Source: Trichuris trichiura (lineage: Eukaryota > Nematoda > Enoplea > Trichinellida > Trichuridae). From it: DNA of 64,000 nt. The DNA is taken from positions 5,440,001 to 5,504,000 of the forward strand of contig JBAJFE010000004.1 of assembly GCA_037903355.1 (NCBI GenBank). The letters are read 5' to 3'. Numbering within the stretch: the first letter of the stretch is position 1; the number at the start of each line of letters is the position of its first letter. The notes under the pieces are model-generated. The model searched no databases. It was not told where the DNA came from and worked only from the letters and a program-made list of their open reading frames with translations. Shown piece by piece: positions 1-64,000 of the stretch. A program made the position numbers and the translations under genes.

Positions 1-1
1 G

Positions 2-2262
2 TTCCCCTTTCCAAAAGGTGAAACCAGGGCTAAGAAACCGATGGAACTAATTCATAGTGACTTGTGTGGGCCAATGCCCGTAGAAACGCCGTCAGGTCAT
101 CGGTATTTTTTAACGCTTATTGATGACTACTCACGATTCACTGATGTTCATCTACTGAAGTCGAAGGATGGAGTCATTAATGCAATCAAAAACTATGTTG
201 CAAAGATGTGCAACCGTTTCGGCCGAAAACCAACGGTATTTCGTTCCGACAATGGTCGTGAGTATGTCACCAAGTTTCTGGAAACTTATTTTAAACTGCA
301 TGGCATCGAGCATCAGCTTACGATTCCCTACACGCCACAACAGAATGGCGTAGCAGAACGAAAGAATCGCACTCTTACTGAAATGGTGCGTTGTATGCTA
401 TCAGACGCTCGGCTGCCAATGCGTTTTTGGGGTGAAGCAGTAGTGACCGCTGCTTACTTGCAGAACAGACTGCCCAGTAGAAGTCTGTCGAAGACACCTT
501 TTGAGCATTTTTACGGCCGTAAACCTGATGTGAGCCACCTTCGCGTGTTCGGCTCCAAAGCTTACAGTTTCGTGCCAACAGAGCGTCGGCGAAAGTTGAG
601 TGAAAGGGCCATGGAAGGAGTGATTATTGGTTACGGTAACACAGTTAAAGGTTACCGAATTCTGGACCCAAAAACGGCTCGTGTCTGGTATAGTCGAAGC
701 GTGCGGATAATTGAAGGCCCCACGCAATCGTGGTCAGACCAGACGAAACACTGGAAAAACTCTCACAGTAAAGGTTCACCGCAAAAGATGGTGAACATGG
801 ACGAATGGAAGGATCACGCTGGAGATAGGTCCTCTAATGTTTTGCCGCCGAAGGAGGACATAAATGCGAAACATGAGGAATCCAGCGATACAGCTTCGGA
901 TGGATCTACACCTGCTCCCGTTGTGGGATTGCGTCGGTCAGAACGTATAGCGGCGAAAGATGAGCGTCGCGTGAGACGGCATTTTTCTGACGACTACATT
1001 TGGAAGGTAGTAGACTGTGATCCGAAGGAACCAGCATCTTGGGACGAGATGCTACAGCTTCCAGCGACAGAACGTGAAAAATGGTTGGAAGCAGTGGATG
1101 CAGAATTAAATGCGCTCGAAAGCCATGATGTTTGGGAAGTTGTTGATCTTCCAGTTGGCAAACGACCAATTTCTGCGAAATGGGTTTTTAAGCTGAAACG
1201 TGACGAGCATGGAAAAATCTACACGTACAAAGCAAGATTGGTGGCCCGCGGGTTCACACAGATACATGGTCGCGATTATGACGAAACGTTCGCTCCGGTT
1301 GTGCGGCATGAGACCGTGCGAACTCTTTTCGCGATCGCTGCCATCAAAGGAATGCACGTACGACACATCGATGTCAAAACTGCATACTTGAATGGTAAAC
1401 TGGATAAGGAAATTTTTATGGAACTACCACCAGGTTTCAAACAACAAGCTACTGAAGGAAAGGCCCTCCGGCTTCATCGCAGTTTGTATGGCCTTAAGCA
1501 GTCAGCACGTACATGGAACCAAGTTGCCACCACAGCTCTGAGAAAAATAGGTTTTCGACCCAATCGTGCTGATCCGTGTCTTTTCTCACGGAAAGAAAGT
1601 AGCAATGCAGTCACATATGTGCTTCTTTACGTTGACGATCTGTTGGTAGCTAGTGTATCACCGGAATTGACTGGCCGTGTCGGACGACAGTTAAGTGGCT
1701 ACTTTGAGATCAAGGATCTCGGTGAGGTAAAACAATACTTAGGAATTCAAGTGGAACGAGAAGAAGACTGTTCGTTTCTTCTCCATCAGGCAAGAAAAAT
1801 TTGCCAGCTAGTAAAGGAGTGTGGATTACTCGATGCAAAGCCAGTAGCCACGCCTATGGAAACAAATTTTTTGTCTTCACCAATAGAAGAGAGTCCGACA
1901 TTGTCTGAAAATGCTGAATTCAGAAAGGCAGTAGGATCTCTCTTGTATTTAGCGGCTGTGTCACGGCCAGACATAGCATTTGCTGTTGGCCAGTTTTGTC
2001 GGCGTGTAGAGTCGCCGACTCAGTTCGATTGGAAATCGGTTAAGCGTGTGATACGCTACCTTGCAGGATCTGTATGCCGGAAATTGCGTTTCTCCTCAGA
2101 AGGAAACATTAAGTTGACGGGTTTTGTGGATGCCGATTGGGCCGGTGACCACGCAGACAGAAAGTCAACTTCCGGTTACGTGTTCCAGATTGGCTACTCG
2201 ACGATTGCTTGGTCGAGCAAGAAACAAAGTATTGTAGCCGTGTCTTCAACTGAAGCAGAATA
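2..2262 (+). pseudogene. copia pol: integrase, reverse transcriptase and first part of RNase H
   Basis: The polyprotein integrates and reverse-transcribes the element. Integrase catalytic residues are visible in HSDLCGP, RSDNGREY and NGVAERKNR (D, D, E). A charged linker then leads to reverse transcriptase, beginning near KWVFKLKRDEHG, with DVKTAYLNGKL and the catalytic YVDD in LLYVDDLLVAS. RNase H follows with FVDADWAGD and SSTEAEY. The frame is open from base 2 (the start is off the window) to the insertion at 2263; after that it runs into the inserted element and stops at 2312-2314. I call it a pseudogene only because of that insertion. Family assignment is very secure. Confidence 0.93.
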
Positions 2263-2641
2263 CCGTATATTACCACGCATAAGAACTCCCCCCTGCGTTA
2301 GCAAAGGATGGTAATGATTGGCCCAGCAACGATGACGTTCATTGCTCAAGTCTAGATCAATTCTGATTTGTCAGTTTTCCGTGAATGCTAGTCGGCCATT
2401 CAATTGAAACTGTCTTGCCCAAAGTGCAACGCAAAAACTGATCAGCTGCTGCTTAGCGCGCGTTGTAGAGCATTGCGTAGGCTACGAGAAATGAATTGTG
2501 TTGAATAGGTTTATTGGACGTCTATTACAACTGTTGCATGTAAAACACGAATGAACAGATTGTAGAAGCGGAAAGAAAGGATACATGACGCCGAAAACAT
2601 TAAGTGCAGTGCCAAAACGGTAAAGCTAACAGTGCTCTTGG

Positions 2642-2920
2642 TCACTGTTTGGCATGTGGTCGTCCTCTGTGTCTTCCAACAGGGCAGAAATGGAGCACTT
2701 TTGGAAAGACTATAACAGTTTCCGTTTTTACTTTGCTCCACGCCTTTATAACGAACTGGCACAGCAAGCTGAGCGATGGAGCTCGCATTCGTCCGCTGGC
2801 TGTGTACGTCTTCTGCCCGTTCGTCATCCATTCTTTCCACTCTTCTCGCACGTAGTCTTTAAAGGGCTTATTAATGCAGACGTCCAGCGGCTGCATAGCT
2901 TTTCCTTTTTCATCGCTCAC
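2642..2920 (-). pseudogene. pogo-type transposase C-terminal fragment, left arm copy
   Basis: This is the mirror copy of the fragment at 4127-4423. It reads MSDEKGKAMQPLDVC, then INKPFKDYVREEWKEWM, matching the QPLDVSINKPFKD-type segment found near the end of DDE transposases of the pogo/Tigger/jerky group. A 2-bp deletion relative to the right arm, near the ETVI residues, changes the frame, so the last ~20 residues differ. No catalytic DDE region and no N-terminal helix-turn-helix are present. It is not functional by itself. Confidence 0.75.
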
Positions 2921-4126
2921 GTGCAGAATGCAATAAGTAAAACTGAAAAATTCTTTGGTTAAGGAAACTTATTCTTCCTTAGTCACATGGTTTTTTCAGT
3001 TGCTACTGAGAGAGTGATACAAAGTGACGCGCGATACGCGGAGACAAATTTAGAAGAAAATGAGGAAAGCAAGTGTGTTCAAACTGTCCCACTACGCCAC
3101 CGTTACGTACGAACTAACGAAGCACAATCGTCCGTAGAAGCAACTTCATCCCACTTTAAGTGCCAAAGGTTAGGTAACACCGCCTAATTTTTACAAGCAC
3201 AAAGCGAACGGAGACGTAAACTGTTCAACAGTTCGGCGAAAGAACAACACATTTCGATCTCATTGGTTACTATCATCTAACATGCCGCGTTACTCTTGTC
3301 TGTCTGATGCAGCAAAGGATGGGAAATCACAGCTCCTTGAAGTTTGATGATAACACGGCGTGACCTCTATCGATGATATCTGTGAGCTCAATCGACGACG
3401 GCTGCACGCTCAGTCGGTGGGTGCTCCTGCAGCTGTAAGTATGCGCAATGGCTGTTGAAGTTTCATGATAACGCTGCGTGACCTTTATCGAGGATGACTA
3501 AAAGCTCGGTTCTGAACGGGCGCACAGTTCTCATCGATTCAGCTAACAATTATCATTGATATAGGTCAAGCAGCGTTATCATCAAACTTCAACAGCCATT
3601 GCGCATACTTACAGGTGCAGGAGCACCCACTGACTGAGCGTGCAGCCGTCATCGGTTGAGCTTACAGATATCATCGATAGAGGTCACGCCGTGTTATCAT
3701 CAAACTTCAAGGAGCTGTGATTTCCCATCCTTTGCTGCATCAGACAGACAAGAGTAACGTGACATGTTAGCTGATAGTAACCAAAGAGGATGAAATGTGT
3801 TGTCCTTTCGCCGAACTGTTGAACAGTTTACGTCTCCGTTCGCTTTGTGCTTGTAAAAATTAGGCGGTGCTACCTAAGCTTTGGCACTTAAAGTGGGATG
3901 AAGTTGCTTCTACGGACGACTGTGCTTCGTTGGTTCAAACGTAACAGTGGTGTACTGGGACAGTTTGAACACACTTGCTTTCCTCATTTTCGTCTAAATT
4001 TGTCTCCACGTATCGCGCGTCACTTTGTATCACTCTCTCAGTAGCAACTGAAAAAACCATGTGACTAAGGAAGAATAAGTTTCCTTAACCAAAGAATTTT
4101 TCAGTTTTACTTATTGCATTCTGCAC

Positions 4127-4423
4127 GTGAGCGATGAAAAAGGAAAAGCTATGCAGCCGCTGGACGTCTGCATTAATAAGCCCTTTAAAGACTACGTGCG
4201 AGAAGAGTGGAAAGAATGGATGACGAACGGGCAGAAGACGTACACAGCCAGCGGACGAATGCGAGCTCCATCGCTCAGCTTGCTGTGCCAGTTCGTTATA
4301 AAGGCGTGGAGCAAAGTAAAAACGGAAACTGTTATAAAGTCTTTCCAAAAGTGCTCCATTTCTGCCCTGTTGGAAGACACAGAGGACGACCACATGCCAA
4401 ACAGTGACCAAGAGCACTGTTAG
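4127..4423 (+). pseudogene. pogo-type transposase C-terminal fragment, right arm copy
   Basis: This is a 98-codon open frame. It contains QPLDVCINKPFKDYV, the Trp-rich EEWKEWM, a TYTASGRMRAPS segment and VKTETVIKSFQKC, followed by an acidic tail. This order is typical of the last ~100 residues of pogo/Tigger-family transposases. The catalytic part upstream is missing: going upstream the same frame hits a stop within about 10 codons. The fragment points toward the right end of the palindrome, so both element ends correspond to the transposon's 3' end. Confidence 0.78.
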
Positions 4424-4788
4424 CTTTACCGTTTTGGCACTGCACTTAATGTTTTCGGCGTCATGTATCCTTTCTTTCCGCTTCTACAATCTGTTCATTC
4501 GTGTTTTACATGCAACAGTTGTAATAGACGTCCAATAAACCTATTCAACACAATTCATTTCTCGTAGCCTACGCAATGATCTACAACGCGCGCTAAGCAG
4601 CAGCTGATCAGTTTTTGCGTTGCACTTTGGGCAAGACAGTTTCAATTGAATGGCCGACTAGCATTCACGGAAAACTGACAAATCAGAATTGATCTAGACT
4701 TGAGCAATGAACGTCATCGTTGCTGGGCCAATCATTACCATCCTTTGCTAACGCAGGGGGGAGTTCTTATGCGTGGTAATATACGGTA

Positions 4789-5101
4789 TGTTGCTGCGTC
4801 AGAAGCCTGCAGAGAGTTACAATGGCTTAGGCAGCTACTCGCAGATATGGAGTTACCACTGGATGGACCTACGGAAATCTACGAGGACAATCAAAGCTGC
4901 GTAAAGTTAGCCCAGTCAGATCGATGGAGTCAGCGCACCAAGCACATTGATGTGAGGCACCACTACTTACGTGATCTTTGCGAGTCAGAAGTAGTTTCAC
5001 TACTATACTGTCCATCGAACGAGATGCCAGCTGATGTCCTCACAAAACCGCTTGGCAAAGATACGTTTGATCGTTACTCGAAGTTACTAGGACTGCAATA
5101 G
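4789..5101 (+). pseudogene. copia pol: end of RNase H, displaced by the nested insertion
   Basis: Immediately after the TA at 4787-4788 the copia frame resumes as VAASEACRELQWLR, which continues the EAEY at the left breakpoint. The rest of RNase H follows: EDNQSCVKLA, RTKHIDVRHHYLRD and MPADVLTKPLGK. The stop is TAG at 5099-5101. The HIDVRYH-like and ADxLTKPL motifs are standard for the C-terminus of copia pol. With one TA removed, the two pieces join in frame without any lost or extra base, so the copia coding region was intact when the insertion happened. Confidence 0.92.
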
Positions 5102-5142
5102 TGGTGAATAGTGTTGTCCGCCCTCGTATCGTCGAGGAAGGG

Positions 5143-5339
5143 TGTTGGAGGGTACGACGATCCTCTGACACGTATTCACCAGCATACCTGCGCACACCGT
5201 CTATGATACAGTACTCTACTTTTCTGCCTATGTGTCTTTCCGGTTAGTCTGGCTTCTCTCTCTCTTCTCTCTCGTTGCTGGAGATTAAATTATTAAACTC
5301 CCTGCGATATCTTTCACTTCGGCCACCTAAATTCCAACA
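5143..5339 (+). repeat. 3' LTR of the copia element (197 bp)
   Basis: The segment starts TGTTGGA and ends TCCAACA, giving the TG...CA ends and a 7-bp terminal inverted repeat. A purine-rich tract (GAGGAAGGG) lies directly upstream, at the expected place for plus-strand priming. A pyrimidine-rich stretch and ATTAAATTATTAAA occur in the second half. The partner 5' LTR is outside the window, so the boundaries rest on these end motifs alone. Confidence 0.8.
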
Positions 5340-5497
5340 GGAACTTAAAGTTTTTTCGAAATCTGGTGGTTTTTTAGCATTGATCGTTAGTCACGGCTTT
5401 CGCTGGTATTGTAGAAGTCTGTAATTAAACTTCAAAATGCCGTATGAACGAATGGATAAACAAATTGTTATAGAAAGTACAGAGCAATGATACCGTA

Positions 5498-5796
5498 TGG
5501 TTGCGACTGGAATGAGACTGGGAACCGTGCTAACCGTTTAATACGAAGAGAAGAAAGTTAATGTCTATAGGTCGAGACGTGTGATAAACCGAAGGTGGGA
5601 GAGGGTTTGCTAGGGGTGTTTAAATATAGGAGTCATACGGCGAGAAATCTGAATAATAAAGGAAAACGTGAAAAAGCTGAATAATAAACCTGAATAATAA
5701 CCTGAAAATGATAAATGGGCTCGGTCGGCGGGGACGGGTGACATTGGATCGCATGTGAGGGAGGCCATAAATTATATTGTATTGCAAGAGGCAACA
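5498..5796 (-). repeat. 3' LTR of the BEL/Pao element
   Basis: On the plus strand it begins TGGTTGCGACTG and ends GAGGCAACA; on the element's own strand this gives TGTTGCC...GCAACCA. It is clearly related over its length to 11779-12087, with small indels in an A/T-rich CTGAATAATAA-type repeat in the middle. Confidence 0.88.
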
Positions 5797-5829
5797 AACG
5801 CCGGCCCTGTGGACAATTTACCGTCCACA

Positions 5830-8800
5830 CTAATCAGCAGCTTGCAACAGTAGGAGCTTGTTCACTGATCGGCGAGTTGTGATCAGCGCTAATGCTACGT
5901 CAGCTGAACGAACAACACCATCTTTGCCAGAATAAACTGTACTAATACGACCAAGTGGCCAACTGCCTCTAGGGGTGTTGGAATCCACCAAAACGACAAC
6001 ATCACCAACAGACATTCCGCTCGTTCTTCGTCCACTTTCCACGTCCAATGAGGGATGGGACATACTCCTTCATCCAGCTGCGCCAAAAATGGGTTGCTAG
6101 AGCTTGAGCATACCTCCAGCGTTTGCGGAAAGTAAAGTCGGAATCAGTGAACACATCGGGTGGAAAATTGGGTTGGCTTCGCCCAGTGAGTAGATGGTGA
6201 GGTGATAATACTTCCACTTCGCGTGTTTCTAAGGAGGCGCATGCCAGCGGTCTTCTGTTCAATAGATTTTCGACGTAGCATAATGCAGTCATAAGGATTT
6301 CGTCAGTCAAAGTGCTCTAGTAAAAAATAGCGGTTAGCGCCCGTTTTGCAGATCGGATTAGTGCTTCCCATGCGCCACCCATATGCGGAGCCGCCGGTGG
6401 ATTGAAATACCAACTAACGCGGCGGATCGACAAAGTTTCAGCAATTTTTGCATGGTCTAGTCTTTGAATACATTCTTGTATCTCGCGTTTGGCGCCAACA
6501 ATATTCGTACCATTATCGCTGCAATACGCCGCGGGAGTTCCTCGCCTTTGTTCGAAACGAAAGAACACCGACAGACATGAATCCGTGTCCAAGGTGTAGG
6601 CTACATCGAGGTGCACGGCTCTGGTGGTTAAACAGGTAAAGAGATACGCCCAGCGCTTTACCGTTCGGCGAAAGATATTGACTTCGAACGGTCCGAAGTA
6701 GTCTACTCCGCAATGAGTAAATGCCGGTAAACCGGGAGTCAGATGAAATTTCGGTAATGCTGCCATCCTTGGTGTCTTGGGGAAGGCGTACAGACGTTTA
6801 CACCTAAGACATCGGTTCAATATACGTCGAACAGTCGTACGTCCCTTTGGTATCCAATACAATTTGCGGATTTCGTGGAGTACGATCAGCGGAAGCATGT
6901 GCCAGGCGGTTGTGCGCGTCCCAAATAATTAACTCAGTCAGGCGATGCGTTCGTGGCAGTATAACTGGGTGCCGTGAATCCAGTGGTATGGGGGCGTTTT
7001 CAAGTCGTCCACCGACACAAAGGATTTGTCTGGCATCGAGAAATGGCGTGATTTTGATGAGGCTTGAGTCAGCCGAAAGTTCTCGCTGCCGTCTTAGAGC
7101 AGTTACCTCGTTGGAGTAAGCCTGGTTTTGTGCCTTGCTGACCAAAATCAGGAATGCGTTATCGATCTCTGTAACGTCGAGTTCTGCATGATACTCAAGT
7201 GACTTTGGTCGACGTCGAGCGTTCGAGCAAAAGCGATTGAGATACGCCATTATTCGAATAACACGGGTAAGGCGGAAGACCTTCCACGTCAGAGCTTCGA
7301 TAGGATCAACATCTTCGTTGATTGAGCCGATCCAATCAGTCGCGTAGACTTCGGGATCGTCAACCAGATTCAGTGGCTGGACCACTTCCGGGAGACTCGG
7401 CCATAGGCTCTGATGCCTTAACAAGAAATCTGGTCCAGTATAAAAGAGATGATCTGGCCCCAGATCGGCGGGCTGCAGCCCTCTGCTACAACAATCAGCG
7501 GGATTCTGCCGACCCGGTACGTGATGCCATTGCGTGGGTTTTGAATATTCGTGTATTTCAGCAATACGATTACGTACGTAGGTGTGGAAACGATAGGTCG
7601 TAGAGTAGATCCAGCGGAGGACAGTCGTCGAGTCGACATGAAAATGCATGTCATCAATTTCGATACGCAACTCTTCGCGTATCGTAACTGCTAATCGAAG
7701 TGCCATGAGTGCTCCATTAAGTCCCATGCGCGGCGTGGTAATTGGCTTCAGAGGGGCAACTTTCGATTTTGCCATAAAGAACGACACATGAAAACCGTTT
7801 ACGGTTTCAAAGCGTAGGAAAGCAACTGCACTAAGCCCGATCTCTGATGCGTCACCAAATGTATGCAGCTGGATATTGGTCCAGCGGCAGTTAACTGGAG
7901 TTAGACAGCGGTGGATTGTGATATTCTTAACTGCGGTGAGGGAATCAACCCATCTCGTCCATTGGTCTAAGATGGTATCGGGAAGGTCGTCATCCCACTC
8001 GACTTGGATTCTCCAAATCGCTTGTATCAACAACTTCGCTCGAAGCGTGAGTGGGGCAAAAAATCCTAGTGGATCAAAGATACTGGCTGTAGCCCGCAAT
8101 AGTTGCCGTTTGGTTTTCGCTTCTGGCGGAATCTTAAAATGTGCTACGAAGTCGTCGGTGACGCTGTTCCAACTTAAACCTAAAGTACGCTCAATGGGAA
8201 AAGCATCCAAATCCATATCTGCAGGGTTCGATGGTTCTGTTACATATTGCAGAGAAAACTTGTTCATGCGTCGAACGCCACTGTGTAAGTGGAAAACCAG
8301 CTCTCGTTAAAACCGTGTTTAGCATGTCGGCGATTCCCACGGCTTCTTCCACAGAGCGAAATGATGCCAACCAGTTGTCGACGTAGAAATGATCGACAAT
8401 TTGCGAATGAATTAAACCAGCGGCGTCTCCAGCATCCCTAGCTGCCTGTCGTAAGGCGTAGGCGCACACACATGGAGATGATGTCGCATCAAATATCTGG
8501 ACGCTCATTTGGTATTCACGAGGCTCTTCATGAGTTCCGGGATTCGGCCAGAAGAAACGCAACGCTGAAACGTCTGCTTGTCGTACTCTGACTTGGTGAA
8601 ACATTTTGACGATGTCGGCGGTACACGCATAACGGTAGCGGCGGAAACGTAGCAGTACGCCAACAAGGTTTGCAAGAAAATCAGGCCCTTTCAACAACTC
8701 GGAATTAAGCGAAGTGCCCCGCGATTTAGCAGCAGCGTCAAAAACGACGCGTAATTTATTTGGTTTGTTGGGGTTCAGAACCGGATGATGTGGTAAATAC

Positions 8801-9900
8801 CATGTTCTGCCGATAGGTCTGACATTTGCTTCTTCGGCGGTTAAGACCTTTGCGTGATCGTAACTTGAATATTCCTCTATGACGGCGACGAACATGCCTG
8901 CGAGGTAAGGCTCGTTTATCAGCCGACGCTCCAAAGCATAGAAGCGTTTCAAAGATGTCAAAAGGTTGTCCGGAAGTCTAGGGTGATCCGTTTTCCATAG
9001 TAAGCCAGCTTCATAGCGTTCTCCTGTAAAGTGGATCGTCGTCTCCAGAATTCTTAAGGCGCGTTGCTCATCCGAACTTGCAGTGTTGATTTCCTTTGGC
9101 TGTATGCTGAATGTATCAACGTCGAACAGGCGTTCCATTAGTTCGCTTAAGCTTGGTCGGTCCGGGTTGTTAGCGAGAGTTATGCGGAAGCATTTTTTAG
9201 TATGCGTTTCAATATAAGGAGCAAATGGGCCAACTAAACACCATCCAAACGGTGTTAGTGTGGCGTGCGGAGAACGTGGTCGATCAGGGTCGGTTCTGTA
9301 CTCGATGACCTCATGTGCGGAAGGATTGTCAATGCCGATCAGAACTGTCACTTCTCCACCCGTGAGATTTAATTCGTGTTCAATGTCTCGCAGATATTCG
9401 AAACGGCTCACATCATCTTTTATATCAACGGGTTTGCGATTCAAATGCAGCTTCGGAACTGCATAAGCGTCGTCGACGTTTAGTTCGAATAACCCATCCT
9501 GAGAACGAACAGTGAAGAAAACGCGTCGAACAGTGAACGTCGGATCATTTGCGTGGAAAGTCGTAAAGCGGCACGACTCAGTTGGGCCGGTAAGGTGAAG
9601 TTTATCCGAGAGATCGAGTCTAATCATACTGATTTCGCTCCCCTTATCCAGAAGCGCCATCGCGGGTATCTCATGCCCATCTGTTCCAGCGATCAGCACC
9701 GGAACAATGGGAAGCATGCAAGCCCATTTAGTTCCGCGCGACTTACCCTTAACGGTTCCTGCGAATGGCTTTGTCGGATTTTCTGTAACGCGCGACGCGC
9801 TACACGGTCGCATTGGATAAAGACGTGGAGCGCCGTGAAATAACGGATGATGTAAAGCATTGCAGCCATTCTTACCGCACTGCCGTTTCGAATGGCAATT
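5830..9900 (-). pseudogene. BEL/Pao pol: protease, reverse transcriptase, RNase H, integrase
   Basis: Read from 9900 downward. A zinc knuckle remnant (NCHSKRQCG) is followed by protease (GHEIPAMALLDKGSE), where the usual D-S/T-G triad is D-K-G. Reverse transcriptase has LRVVFDAAAKSRG, ADIVKMFHQV and FYVDNWL; YVDN instead of YVDD is common in Pao. RNase H has HTFGDASEIG and VDSTTVLRWI. Integrase has the motif LYWIPKGR, a CLRCKR pair, GVDYFGPF, SDNGTNIVG and the conserved AAPHMGGAWEALI. Breaks: a frameshift near 8200-8280, another near 6890, an in-frame stop at 6317-6319, and a frameshift near 6010-6060. The frame ends at 5830. It cannot make a complete product. Confidence 0.9.
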
Positions 9901-11631
9901 TCAACTAACGTGATCATTTTCCCAGCAGCGATAACAGCAGTTATTTGCCTTTACAACGTCAGCGCGTTTTTCGATTGGCAACTCACGGAACATCTTGCAA
10001 TATGCAAGTCGGTGATGCCCGTGACAAATAACACATACGCAACGAGAGAATGCTTGAATGGACGGCCCGTCAGAGGTTGGCGATCGTTCGATAGGTTGAG
10101 CCACGGTGGTGTAGACGCCGGGGCGTCGAAACCGTTGTCCGGCATGTCTATGCTTCATTTTATTCTCATCGTCAAAGTCTTCGCTTACCGCTTCAGCGGC
10201 CTCCCTACGCATTTCGAGCCAGTCAGAGAGGTCGCGCAAATTCGGTCGTCGTTGATCGTAGTTTTCCACCACGTGTCGTCCCCAGTCATCTCTAAGACGC
10301 TCCGGCATCTTTTTCACGGCAGCCATGAGATTACCGGCGGATTCAATTTCTACATGATGATTTCCTAGAGAGAGAGTGGCGACGATGCCTTGCAATTCAT
10401 TGCAGAAGGAGCGTAAGCCAGGCAAATCAAAGTCCTTCCAGGTTTGTAGCCCTTCAATAGATTTCAAACAAGCGTGTATGATCCTTTGCGGATTTCCATA
10501 TCTGCGCTCGAGTACGCGCATTAATTCTTCGTAACATTTCGGGTTGTAGAGATATTTTGAAACTGATCTTTTAACGTCGTCGTCCAACAGCTCATGTATT
10601 ATGTTCAAGCGGTCTGTGTCGGACTCCAGAACGACATGCACAGATTGATGGAACGACGTGATGAACGTCGGCCAGGCTCTGCGTTTGCTGTTAAATTTGG
10701 GAATCTCCAGTTTCGGCAAACGACTTGCAAGGAGTGAATGACATGGATGTGACAACTGTATTGTCTGGGCGGTGGGAGCGGATGATCGATGTCCGTCGCA
10801 TTTGTCAGAAGTAAACGGCCTTGGAGCCAGGTACGGTTGAGTCACGTCGGCAGGTAGCGCTGCATTGACATCGGTAGGAACAGCGGGACCTATTGGCAAA
10901 GGTCGTTGGGCAGGAGAAGACCGGTTCCGTGCGCAGGAGGTGGTCTGAAGAACGTCGTGTGAGTGAGACGTTTCATCTTTCTTGCGTGCCCCGTTTACAG
11001 ATAGCCGATGCTGAACCGTATCATCGTAGGAGAACGAACGAGTGCGGTGTGGCTGCAGCTCGTCATTTCTATAAATTGAGCGTTCCTGTTCGTCCAACAC
11101 ATCAATTTCTCGCTTAAGAACTAACTGTTCCAGCTCTTCCCTGAAACGTTCCTGTTCATGTGTCACTTGAAGCTGCCTCTGGCGTTCAGCTTGCTCATGT
11201 TCTAACTTGAGGCGTTCTAGTTCGATCTCCAGAGCCTTTCGTAGGCTATAACGCGCAGCCGCGGCGGAGCTTCGACTGGAGATGACCGAACATGCATCAT
11301 CTGCTCTTTGGAGGAGATGGTGATCGACACGTTCGTGACATGCGGCAGATATGGACAATAAATTCTCACCCCATTTAGTTATTCCTTCGAGATCATCGTC
11401 GGTAGTCATGAACGATCGCATACTGTCATTACATTGCAGGCATAGATCAGTGAGGCTATTCAACGCTGTCACTAAGGAGACGAGTTTTGAACGGCTCAGA
11501 CTGCTGCGTATATGCGCGTTGATTTCTTTTACCATGTTCGTATGCCGGATCTTCAACCTTCTTCTTTCCCTGCGTCGCTCGTCGAGGCTTAAGTCGTTGG
11601 CAACGGTTTCGGTCGATTGACTTGCTGCCAT
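9901..11631 (-). CDS. BEL/Pao gag, ending in an in-frame UGA inside the zinc knuckle
   Basis: The 576-aa product starts MAASQSTETVANDLS. Residues ~20-170 are charged and helical, including a Glu/Arg/Gln-rich coiled coil (LEIELERLKLEHEQAERQRQ). Around residue 305 comes LPKLEIPKFNSKRRAWPTF, the DUF1759-type gag core of BEL/Pao. Near the end are knuckle-like CVICHGHHRLAYC and CYRCWENDHVS. The stop (UGA, 9901-9903) sits between the second knuckle's first Cys pair and its continuation NCHSKRQC, which is in the same frame. Gag and pol were therefore probably one frame, and the UGA may be a CGA-to-TGA change. Capsid formation is the family role. Confidence 0.88.
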   Translation of the reverse strand: MAASQSTETVANDLSLDERRRERRRLKIRHTNMVKEINAHIRSSLSRSKLVSLVTALNSLTDLCLQCNDSMRSFMTTDDDLEGITKWGENLLSISAACHERVDHHLLQRADDACSVISSRSSAAAARYSLRKALEIELERLKLEHEQAERQRQLQVTHEQERFREELEQLVLKREIDVLDEQERSIYRNDELQPHRTRSFSYDDTVQHRLSVNGARKKDETSHSHDVLQTTSCARNRSSPAQRPLPIGPAVPTDVNAALPADVTQPYLAPRPFTSDKCDGHRSSAPTAQTIQLSHPCHSLLASRLPKLEIPKFNSKRRAWPTFITSFHQSVHVVLESDTDRLNIIHELLDDDVKRSVSKYLYNPKCYEELMRVLERRYGNPQRIIHACLKSIEGLQTWKDFDLPGLRSFCNELQGIVATLSLGNHHVEIESAGNLMAAVKKMPERLRDDWGRHVVENYDQRRPNLRDLSDWLEMRREAAEAVSEDFDDENKMKHRHAGQRFRRPGVYTTVAQPIERSPTSDGPSIQAFSRCVCVICHGHHRLAYCKMFRELPIEKRADVVKANNCCYRCWENDHVS

Positions 11632-11778
11632 ATTCGGCTGGGGTACGGTGAGTTAAACGTAGAGCGGTTGCCTCCCACGCGGTGATTAACAGCTGCCGGT
11701 ACGTTGATCGTAATTGCTGCAAACCCATTCAGCAAAGAGCACACGGTAATCGCAAACCTTTCCCGGCCGACGCACTAA

Positions 11779-12087
11779 TGGTTGCGACTGCAATGCGACT
11801 AGGAACCGTGCTAACCGTTTAATACGGAGAGAAGAAAGTTAAAGTCTATACGTCGAGAGGTCTGATAAACCGAAAGAGGAAGAAGGGTGGTTAAGCGTGT
11901 TTAAATACAGGAGTCATACGGCGAGAAAACCTGAATAATAATGGAAAACCTGAAAATCTCAATAACAAACCTGAATAACCTGAATAATAACCTCATAATG
12001 ATAAATGGGCTCGGTCGACGGGGGACGGGTGACATTGGATCGCATGTGAGGGGGGTCATAAATTCTACTGTATTGCGAAAGGCAACA
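11779..12087 (-). repeat. 5' LTR of the BEL/Pao element
   Basis: Plus-strand ends are TGGTTGCGACTG and AAGGCAACA, matching the copy at 5498-5796 along its length. It lies upstream of gag on the minus strand, so it is the promoter LTR. I could not identify a convincing primer binding site next to it. Confidence 0.88.
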
Positions 12088-13207
12088 CTGTAGGTTTCAA
12101 AAGTGCTGCTGCTCGGTCGTCAGTGCTGCTAGGAAGAATACTAAGATCACCAAGGGAATAGTCAATCCCGTTAAGAGACACGCAATATTCAACGATATCT
12201 GCTGGTTTTCAAAACCCAGGCTTCATACTACTGTACAATTATACTGCTATTGAGAAAGAACGAAGCCAAACAAAGATTGCGCAAGTTACGCAATCCTTGT
12301 TCTTTCATTGGCCTATTGGTAAGGCGCCATCAGCGCAACTTTCCCAAGCAAGCCATCTCGGGAAAGGGAAACTTGGAATAAAGTTCGAAGGAACTTTAAA
12401 GCAATTGGCTGGAGGACAGCACTATTACGACTGGCTTAAGATTTTTTGCAACAGGAAATTATAAGGAAGCTTAAGGATTTTCAGGTCTACAAGAGGTGTT
12501 ACAGGGAAGCTGGTACCTGACCATCAATTTAAACGGGCTAACTTATTTGCATTGCGTTTGGTTATATTTCTTTTCGTTTGTTAGTGTCTTGTCTCTGCTT
12601 AAACTTTTAACGAGGCGTTCCCACAGTGCGTGAAACACGCTTTATAAGTCCTTTTGTTGTGATCCTACGCTGGTTGAGTATCTTTTGATTTGGATAAAGC
12701 TTTAAACGCCTTTAGTAACTTTCGCTTTAGTTATTGACTTAATAGACATGAAAGTTAGCAGAGCTCACTTCGTGATGTTTACTTTCTGGACGAAAGCTGC
12801 ACGCTAGAGACCCTCCTGCTCGATTGCTCGTCGCCTTCAGCAGTTCAGTATCATGTTAAGTTGCTGTGCTTTCGTGGTTGCAATGTTAATAAAATTGTGA
12901 TAAATGCTGCGCAGATTTCCGCGAAATAAAATTAAATAAATCAGCCTCAGGACATGCCTTTGCATTGTTTTTGTTTCTTTGAACTCCGTCTAGATTGTGC
13001 AGAATTTGTTCTTTATTCTGAGCGCGGGGTGTTTCTACATTGCTGCTAGTTTATTGCCGGTTAGACGGCCGCTATTTCTTCCATAGACGTTTTTGTATTT
13101 GCTTTAAAGATGCACGTTGCTGTATGAACTGGTAAGTTCGTTATTCGCACTTCTGTCAGCGCGCTATCTTAACTCTGTGTTCTCTTTGAAGGGATGCCGG
13201 GTCTAGA
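12088..13207. other. Stretch with no recognisable gene
   Basis: No long open frame and no protein family that I recognise. A short open stretch on the minus strand at about 12090-12195 begins after an AACCAG acceptor-like site and could be an exon cut by the BEL insertion, but nothing supports it beyond being open. The rest is A/T-rich. Confidence 0.5.
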
Positions 13208-13461
13208 CCGAATTCAGCCCTCCGTCGGCTGAGGCGATAACTTCAAAAGACGTCAAATGCGGATTAAGGAGCAATGGAACAATACGTTTGCCGGCTATCT
13301 TCTTCTGCCCTAGCCTAAGCCTAAGCCTAAACATAAGGTTTCTGGTGTCACTGACCTCCTGCATTCACTAATCACGCTGCGCTAATCACACTTCAGTACG
13401 TAATGTCGTCGCGCATTGCCGTTTGAAGTTATCGCCTCAGCCGACGGAGGGCTGAATTCGG
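13208..13461. mobile_element. Hairpin MITE, 254 bp
   Basis: The ends CCGAATTCAGCCCTCCGTCG (left) and its reverse complement (right, ending at 13461) form arms of about 40 bp that match essentially perfectly (13208-13248 with 13421-13461). Pairing continues weakly inward. There is no coding capacity. I could not define a target-site duplication, so the superfamily is unknown. The loop contains the GCCTAA run described separately. Confidence 0.75.
13313..13330 (-). repeat. Interstitial telomere-like repeat (TTAGGC)3
   Basis: GCCTAA occurs three times in tandem, preceded by CCCTA and followed by ACATAAGG. TTAGGC is the telomere unit of many nematodes. The run is only 18 bp, so chance or expansion within the MITE is possible. 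Confidence 0.5.
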
Positions 13462-14094
13462 AAGTAGGTCCGAGATGCCTTGATGTCAACCTTTAAGGGT
13501 CGCTCTGACAGTTTGCCAGCAGATGTTCCTCGGTCACAGTTTGTTGACAACTAGTTTTTTCTGACAGTTACGTGAGCGGGGAGTAGTTATGAAAAGCGGG
13601 AACTTATCTGGTTCCATAAGACATCGCAGTGCAGTGCATTAAATTACCTTGCAAATGTGGTGTCACGTTGCTGCAGGCCGTATTTTGAAGTTACTGTGCT
13701 TAAACGGTGCAGTTTTTCTTGGCCTAAAGTTTCCTCACTATCGGAATGCTTATTACTTTCGTTGATTAGTTTTCTTTGGTCTGCATTTACTCGTCTAACC
13801 CACTTTCGTTTCTTTAGCTTCAAGACTTGTTATTTTACTCAAAGGACGTTTATCCGAGGGACTTTTTTTTAAACTTCCTATGCTAAGCTGTAGTGCCCTA
13901 TGACGTCATATAAATAGTTTCCAAGTTTATTTGCCTTAGTTTGGGTGTCACCTTCGCTCTTGACGACGAATCGTTGATCGCGGTCGTTACTTAATTTAAT
14001 ATGATTGACTGAAGTTTTCGATTGCGACTTAGCTGTTGTTGACAAATTCAATACTGAAAAGAGCAGCCATTTTAGACAGAAAAGGTTGTTCTCC
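13462..14094. other. Upstream region of the AT-hook gene, no other feature seen
   Basis: This is A/T-rich sequence between the MITE and the first coding exon of the gene at 14095. An in-frame upstream ATG at 14005 exists, but it precedes a stretch with no obvious domain. I see no clear TATA box or other core promoter element. Confidence 0.4.
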
Positions 14095-17000
14095 ATGAAT
14101 GCAAACAAGCCGTCCACTCGTGCTGCTAGAGCGAATGCGGAGAAGATTGAGGTGGTCCAAACCGCTAGACGAGGCCGTGGCCGCCCTGCTCAAGCCAAGG
14201 TCCAGCAGGTTAACGGCGGTGCGCGAGGTCGCGGCACGGGTGCAGCAGCCATTGTTCCTCCCGCGAAAGATACTAAAGTGGACGTTGTAGTTTCCGCCGA
14301 TACTTCCAAACAAAAAAGTAAGTACTCAATTGCAATCGAGCTCTACAAGTTTCTTAGGCACGTTTCCATTGTTGTGCGCAGTTGTGGGTTTTGTTGAAAA
14401 TTGGATTTCTTGATATAGGATGAAGTATTTTAGGTTGTCTTGGAGACATAGCAAAACTACCTCGCTACAAAAGCCGTTTAGTTCAAAGGGATAAAAAGGA
14501 ACAATTTCTTGATGGCATTTTAATGGTTAGGTACAACCGTACTTAATTAAACGCATGGGAAGCTAATTCGGTTTTCGTTTTTTGTTTCTTAACGCTGCGG
14601 CCATCCGTCGAGAGTCCAATCGAACAGAAAACGTCATATACGGAAAATTCATTGGCCTAAGCGAAGTAGATGGAAAAGAAAAGGTTTGGAGCTAAGGACA
14701 TTTTTGCGAGCTATGGTGTGAAAGATACTTTTACAAGTATTCTAGTGAATTAAACGTATAGCATCACCTTTGAGCCATTGTCGGTGGTCATTTCATTAAA
14801 GCACCGGACGAAAATTAATACCTACGATTCGACCATGCTAGGCTTCGCAAAGAGGAAGAAACTCATTTCCGCTGGCAAAATGCTTATTTTCATCAAGAGG
14901 AAGGAGCACCTATGAGAAGCATCTCATCACCAGTTCTCGTCAATATGGCAAGGGGATAGCTGGAAGATAAAACCTTTTCACTTGGTGTATGGAACTCCAC
15001 CTTAAGACATTCAAGAGTATGTGGGCGACATGTTTTCCATTATTCGAAAAGAGCATGAGGATTTCCTTCTCGAACATCTCAATGGCCTCATTCGTATAAG
15101 ATGAGTTTCATCACACCTTTAGGATTGTTGAAGAATGACTTCTCAAAAAAAAAAACTGACTCGATTTTTAACAATAGAAACGAAGGACTAGACCTGAAAG
15201 GAAGCTTCAAATTCCAAGCTGATCCTGACGTACTATCTTGGTACAGGAGAGGCGACCCGCGCAGTAGCAGACCTCCCAGATATTCTTCTGGTTTTGAAAC
15301 GCTCCTCAAATTTGCACCCTGCCGTGGGGTTGGACAAGATCAAGATCTCATAAAGATCAAAATGACTTTATATTTGCCACAAAGGAAACATTGACAAAGA
15401 CGATGAAGTACTGTTGAGCAGCTGAGAGGCTACATAGGTAGGGGATCAGGAGGAGATAGTAGAAATGGCTTTACAGGCGTGGTACCAACCGAGTTTGTAC
15501 CTAGCCATTAATAGGGCGTCAAGGAACTACGCGTGACGTTTACAATGGAATTACATAGTTCCGAAAGGTTGTATTCATCTTTTTGAATTAAAAGCCTTTT
15601 GTCGCAAGCCGACTTTTTCCATATATTTAAAACGGGTATGACGTCTGCAATTTTTAAGGCCTAAATCGGGAAACGAAAAGCTTGCAGAAACTTTCAGCAG
15701 CTCTGGAACGGTCAAAGCGATTATTCGTTGACCAGATGGCCGCTTCGAAAGATCGATTAAGGGCAGCGTACGTGGAGATTACAACTAGGTATGAAGACTC
15801 TTTTACGGTTACCTTTTTGTTCCAACAACAGTTTTGTTCTCTAACCGATCTGATGCTGATGTGGCGTCAAGGTTCATTTTACTTGAGCGTAACTGTATTT
15901 TTTGTTAGGCTTGCTGTTTAGGATAGAAGTTTTGCATTTTCTTTACTTTTAAAATGCAGTTGCTTTGTAAGTTAAGCTAAGCCATGCCTGTGGTGTTGTT
16001 TCGTTTCCACACGATTGCGATGGTTGCAAAAAGAAGAATTTGTGAAAATGATTGGCACTAGTCATCCTTGCGTCTTTCAAAGATTTGATTACTACTGGAT
16101 AAAATGATGGACGCGCACCGTTTGGTGTATGCATTTTAAAATAGCTATCATACTTTCGACGTCCGCAGGCGAGGTTGTGCTACTTGAGGTTGTCTTGATT
16201 CTCTCGAAAGTAGAACAGGTTTTTAAAGATCCTGTTTTTCCAACTGAAATTGTGATAGCCACCGAAACTTCAAGCCATCTTTGCGTAGGAATGGCAGTGC
16301 TTTGAGCTTTTTACTATTTGTAAATGGCTTTCTTCGGTTAATTGCAGGCGCCGAACATGCAGGTTTCCTTTATAATCAAGGCGAAATTGACATCGTAGGT
16401 AGCACATTAACTGAAGATAGCTTCCTGAATGTAAACTACGCTTAGCGTACGTTTATCAAATTCGTTTCTGTTGCACTTTAGTCTTTGTAACGAAGTTGTG
16501 TCAACCTTTTTAAGGTTTAGATTTCTTTATAACACATGCATCTTTTGTGCTGCGAGAAGGACTGATCTCGACCGTAGTGACTGTACGCTAAGAGGAAATG
16601 CGTAAGATACGAACACGTCCCAGTTATACGTAGAAAGAAGGACTATGGACTTTCACTTTCTTTATTAGTAATAGTATGGGTTTCTTTATTGCTTTGTTTT
16701 AGCCGTGTTACAGTGTTGGGTAGGATCATTGTTTTATATGGGTAATTAAAGTCGGAATCCATGAACTTAAGCTTACATGTGGAACAATTAGCATTTTCCG
16801 TGCTAAGTGGGCGTACTTAAAATTTCGTATGGATGATTATCATATCGCGCTCCCCAGCTTGCGTAAGGAGAAATAAAGCACATCTAGTTCAATTGCTTTG
16901 GCTATTATCGCTAAGATCAACAGCTTTGGAATTGTTGAACGCCGCCGGTACAGAGAGGGTAAATAAAGGTTGCCTCATTCTTTGAAACTTTTTGCATTAT

Positions 17001-18468
17001 TTTGCTGCAGGGCAAGCGTCACTGAGAAGTTTGCTGAACAACCATGGGAGTCTACTTTCTCGAATCGCAATCTTGAACGTAACTAGTTGCTGCGAGAAGT
17101 CCTTGACGCCTCATCCAGACCAAGTGTGCCCTTTATTTAACGTTTTCCTACGTTGTTGCATTACGGGTTTGTGAAATTCATAAATTATTTTTTAATTATT
17201 CTAAGCACGGGGAAACCTGTCTTGTATTTTTATAAAGGATTGCTGTGCTTATTATCATAGCAAACGTTGGTTTCGTCGTTGTGCTAGCAATTCTAAATGT
17301 AAAGTTAAAACAGTTCTTGGGGAAAATTGTTTTTTTCTCTCTTGCATAATCTGTGTGTTGGACGAGTATCCCTTTATCCGGAGCACTGAGCGGCGGGATA
17401 CGCTGCGTATTTCAAATTTTTACAGGTTTTGAAATGTGTTGGGCAGCTGCGCAAAGTACAAATAACGAAATATAGTGGTCGTCTATTCGTGAATTGTGAA
17501 CGTTGCTTTTCCAGTTTTATTTGTCAAAAGAAAAATTTGCACCTTTCTTGTTTGTTTCGGTTGTATTGTGATCTTTGCCAACATTTAAACCCTATTGGAA
17601 AATAGTAATAGTAATATTGTTTTTGCAGGCCATTTATCTTAGCCTACCGTTTTGTAATGAGCTGAAGTATGGGCACATTTAAGTTATGTTCGCTTTTTTT
17701 AGTTTGGAAGATAGACGCCGAAAATTAGAAGAAGAATTGGAAAATTGTGAGCAAGAGGGAACTGAATTCCTAACTAGCCGCAGCAACAAAATAAATGAAC
17801 TGAAAGCGCTATGTAAGAAAGCCGAATCATTGTCGGACAAAGCGCTGGTCCAGTTTCGAGAGGATATCCGAGTTTGTCAACTTGCAGCATTGCTTTCATT
17901 ATAAAGTTTGTTTCGTCTAGAAACTGGAATTGGAACAGCGAGCGGAGAGCAAATTGGCAACGGGAATTCGCTTTGAATGGGAACCAGACCAACTTCTTAG
18001 TTTGGCAAAATCGTTTGGAAATGGTATGGTTTGATGTTCATTTTTCCTCGATTTAATCCTTACGTTTTTCCATAGTTCCACCACTATTCAGCAATCGCTC
18101 AAACATTCCGCCAACTTCTGCCGTACAAGCAAACGGGTCCAGCCATCAGGGTGAGTTACCAGTATAATAGGTAATTATTGCTCTATGTGCGTTTATATTA
18201 AGAATTTAAAAGTAGCAAGTTGCATGAAATAAGCCTAGGTGGCATTGCAATGCAGTCTGACAGCCTGGATGCAAAGCAACTACTGGAACTAACGCGCCAT
18301 ATACAACACACCTTGCGTAGGCATGGTATTCCAGATGACATACTGCCAAAAGTATCCGGTGAGCATGGAGTATTACCAACTCGCCGTACGAGTGGCGCCG
18401 CTGGAACTGGTCGACGTCGCCGTGGTCGAGGCGGTGGTACTTCAGGTCGCGGTTCGCAACCGGCCTGA
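14095..18468 (+). CDS. Unrecognised AT-hook, coiled-coil, Arg/Gly-rich protein (309 aa, 6 exons)
   Basis: My model joins 14095-14317, 15659-15788, 17703-17871, 17921-18023, 18076-18150 and 18239-18468; all phases agree and the sum is 930 nt. Residues ~1-75 are basic with an AT-hook-like ARRGRGRPAQ. Residues ~85-185 form a long coiled coil (SLQKLSAALERSKRLF; EDRRRKLEEELENCEQEG) ending in FEWEPDQLLSLAKSFGNV. This resembles the coiled coil that follows B-boxes in TRIM proteins, but no RING or B-box is present. The C-terminus is RRRRGRGGGTSGRGS, suggesting nucleic-acid binding. The acceptor of exon 2 (TTTTTAAG) is the least certain; it was chosen because it alone keeps phase. An upstream in-frame ATG at 14005 is possible. 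Function is unknown. Confidence 0.7.
14826..15103 (+). pseudogene. Penelope-like element reverse transcriptase relic (in intron 1 of the AT-hook gene)
   Basis: One frame gives EETHFRWQNAYFHQEEGAPM followed by RSISSPVLVNMA, which looks like the YFxFxxxFYxQxxGxPMGSPxSPVLA segment of Penelope-like reverse transcriptases. A second frame from 15014 gives EYVGDMFSIIRKEHEDFLLE, i.e. the RYVDDIF...I..EH..FL region with the second catalytic Asp pair altered (VGD). A stop follows MARG and at least one frameshift separates the two pieces. It is a short decayed fragment. Family assignment is by eye only. Confidence 0.6.
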
Positions 18469-18507
18469 GTTGTCCGACACTTTCTATTGCCAATTTTGGT
18501 GCACTTA

Positions 18508-19801
18508 TTGGGTTGTTTCATAAGTTCGTTCCGTTTTCTTTAGAAGTAAATTCTTTTTGTACGCAGTTGCTCTCATGCCAAGCAGTATATATCATTCAAT
18601 ACCTCTCGATGTTATCTGCAAGTTAGTACAGTTAAATTTTAATATCGTGCTCTTGAGAAGTTTCAGCTTAACTGGAAAGATGGAATGTCAGGTCGACGAA
18701 AAGGAGCATCTCCGACACGTGCTGCTTTTCCTGTATAACGGAGGATTAAGTGCTGTCGCACCGGCTGAAAAGATCCAGGCGGTCTACGGGGAAAAGGCTA
18801 TCAGCGATCGAGCAGCTAGAAAGTGGTTCTCCCGCTTCAGGGAGGGAAATTTTGATCTGAGTGACAGTGCGAGGTCAGGGAGGCCAAGCGATTTTGATGA
18901 AGAGAGACTGAACGCCCTAGTGCACGAAGATCCACGACAGTCGACACGCGAACTGGCTGAGAAGGTTGGCTGCAGTCATGTGACTGTGAGCCGACATTTG
19001 CTATCTATGGGAAAGGTACAGAAAATGGGATTATGGGTGCCACATCAGCTGGGTCGAGATGACAAAATTCGGCCCGTTTCTGGCGCAGGTTCTCTTCTCG
19101 CTCGATACCGTCAAGCCGTGACCCAACGTCGCCCATTCTTTAGCCAGATCATCACAGGTGACGAGAAGTGGTATCTGTTCGTCAACATAAAACAAAGAAA
19201 GGAGTGGCTGAATCATGGTAAGGATACAACCCCGCGTGCGAAGCCCAAATTGCACGAACGAAAGACTATGCTGTCCGTCTGGTGGGATTGTGAGGGTGTT
19301 ATACATTTCGAATTGCTTCCAAAGAACCAGACTATCACCGCCACAATTTATGTGGAAAAATTACGACGTTGGCGAGCGCAGTTCAGCAGAAAAGGCAAAA
19401 GAAGCAACATGACATCATGCTGCAGCACGACAATGCCCGACCGCACACAGCAATAATCACAAAAACAGCCTTCCAAGAACTCGGATGGGAGGTGCTTCCT
19501 CATCCGGGTTATTCTCCTGACCTCGCTCCATCCGACTATCACCTTTTCTGTTCGCTTGCTGTCAATTTGCGCGGTGTTTCCTTCAACAATGACGAAGACC
19601 TCCAAAAATGGCTCTCCGACTTCTTCTCCTCCAAACCCCCGCATTTCTACCGACGCGGGATAGAACAGCTGGCCAGTCGTTGGGAAGAAGTCGTGAATAG
19701 TGAAGGGGAATACATTGTTGACTAAAGAGTTTGTATTTTCGATGGAAAGAATTAAGTTAAAGTAGTCGATAAAAGCGGAACGAACTTATGAAACAACCCA
19801 A
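18508..19801 (+). mobile_element. mariner transposon, full length (1294 bp)
   Basis: The ends TTGGGTTGTTTCATAAGTTC (18508) and its reverse complement (to 19801) match over about 27 bp. TA flanks both ends (18506-18507 and 19802-19803). Size, TIR length, TA target and a D34D-type transposase all fit mariner. It inserted 39 bp downstream of the stop codon of the AT-hook gene, so it probably lies in that gene's 3' UTR. Confidence 0.93.
18680..19725 (+). pseudogene. mariner transposase with one frameshift
   Basis: The N-terminal half starts MECQVDEKEHLRHVLLF and has two helix-turn-helix segments (AARKWFSRFREGNFDLSD; STRELAEKVGCSHVTVSRHL) and the WVPHQL linker. The catalytic domain shows ITGDEKW (first D), LQHDNARPH (second D) and YSPDLAPSDYHLF (third D), followed by FYRRGIEQLASRW and the stop at 19723-19725. 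The frame changes at about 19360-19420, between VEKLRRW and the second D. One indel therefore separates this copy from an intact ~345-residue protein. Confidence 0.92.
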
Positions 19802-20624
19802 TATTAATATGGGCTTCTATCGTGTTCCTTCATTCGTGTTTCAATCTCCTCGGTAAACGTACAGTGATGCGCGTCTTACGTTTTTTTTCAGATTTGCATT
19901 CATCTTACTTGATGATTCATGCTTTGGTTTTCTGGTAACTCTGATAGTAGTTTCATTAATGATGCGGTATGGTGTCGCTCTAACTTTTTCTTTTCTCAAT
20001 GCAAAGTATTCCGTTCCATACTCATCCCAGACTCTTATGCGTTATAGAATTACTATTTCATGTGTTCGTACCTTTCCCAGAGTATGCCTTCTCGCGTGAC
20101 TTTTGTGGCCCATATTCCTATCGCTGCCCTTGGAAACTGTTGAGCACTGTCCAATAGGCCTTCTGCAACCTAATGACCTGAGTCATGCAGATATTATTCC
20201 TTTTAATGCGTGCTTCACCATTAGTGCATCATATTCAAAAAGTGCTGCCTGATGAGAAAATGAATTTAGTTTTCTTCCTTGCTCGTTCCGTTTTCCGTGA
20301 CTTTTTCAGCATAGCTGCCGTATAAAGTCTGGTTGCGAACAGGGGCGTTGTTCATTATGATAGGCTATATTAATTCTGTTTCGAAATTATCAGCACCAGA
20401 TAGCTCTTTACAGAGGATATTTTATTTGACGAAGGTAGAAAACTGCGAAAGAATGACGGAGCTTTCGGAACTTTGCACCAGATGAGCTGGTGACGTACAA
20501 GTAACAGTGCGGTCATATAATGCGGCAACAGAATTTCCGAATTTTCAGCGAAGCTGCCGTAGATTTTTGATTTAGGAATTTTTTCTATTCATTTCTAAAA
20601 GATTAGAGAAAGTGTATATATATA

Positions 20625-20723
20625 CAGTAGAACCTCCATAAGTTGACCACCTAAGGGACCGGGAAAAACTGGTCAAGATAGGAGGTGGTCGACATAGTGA
20701 GGTGGTCAACTTCGGAGGTTCTA

Positions 20724-20727
<4 letters not shown>
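20625..20727. mobile_element. CAGT-ended MITE, short copy (103 bp)
   Basis: It begins CAGTAGAACCTCC and ends GGAGGTTCTACTG, flanked by TA on both sides. Inside, AGTTGACCACC-like motifs recur in both orientations. It is related to the copies at 33356-33526 and 36759-36944. TA flanks and CAGT ends suggest a pogo/Tigger-type origin (inference). Confidence 0.8.

Positions 20728-20780
<53 letters not shown>
20728..20780. repeat. (TA)n microsatellite
   Basis: About 25 TA units run directly from the right end of the MITE, broken by a single TATG. The MITE's TA target site is part of this tract; a shorter TATATATA tract lies on its left side. Confidence 0.95.
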
Positions 20781-22073
20781 CTTCTTTTCTTTTTCTCTCT
20801 GTTACTGTTAGATTATGTTTGGATTTGGCTGCATGTTTCACCACTATTATTACTAAGTTCTTCATTGCATATTAACGGCGTGCGTCAAGCATCTGTAGTC
20901 TGCTTCGCTTTGTTGCTAAAGTCGCGAAGCGCTGGAAAATACATCAGACGTCCTTATTTGATTTCTTGGGATTTTGCACAGGATAAATGGTTCAACAAAC
21001 CCGAACGTTTCATTGGCCTCCTTTGGAGATGCTTTATCGAAAATAAGCACATCAGTGAGTTCCTGTTACTTTGCAAACGGATGAAGCCATATTTCATGTA
21101 GTTCGCGTTGTGGAACCTGCATTCTCGTTTCTGATGTGGTATGATTCAGACTGCAAAACGGCGCTTTGCGGAAACCGCTCACCTTTGAACTTCGAGTGCA
21201 TTTATCTGATCTGTTATTTTTACTTCGACGGCATTCTAATGAATACAAAAACGGTAGAACTCTTAAAAATCCGACGTTGACTTCTATCTCTGCTCCTTCT
21301 CGCTTTGCAAATAGCATGATTAAGTCTGCCTCTTTCTAATCAACTATTCAACTGTGTCACGGTTGCCTAGAAATTTGCGTTTGGACGCTCGTTAAATGGA
21401 ATTGAATTGTTTCAAAAAAGTATTGATAACACCGACTGTAGCATTGAGAGCTCAGTAGCTTAGACCTTTTATTAGCAAGCCACCGTATCAGAAATATTAA
21501 TGTGCAGGTTACAGTAATGGTTACGTTAGTTAAAGCAAAAGCATGAATACTACATCAGACCATATAAGTTTGACTTGGAAAGTGCTGCTTACTTTATAAA
21601 CGCAGAAAAAGCATTATTAACTGTTTAGAGAAATATTTATCGCTAAAAGACCTACAAATTCCAAAAATAATGAGAAAGTGATATGTCTTCGAGGAAGTAC
21701 TGTATTATTTATTTTTTCCGTGTCACTTCCTTGAAGGCATAGATTAATCTAGGCTTGGTACTGTGACCACTCACTTTACTGATAAAGCGCTTGACAGCAT
21801 TAATGCTACATGCTCTGGTCAATTCAGCACAACGCGTAGGAGAAGGATGAAATTTCAGGATGAGCGGACTGCTATGAAATCTGCCAGAAAGTTTTAGGAC
21901 AATTTGATCAAAGCATTCGAAACGCCGCAGCTCGAGATAGGATCAAGATTTTTCTTGAAAATGAGAACCACAAGCAGCAGTGCAACATTTCCAACGGGAA
22001 ATCAGTCTTTTACACCTGCAGCATAAAATGCAGAATTTTTAGATCCAAAAAACTGGGTTTTCTGGAGTAATCT

Positions 22074-22430
22074 TGTTGGAAGGTTGCACCTTCTAAGTCA
22101 AGCATGATGGAAATAGCTTTTATTGGTTATACAGTAAAATGGTAAAGTGATGGTAGAACGAGCTTGCGATATACGGGAGGTGACAGAGATCAGCGAGAGG
22201 GAAGGAGAGACGAACTGAGGTGAACGAGAGGGCTTTAAATAGGGAGCGTCTAGACAGCTCCCAGACGTCGTTGTTCTCACGGCCTTGGATTAACGTCATT
22301 AGACGGGTCACAGAGTGGCCAACAATGGACACTATCCATCATCGTTAATCCCGCCTTTGGTAGTGACCGACGTCCATTAACACCTCTGCTCTTATCTGTC
22401 AGACAGGTGTCTGGCGCAACAACTCCAACA
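22074..22430 (-). repeat. Solo LTR (357 bp) with 5-bp target duplication
   Basis: The ends are TGTTGGA and TCCAACA. AATCT lies immediately before (22069-22073) and immediately after (22431-22435), a perfect 5-bp target duplication. On the minus strand a TATA-like CTATTTAAAG (near 22231-22242) precedes a poly(A) signal AATAAA (22118-22123) at a sensible LTR spacing. No internal retrotransposon sequence is present, so it is a recombined solo LTR. It does not resemble the copia or BEL LTRs in this window apart from the terminal bases. Confidence 0.85.
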
Positions 22431-22449
22431 AATCTGATTTGCGAAAGCT

Positions 22450-22833
22450 TTATCGCGCGGGTGCAGCTAGCTCTAGGAGCCTCAGAATGTGGTAGTCAGC
22501 GGGCGAAAGGTTCGTTGAATGTGGTGGGTGAGGCGGAGGCTCCATGTCTAATTCGCTAATTTTTTGTAGCGTTTTTCTTACGTTATCCTGTAAGAAGATC
22601 CCGCCATGTCTGTTCGGCAATGCCGACCTTTTCTGCAAAAGTTTTTCCATGGTAGCTTCAGGCAGATGGCAATAATTGTCCAGCATGACTGATCGTCCAA
22701 CTTTGAAAAATTTGAAATGAAAAATGCAGAAGTAGGACAAAAAATAACTAGCATTGTCTTTCGCTGGTGCAAAGGCGGGTTTGGAAACTTTCCCAGTGGA
22801 CTTTGAGTCCTTGTTTTGATTTGCGCAACACAA
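22450..22833 (-). pseudogene. mariner transposase relic
   Basis: The minus-strand frame ends with GGIFLQDNVRKTLQKISELD and PPPHPPHSTNLSPADYHILR. This matches the second and third catalytic Asp regions of mariner transposases (LQHDNARPH...LPHPPYSPDLSPSDYHLF), with the PDL Asp changed to N (STNLSPADYH). Upstream, STGKVSKPAFAPAKD resembles the region before the first VWW segment. There is no intact frame and no TIRs that I can find. It belongs to a lineage different from the full-length mariner at 18508. Confidence 0.7.
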
Positions 22834-23617
22834 AATCCTCCTTCTAGACGAAGAAGCTATTCATTGAAGCGTGTTTGTACTGATAAGTAAATAGTCCGTG
22901 CTGTACTTGAATGGACTTGTTCCTTTCGGAAATAATATTTTCCCCTCCGACGCAGTATGCCGGTTTAAGTCTTCTTACTTTCTACGCACTCAAAGGTAAT
23001 CAAAAAACCGTGTTTGCTACATTGATGAAGTCATGAGTGGCCAAGCATAGGGGATTTAATCCTGCTTTTTGATAATAATGTGAAGACAATTTCTGAAATG
23101 CATTGTTTGTTTTTAGAGAAGCCTACCTATCTTTCACAAAAGGGTTCTGCAGGCAAAAGCGTTCAGTGGCAGCAGTTACCCTACGACCAGAGCAATGGAT
23201 AAGTCTTAACGATACAAGTAATTTTATTTTACTTCCAAACCTCTAAAAGCCATCCACCAATAACAAAGTTTGGCAAAATTCAATGAATCAAACTATGTTT
23301 ATTTGACTAATTCTGACGAACTGATTTTAGACTAGCTGTTATGAGTAATAGTGACTTTTACAGTTTGCATGTTAGCATAGCGAGAAATTCGCCTATTGTG
23401 TTGTTTCATTACGATGAATTTGACAGCTTTGAGCTTCCCATTTTTGGCGCTAGCTCATGTTAATTGGTAACAGTCTATGACTGTTTCAATTAAATCTTCG
23501 CTGCCTCCACTGAAGCGACCTGTTGCCATAAACTTGGTATAGCACTTGTTTACACCGCATTCCACGTTTCTATTACCAACCGAGGCATTTGGCTGAAGCC
23601 CACGAAAACATCCCGCC

Positions 23618-26600
23618 ATGGATCTGCAGCTGTACCGCTTCCTCCGTTTGGAATATGTTGTATTTTGCGCTTGTGTTATATGTTTCTTGTTTTGGGCTGG
23701 CTATTGGTCAGTGCACCTTTTGGCTATTGTTTACGGGTATACTTACTGGTGCCTACCATTCGGCGCGTGAGAAAGTATACATTTCAGCAAGGCGAAGCTT
23801 CACAAACGTCGCGTCCTAGATTTTGAACAAAATCCTTTGCCTGGCGTCAGTATAATAAAGCCCTTGGTGGGGGTTGATTTGAATTTGGCTTCCAATCTGG
23901 CCACTTTCTTCCATTTGAAGTATCCAAAGGTGAGCATCGACTTCTGTAGATCACTTTCGTTGATGTTGCTTATTCAGTACGAGATTCTGTTCTGCGTACA
24001 CGATGAACATGATTCTGCATTGCCAGTTGTTCGTTCGTTGGTCGAAAAACATCCGCAGGTCCAGACTGCCGTCTTCGTAGGAGGTTGCAAAGTTGGTCTC
24101 AACCCAAAAGTTAATAACATGATGCCAGCGTATCTAGCTGCCCAGTATGACTTCATTCTTATCTCCGATTCTGGATTAAGAAGTAAGCTGCAGTTGAATT
24201 TATTCCGCATACATTTTTGAGGTTACTTCTAAAATGCTTTCAAACCTCAGATGAACTGGTATAAATTGAAATTACTGCTGAGGATAGCGCTTCTTATGTT
24301 AACACGAAATGTTTTAGACTTTTTGAAATGTGTGCTTTTTAAAATTTCGTTTAGTTTTATTCTGTAAGCTAATGATTGTACACGCGCCTAACACGAATTG
24401 TATATATACACCTTGTTCACAGAACGTACTAGATATTAATGCAATAATCTGTTTAACATTCTGAACAGACAAGTTCCGCTGTCAACGTCTTGCTGTGTAC
24501 AAAGTGAATTTTACACTATTTATAGTGCATTGTCTTCCCTTAGTTTTTTAATTGGCTTGTTTCTTGGAGGAAAGTTTTTAAACACTGTTGATATTCCAGA
24601 TTCCGTTTTCTGAGAATTTTATATCAGTAATAATTAACATTAAATGAGGTAGATGTTCTCACGCTGTCGTCGAGAAATGGTAATCCGTCTGTTCAACACG
24701 TACCCTTGCCGCAACATCTAAGGATGTCATTAAATAAGTACTTTATTATTTTGGTGCTTACATGGATAGTAGTTAGTAACACTTAAGGGCGTGCTTAGTG
24801 AAACGACTGTTTCCCATAGCTACGAGTACGGTATTACCCCCTGTTCAATATTCGTTTCTTGAAGCTAAGCAATGCTGGGTTGAAGAGAAGTTTACGTTGC
24901 AGCGAAAAAACGAGAGAAAGGGGTGCTTTTGGAACCGACTCATTCCTTCAGCGTTTAATAGTGCTGAGTCAGCAGTGATGCGTGGTTTCAATAGTCCTTA
25001 TTGGAATGTCATTTGATTGCTTGCTGGCGAGGCGCAACTGTTCTGTCACAGCATTTAGTCTGATGAATCAAATTCCTTCAGAGATCGTTCACTGACACTT
25101 CAGTGTCTCTGTTCGAGCAAGTTTTTTGTCGTATTTATGAAGTTTTTTTTATTTTCCTAGCACGTAGTGCCTCTACTTAACTTTGTTGGGTTGAAGTCGC
25201 GTATAAATTCAGCCACATTCTCTGGCGCTGTTGAAGTCCTCATCATGTTATCCATCACTGTTCCTTGGTTGAACTTTTGTTGTCCTCTCTTTTCTTCCGA
25301 CGTTTTTCCAGCGGATAACCGTCTGGTCTGGTCTCTGTAGCACGGTTTATCCTGGCAGCGCTTCAAAAAACTTGGGCATTTTAAAAAATGGGTGGTTCAT
25401 TTTGATCGCTCAGCTCCTCTGCTATACTTGAATTCATTCGCTGCGAGAACATCAAGAGAAGGTGGCGTAGGTGCAGTGGAGGTCATTTTGAGTAAACACT
25501 CTCTTTCCAGCTTGACTTTAGGTGCATTTTGACAAAAAAATCGAACAATTGTTGCTCACAGCAAAAGCATTTTTAAGTTCATTACGATGGCCAAGAATTT
25601 TGATTTTTTTCCACGGGGCTTCACAGTAAGGCAGTACTAGTGCATAGGTTTAAGGATAGCGATATGCTATGCATTCATTGACCTCCGACGTTAATGTGCA
25701 ACAATTCTCTTCCTGACAGCTCGGCGGGTAATGTTCCCTTCTATATACGCTCAGGTCATTGCTGAGGTTTTATTGATGTTGTCCATATCCGTTGGGTCCA
25801 TTTGTGTTTCGGCCTGAATGCAAACACCGGAACAGTTGAAACGAACAGTTATGTTCGACCATAGTTTAGTTATGTCAATTCCTTGATTACGGTTGTATGT
25901 CAAATTATGGTGGATGTACAAAGTCTCTTTAATCTGACCCAAATTTAGATTACTTTTATAGCACAGAACTTTTGCTTGTAGAGTCTGCTTGCAGTGGGTC
26001 ACATGCTGCACCACAGCGGTTGCCTGCAACGCCCTTTCCATGGCAATAAGGGGGTTCAGGATTGGAGACTTTTCGTGATTTGTGACAGGGTCACCATTGT
26101 TTATGCCGTGTTTAGCATTATTGTGACCGATCAACTGTTTCCAAAAGTTCGTAGAATCTGCGCTCCACAGTGTTGCCTGTTTCTCGAATATAAACTACCG
26201 AACAGGCACATCCAACTGCATAGGTCACCCGTAAAAAATAATTTAGTTTTTTTGTGAATCTTCATCCCTGTGCTCACCACTTTATTTAGTTTTACTACTT
26301 TGCAGCCTAGATCTGAGCGTCTATTTATCATTCATTGCATATATGACCGAGCATTCCGTTCTTGTGAGCGTGTTGAAGCAGTCACCATTGTTTTTAATTC
26401 CTTACTTTCTTTAAACGTTCCAATTTTGCTTAGTGAAAGAATACGCTCTTGCCGACATGATGTACGCCATGAAAAGTGACGTGGCCGTTGTTACTCAACT
26501 CCCTTTTACTTGTGACCGTCATGGTTTCGCTGCCAATTTGGAAAAGGTCAGCTTTTCTGTCGCCATTAATGAAGCGCGCTTTTTAAAAGTAGTTTAACCT

Positions 26601-27391
26601 ATTTTACAGGTCTACTTTGGCACAGCTCATGCTCGTATATATCTTATTGCTCATGCAGTGGGCATTGTGTGTAGTACTGGTATGTCATCGTTGCTTCGAA
26701 AAAGTGTTCTGGACGAGGCCGGTGGAATGCAAGCCTTTGGTCGTTACATTGCTGAAGACTACTTTTTTGCAGCTAATGCTAAGTCCAGGTAGTAGTACGA
26801 CCGCTTTATTGTTGTTCGCCATGTCATTGTTTAGAGGTTGGAAGTGTGCTCTGAGCAGCCAACCAGCTTTGCAGAATTCTGGCGACTGTTCTGTAATAGC
26901 TTTTCAAAATCGTTTATCTAGGTTTGTTCAGCAGCCTGCGCATTGGTTCGTGCGAAATATTTAAATTTACGTTTCTAGATGGGCTCGGTTACGTATAGCG
27001 ATGCTGCCATGTACGGCTTTTTTAGAACCGTTTCAAGAATGTCTAGTGTTAGGCATTCTTGCAGCATTGGCATCAAGTTTTTTGTTCCAGTGGAATCCAA
27101 TTGTTTTTTTCGGGGCGCACACACTTGCTTGGCTTGTTTTTGACTACATTTTACTTAACATTATTCAGGTTGGCTGCATCTATTGAAACTAAGTACAACC
27201 GAGTCATTAATTTTTGTTTATAGGACTCTTGTCTTACCTGTGGGAAGCTTGATCTACTGGTAGCGTGGTTCTATCGTGAGTTGACAGCGCCCTTCGTTTT
27301 TCTTCGAGCTATCCTAAACCAGGATATTCACTGGAGGACGGCTACTTTTCGTCTCAACTGGGGTGGCGTTGCTGAAATGGTTGAAACGTGA
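23618..27391 (+). CDS. UGCG: Ceramide glucosyltransferase (GT21 family), 8 exons, 400 aa
   Basis: It transfers glucose from UDP-glucose to ceramide on the cytosolic Golgi face, the first step to glycosphingolipids. Exons: 23618-23736, 23788-23929, 23978-24182, 26434-26546, 26610-26788, 26835-26921, 26979-27168, 27224-27391; total 1203 nt, and the human protein is 394 aa. Seen: an N-terminal membrane segment ([17 protein letters not shown]), [21 protein letters not shown] (D1), [25 protein letters not shown] (D2), AEDYFFA (D3), the QxxRW motif split over two exons (QNRLSR/W), and two C-terminal membrane segments. The vertebrate VHGLP has become VTQLP. Most introns are 46-63 nt; intron 3 is 2.25 kb and holds a Penelope-like fragment. 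The C. elegans counterparts are the cgt genes. Confidence 0.96.
25751..26260 (-). pseudogene. Penelope-like element GIY-YIG endonuclease relic (in intron 3 of UGCG)
   Basis: On the minus strand, one frame gives [20 protein letters not shown], matching the C..xxYIGETGRTLxxRxxEH core of GIY-YIG nucleases. A frameshift later comes [14 protein letters not shown] and then [20 protein letters not shown] followed by ITKLWSNI, the typical last segment of Penelope-like proteins (KEALHI...TLNRDxGxxLSxxW). Stops and a frameshift show that it is dead. It is antisense to UGCG and confined to the intron. Confidence 0.7.
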
Positions 27392-30300
27392 CTTAAAAAA
27401 CAGTTTGGCAAATTGCCCAATTATCTGTTTGCCTACACGGTTATTAGTTGAACTGCAGATCGTGCTTACTTCATGTTAAACGCTTCCCAGTTTATGACGG
27501 TACCTCGTCGATGCGGACCAGCGTTACATTATAGACGGATAACACTAGCTGCCTGTTTAATTTTCTTCTATCTCTTTTTCGTCAAATGTGGCCAGGGTAA
27601 ATTTGTAAATGCTTTTGCCACTGTGCGAACTGATTACTGATATTTGTGTCACTTAATTTTTCGTAGTCTCTTTTTATCCTCTTTTGTTCGCTCAACCACT
27701 ACTCGGCAAGATTTTTCCTATTTTGGGTACCATTATCGGTAGTTATTAATCCTGCATCGAGCTCTGTCAACTTTTTTCTATATACACATTTTGAGTAACG
27801 GAAATCTGTCAATATACGAGAAATGGTTTCGCTGGTGGACCTATTGCGGCAATTCTCTCTTTGAGTGAATTCCGTGGTAGCCTGACAAAATAAATAAGGT
27901 TCCCACGAGTAAATTGTCTGTTATTGTTTTTCGTAGCGAACCAATTTCGACGCGTGCGCGTAGCTTGTTTCAGTCCATTCTTAATGATTGGGGGCACGGA
28001 GTTTTTAGGATACATTTTCTGATTTCGACACTGAAAAATAATTGTCCAGGTAATTCTGCGAAAGTATGAAAACTGGCGTCCGTCCGTGCGCTATCTGAGC
28101 TTATGTCCACGTTAAACTTGTTCGTGTTCGAGTTTTTACTTGAAAGGGCAGCCAAACATGACATGCAAACTTGCTCGGTCGTTGCTTAGACTTTACGGCC
28201 GTTACGAAAGGCTACAGTTCTAAATACTGTATACTTTCTCCAAATCTGTCTCTACAGTGGCGCTGCGAACGCGCAATCGGTAGTTAACTTATTTTGATCT
28301 ACTCGCCCTGTGAATAATTCTTCGTTCTGGCAGCGCGCAAAAGACAGCGAACATGATTTAGAAATGCCTCTGCAAGCGAGCTAAAGGTTGTGAACAAACG
28401 TACAGGCAGACTTTCCTTATTTTTTTATACGAAAGATCAATAGGCAAGACGAAAAGCGTAGGCTGAACGCAGTCTAATCTGCTTCTTGCACAAAAGATTT
28501 GGTTACACGAACAATTTCTTATCTTTGGAAGCTCCGAGCTCATTTACGCGATGCGGCGGGCCTACCGTACTTGAACGAGAAAATGTATTATTATGTATTG
28601 ACATCAGTACTTGCATAACTGAAGTATGGAACATTCCGCTCGTGAAAACTCTTTTTAAGCGAAGCTTTCAGGAATCTGCTGTTTCTGTCTTTAGCGTAAA
28701 TGTAAAGCCAAGTTAAAGTGCAGCTTTCAGATTGAGTAGACCGCGTCATCAGTGTTGGATTTGACGAATCCTGTCGCTACAGCTTCTACCTTAACGAAAG
28801 ACTAGGCTAGCATGATTTTTCCATGAAAATTTGTATATCCCTTACAAAATATGCCATGCTTAAACGAAGGTTTCCATTTTGTTCTTTGAAGCTGATAGCA
28901 AAGTAAAACAGCACACAATCGCACTGCGCTCAAGCTGCAGCACCCAACGCTCTCACCAAACACGGTTCTGTGCTCTAAAAAAAGCGCCCCCAAGTTGCGC
29001 TTATCTGTTCCCTTTTTCTCGCTGGAAAATATGATTACGTTTTGCTCGGGTGCGATAAGCTGTCATGTGGCGTACGTTGCCGACCAGGACTCCCAGGGAG
29101 ACCGATTAGCTTGCTACAATACTGAAATAGGCAAGCGATCGCTGTTTATGCTTTCAGTGAATCACTGTTCTCTGGCATGGGAATGTTCACAGAGGCCGTT
29201 GCAAGTTTGTATTCTCCCCACGTGCACACAGCTTGACAATGCTGAACCCTGCCTTTGCAGTGCATTGTTATTCCATCATCCATTTATGAATTATGAGCAC
29301 AATGCAGGAGGAGTGAACTTTGGTGCCATGGTTTGGTATATCGTGTATTTTTGCTTTTATATTTTGAAATGGAATCTGTTGGCACAGCTAGTTCTTGAAC
29401 TATTTTAGGAATAACATTATCATGGTCTTGAAGCTTTCTTTCAGCATCACTTTCTCGGAAACAAACCGTTTCAATGCATACTTATTGAAACGGACAACGC
29501 AGCGATAACTAGTAAAAAAAAATTGTGCCTTTGATCGACTGTTTGAACGTTTTACTAGCTCAGAACTGCGAAATGACAAATCGCAGAGTGTCGGATTATA
29601 ACAAATCTGAATGGTCACAGTCCCAAATGATTCAAATTCTGCATATGAAAGTCCAAAGCTAAAAAAGATAAGACAGCAGCAAACGTTTTTCAATTAAGAC
29701 TTCTCACAGCACTGCCGTTCTCTGACCACTGAACAATATACTTCACCTATATAGACGTGGGAAACAGCAACAAGGGCTTATTAGCAATAAAACACAAGGA
29801 TACTGACGCGTTAACGCATGTCACCAGCGAGAAAGATGCAGACAGGTTTATGCAAGCAAGCAATTTTTCATAGCAAATGTGGTCACTGTTGCACACTTTG
29901 AAATTTATGAATTTTCGAAATTCATGTATTCTGGCGATAGTTTACAATTTCTGACCGCAATGCTCTTCTAAAACATTGAGACAATAAAACTTTCAAATAC
30001 TTGAGAACTGCAAGCATCAACACCAGACGCCACCAAACAGCCATCCGTGCCCGCCGCCGTTAGTTGATGGTTAGCCTGGTGCGTCATAGGAAATTTTGTA
30101 TAGCAGCCTAACCTTACAGCATAGTACCTCCATCACTTACGGCGATTAAGCTGATCGACAGGAAGTGTATTCTTCACAAAAAAGCGATGTTCTGCTGAAT
30201 GGCTATTGTGAACGTTTCGTGCATCATTCTTTGCTTTTCCTACAGTAGCCTTTTTTAAATTCGCTCATCACGTTTATAAGCTGATCTTGAATTTCAACAT

Positions 30301-30456
30301 GAAGATATTTTTGGAGCTTTCTACTTGGAAACCATAATGCAACCTCTAACCGGTAAACGTGATTGTAATGTTAAAAACTGTAAAGAATTCTGTTCGGCAT
30401 TAAAAGATGTAAAACTACAACCCGCTGGTCTCATTGTTAGTAGGGACTTGGTCCGC

Positions 30457-30502
30457 TTGCCGAACGGTCATGTGTCCGTCGGGTCAGTTGCCGAACGGTC
30501 AT
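30457..30502 (+). repeat. Two tandem 15-bp units, 31-bp period
   Basis: TTGCCGAACGGTCAT occurs at 30457-30471 and 30488-30502. It lies just left of the inverted repeat at 30524 and is probably part of the same mobile fragment. Confidence 0.7.
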
Positions 30503-30523
30503 TTGCCTGAGCGATTACTTGGC

Positions 30524-30560
30524 CGAAGGATTAAGCATGCAAAAACTTCCGTTTAACGAA
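30524..30560. repeat. Left copy of a 37-bp inverted repeat flanking aPKC exons 1-2
   Basis: It starts CGAAGGATTAAGCATGCAA and ends CGTTTAACGAA. Its reverse complement is at 32441-32477 with one mismatch in 37. The two copies enclose 1.88 kb including the first two aPKC coding exons. They may be two independent MITE fragments rather than ends of one element. Confidence 0.75.
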
Positions 30561-31801
30561 ATTTGAATAACATGACGCGCTAGCATTTTCATGATGAGAC
30601 TATTTATTACGAGAATACGAAAATGCAAGCCTGTGCACGCAAGAGTAACACCTATAACTGGTGTAGAACAAAATACGTTATAAGCGTACTTATGTAAGCA
30701 GATTGTAGGCTATTGCGCCCAGGTAGTCCATAATTGCAGGGTGACCTACTCCATCATTGATTATTTCCACAAGTTTTTCTTCCCTGCGAATACGACCCTG
30801 CCTTCTTTCAGTCGTTTTCTCTCCTCGTCGGATTTATTCGCATTGGTTTCCAACGGTCCGCTGCTCACTTCGAATTTTGCCTGAATTCGGTGCACGCCGA
30901 CATGAGCTCAACCGATTAAGTTTTCCCGTCTGCTGTGCCATGCCTCCTCATTATTTTGGGTACGCAGCGGTACACGGGCCATAAATTCGGCGGAAACATC
31001 GGTAGCGACCGTACGCATGTACCATTGCGTAGCCTTCTCCTTACCTTACCCCTTACGAAAGTTGCATCGAACTATTCTGACGGTTTAGCGGTTTCAACTG
31101 ATGTACTCTCCTCTATCAGACGGTGATGGAAACAAACAGCCTACTCGTTTAACCGCTGTTAATGCTTTCCCCTGTAGGCGAACATTTTATTAGGTACTGC
31201 TCGCCTGAAAAATCGGCTTGAGTTCAGTCAGCACAGCATGGATCCTTTTTACAATTGTCAAAGGAGCGGCTTTCATGCGAAGCTTAGCCCCCCGAGAGCG
31301 AACTAATAGGATTTGCAATAATCGTGGCAGCTTCACCAATTAAATTGTTTTTAGCATTAAAGCAGAATAGAAATTTTGAACGTCCCTTCTATACAACGGG
31401 AGGATAATCAGCACTGCGAATTCGGTTGCATTTTGATATTTTGAATCGCATTTTTGTCATTAAGGTACCTGCGAATCGATTAGGCAAGTACCGCCGTCCC
31501 TTGTGGCGTGCTCACGGTTTCTAAACGGCTTGTGTAGAGTCACGTTCATCGTGGCTTTCGAAGTTACTTGGCTTGTTCGGCTTTTACATCAAATTAATAT
31601 GAAAACTGGATTTGTTTAATTGATAGTGTAAGTTTCACTTTGTTTCCTGGGTAAATAACGTTGGGTTTCAAGTCGCTCTACCTTATTTTGACAGCGTTTG
31701 TTTTTTAAGCGTCTTAACAAACGGTGTAGTCGTTTCCGAACTTGCAAAAATGTGAGTCATTTTTTAGTGCGACCATCGCCTTTCTGCTTTCACCCACTTA
31801 A

Positions 31802-39201
<7,400 letters not shown>

Positions 39202-39462
39202 GAGCTGCCTTTTCTGCGTCTGTCACAACCGTTTATCCTTTGCACCGGTATCTTCACTTGCTCTGGGGCACATTTTTACCGCTCATCATACAGCGTATTT
39301 AAGCTGAGTCTTACTATTGTGAAGATGTATTTTATCATTCTTTTTTGCATCAGCAGTGAAGCAACCATCTTGTTAAGCAATATTTAGCTCAACGACTTTT
39401 AGGTGCTCTCCGTGTATACATATATCTAGGCGCGATTTAGGCTTGTTGTAGGTTTTCATGGC

Positions 39463-39468
39463 AATAAA
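39463..39468 (+). terminator. Probable poly(A) signal of aPKC
   Basis: AATAAA lies 262 nt after the aPKC stop codon, followed by a T-rich stretch (CGTATTTTATC). It is the first perfect hexamer that I see downstream. Confidence 0.5.
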
Positions 39469-39857
39469 CGTATTTTATCAATCATGCAAATTCGATGGCT
39501 TTTTAGGCTGCCAAAATAGACTTCTTACCTCATGCTCAAGCTTTCTAATGCAGGTGTATTTAGCAATTCCTACGAATCACTAAATAAATTTTTATTTCTA
39601 CGGTAGCACTCGTTCCAAAAAGTTACGTACTCGAAGTACTAAAGCTTGATATTTCCCCAAAGGTGCAAATTGAAAGGCTGGAGCAGTTTTCCCTCTGAAT
39701 CCTGTCTGTTGGTTGTCTCTAAGAACTAAGAGCCTTGACGAAATACCATCCACATCAGAAGGCGCGTCGTTCTAATGAACGTTCGAAGTATGTTACAAGC
39801 TTTGTGTGGTAGACACTGGTTCACTGTCCTTTGGGAGTTCTATTACTTAATAGCCAA

Positions 39858-40157
39858 TTTTGGCTTCTTTTTGTACGGATTTTCTATGTCCCGTTGAAAA
39901 ACTTTTATTAATAAACTGTCCGTAGCTTTCGGGTCCAAACTTGACCCGTCACAGCGGTCTAAGGATTCAACGGGAATAGGATGATTGACATAATGATTCA
40001 TACGTCAATCCTTAGACCGCTGATGACGGGTCAAGTTCGGACCCGAAAGCTACGGACAGTTTATTAATAAAAGTTTTTCAACGGGACATAGAAAATCCGT
40101 ACAAAAAGAAGCCAAAAAATGAAATTATTTGGTCCCGTACGAAGACATTATATCTTC
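39858..40157. mobile_element. Foldback element, copy 1 (300 bp)
   Basis: Two arms of about 110 bp pair almost perfectly: the left arm contains CCGTAGCTTTCGGGTCC and AGCGGTCTAAGGATT, the right arm their reverse complements. The loop is about 40 bp. A right-hand tail (GGTCCCGTACGAAGAC) has no counterpart on the left. AATAGCCAA directly flanks both sides (39849-39857, 40158-40166), a plausible 9-bp target duplication. It is related to the copy at 52618-52896. Confidence 0.8.
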
Positions 40158-40347
40158 AATAGCCAATGTTTTAGAAAACGGGATTTTTCCAACAGGTTGG
40201 CACGTTTTCCGTCTTTTCAGCTGAGACGGTGCAGTTCGACATAACGCCCCACCACCAAATTATAAATAATCAACAGATCACTGGGCAATCACGGCAAAAG
40301 GGAAAGCGTCAGACGCGTATCTTTTAAATATCCAGGTTTTGATTTGT

Positions 40348-40427
40348 AAAAACTTTTTTACGGTTTTACCCCGTTTTTTCACGTAAACGTTATGTGAAAA
40401 AAAGGTTAAAACCGTAAAAACGTTTTT
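40348..40427. repeat. 80-bp A/T-rich palindrome
   Basis: The left arm AAAAACTTTTTTACGGTTTT pairs with AAAACCGTAAAAACGTTTTT on the right; the stem continues through runs of T and A to a 4-bp loop. No flanking duplication seen. Origin unknown. Confidence 0.65.
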
Positions 40428-40916
40428 CAATAAGAAAATTAAAAACCCGTTACGAAGAAGAGAGAAAAAGGGTCTTGGTTTTGTATAGTCTTTTCAACAA
40501 GTTGCTGAACGTTTCTGTTATAACTCTCAAACCTCCATTATCCAAACTTTTCAAAAAGTATGAATAAATGGAGAAGGGTAAATACATGAACAAGCAGGGA
40601 GATCGAGCTGGAACGGCTCTTCAAACATGAGGCTTTCTGATACCTGGGAAGGGCACTACGATGCCTTGAAAGGCAACAAAATCGCGATCCGCAGCGTTTC
40701 CTGTGCTCAAAGAGGCTCTTTAGTCATGCAGCTGCGAAGCTCAGAATGGTTTTCAAGTAGATAACATATGCTTGACATTTTAATTTGTTCTTCTCAATCA
40801 TGCGGTCTCGTCCGATGCATATGCGAAGATAAACTAGTGTAAGGCAAAATGGTAAAAGTAACAAAACCTGGATTATCCGAACTACTTGCGACAGCAGTAA
40901 GTTTGCGTAATCGAAG

Positions 40917-42093
40917 TACGGTCGGCCCTCGTTATCCGCGGCTCATTCGTCCCGGATTTTGAGCGTTATACCGCGTTATATAGAATACCCTGTGAAAAAG
41001 ACCAAATAGCTTAAATTTTAGCCGCGTATTTCGTTCTACCCCATTGAATTCCTTCCGGGACGGTCATCATACCTAGTGACCTTTCGAAGCTTGGTACTAC
41101 AGAATCTAGCTAGTAGATACTGGCATCAATGTGACTGCGCTTGTCCAATGGGTTTAGCCATCAGAGTCCAGGCCGTTAGATACAAGAAAAGATGAAAGTA
41201 AGATTCTCTTTCTCTAAACTAGTGGGAATCGTCTTGCTTTAACGAGCTAAGCGATGTACTGGTGCGCGGAATAAGTACAGAACAGGGAAAATATACAATA
41301 CAAAGGCGTACTTAAGCAGAAATAGTAAACATCACACAGAACACATCCACGTAGAACAAAACGTCTATGGCAGAAACGTTTGGGGTGTCATGAATCAATG
41401 TACCCACTTTCTGTAAGTGGGCGCAGATCTCTTGGAGAACAGCCAGTCCTACGGTCTCCTGAACTTGTTGGTAGCGAAACTTCTCGCCTTAAAATGTTAG
41501 TCACCGCAGCTAACCGGAGCTTTATTTAAAAACATTGTTATAGGGAACTCTCTCCCTTTTCTTCGCTTCATCAAATAAATCTTGTAGCGGCTTCAAAGAA
41601 GCCGTTTTTCTTTGTTAACCATGATGCCACTTTGTGTAGGTGAATCGTGTGCAGCAATCATATCCTTTAGGTCCTGCGCTTGCCGGAAAATACTGGCAAG
41701 TTTTTGCAGCGTTCAATCGGAGGGTGTTTAAGCTCCTTTATTTTCCATAACGTCTTCATCGCTGCTCGTAGGTGATTGCATCAGTTCCTCAAGTTCTTCG
41801 TTGGTGAACGGTTCTCCACAATTTTCCATGTACTCCCTGATATTGTCTTCTATCATGTCGAAGAAACCTTTACCTCCCCAATATTCACTATGTCCATCAC
41901 CTCCTCATCGATGGCACCTAAGTCCTCTCATTCAGTGACTGCGTCTCCCCACGAACGCTTCCAGCAACCACTGACTGTTCTAGGCTTTATCTTGTGTACT
42001 GGCGTGTAAAAGATGACGTCACTATTTCACGCCGGACAAACAGCGTTGTACAGAATCCGCGGATGAGGCCGCAGATAACGAGGGCTGACTGTA
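40917..42093 (-). mobile_element. Tigger/pogo-type DNA transposon relic (about 1.18 kb)
   Basis: Terminal repeats: CGGTCGGCCCTCGTTATCCG at the left and the reverse complement of CAGTCAGCCCTCGTTATCTG at the right, each next to TA. This is the CAGT-type end known for Tigger elements. Minus-strand frames around 41770-42010 give IEDNIREYMENCGEP and then FTNEELEELMQSPTSSDEDV, like the acidic tail of Tigger transposases. The catalytic region is absent or unrecognisable, so this is a deleted, decayed copy. Confidence 0.7.
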
Positions 42094-43423
42094 TTAACCT
42101 TGAACTGTGAGGCTTAAAACATATAGGTACTGCGTAACTAATCCATCAACATAACCGGATTATTGTAGTTTGTTGAAGCTTTTGAATGGAAAAGTTAACC
42201 AGAAATGCATGGGCTACTTACTATTTCCGTTTATCTTAATGTCTCTTAGGTAGGTACTAACCATATTAGACAAACTAAGAAAATGAACTCACTATGGACT
42301 GCTCTCTTAAGAAAATGCTCATTTGCACATTTTGCGGAAAAAAATTATCCCATTTAAACGATTCACATGTGATAACATCCAAGGTAGATCTGCGTAATAA
42401 TCCGCTTTTGTATATAGAAAGTAATCCATTTCAGAAAGACAACGCTGTCTGAACACTATAATGACTCAGCCTCAGTCCATGTTTAAGCACTGAAACGAAA
42501 TCCAGAGCAAAGCTGAAATACTTCGCATATACTTTTAATAGAAAAATTATCAATCGAAACAATAAACCCACGTTCAACGATCGCGGATGTTCAACAGCCA
42601 ACTATGATCATAAATGCCTTCGGATCAAACACGATCCATGAACGCTATCACAGCAAAAGCTAACTATAGTTAGCATAACTGGGGCTAAACGAGGCAAACG
42701 AGAAGTATACCCCCAGCCGATAGCACGGAAATTGCAATTGTGCAAAATAACGGGGATGGGCGAAAGGTAAGAAGGAATGCGCCTAACAATCAGCGGCTGT
42801 CAAAGTCTCGCAGAGGAAAGTGCACATTCAATTGGTCAGAAATACACGATAGGAAGACGTTCCGGATTTTGTTGCAATTCTGAAAAACGATGGGAGCCCG
42901 CAGGAAAAGACGATGTGAAACCTTTTGAGCGAGACAATTATGATTCCTACCGTAAACAGAACGATGCAAATGGTTAAGCGGTGAGAACAGCAAACGAGCA
43001 AAAGTAATGCATAAAAACAGCAACTGTCACAAACAAAACACCTCTTATTAATTATTACTAGAGGCGCTTGACTTCTAATAGCATGAAACGAAAAATTGGC
43101 GTTACGCCGGTTATTTGTTAATGTGTGCATCACAGAAAACTGCCTTTGCATTGAAAGCGGTTCAAGAAAGGAAAATATGCACTGGTGTCAAGGACCACGT
43201 GAAAAGCGCTGACACTGCCAGATTAGCAACCACAGCGTCTAGCCTAAATAGCAACGAACTTATATGGGCGGTGTGCTTGCCAAAGCTGGAATGCACCTAC
43301 CACAGAGTGAAAAGAAAAAGAGTGCAGAAATATTGGACAGATATGCAAGAACGTAAATAACAAAATAACTTGCAAATGCGATAAGTTTAGAAGCGTAAAG
43401 AGAAAAGAAAACTAGTAAATTCT

Positions 43424-46400
43424 TCATATGGCACAAAGGTATAGGTCAATAGGTCGACTGCCCATGATCTGGCGATTGCGTTCTATGACTGCACGTTCGG
43501 CATCGACTCGATTTGGGAATGAAACTAGCGCATCACCGGTCATCTGACCAGAAGGAGCGCGATGGATCTGCACACTGTCTAAGGTCAACTGAAAGCATCA
43601 CATACCTAGCGCCGGTTGAAAAGTTTCACCATTGACCTACCTCTGGGTATCCCTGGAAAAAGTTCAGCACGTCCGTAGCTGTGGCGTTTAGCGGCAGACC
43701 GCGAAGAAGAACAGTGTTAGAACCTTGCACTTGAGCTTGCTGGCCAGCTGATGTGAAATAGCTAGTTGGAGACACCGGGGGACTAGGATACGGCCAATAA
43801 ACGACTGCACCCGGCGCTGCAGTAATGGTAGGAAAAAGGCTAGCTACCCCTGCAGCAGTGTCTGTTACATTCAAAATACGATGAACAAACAAAAGAAACA
43901 ACAAATTACCAGATATAACAGGCAGACGAGGAGTCGGGTTTAAAATGTACGGTAAAGTGCTATTTCCTGTAGTCGCTACAGCAGTCCAAGTACCATTCTG
44001 TAAAGGAGGTGCCGCTCCAGGAGGCCAAACTTGAGGTGGCAAAAATGGATAGCCACCGAACGGGTTGGAAAAGAGAGCTGTTGCTAACGCTGGACTAGGT
44101 AAAACACCATTGCCTAAAAATAGTGCATAAAAGTTTACAAGGCCCTGGAACAACAAAGCTTCCGAAGACTACCCGCAGCAGGAAGGGTTGATCTAGCCTG
44201 TGCTGCAGCCAATGCTGCCGCTGCTGGCAGCAAAGAAGAATGGATTGGCGCCGGACCGGTTAAGACAAGGTTCATGTCATCTGCTGAGCACTGGAATACC
44301 TCGATATAACGCTGCTTTTTGCCAATTTGCAAATATTTATTGTGTCGATCAGCAGCAGCAGCAGCGGCAGATGCTTCGCTGTCCAATTGGATAAAAGCTT
44401 CTCCACTTGGGTGACCCTAAAACAAACTTCTTTTAATGGGAAAGCAAAACAACAGAATGTTACTTGTAAAAGGAGATGTAGCATCTATTCGAAATTTATT
44501 GCACTTAGCTTAAGAAGCCTGCGAATTTTAACTAATAGGAGGATAAACTAGATGACAGTTACGCATTCGTTTAAATGAACTTGAGTTAGGCTCGAATTAC
44601 AATTCACGCCGACTAAACATTTTTACAGTCAGAAGAAGAATTTTCTTAATTTGGGCATATGAACTACTCCTGCCTGGATCTTATAACCGCAACGAAATCC
44701 CGCGTGGAAGATTCAACTGCTGCTAAGTTATACTTCCCTTTGCAAATGTCGCTCGCTTACACTGGTATGAACAGAGGAGTCGCTTTCGACGTCCTCTCAT
44801 TTTATTATGTCACCTTCACGTTACAAAGTGTTAAGTTATGGTAACATTACTGAATAAAATTATTGTGAAAATACATCTCTTATTAGAATACGATAGGTTT
44901 AAGCCAAGAGGTACAATAGACATTTCCAAAATTATTTGTTCTGGATTTAGCATTGGATGATGATTTAAGCGATCCTCTTTTACCCAATTCAGAGCAGCTA
45001 CTTGAAGGCAGGAGGCTTGAAGTTATTTCTACAATAATATGCGATCCGTTCGCTGATGGCGAATTCGACAATACAAAGAAACAGTAAACTGAAGCACCCA
45101 ACTTTAAATCTGTAGAGTGGTATCCTACATTCACCAGGTGCACCTTCTATACCAAACTCAAGGGAAAAATTAAAGTAACCTGCGCATTGAAAACCATGTG
45201 AACGCCTTGATAGGCAACGTTCTTCGAGAAGTCTCCCAAGAAATCAAGAACATTTGGAACTTCGGCTTCATAAGGGAGGCCACGCAAACGAATGCAGTCT
45301 CTTCGCGAACCAGTGATGAAAGCCTGATGAGGCAACAATGCAGGCAATGCGGCCCCGATTGCACCTGGTAAGTTGGCTCTCGTCTGCAAACCTCCGAGGA
45401 TGTTAACTGCCGGTAAGTTGTTCAGATCCACCTTTACACTCTCCAAGCTCTTGTTGATCACCTGCAACAAACAGTGAATATTGGCAACGAGAGAAAAAAG
45501 AGAACAAGAAAATTAAATTCGACCGGTGAAAGAAACTTTGTACAAAACTATTCTTACTCGTTGAAAGCTACGTTTCATAAAACATGCGGAAATCAAATAG
45601 GAGAATCGGTGGGAAAGAGTTCACAGCGCGTCAGTTCATTTCAGCTACTATAAATTATTGAATGAAGAAGAGTAACCGAAATACATCCAGCCAGTGTACT
45701 ACTGTACATTAAAACCATCGGTACTCAAGTCTTCCCAAAGAATGTATGCTTTCAAATCGAAAATCGAAGACGAATCTGTTGCGTACGCTACATTAGCACA
45801 CTACCCAAGATCAGTCCTCAGGGTGAACGAACGAACTATAGTATCGTTTTTACAAATATAATTCACAGAATCGCGGACATCTAAAGTATCGTATTTTTAG
45901 ATCCAATTTATCCAGTCCAAAGAGAGATCATCGCAAATTAGACGGCTCAACTAGTTTCAAATGCTAAAGGTCTTTGCCCATTTTTTAACGCGAAAACTAT
46001 TCGTGAGCATTACTTTGCTCGCTCTTCTTACTGAAGTACAAATGCCAGCAAGAAAAGTTGATACTAAAAACGGAGTTAATCATCAATGCATCCGATCTCC
46101 CTCGTCCACAGGTTGAACTCATAAAGGAATCCAGGTATGTTTAGTGAAACATATGAAGTATCTAGGCGAAAGAATATTACTAGAAATTCTGTTCTGCATA
46201 GCGCCAGTAGTAAACACAAAGCGCTTTAACCACTCATTAACAAGCTTAGTAATCGCTAATAATGCAGTTTCCGGGAATGATCTTAAGGGATTGGGTCAGG
46301 TACATCACGTAGTGTCAACACCCTGTTTTCATTGGGATACGTTAGAAACGAACCCTTAATAATTACGCAACCACTGCGCATCCTTGCAGTATTGGCGACA

Positions 46401-49400
46401 TAGCGAACCACATGTTTAGTGGATACAGCAGCAATCCGTATCTACAGTGACATGCCGAGACTGATTCGATAAGTTTCTTGCTTGGTTTACATTGACGGAT
46501 AGAAAAGTTCGCTATCCAAGATAGTTTTGTATTCGATGGAAAGCAGCACAGATACCTTAAATTAATATTTCGTAGTAAAAAAGTGCAGACGCTGATCTTA
46601 TGTCACAAATAACCGCCACACTTGAGACAAGTTAGAGAAGCACTCAAGGAATCAAAACTAAAGCATTATTGCCCTTTGATGAGACATAACTAATATTGAC
46701 TACTATGCCTGCATGAAATTTCGGTTTGAGTTAGAAAATTTTGCTCAGATTTGAAAGTGATAAAAAGATCAATTAACAGTCTCACCAACGAATCGTTATC
46801 AACATTGCAATTCAAACAAATGATTTGGAAAAAAGCATTATTCTGCAAGCTGTCTTACAGATGCACATGATCAAGATGACATATTTGCCCTACAGGCGAT
46901 ACTGCTTAACAGTTATTATGGTGCCAAAGCAGCTCGATAAAATGCATTCTACCATATTTGTTGATTGTAAGAAGGAATGTATGAACACAAGGTGCGATTA
47001 TTCCATATCTTTCGAAGATGATGCCTTCTAGTATGCTTCGGCCAAATAAATTAATACAAATTTACATTAGCTCGCTTACAATTAAAATTTGCATAGGTCC
47101 TGGCCAAATCAATCACGCACTGGTACAAGTGGGAAACTTTGACGGAATATTTGCATAGTCATCCAATAAACCTCGTTACTCTTTGAGCTTATGAAACTAG
47201 ACAGGAAAAGCGAATCACTGCCTGCTTTCCGCTATACCAAGTGAGATCGGCAATGTCAGATGCGGGCAAAGGGGTTTGCACTTCCTGAGGCGAAACCAAG
47301 CTAGCCAGATAGCAAGGCTAACCTGCTGAATAAACAAAATTAGCCAACGGCAAGCAGTCAATCTTTCACGGAAACGTTTTATACGCTAAAAACCTGCAGC
47401 TTAAAGTAATGAAACAAAGGAACCTATGCAAAGAACATTATGAAGACGACTTCTGATCAACTAATCAACAAAACGCTGAGCTGACTCCGCACCTTAGAGC
47501 TCTGCGAGTACTTTAAAAAGACCGATGCTTTGAACTAGACCGTCAAGGCACGAATGGTTTTCTATTAGAGAATGTGCAAAGAAGTTTCTAACAATGCACT
47601 GGTGGGTGTTGAAAAAACTTTTAAGGTAACTTTACTTGCGACAAGTTCAACCTGAAGGTTCTCCCATCAAATTACACAGGCAAGCTCTGAAATCTGATGA
47701 TGGACATCGCCATTTCTATTACAGAAATAAATCAAAGTACAGAGTAGCGTAATTTGCCTTCTTATCAGCCAAAGTCCCTTTCGACGTTTTTGAGAGCAGG
47801 CATGGATTATCGGTGTCGCGCCCACATTTCCGTGCATCTGTTTTCAATTCGATTCACTGTTAAAACGCGACCACCCATTTCTGAACGTAACCGACATCCT
47901 GCGAATTCCAAAGCTTTTATAGGAGCACTAACTAATTTAACAATTAACCACATACAGGAATAATAAGGCAACAATACTGAAAACCTGCTTAGCTGCAAGC
48001 CGGACTCTTGGAGTTTTATTTAGATGGTTTTATACATAGCAAAACTTGCCCGAATCGGTTTCCTTGAGAGATAAATTCGCTACTCATAGTCGGTAAGTCA
48101 TTAAGTCGACCATACTAGTAGGGTGAGTTGACAAGTTCCAGCTGGAAACTGTTTTAAGCCGGAACGTTAAACAGCTACCGCTATGAAGAAACGTGGTAGC
48201 ACTGTTCAGTAACGGCATTAAAAAAAGAACCCGGCGTATTGTTGATTTGCACGACAAAGATAAACTTTTTTGCACGAATTCTAAAGCGCGTAGCTCTGAC
48301 GTTTCGCCACAGTCAACAGCTTAACAGAGCTATTCTTCCCGACAGTAATGCTATTGAAACGCGAACCAATCCCATAGTCGTTGACGATAGTTTCCAGGTC
48401 AAAATATGTTGCCATGCACATTCTGAGAAATATAGAATCAACCACTGCAACCTCGCCTACGACTTTTAACTGCAGCTGCGTAACTCACTTACATCGCAGC
48501 AGTGACAACTACTTTGCACATTCTTTAGAAATGAAGCAGGCTACATTCTACCTTACATCACCAATTATTTTGATGCACGCGAAAGCGAAAGACAGAAACG
48601 TAAGAGCAATGGAATTCTGTCGATGAGTTGTTTGGCTGTGACAACAGTGTATTTCGTTTCTGGACAAGCATATGCCTGTCGTCACAGCACTTAAACTAAA
48701 TAAGTCAGGGAGGCACAGAAACCTGAAAATCAAATACAGTTAAATTCTGCCGAATATATAAACTAAGAGTTCCATTTCTGCGAATGAGAAGTTGAACAAG
48801 TTCCAGTGCCAACATCTCAAATAACACTAGCAACTACTACCCCAGCTTGCCCTTAACATGACGACAGATGCAAACAATGGATAGCAAGATTCAAATTAAT
48901 TAGAATCATTCTACCAGCAACAGCATTAAGCATACAGAAAGAAGAGGTCTCTTAATACTAGCATACCGAAAGAGAAAGCTGTGAGCGGTATCTTCCACTG
49001 AACTTGTGGACTAACTTAAAGAAACCTCTGTCAGGAAACTCACGCTAAAATGGGTATGAATCGATAAGTACGTAGCCTAAAGTTACGGACACTTGAAAGG
49101 AGAATATTTATAGCTAAAAGAGAGGGTAAGGCAGTTTAACGCCAGTCAGGAATTATTCACATTCCTAAACACTTGTCTAACATTCGTTCATTTCAGCCAT
49201 TCCGGAAGGGAACTGTCCAGAAACTGAAATTATGTAGCTGTTTCCTACCGATCTACAGATTAGACTTCAAACTGACGGGTTCCGAAAACTCTGTCGGAAA
49301 TAAAACTGAAACAGGAGGGTACTTTTTTTGTGAAAGAAAATGTTTAGCTGAACTTAAATGATAAAACCACAAATCGTTCTCACCTGTTGAACTTCCGCAG

Positions 49401-52400
49401 TCGTGCTGCGAAACAGCTCAATGTACCGGGTTCCGATGACTTCTTTATGCTTGGAGAGTGCCTTCTGCGCGTCTTCCTCGGTGGACATCAAAACGAACGC
49501 GTCACCAGTTGCCCTTCCATCCGCTTTGTTGACAAACAGTATGCCATTTTCGCCATCTACTACAGACACCCCATTTTCTCCACTTTCAAAAAACTCTAAC
49601 TGAAACGAACAGGAAAATACTTCAGCAACAACGAAGAAATTAATCAACAGTTATTTTTGCCCCAAGTGCTGCTGCTCATAGCAAAGTTAGGTCCACTTGC
49701 TTTAATGGTATTCTTAATGAGAATTCTCATGCACGACCTTGTTACTGCAGCCTCACTGAACCATCGCTAAACCACCTGCATATAAAGTGTTAACAAACTA
49801 TAGAAAGATTGCCTGTGCATATGACTGCCGTGTAAATGGAATGAAGATCACCGGAAATGAATTCATGGAGTAATTGTGTACATGTAACTTACTATTCTTT
49901 TCGCGGTACAGTCGTAAGGTAGTCCGCGCATACGTATGATAACGACCGATTCGCGTGACAGAAATTGCTGCGCTTCGTTGTTGCTGCCTGAAACAGGACT
50001 GCTTTAGCGTTATTAGTTTGAAATTTTACAGCTAGCTAATAAATGAAACATTGGCGCAACTGCCTTTTTGAGCAACGCTGTAACCGGCAAAAGCAAAGAA
50101 TGAGGCGGCGGCTATAAGAGCGGCTGACAAGGCGCGCAAACGGGCACTCACCGAAACGATGCACGGCCTGGCTGTTGTTTACTACGCCTCCAGCGGAATG
50201 TCCCCCCTTTGTTACAATAGGTTCGCTGTCGCTTGGATGACGGATGTTCCAATTCCTCCCGAGTCGTCCCGGAGAACGAGGTCCCGAAGAACTCGACGGC
50301 GGTGCAGCATGCTCGACCGGCGACGAAGATGGTGCGTTCATGTCTGCTGAACCGCCATTTTCAGTAACGCTCTCAACTGTTGATGACTCTTCCGCAGGCT
50401 CGTTGTTCCTGTCCTCTTCCAGGTCAACCTCCGTAGAGGAATCTTTACTTACAAGTCTCATTTCTCACCGCAGAAGAAAATGGCGTTCTTTAAGTCAGGA
50501 ACCACTACGACGACTCAGGAAAAAGCCACCTTGTCAACGATAGAACAGCTGCACGACAAAATTAGGTTCAAAACGACAGCGGTCAACCCAGCAGCCAACA
50601 AACTTCACAAATGAGGCTGTCGAAAACAACGTTTGCCTTCAACAGTCAAATGACGAGCCAACCAACCGCAAGCACGCAGTACTTCCAATTCGTTCGTGCT
50701 ACACTGACATGATTGCTCACGATTGACCGCCACGTCAAGCACGTGTTAAAGAAGGGGGCGGGACGAGCCTGATGATTGCCCGCTTTTACGGGGACGCTAC
50801 TGATAAAAGGCCGTCGATGATGAGATAAGCTTATTCGTCCTGCCTACACCCATATACGCGCTGCGAAAGCTGGCAGCAATAATAACCTGCAGTAACGATG
50901 ACACCGACTGTTATCTAACCATCATTACAAAGCAAGCGCTACTGAACACAACGCAGATAACGGAACAGTTAGCATAAACCAAAGCGCCTTTCAGCTGGTA
51001 TCTTCTGATGCGCTTGGCAAATTAATAAATAAGCAAACAATTTTGGTTTAACACTTCTAGCTAGTAAGAATGGAGGCATGGCAATCGCACTTGAAAGTTC
51101 GTTTGATCAAACGGAAGCTTTGCCCCCGACCTTTTTAAAGCATATTCTATGGCTATTCGGTGCGTTTAGTTGACGTTTGCTCATATACATTCGGGGATAA
51201 ACTGCTCTCTCTTTTCAGCTGCTTCGTTCGGCCGCGACTACTTCTGCATGAAAATTAATGTTCATAAGAATTGCACAGCAACCAGACAAGCTGCTTTAGT
51301 AAACAGCTTTTACAGTAGTCTCAAGATAATGGCGATGCACAGCCCTAAGGCAAAATGGATCAGTCTAACATTTAGGCAAAATTGCGAAGTCCTTCACCGT
51401 GGCTATTAGACGGCGGTTTAAACAGAGCAATAAGCGCATGGATATGTGCATGAACTACACTCATTATAAAGCAAAATCTGCTCCATTTCTTTCTTATGCG
51501 CAATGGCTGAATTTTTATGCACGCAATCGCTGCTTAACACGACTAGCGGGAGCTGAACTTCATTTACCAATGCTCAGGAAACGTTCAGTGTAGAAACAAT
51601 GGGAACAACAGCGTTTTAGTTCCTGCGGTAAGGCATGCGTTTAGCAGGAGCGACGTCGGGTTTTCAACCGCTAACGGGTGCCGTTAAAATTTATCTGAAT
51701 TAGTAATTAGCCTCCGAATTGTGTAACATAGATTGAGCATTAATTGAAGTAGGATTTCGTTGGTTGGCTACCGTGCATCCCATAGCAGTGATGAAATTTA
51801 CGCGTAACATCTGAACGAAAGGATGCTGACTAAAATGGAAGAGCAAAACCGGAGATGCCGAAAGATAAATTCAACTTTAACTCTTATGTCCTTCTATTCC
51901 TACTGTTCATTTCTGAAATCTTCTAATGGTACTCTGCGTCTTGCAGGGTTGCTCAGGAAGAAATTAATCCCTGCTGAAAGCAAACTGGTGCAAACTATCG
52001 CGATACACTAAACCGTGTTTTGGCAATACCAACTAGTTTCAGCGAGACCTGACCTGCGGTACAAGCGCACGAAAATGATGGCTAAATGGGGATAGATCTC
52101 AGAAAGCAACGTTGACTGCTTCGAATTAAGAGTGACTTATTATAATGAAAGAACATGAATTCTATATAAGATAACCTAATTAATCACATGTAAATAAAGT
52201 CCCTAGTTGCAGAAGCAATTCAACTTCTAAAAGAAATGGCAAACGCTGCAACCCAAAGATTTCACTGACAGCTAACTAATCAAAACAGATATACTTGAAG
52301 ACTAAAGCAGTTTTACTGCCCCATTAATGCATAATTTTATGAAAAGCAACCCATTCATTTTTCATAAAGACTGTTCTTTATTACCAAAAATTTCGGGGAA

Positions 52401-55400
52401 CACCTCTCCCTGCCACCAGAGTCTTTGAAGCACTGATGACGGTGCGATGTGAGCCCTGAAAGCTTTACTGATAAAGAACAATCTTTACGAGAAATTAATC
52501 GGTTGGTTTTCATATGCATCGACACTCATCAAGAAAGTTCTAGCATACAAACGCAGTTTATAATCCCATTGTATAAATGCAAAATAGCAAACAGCAAAAT
52601 AGTTCATAGCCTTTCTTTTCATATTGAAAATATCTTTATTACGGATTCTGTCCCGTTGAGATGTAAAATAAAAAGGTTTTTCTCTCTCCGAAGCTTTCGG
52701 GTCTGCCGTGACCCGTCTTCAGCGGTCCAATGATGTGATGTCACACACATCATTGGATCACTGAAGACGGGTCGCGGCAGACCCGAAAGCTTCGGAGAGA
52801 GAAAAACCTTTTTATTTTACATCTCAACGGGACAGAATCCGTAACAAAGATATTTTCAATATGAGAACACACAGTCCCGTACAAAAGCATCACATTTTCA
52901 TAGCCTTTCTTGGGAAAAACTGTTTTACTTTTTCTCTGCACCAGCAGGTACATTTAACTTAAGAAAGCTATTGTAGCGAGACCGCGGAGGTAGGTTCTTT
53001 CCTAATCTTGCCAAAGCTAGGAACAAGTGAACAATATTGAACTTAGACATTTCATTTTCAGACTACGCTTTCAACGCAACAGAGGCCTCAACCTAGCCTC
53101 AGAAAGATCAGAGAACCATTTTACATCCACCTAGAAAGATCAATCAATAGAGACCGGAAAACGACTTCTTGTACGAATTTGTCTTTCTCAAACTGTACTG
53201 ATGGCAGAAAATAGTATTTGTGAAGAAGAGTCCACCTCAGTTTTCATGAAAATAACAGTTACAAGAGGTGCACGTTAACTTGTTTTCCTCATTGAATGTC
53301 GTTTCGCAACTTCGAAAATGTAGTCTCTTTAACGGCAATCTGAAGCCTCGTAATTGTTCGTAAGTTATCTGCACCAAAGAACGGGTCAAATGGGGAACAT
53401 AAAAACTTTCATCCTCCTTTAAGGATAAGTGACCTGTTCATGTTCAGACGTCTGTTTCGGACGAAGATCTTGAAGCTGACCCTGTCCTATAGCCACTGCC
53501 AGATGTAATACAGAAAAAAACAAAAGCTGAATAATTGGCACAAAAATTAAATAGCTTAATCAGAAGTGTGCTCATAGTAGCCTGTTTTTGGTTAATCGTT
53601 TATTAAAGGATGGAACTTGGGGCTTATCATGACATCTCTTCAACGTCTTTCGAAAGATGATAAAGAATGCGTGGGTAATGCTGACTGAAATCTAATACTT
53701 TGACAAGGAAGCAAGCTGATCTTAAAAGCGACTCCCAAGTGAAACTTTACTATTAATCCACCTTCCGACAAAAATACCTTCGTAACCCTTTGTCCTAGGT
53801 TGTAAATGACTTCATCCACTCGCTGAAGACGACGCCCGGATACCTCAAAAGCTTCGAGTACGTTTACTGTAATTACAAAGTTAAAACTTTTTACGCTGAA
53901 GCAGGTCGAACCCTTATGAACAGTTAATGCAATCTTCCAGACTTGTTTAAAAAAATATACATTCAAAGTCAATAAAGGGCTAAGTATGAAATATTACGCG
54001 CCGAAAAATAGGAGCTATATATTCAATTTAAAGCCGTGAGTTAAACCGGCATTGAAATCAGTTTATGCAGCATCTTCAAAGCTAACACGAAGCTATGCTT
54101 TGAACAGGGAGATTACCGATTGACGTTCAATTCGGTTGAGCATCATGCACCCTACAGCGTTTTTGGAACACTCACCCCAACAACAGAATGCAGGAATGAT
54201 GAATAAACCGGAAAAGAAAAAATGAGGTAAAAAAGACAAACCGTAAATTCATCAACACGTGCAAACACGCAAACACACACATATGAAAACCTGGTCTCAC
54301 GCAGACTTTGAAAATGTCGGATGAAAAGCACTAAAGAGTATCTGGAGCATGACCTCTTTAAACGATCCTATTTAAACTGAGTAAACATAACCTGTGTCCA
54401 CTGAAATTCACTTGATGCTAACGTCGGAACATAAGGTCAGTGTCGAAAATATGTCTGACATAAATGTCCAAACGTGAATGGACGTTTATCAGTAAAAACT
54501 CGTGAAACTTCCTAAGCCTATAAAAAAAGCTACACTTCAAATTTTGGCATTCTTCGAAGAGGTGTCGAAGTTGTGCAAGGAAAATGAACACACGAAAATC
54601 AAACAAAGGAATACTTTGTTGGAAGCGATGAAAACTTGGATCCAGCAATGTTAACTCATTGTACTCTTTAACTGATTATTTTACTAGTAGTCTTAGGCAT
54701 TGGTTGCCTGGATAATAAAAGTAGCCTGGAAAAAAGACATAGAATAAGCAAACAGGAAAACAGAGTCACATGAATCACCTACTCGTAGTGTCATTGTGAA
54801 CTTTTTCCTTATGTAAAATTCTGCTGAGCAATCATATCACTACAAAACTTAGCAGTTCATCTATATTGGCATTAGGAGTGCAAAAGCAAACGGAAAACAG
54901 TGAAACTTCTAATTTCACGCAGAGAACAAAGCAAAGGTATTTTTGCAAAACAGGTGAACTGTTGGGCCAACGCCTACCCCTTTCTATAAGAGTTCTATGT
55001 TCAATAGAATTAAGAGAAGTTCGTTGAATGGAAGAACGGGAAGTACTGGAAAAGAAGCGAGGCAAGTATTCTGTATCAACATTCAAAAATGGGCCTTACG
55101 TAATAGTTGCCAAATGAACAAATTGAATGCACCTATGCAAGGTCAGCTATAAGTTTATTTTTATCGCTTTCTGGTAAATATCTAAATGTCCGATAAATAA
55201 ATCAAGTGCAACAACATTATACTCATCATTTCTGCGTGCTTTTCGGTAAGGAATCTCCATTCCAAGCACTTTACAGGAGCAAGTTAGTACAGCAACATTT
55301 AATTTACAAATGTGAGTTATGCAAAGGTAATTCAGCGCTGACATGACGTATTCCCAGCAGTGCCATCAAACCAAAGAATAATCAAAAACGTTATTACTGG

Positions 55401-58400
55401 TCTTAAAGAAATTTCCACTCTTAAAAACCCACACCGCGGTGATCTGAGAAGTACTGATAATGAATAAAGAAAATACGAAATCATAAAAGCCATCGAAACA
55501 GCTCGAAAAAGTGAGTTCGTCGCATGCCAGTACAAGCAGGCATTAACCTTACGAGCACGCCTCGTATCCTTCGGCAAGGACGACTCAAATTTTACTACCT
55601 ATGATTAATATGCGGTATTGCTTGAAGATGATGTTAGCCATAGAATTAAATTCCCTCAGGTGCCTTTGGAGAAAATCATAAAGGGGCAACCCGCAGGCTC
55701 AAAAGACACGCAAACCTTTGCGACGCAGTTTGTCTGATAATAGTAATTATTCCTGACAAACAATTGCACGATCATTAGACATTCCTAGTATGACGGTGTG
55801 AGCGAGAATTAATTAAAAGTTATTTCCTTTGCTTTTTAGCAAACTGCAACCAAAGAATCAAACCTAGTGGCTTTAGCGGAAAGACAAACCGTGTTTGTTA
55901 AACAGGAGGGACAATTGGCTAAGTAGAATGGGGCATCGCCTTATTATTCCAATTAAGTAGAAACTGTCCTAGCGAGAACCGGTTGAGTATGTGTAAGGGA
56001 AGGAGTGATACCACAGAACATCCACCAGTAAGTCCTGAGCCTGCGGATTGTTTATAGACTTCTATCTAAACTGTACATGCGCTGTAGGAAAAAGAAAGCA
56101 GTTCTGCAAGCTAATGAAGATTGACATCATTACCTTTACTGGTCAGTTGCTGAATCAGTAAAAAACGTGCGATAAAGTGAAGGGCGCCCAGGAACCCATC
56201 GGAATTTTGTTATTATGATTAGTTCGTTGCTGTTACTTGTCTTCTGATCTATCTTCTTACCGACGTAATTATATAAATGCTCAGTTTTTGTAGGGTAATC
56301 TGTAGCGGACTCTGTATTAAGGATTGAAACAAGTATTAAGAGTGGCTCACCATTTTGTTTAATGCATTGCATAAGAAACTTTTAATTTGCCGCCTTTTAG
56401 TTAGTGAGAGTTGCTACTGCAATCGAGATTTATAAGACGTCAAACCTTTGACACTCATTTGCCCAAAAATGAACAAATATGAGCGTAACATAAAGATGAA
56501 AGCAGAAGGCTTGAATGTGAGAAAGGGATTGGAGAGAATGCATTCGTTCTCTAAGCCTGTATATGAAACAATGAATTCCATACAAGGGCAGTTTTCAAAC
56601 GCCTTAAAGAAGTTCGAAAGAAATCTACTGTAAAGAAACGAAAGCAGCAAAAGGAGGACTTCGACATGGGGGGGGGTGAGAAGTATGAGAAATAATGTAC
56701 TGCGCTAATGTTCCTTTCATGAAATGCAATTTCTAGAATGAAAGCATCGACTGCTTACCTGCTGCTACGCTGAGAAAATCTTCTCCTGTCGCGCGATATA
56801 CCTCAATGTACCGGTTTCCCATGAAATGGCGATGGCGCTTCAGCGCTAGCTCCCGATGTTCATTACTTTCGAAGCGAACGAGCGCTTCTCCATTTCTTCT
56901 ACCCTGAGCACTTAAACACAGAGCTACGCCACCTCTGAAAATACAACTATTTTAATATTGACGAAATGACAAACGATGTATACTGATGAACGGGTAACAA
57001 ATGAAGGTGAGACTCTTCGTATTAGACCAGAATTTTACGGATCACAATACCAACATCAATATAAGAATTATGTCTACTACCGATAAGTTCTAGTTATTCC
57101 TAAGTAATGCACTGTGGATAACCGATTTGACAACTCGCTTTCCGCAAAAGGGAAGGTTACACATGTTGCTCAAAATTTCGAAGTTCATCAAACAAATGAG
57201 AACACACAAGTGTTGAACGTGCATTAAAGCTGAACTGTTGATACATGTTATTCGTTTGGACCTGCGTTAACGTTTTTGAAAAATAATGTAATTTGGACAG
57301 TTCATTTTCGTGCAAGCAGGGAAGTTGCATAGGTGAACTTCAGCAATCTGTAAATCAGGCATAATCTGAGTAACAACTAAGCAAGGGGAACTTGGGCCAA
57401 AAGGTGGAGTAATACAATGCAGTGATATCTAGCTAGTCATAGGAACGAAGCATGGTATACATTCGTTCCGCTGGAAAAACGTGCAGAACTTCCTATTTCA
57501 GCATGGAGATACCCGAAGAATTCTGCAGCATGGAATGAAAACAAGTCCAGATTAGATCACTAGCAGCAAATAAGTTTACTCCCACCCCGTAACAAAAGAT
57601 CACGCTAGTGTCTGATCATTTCTTAATACACCACTGTTTAGAAATCACAAATCAACACGTCTATCATTTTTGTTAAGATGCAGCGATACGAACAAGAATG
57701 CATTGAGATTGCCGCACTGTATACAGAATCCTCATGGACTCAAAGCTTAGAACGGCAAAAGTGCCTTCACTTAGGATTTATCCCATCGATCACAACCTGG
57801 GAGGCAAATTCCAGCTTTTCATTATAAAATGTAACAAATGAAACGCATTACTTTTAGAACAGATTTAACCGACATTGAAAATTGTAGTTGAGATAGTTAC
57901 CGATTCCTTTGTCTTTACTATTCATGAAAGCACCGAATAGGTTATTAGAGGATCGCTTGTTCGCCATGCATCACACTTTTGAGAACGAAACTCTTACGCC
58001 AGACTAGCATGAATTCAGTTTCCCGCAGTAAAGGGAGAAGCATAAATGTAGATAAGTCCTTACAGTCAAAGTATTGGAAACCTTGCGCGTTCAACCTCAA
58101 CTACTATTATATCTACCGTTCTACAATACAAGAGATGACAATAATGGACCTTGACAAAATGCCACTCTTTCAAAGGCTCAGCATAAGAAAGCGTACACGC
58201 AGTATGTCTTTCCCCCTTAAAAGCTACTCATCAATCCGTTAGAAGCGTCTTTTCTTGCCTTCAAGTCAATGCTTATTCTAATAAGACTTAGCCAAGCGAG
58301 ACGAGAGAAGAAGAAAACGATGACTTAAAAAGCAGTCAGTACTATCATTGTAAAGAGTACTAACCGGATTGTCAGTGACTACAGCTGCCGTCATAACGCA

Positions 58401-61400
58401 ATGAAGGGAGTTACCATGTTCCTCATGTTTGTGATCGCTAGTTCCGAATTAAACAACGGCAAGCGAAAAGAAAACTACTAACAAGGGTACCAGCGATGTT
58501 TCAGAACAGTTAGTAACGCTGAAAACGCAACTCTTCACCGTCCGTATGGTTTCCATTCATCTTATTTGAAAAGGTATCCACCCAAAAACGTGTTTCCTAC
58601 CTAACGCTACGCCGACAGTAGTACGCAACAGAAGGATGGGCACAGTCAGCTTTAGGAATAGGGCAAAAAACCCGTTCTTATTATGTCACCTATCAACCGT
58701 CTCATACGTCTTTGCAACTTTCGTTAAAAATCAGGTTTCACGTTCGACGACTTACTGCGTGGAGCTACTTGTACGAAGTGCCAACCACCTTCAGTGAGAA
58801 TAGGTAAGTGGAAAAGTGGTAATAACAATTTTCTATTTTCCTATGTCAAAAAGTAAAATTACCAATACACTACTGCAAAGAGTTAAACTCCCGCGTATCT
58901 TGATTACATCATTGCAGACTGAGGACAAGTTGTCCATGGGAAGCACTTTTACTATCATGAAGTTACTGTGTTCATCAATCAAAGGGGAAATCTTCTGAAT
59001 CTAAAAAATGATACATTGATAAAGGTGCTACTATTCTCTCACGAACGGTCGGTTATATCCGAGAATTGCTACACACCAGCCTCAATAATATTAATGCAAC
59101 TGGCCAAACGATAAAACTGAATAATCCACGATACAGTGGGAATTATTCCATTACTCCGTTCTGATAACAATGTGGTTCTGTGAAACGAGCGGCTCTATCC
59201 CATCTTCTGCCTAATCACAGCGTTAAGACAATTTAGCCTGAGCTACTTCGCTAATAATGATTTGCTAAATTACTGGGGGATAACCTTATTTATAGAAGTA
59301 GTGAATCAATCATGGTCGCAGGGCTTAATCTAACTATACAAACCTTTCATGAAAAAACCTGGCCGCAATTGCTAATCGTTTCTCGGTGGTCAAGATCCAA
59401 CCTAGCACCTTTCCAAATCGAGTGGCAGATGAACTTACACGGAAACTTTGATCCAACTTAATGAAGCAACGTTGGCAGTACCAAAATGCAACTGTTGTAA
59501 TGCAAAAACTCGGCATGTGTATGCAAGTGAGTTCAGCCTGAGAACAGCATGTATGCAGCCTAATCGTAGAAGCAAGAACAAAAAACCTCCAGATCCGCCA
59601 GGTTATTGCCGTATTTCCGACTAAGTTGTTTGTAAGAAAAGATATTATTTTGTGAAGAAGTTCATACGATGAGGAGCTACTCCAACTTTTCAGCAACATC
59701 CTTGCAAAAACTGCAACACTGCCAGCTGGTCAACAATTCTGCAGGAAGATCATTTCTGTGCATAACATGTTTCAAATTAATCGACTATCACGTAGAAATG
59801 TAAAGCATGAAACATAATTGGTCATTTGTGAGTGTTAATGATATTTGTTTTAGATAATGCTATTTATCCTGTTCAAACAGAATTTGTTCTCATTGCTTTG
59901 ATCAGCAATTCTTTTCTTGAATCAGAAAAGTGAAAAGGATTGACGAGAGAAAGCTTATGTTCAAGAGCAGGGGTATTCTCATTAGTAACATGAAATTTTC
60001 CGATCTTAGTTAAATCATTTTATCATCACGCTGTAGCCGACACTAACCAATACGTTTAATAATACTCAACCCGCGTAAAATTATGGAATGCATTTTTCCA
60101 AGAGGCCTGAAGAACACGGCTCGACTGGAGAAAAACTTTTCTCCCGCCATCAGTTTCTTATCCATTCATTTGCTGAAATTCTCCTACTTTAAACTCAGAC
60201 CGCCGATTATGCCCAGTGTGATAAAACAGCTTACTAGAAAAAGGCCGATACAGAGCTATAGAGCAACAGGGTCTAGGCTTGCAACATCGCTTCTTCCCGT
60301 TAAAGAAACATGTATTTTATTCTAAGTTTACAATACTTTCAGGTACTACACGATTCGAAAAGCAGTAGCTTTCTAAAATAAAACATATGTTTGCCCAACA
60401 GAGAAAATCGTGCTCCATGCCAAAATCAGCTTAAAAAGGTATATTATTCGTTGCAATTAACTCTATCCTTAGTTGGCTTCAGAATTTTAAACCGCTCATT
60501 TAACAGCAATTATTACAATACTTTTTGAAAGGCGTCTTATAATGGGGGCCTATGTCTTCTTTAGGGAGAACTGAGATGCACTCGTTTTGTCACAATAACT
60601 TGAGAGGAAAAGGAAAGAATAGAACTCGCCGGACGTCCTGGATCCATCATCCATTTGAAAGGGCCTGTTCCCCTACGTAGTGTCGCACTTTTTTAGTACT
60701 GCGCGTTTTTCAAACGGAATTATTTGCACACTAGTTTGCAAGCTTTTGTTGTGTGACTATAAGCTTTCCGGTTAACAAATATGGGAGTCTAACTCTTTCA
60801 TCGAAACTAGAACCCTTATAATGATCTCCAAAGAATTCTCTCCAAGAAGCCTAAAACGGTGGCTACAAATCTAATTGGATAATCCGAAAGAATAAAATTA
60901 GGAATCACTAACCAGTTGCACCAACTGCATCATTAGGCAGGTAACTAATTTTACTATAGGTGGGTGGTGGCTTTAGGTTGACTTCCGTAAAACATAGGTC
61001 AGCAGCATTCAATGTTTCCACGAATCCCCACTAAATCCGCAACGGAAAAGATTTAGTGGGCGAGACATGGCCCTGTCACGCAGGTCAGCTGTGTTTGAAT
61101 GCGGTGCACCTACTGGATAATTAGCTTATTCTCGGCTGCTTAGGGCAAAGTGTGTCCCAAAAACCTAGTTAAAACCCTACTTTTTGTGAACCAGTACAAT
61201 TATTAGCCACCCTAAATTAACGACGCTGCCTTCAAATTACGGTTCACGTAAAAATCCTCCATACGACTGGCGACATATCAAAACAGCAAATGCTTTAGAG
61301 AACGACGCAGTCGGCTACTATCCAACCGATCCTTGTTGATTTGTGCAGTTGCACAAAACAGCGGCGATGTAAACGGCACAGCGAACGACGTTGCATCTAA

Positions 61401-64000
61401 GGATGAATACTTATCTACAGAATCAGGCGACACACCCGATTTGAGAAAAGGCCGCAACGAGCGCGTTTGTACAGCTTGTTTGCCTATGGCAAACACTAGT
61501 GCAACTTTCTTTTTCATGAGCCGTACAAGGCACAGGGGGGCGTACGCGTGTCAAAAGCTTACGCTTCCGTCGCGTGTAGCTTACAACAGGCTGCGAACAT
61601 GAACCGTACGTAATTCACAATATGAATACTGTGGCCCATTTATGACAGACTTGCTGAATAAATGACAGCAACTGAAATGGGAAGCTAACCATTGAACTAC
61701 TGTTCGGTAGATTCTTCTAACCAATGTATTCTAGCTGTAAAGCAGCCATACACTTCTTGATTCACAATCACTGACAGATTTTCAGTTTTACTTAAGATTT
61801 CCATTGGCGGTCTTTCAAAAGGTTGACATAAAGACGATGAAAAGAAAGTTGAAAAATCTGATCGTCTCAACGCAAACGTCAGCTGCTAAAGTTGCGCAGA
61901 GAATTCTTTCGTTGAAACTATTATGCATTAGAGCTTGCTAATGCAAGCATTTTCAGCCACCTTTCTAATTGCTACGTAAGACAACAGCTTCCAGGGGGCA
62001 AAAGGACACTGAAAAGACGCGCAATGAAATGGCATTGAACAATAAGCTAGGAAAGACTAATTTCTTCGACAGTCGTTCATCTTCAAATTTGTTTGATAAC
62101 ACATAAAGAAGAGGGCAATAGCCTAAATAGAGGCCATATATGAGCGTTCATTTAACCTATTAGCCCTCCGAACGGACAGAAAGGTTAACAAAAACGAACC
62201 GCGCGCACAACCTGAGGCAACAGCTGGTTTGCTGCAAAACTGAACTGCCCATAAGTGGGTCACAACGATCAGGAAATTACGAAAAGCAGCCACTCCATTG
62301 GGAAGTCCTATCCACTTGTTTCTAACCAGACAAGACAGGTTTGTCCGCGCGTAAAAGAGAACTTGGCAAACTGTCCAGCTCTGACCCTTTCTCCTTAAGT
62401 AATGGGCCAACGTGACACTACCACAGTGACGAATGGTTAGAAGCCGTCTGCACCTTGAACTCTACGTCGCTTTTACTCGTCTGAGTCATAGATTCGGTAC
62501 GCCAAATTTAGCAAGGCCATCCTAACGTTTAAGGTAAACAGCCTAATCAGGTCTCCTCCCACGGAGTAAAAAACATTTCCTGCAAATTTGTTTCCATTTT
62601 TATGACTATAACTTACTTGGCAATATTCAAACCAATGAAAAACTGGGCGATGTCCTGATCCGATGACTGCCAAGGTAAACCACGTGCTCTTATCACAGTA
62701 CTGCTATCGATGACGTCGTCCTTAGTGCTAAAAAAAGGATGAAAATCAACAGCGTTTCTTGATGGCAGGAAAAGCGGTAATAGCAACCCTAACAAGCGTT
62801 TCAGTGATGACAGTTGACCTGCCAGAAAAAAACAGACACTAGAAGATACGGGAACCCAAAACCAGTTGAAAAGCAGATTAAGACCTGCCAGATGCCTACA
62901 GCAAATGAACTAAGGCGAAGAAGTAATCACCAGAAGAGGGGATAATCCTAAAAGTCATCCTTAATTTTTAAGGAAATCTGGCAGTCTAAAAGCAATACAT
63001 TCATCTCACCATATACCGTGCTCCAGGACAGCTTTGACCGATTCCGGTTCCTCGAAGCAGTGTATGCCTGCAATGAAAAATGGCCATTGTTGGCCTGACA
63101 GAAGAGCGCAACTGGTAAGGGCAAACTGTATTCCACTACTCTGCAAGCTAAGTCCGACACGGCCGCAGAAGTTCCATAAAATAAACACAAACAATGCCCA
63201 CCTCGTTTAACAGATTCGGCAGCCAAGCGAGCAACTACATTTCCTAAATCGGCTGTTGCGTTGTGACAGGCGAATTCGCCAGAGGTGGGCTCCAGTTCGT
63301 ACACTGAAATATTGCCAATTTGCAATTCAACTACTTCAAATGGTCTAGAATACGGTTAAATTTTATCCGCCATTATTAAACACTTCTCTTTCTCCCCTTT
63401 TGCTTTTGCGCTGAAGACGAGGTAAAGTGAACCCGTGCGCTCGGCAAATTAAGCCATTTTCAGAACAAACGAACGAACTGCGTCCCGCAAAATTATTCGC
63501 TAACAGATAAAGGCGAGAAATTCGTAATTTTCTTTCTTCGTACTTAGAACCGTGCTGTGCGGATACAGCTGACAGACCCATAATGGAAGATTGCGAACTG
63601 CAGCGGCTTTTACAATTTCTTTAGGCGGCACAGCAAGCGCTGCTGCTAGTAGCGAATTCCTACATTTTGAACGATTACTCTGATAGGTAGTGGCCTGAGA
63701 TGAATAAACAAAATCGAAAAACGAAAGCCTGCTAACATTCATGTAGTGTCTAAATTTTTCATCTGTCTAGAAATTATGCAAAGCAGAACAGATAGACAAA
63801 ATCACACGCTTACTATTCATTAGGTCCATCAGAGAGCTGGAGCACTGATTGTTGTTAGCCGTGTTTTTCAACTCTTTGTACAAGTCGCAGAAACGCCAAA
63901 AAAGGCCGTCAAGCCGAATACCTTTATTACATGCTTCAGGGTGAAGTGCCTGCCGCAAGGGTGCCTGACCGACAGTGACCAAAAGTAGGTCATCGTTAGG
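43424..64000 (-). CDS. ESRP1: ESRP / fusilli RNA-binding splicing regulator, 5' end outside window
   Basis: Nuclear splicing factor of the ESRP/fusilli/SYM-2 family. Exons in transcript order: 64000-63814 (partial), 63303-63202, 63067-63010, 62727-62617, 56934-56759, 49987-49893, 49599-49384, 45461-45180, 44416-44173, 44113-43910, 43861-43641, 43588-43424; all phases agree (2061 nt, 686 aa). Seen: the end of the N-terminal DnaQ-like domain ([23 protein letters not shown]); RRM1 ([31 protein letters not shown]); RRM2 ([38 protein letters not shown]); RRM3 ([45 protein letters not shown]) with a six-Ala run; a Pro-rich linker; and a complete fourth RRM ([20 protein letters not shown]). Three introns are 3.9-6.8 kb. 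Confidence 0.96.
50152..50461 (-). CDS. ESRP1: Candidate alternative first exon of ESRP
   Basis: This lies inside the 6.8-kb intron after RRM1. An ATG at 50461-50459 opens 103 codons of Ser/Glu-rich sequence ([37 protein letters not shown]) ending at a strong donor, TTTCG/GTGAGT. The donor is phase 1, exactly the phase of the next exon (49987), so it joins in frame as [12 protein letters not shown]. That transcript would encode 578 aa with RRM2-4 but no DnaQ domain or RRM1. The main exon before it is also phase 1, so inclusion of this exon is optional. A GTAAGT just after ATGAGACTT could be a competing donor. No transcript evidence is available. Confidence 0.65.
50740..50766 (-). promoter_or_regulatory. 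Possible promoter elements of the alternative ESRP start
   Basis: AAGCACGTGTT (E-box CACGTG) and GGGGGCGGGA (GC box) lie about 280-305 bp upstream of the candidate ATG at 50461, in a locally G/C-richer patch of an A/T-rich intron. I see no TATA box. Weak support. Confidence 0.3.
52618..52896. mobile_element. Foldback element, copy 2 (279 bp), in ESRP intron
   Basis: Near-perfect arms of about 115 bp (52622-52738 with about 52746-52863) include GAAGCTTTCGGGTCTGCCGT and its complement, with a tiny loop at TGATGTGATGTCACACACATCA. The right tail AGTCCCGTAC matches the tail of copy 1 (GGTCCCGTAC). The left and right flanks share TTCATAGCCTTTCTT (52603-52617, 52897-52911). Same family as 39858-40157. 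Confidence 0.82.

Follow-up and report, generated by a model that had tools for sequence, protein, structure and literature searches.

Fold-back transposons often lack a transposase, and instability is expected of any long palindrome that is nearly perfect. Tc4 of C. elegans is a fold-back transposon with long arms and a short loop, and Tc4v reportedly carries transposase in one arm only. Engineered "sandwich" transposons are composed of two inverted complete copies and move as one by their outer ends. The element described here was found in a 64,000-nt stretch of the Trichuris trichiura genome (the window; G000:C9:5440001-5504000). It resembles the sandwich construct in that two inverted units lie between outer ends, but it is natural and apparently old, and an inner tip is not recognised at its centre. 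Most of its length consists of long inverted arms, as is typical of foldback elements, and it shares with Tc4 a nematode host and the fold-back structure. The target described for Tc4 is CTNAG with TNA duplication (in the consulted part of PMC11071193), whereas TA flanks every scored copy of the present family.

Passer elements are described as combining BrkDBD, HTH_Tnp_Tc5 and DDE_1 domains with DD35D catalytic spacing and a TA duplication, and all these features are found in the Trichuris family. According to excerpts of the same accounts, published Passer elements carry a single transposase gene, with TIRs mostly shorter than 30 bp and a length of 1.6-4.0 kb (PMC9976928, PMC7386202). In contrast, the inverted repeat is here the entire element, with an apparent intron, and two divergent exon sets are present per element. 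Judged by domains, DD35D and TA, the Trichuris family is a Passer-type palindromic variant and not a standard Passer. Unclassified "Type 4" pogo elements of insects, as characterised in an excerpt of PMC7386202, have TIRs of 392-856 bp and "one or two ORFs" per element. They share with the present family the pogo superfamily and long inverted repeats, but the arms of ~2.3 kb found here are far longer, and the excerpt on "Type 4" describes no palindromic pair of transposase genes.

Long inverted repeats are also characteristic of Tetris, Tm1 and Galileo, which differ in belonging, by the excerpted accounts, to the Mutator-like or P superfamilies. Coding members exist in Tm1 (PMC3169594) and Galileo (PMC3573991), and TIR repeats of Tetris group together in two of three complete copies, with homogenisation as a possible cause (PMC4079207). 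In the part of the latter source that deals with foldback forms, loss of transposase accompanied by TIR elongation is suggested, unlike the situation here, where the arms contain transposase. In searches of open-licence PMC text, no paper was recognised that describes a palindromic transposon carrying its transposase gene twice. The design is unusual for a DNA transposon.

The window element and its insertion site

The palindrome occupies positions 2263-4786 of the window (2524 bp) and is enclosed by a TA target-site duplication directly outside both ends (2261-2262 and 4787-4788); the interval 2261-4788 delimited in an earlier note on this DNA comprises the element and both TAs. That note also proposed insertion at TA, which is confirmed by three empty copia paralogues carrying a single TA (L063-L065, the best three of the eight further places in the genome that match the left copia flank). 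They are 97-98% identical to the left flank and 98-99% to the right one. Because the two flanks adjoin in these paralogues, with an overlap of precisely the TA dinucleotide, the insertion into copia was clean.

The left arm (2263-3506), in which the transposase strand is the minus strand and goes from centre to tip, is mirrored by the right arm (3541-4786, plus strand). The 34-nt centre (3507-3540) separates them, and the 461 bp surrounding it recur elsewhere in the genome. Inverted identity is 99% between 2254-2714 and 4335-4795, and 96% between 2711-3506 and 3541-4336. The palindrome had been described as near-perfect, and this holds for the outer ~775 bp, with one mismatch and one 2-bp gap; uniform arms were not observed, as two consecutive 200-bp blocks farther inward diverge by 7% and 4%. 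The central 527 nt folds at -278.5 kcal/mol, compared with -69.6 ± 4.6 kcal/mol in 100 shuffles. An 81-nt repeat with 118-nt spacing lies near the centre, and length variants of ~118 bp exist in the family.

Residual transposase is present in the arms. A C-terminal frame covering the end of DDE_1 extends over 4121-4423 of the right arm (plus strand; Pfam DDE_1 E 1.9e-7, profile 114-177), and its segment 4148-4420 (G000:C9:5444148-5444420) was matched in the exon-2 protein search detailed below. The left-arm counterpart, an approximate mirror of this segment with bounds placed by mirroring, would lie at 2629-2901 (minus strand) and is 2 bp shorter than the right-arm sequence. The window copy is non-autonomous through deletion, a mirrored-deletion derivative of a longer palindromic form, and at 2.5 kb it exceeds the few hundred bp of a MITE. 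With a probability of roughly 0.7, we consider it a non-autonomous member of an old palindromic family of Passer-type pogo elements, formed by mirrored deletion, spread in trans and affected by conversion between arms.

Palindromic copies in the genome

A search of the whole 72.7-Mb, 62-contig assembly with the 26-base tip, allowing up to three mismatches, revealed 33 forward and 32 reverse ends, while the reversed-pattern control gave none. Convergent pairs less than 12 kb apart number 28 and include 56 of the 65 ends, compared with a mean of 0.17 and a maximum of 2 in 2000 random placements. Tips neighbour each other in the opposite order (minus, then plus) in three cases and on the same strand in none; nine ends are unpaired. 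A mobile palindromic family, anticipated in the earlier note from a genome search for the tip, is therefore present, and the opposite outcome, in which all other copies have one arm only, does not agree with this pairing. Lengths of end pairs concentrate at 2.51-2.64 kb (19 pairs) and 4.32-4.79 kb (six), with three others. Pairs on C24 (8.7 kb) and C28 (9.0 kb) look interrupted, and the one at C30:67011 (4.1 kb) is a short copy with ~1.57 kb inserted in one arm next to an 8-bp repeat. One of the nine unpaired ends, on C11, has as its partner a tip detected by 15-mer only (L060, 1.9 kb).

Every one of the 22 copies that were read at both tips has TA on either side (19 copies including L039, plus L060, L061 and L075; L066, with one tip missing, was left out). 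This regularity, together with the transposase domains, supports the earlier assignment to pogo-type elements with a TA target. Copies L049, L050 and L051, residing on three contigs, have left arms 0-0.2% and right arms 0-0.6% apart, while the left and right arm within each of them differ by 3.7-3.9% (outer 640 bp). The arm tree groups them by side, with support of 100/98 and 100/99. Because the same pair of arms, ~3.8% divergent, is present in three copies at separate sites, the palindrome moves as a unit, as had been proposed.

The family includes six long copies, four of which were read (L047, L048, L059 and L075). L059 is self-complementary at 97.5% over its full 4.5 kb. Each arm of the long copies read contains exon 1 and exon 2 sequence on the outward strand, either open or broken. 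An open exon 1 is found in each arm of L048 (150 aa) and in the right arm of L059 (163 aa), exon 2 is open in the left arm of both copies (253 aa), in L048 only there, and the right arm of L047 holds a 249-aa exon-2 frame. For L075 and the two remaining long copies, the protein search disclosed exon-2 matches in both arms. In L048 and L059, Pfam assigned BrkDBD and HTH_Tnp_Tc5 to exon 1; exon 2 of L048 matched DDE_1, and there 35 residues separate the second from the third D (DD35D). The top three transposase homologues bear the names Trichuris muris, T. suis and T. trichiura, and named matches include POGK proteins. Frame breaks and a GT donor following exon 1 suggest an intron between the two exons. 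The centre of long copies is slightly asymmetric, and the exon sets diverge from there.

Two transposase genes point outward in this arrangement, so that the element terminates on either side in the same 3' end. The suggestion that two 3' ends fused during insertion is accordingly right as to the termini, both of which are the transposase 3' end, while the fusion itself is common to the family and predates this insertion. A coding source with identical ends, also sought in the earlier note, is found in the long copies with their transposase exons, and long palindromes are likely the source of the short ones. Among five open exon-2 frames from two subfamilies, dN/dS is 0.16-0.19 in six between-subfamily comparisons (dS 0.42-0.47) and 0.27-0.37 in four within-subfamily comparisons; the second subfamily is represented by L054, inside a palindrome, and L067, a truncated arm. 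The transposase of the long form may be active. The full form is a palindrome of ~4.5 kb with two arms of ~2.3 kb, each ordered from centre to tip as 5' region, exon 1 (BrkDBD, HTH_Tnp_Tc5), apparent intron, DDE_1 exon and 3' end with tip. Transposase would presumably cut the two identical tips, and the whole palindrome would enter TA, in keeping with the unit movement and TA flanks observed.

The mirrored deletion and the likeness of arms

Relative to the six arms of three long copies, the short arm fuses position ~634 to ~1641, with 999-1013 bp missing. Repeats GGCTGCA and GGCTGTA mark the deletion endpoints, and the join is present in both arms, in the window at 2879-2899 (left, minus strand; shared bases 2888-2895) and, as the same 21-mer, at 4148-4168 (right, plus strand). 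Of 20 loci compared, 14 contain the exact 21-mer across the join in both orientations (window, L039-L046, L049-L052 and L054). The long copies L047 and L048 lack it, as do L053, L058, L060 and L061. Despite this, the alignment continues across the join in both arms of L053, L058 and L061; L060 carries heavier deletions. In the preferred reading, ~1.0 kb would have been dropped at microhomology, with the loss finally present in both arms, and the short form, whose spread is observed, would then have relied on transposase supplied in trans.

Y-chromosome palindromes are known to undergo arm-to-arm gene conversion. In the present family, the mean distance between arms is 2.4% within a copy and 3.8-4.2% between copies (20 copies including L039). 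In five of 19 copies, L039 being left out (window, L041, L046, L048 and L059), each arm has the other as its nearest neighbour, which does not hold for the remaining 14. In the tree of 20 copies, with L066 added and L039 dropped, supported arm pairs are those of L046, L048, L059 and L066, while 18 of 35 inner branches are open, with bootstrap unsettled. In favour of homogenisation, bases that only two of the 38 arms (19 copies) have in common are shared within the same copy in 29 cases and between different copies in 16, the random same-copy proportion being 2.7%; across the four long copies the corresponding numbers are 96 and 5. Against homogenisation, the arms of L075 are 6.4% apart, and one is only 3.9% from L047; those of L047 are 2.6% apart, with one only 2.0% from L048. 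The arms of L061 differ by 8.1%. Nor has conversion preserved both genes: the open exon of L059 is a different one in each arm.

Mismatch between arms is patchy along their length. In consecutive 200-bp blocks from tip to centre it amounts to 0, 0, 0, 1, 7 and 4% in the window element, 0, 0, 0, 0, 0 and 7% in L046, and 8, 2, 0, 2, 8 and 6% in L054, and it is almost zero throughout L048. Such mosaics fit occasional, partial arm-to-arm gene conversion, which may have acted in some copies; assembly polishing could also produce such likeness. Based on arm trees and mosaics, arms of some copies would overwrite each other, and this process would maintain identical tips and could transfer a deletion from one arm to its mirror image.

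A palindromic family could also have obtained its mirrored deletion and alike arms when an extruded hairpin was damaged and repaired, or through gap repair after excision, instead of by ordinary conversion from arm to arm. One microhomology deletion at the identical point in both arms would be explained in this way, as would the very stable fold of the centre and the homogenisation of L048 nearly through its centre. In addition, an end pair of ~3.5 kb, expected for one long and one short arm, was not found among the 28 pairs (0/28). However, patchy mosaics with separate like tracts suit conversion better than whole-arm re-synthesis, and the asymmetric centre is kept in most copies, and we find this explanation rather unlikely.

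Age and origin of the palindromic design

In the exon-2 protein search, 150 of 603 candidates were scored, giving 155 matches; 29 C-terminal fragments of short copies and five others were left out of pairing, and the 121 used were merged into 109 places. Neighbours less than 8 kb apart form at least 37 divergent pairs, with no convergent and no same-strand ones among the matches listed, and 35 places are unpaired. The control set of 144 out of 150 DDE_1 genome matches, from which six of the Passer-type family were removed by name and in which older members possibly remain, has one divergent, one convergent and four same-strand neighbours. Paired exon-2 members reach down to 50-60% protein identity with the query, and because exons this diverged still pair divergently, the palindromic design looks old. 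An older copy, L066, has arms 92% alike and 82-83% identity with L059. Still older are L068, L072 and L073, which keep two exon-2 arms with an inverted exon-1 block beside one of them.

An ordinary single-unit pogo may instead exist, with palindromes forming repeatedly by 3'-end fusion or fold-back copying, so that every palindrome or subfamily would have arisen by its own accident. Separate origins would likewise leave the arms of L046, L048, L059 and L066 mutually closest, and L048 shows none of the asymmetric sites of the window type. Against this, the central 461 bp was found in at least 29 places with 93-100% identity, some of them partial (40 of 69 candidates scored), and relatives at 81-85% still favour one orientation (e.g. 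C1:7635044, 497 vs 393 bits). At 33 sites that differ between the inner half-arms of the window element, the same asymmetry prevails over the reversed one in L059 (5/0), L066 (5/1) and L054b (8/0), and in L075 (12/2), L047 (9/1), L052 (13/6), L054 (17/5) and L061 (13/4), with 0/0 in L048. This pattern supports a single origin of the palindrome with probable later homogenisation, on few sites in the case of L066. The diverged arms shared by L049-L051 at three sites also argue against repeated accidents, and a single-unit, non-palindromic source was not seen among the loci read. Taken with this evidence, multiple accidental origins appear quite improbable.

Four of the 35 unpaired exon-2 places were considered as single-unit ancestors and rejected. 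L057 ends just beyond the centre, L067 and L069 both end within an arm, and L068 turned out to be a palindrome of old date that has been rearranged, its arms being 77% alike. L055 on C28 is the left arm of the interrupted pair. A relic 5' tip at the centre was not found in L057, where the best non-tip match to the 26-base tip has 10 mismatches. The pair C60:85487/88623, which resembled the palindromic design, belongs to a different DDE_1 family.

That the palindromes are assembly or library artefacts of turn-around at hairpins is very improbable: the copy at C6:1009625 (L039) may be half artefact, as it sits in a mirror that extends through 3.85 kb of flanking sequence (99%) as far as the contig end, and contig C30 contains mirrored element pairs, but flanks are unrelated (22-31% identity) in 17 other copies with 300-base flanks compared, and TA on both sides together with arms several per cent apart excludes simple mirroring.

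We tentatively extend the preferred reading, an old palindromic Passer-type family, to an autonomous full-length palindromic transposon that might use self-templated arm-to-arm conversion to match its two transposase genes and two ends, persisting through several subfamilies; this extension is doubtful. In this family the coding form is itself a palindrome, present at many sites and split into subfamilies, with its transposase under constraint. Its many copies make it a system in which gene conversion within palindromes can be measured, and it exemplifies a non-autonomous family arising by mirrored deletion. Furthermore, insertion of such an element in a transcribed gene could result in hairpin RNA.

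Variation within the palindromic family

Centres of the long copy L048 and of three other family copies (L040, L043 and L044) vary in length by ~118 bp, consistent with one added unit of the central repeat, and L048 appears to carry the added unit on both sides. In the older palindromic copies L068 (contig C41), L072 (C53) and L073 (C19), one block of exon 1 is inverted next to one exon 2. A gene spacing of 1684-1687 is common to C28, C39 and C53, and one of 1455 to C19, C25 and C47; these equal spacings hint at additional subfamilies.

Mirrored contig segments

The final ~5 kb of contig C6 mirror the ~5 kb before them at 99%, with the axis at the palindromic copy (G000:C6:1005774-1015997; loci L039, L070 and L071), which is likely a turn-around at the contig end. 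On the 118-kb contig C30, element pairs are mirrored (G000:C30:67011-118307) about an axis at ~93.4 kb, suggesting a large inverted duplication or an assembly fold.

Other transposon-like sequences

Long frames at 6317-11652 of the window (minus strand), adjoining the copia copy, look similar to a BEL/Pao retrotransposon, and the 310-aa frame at 18524-19456 (plus strand) we take to resemble a mariner transposase, both judged by eye.

In a different DDE_1 family (L074, G000:C60:84700-89900), two units are oriented head to head, 98.9% identical over 2336 bp and separated by ~280 bp, with repeats near their inner ends similar to those of the outer ends. Such an arrangement may resemble a step that precedes a true palindromic element.
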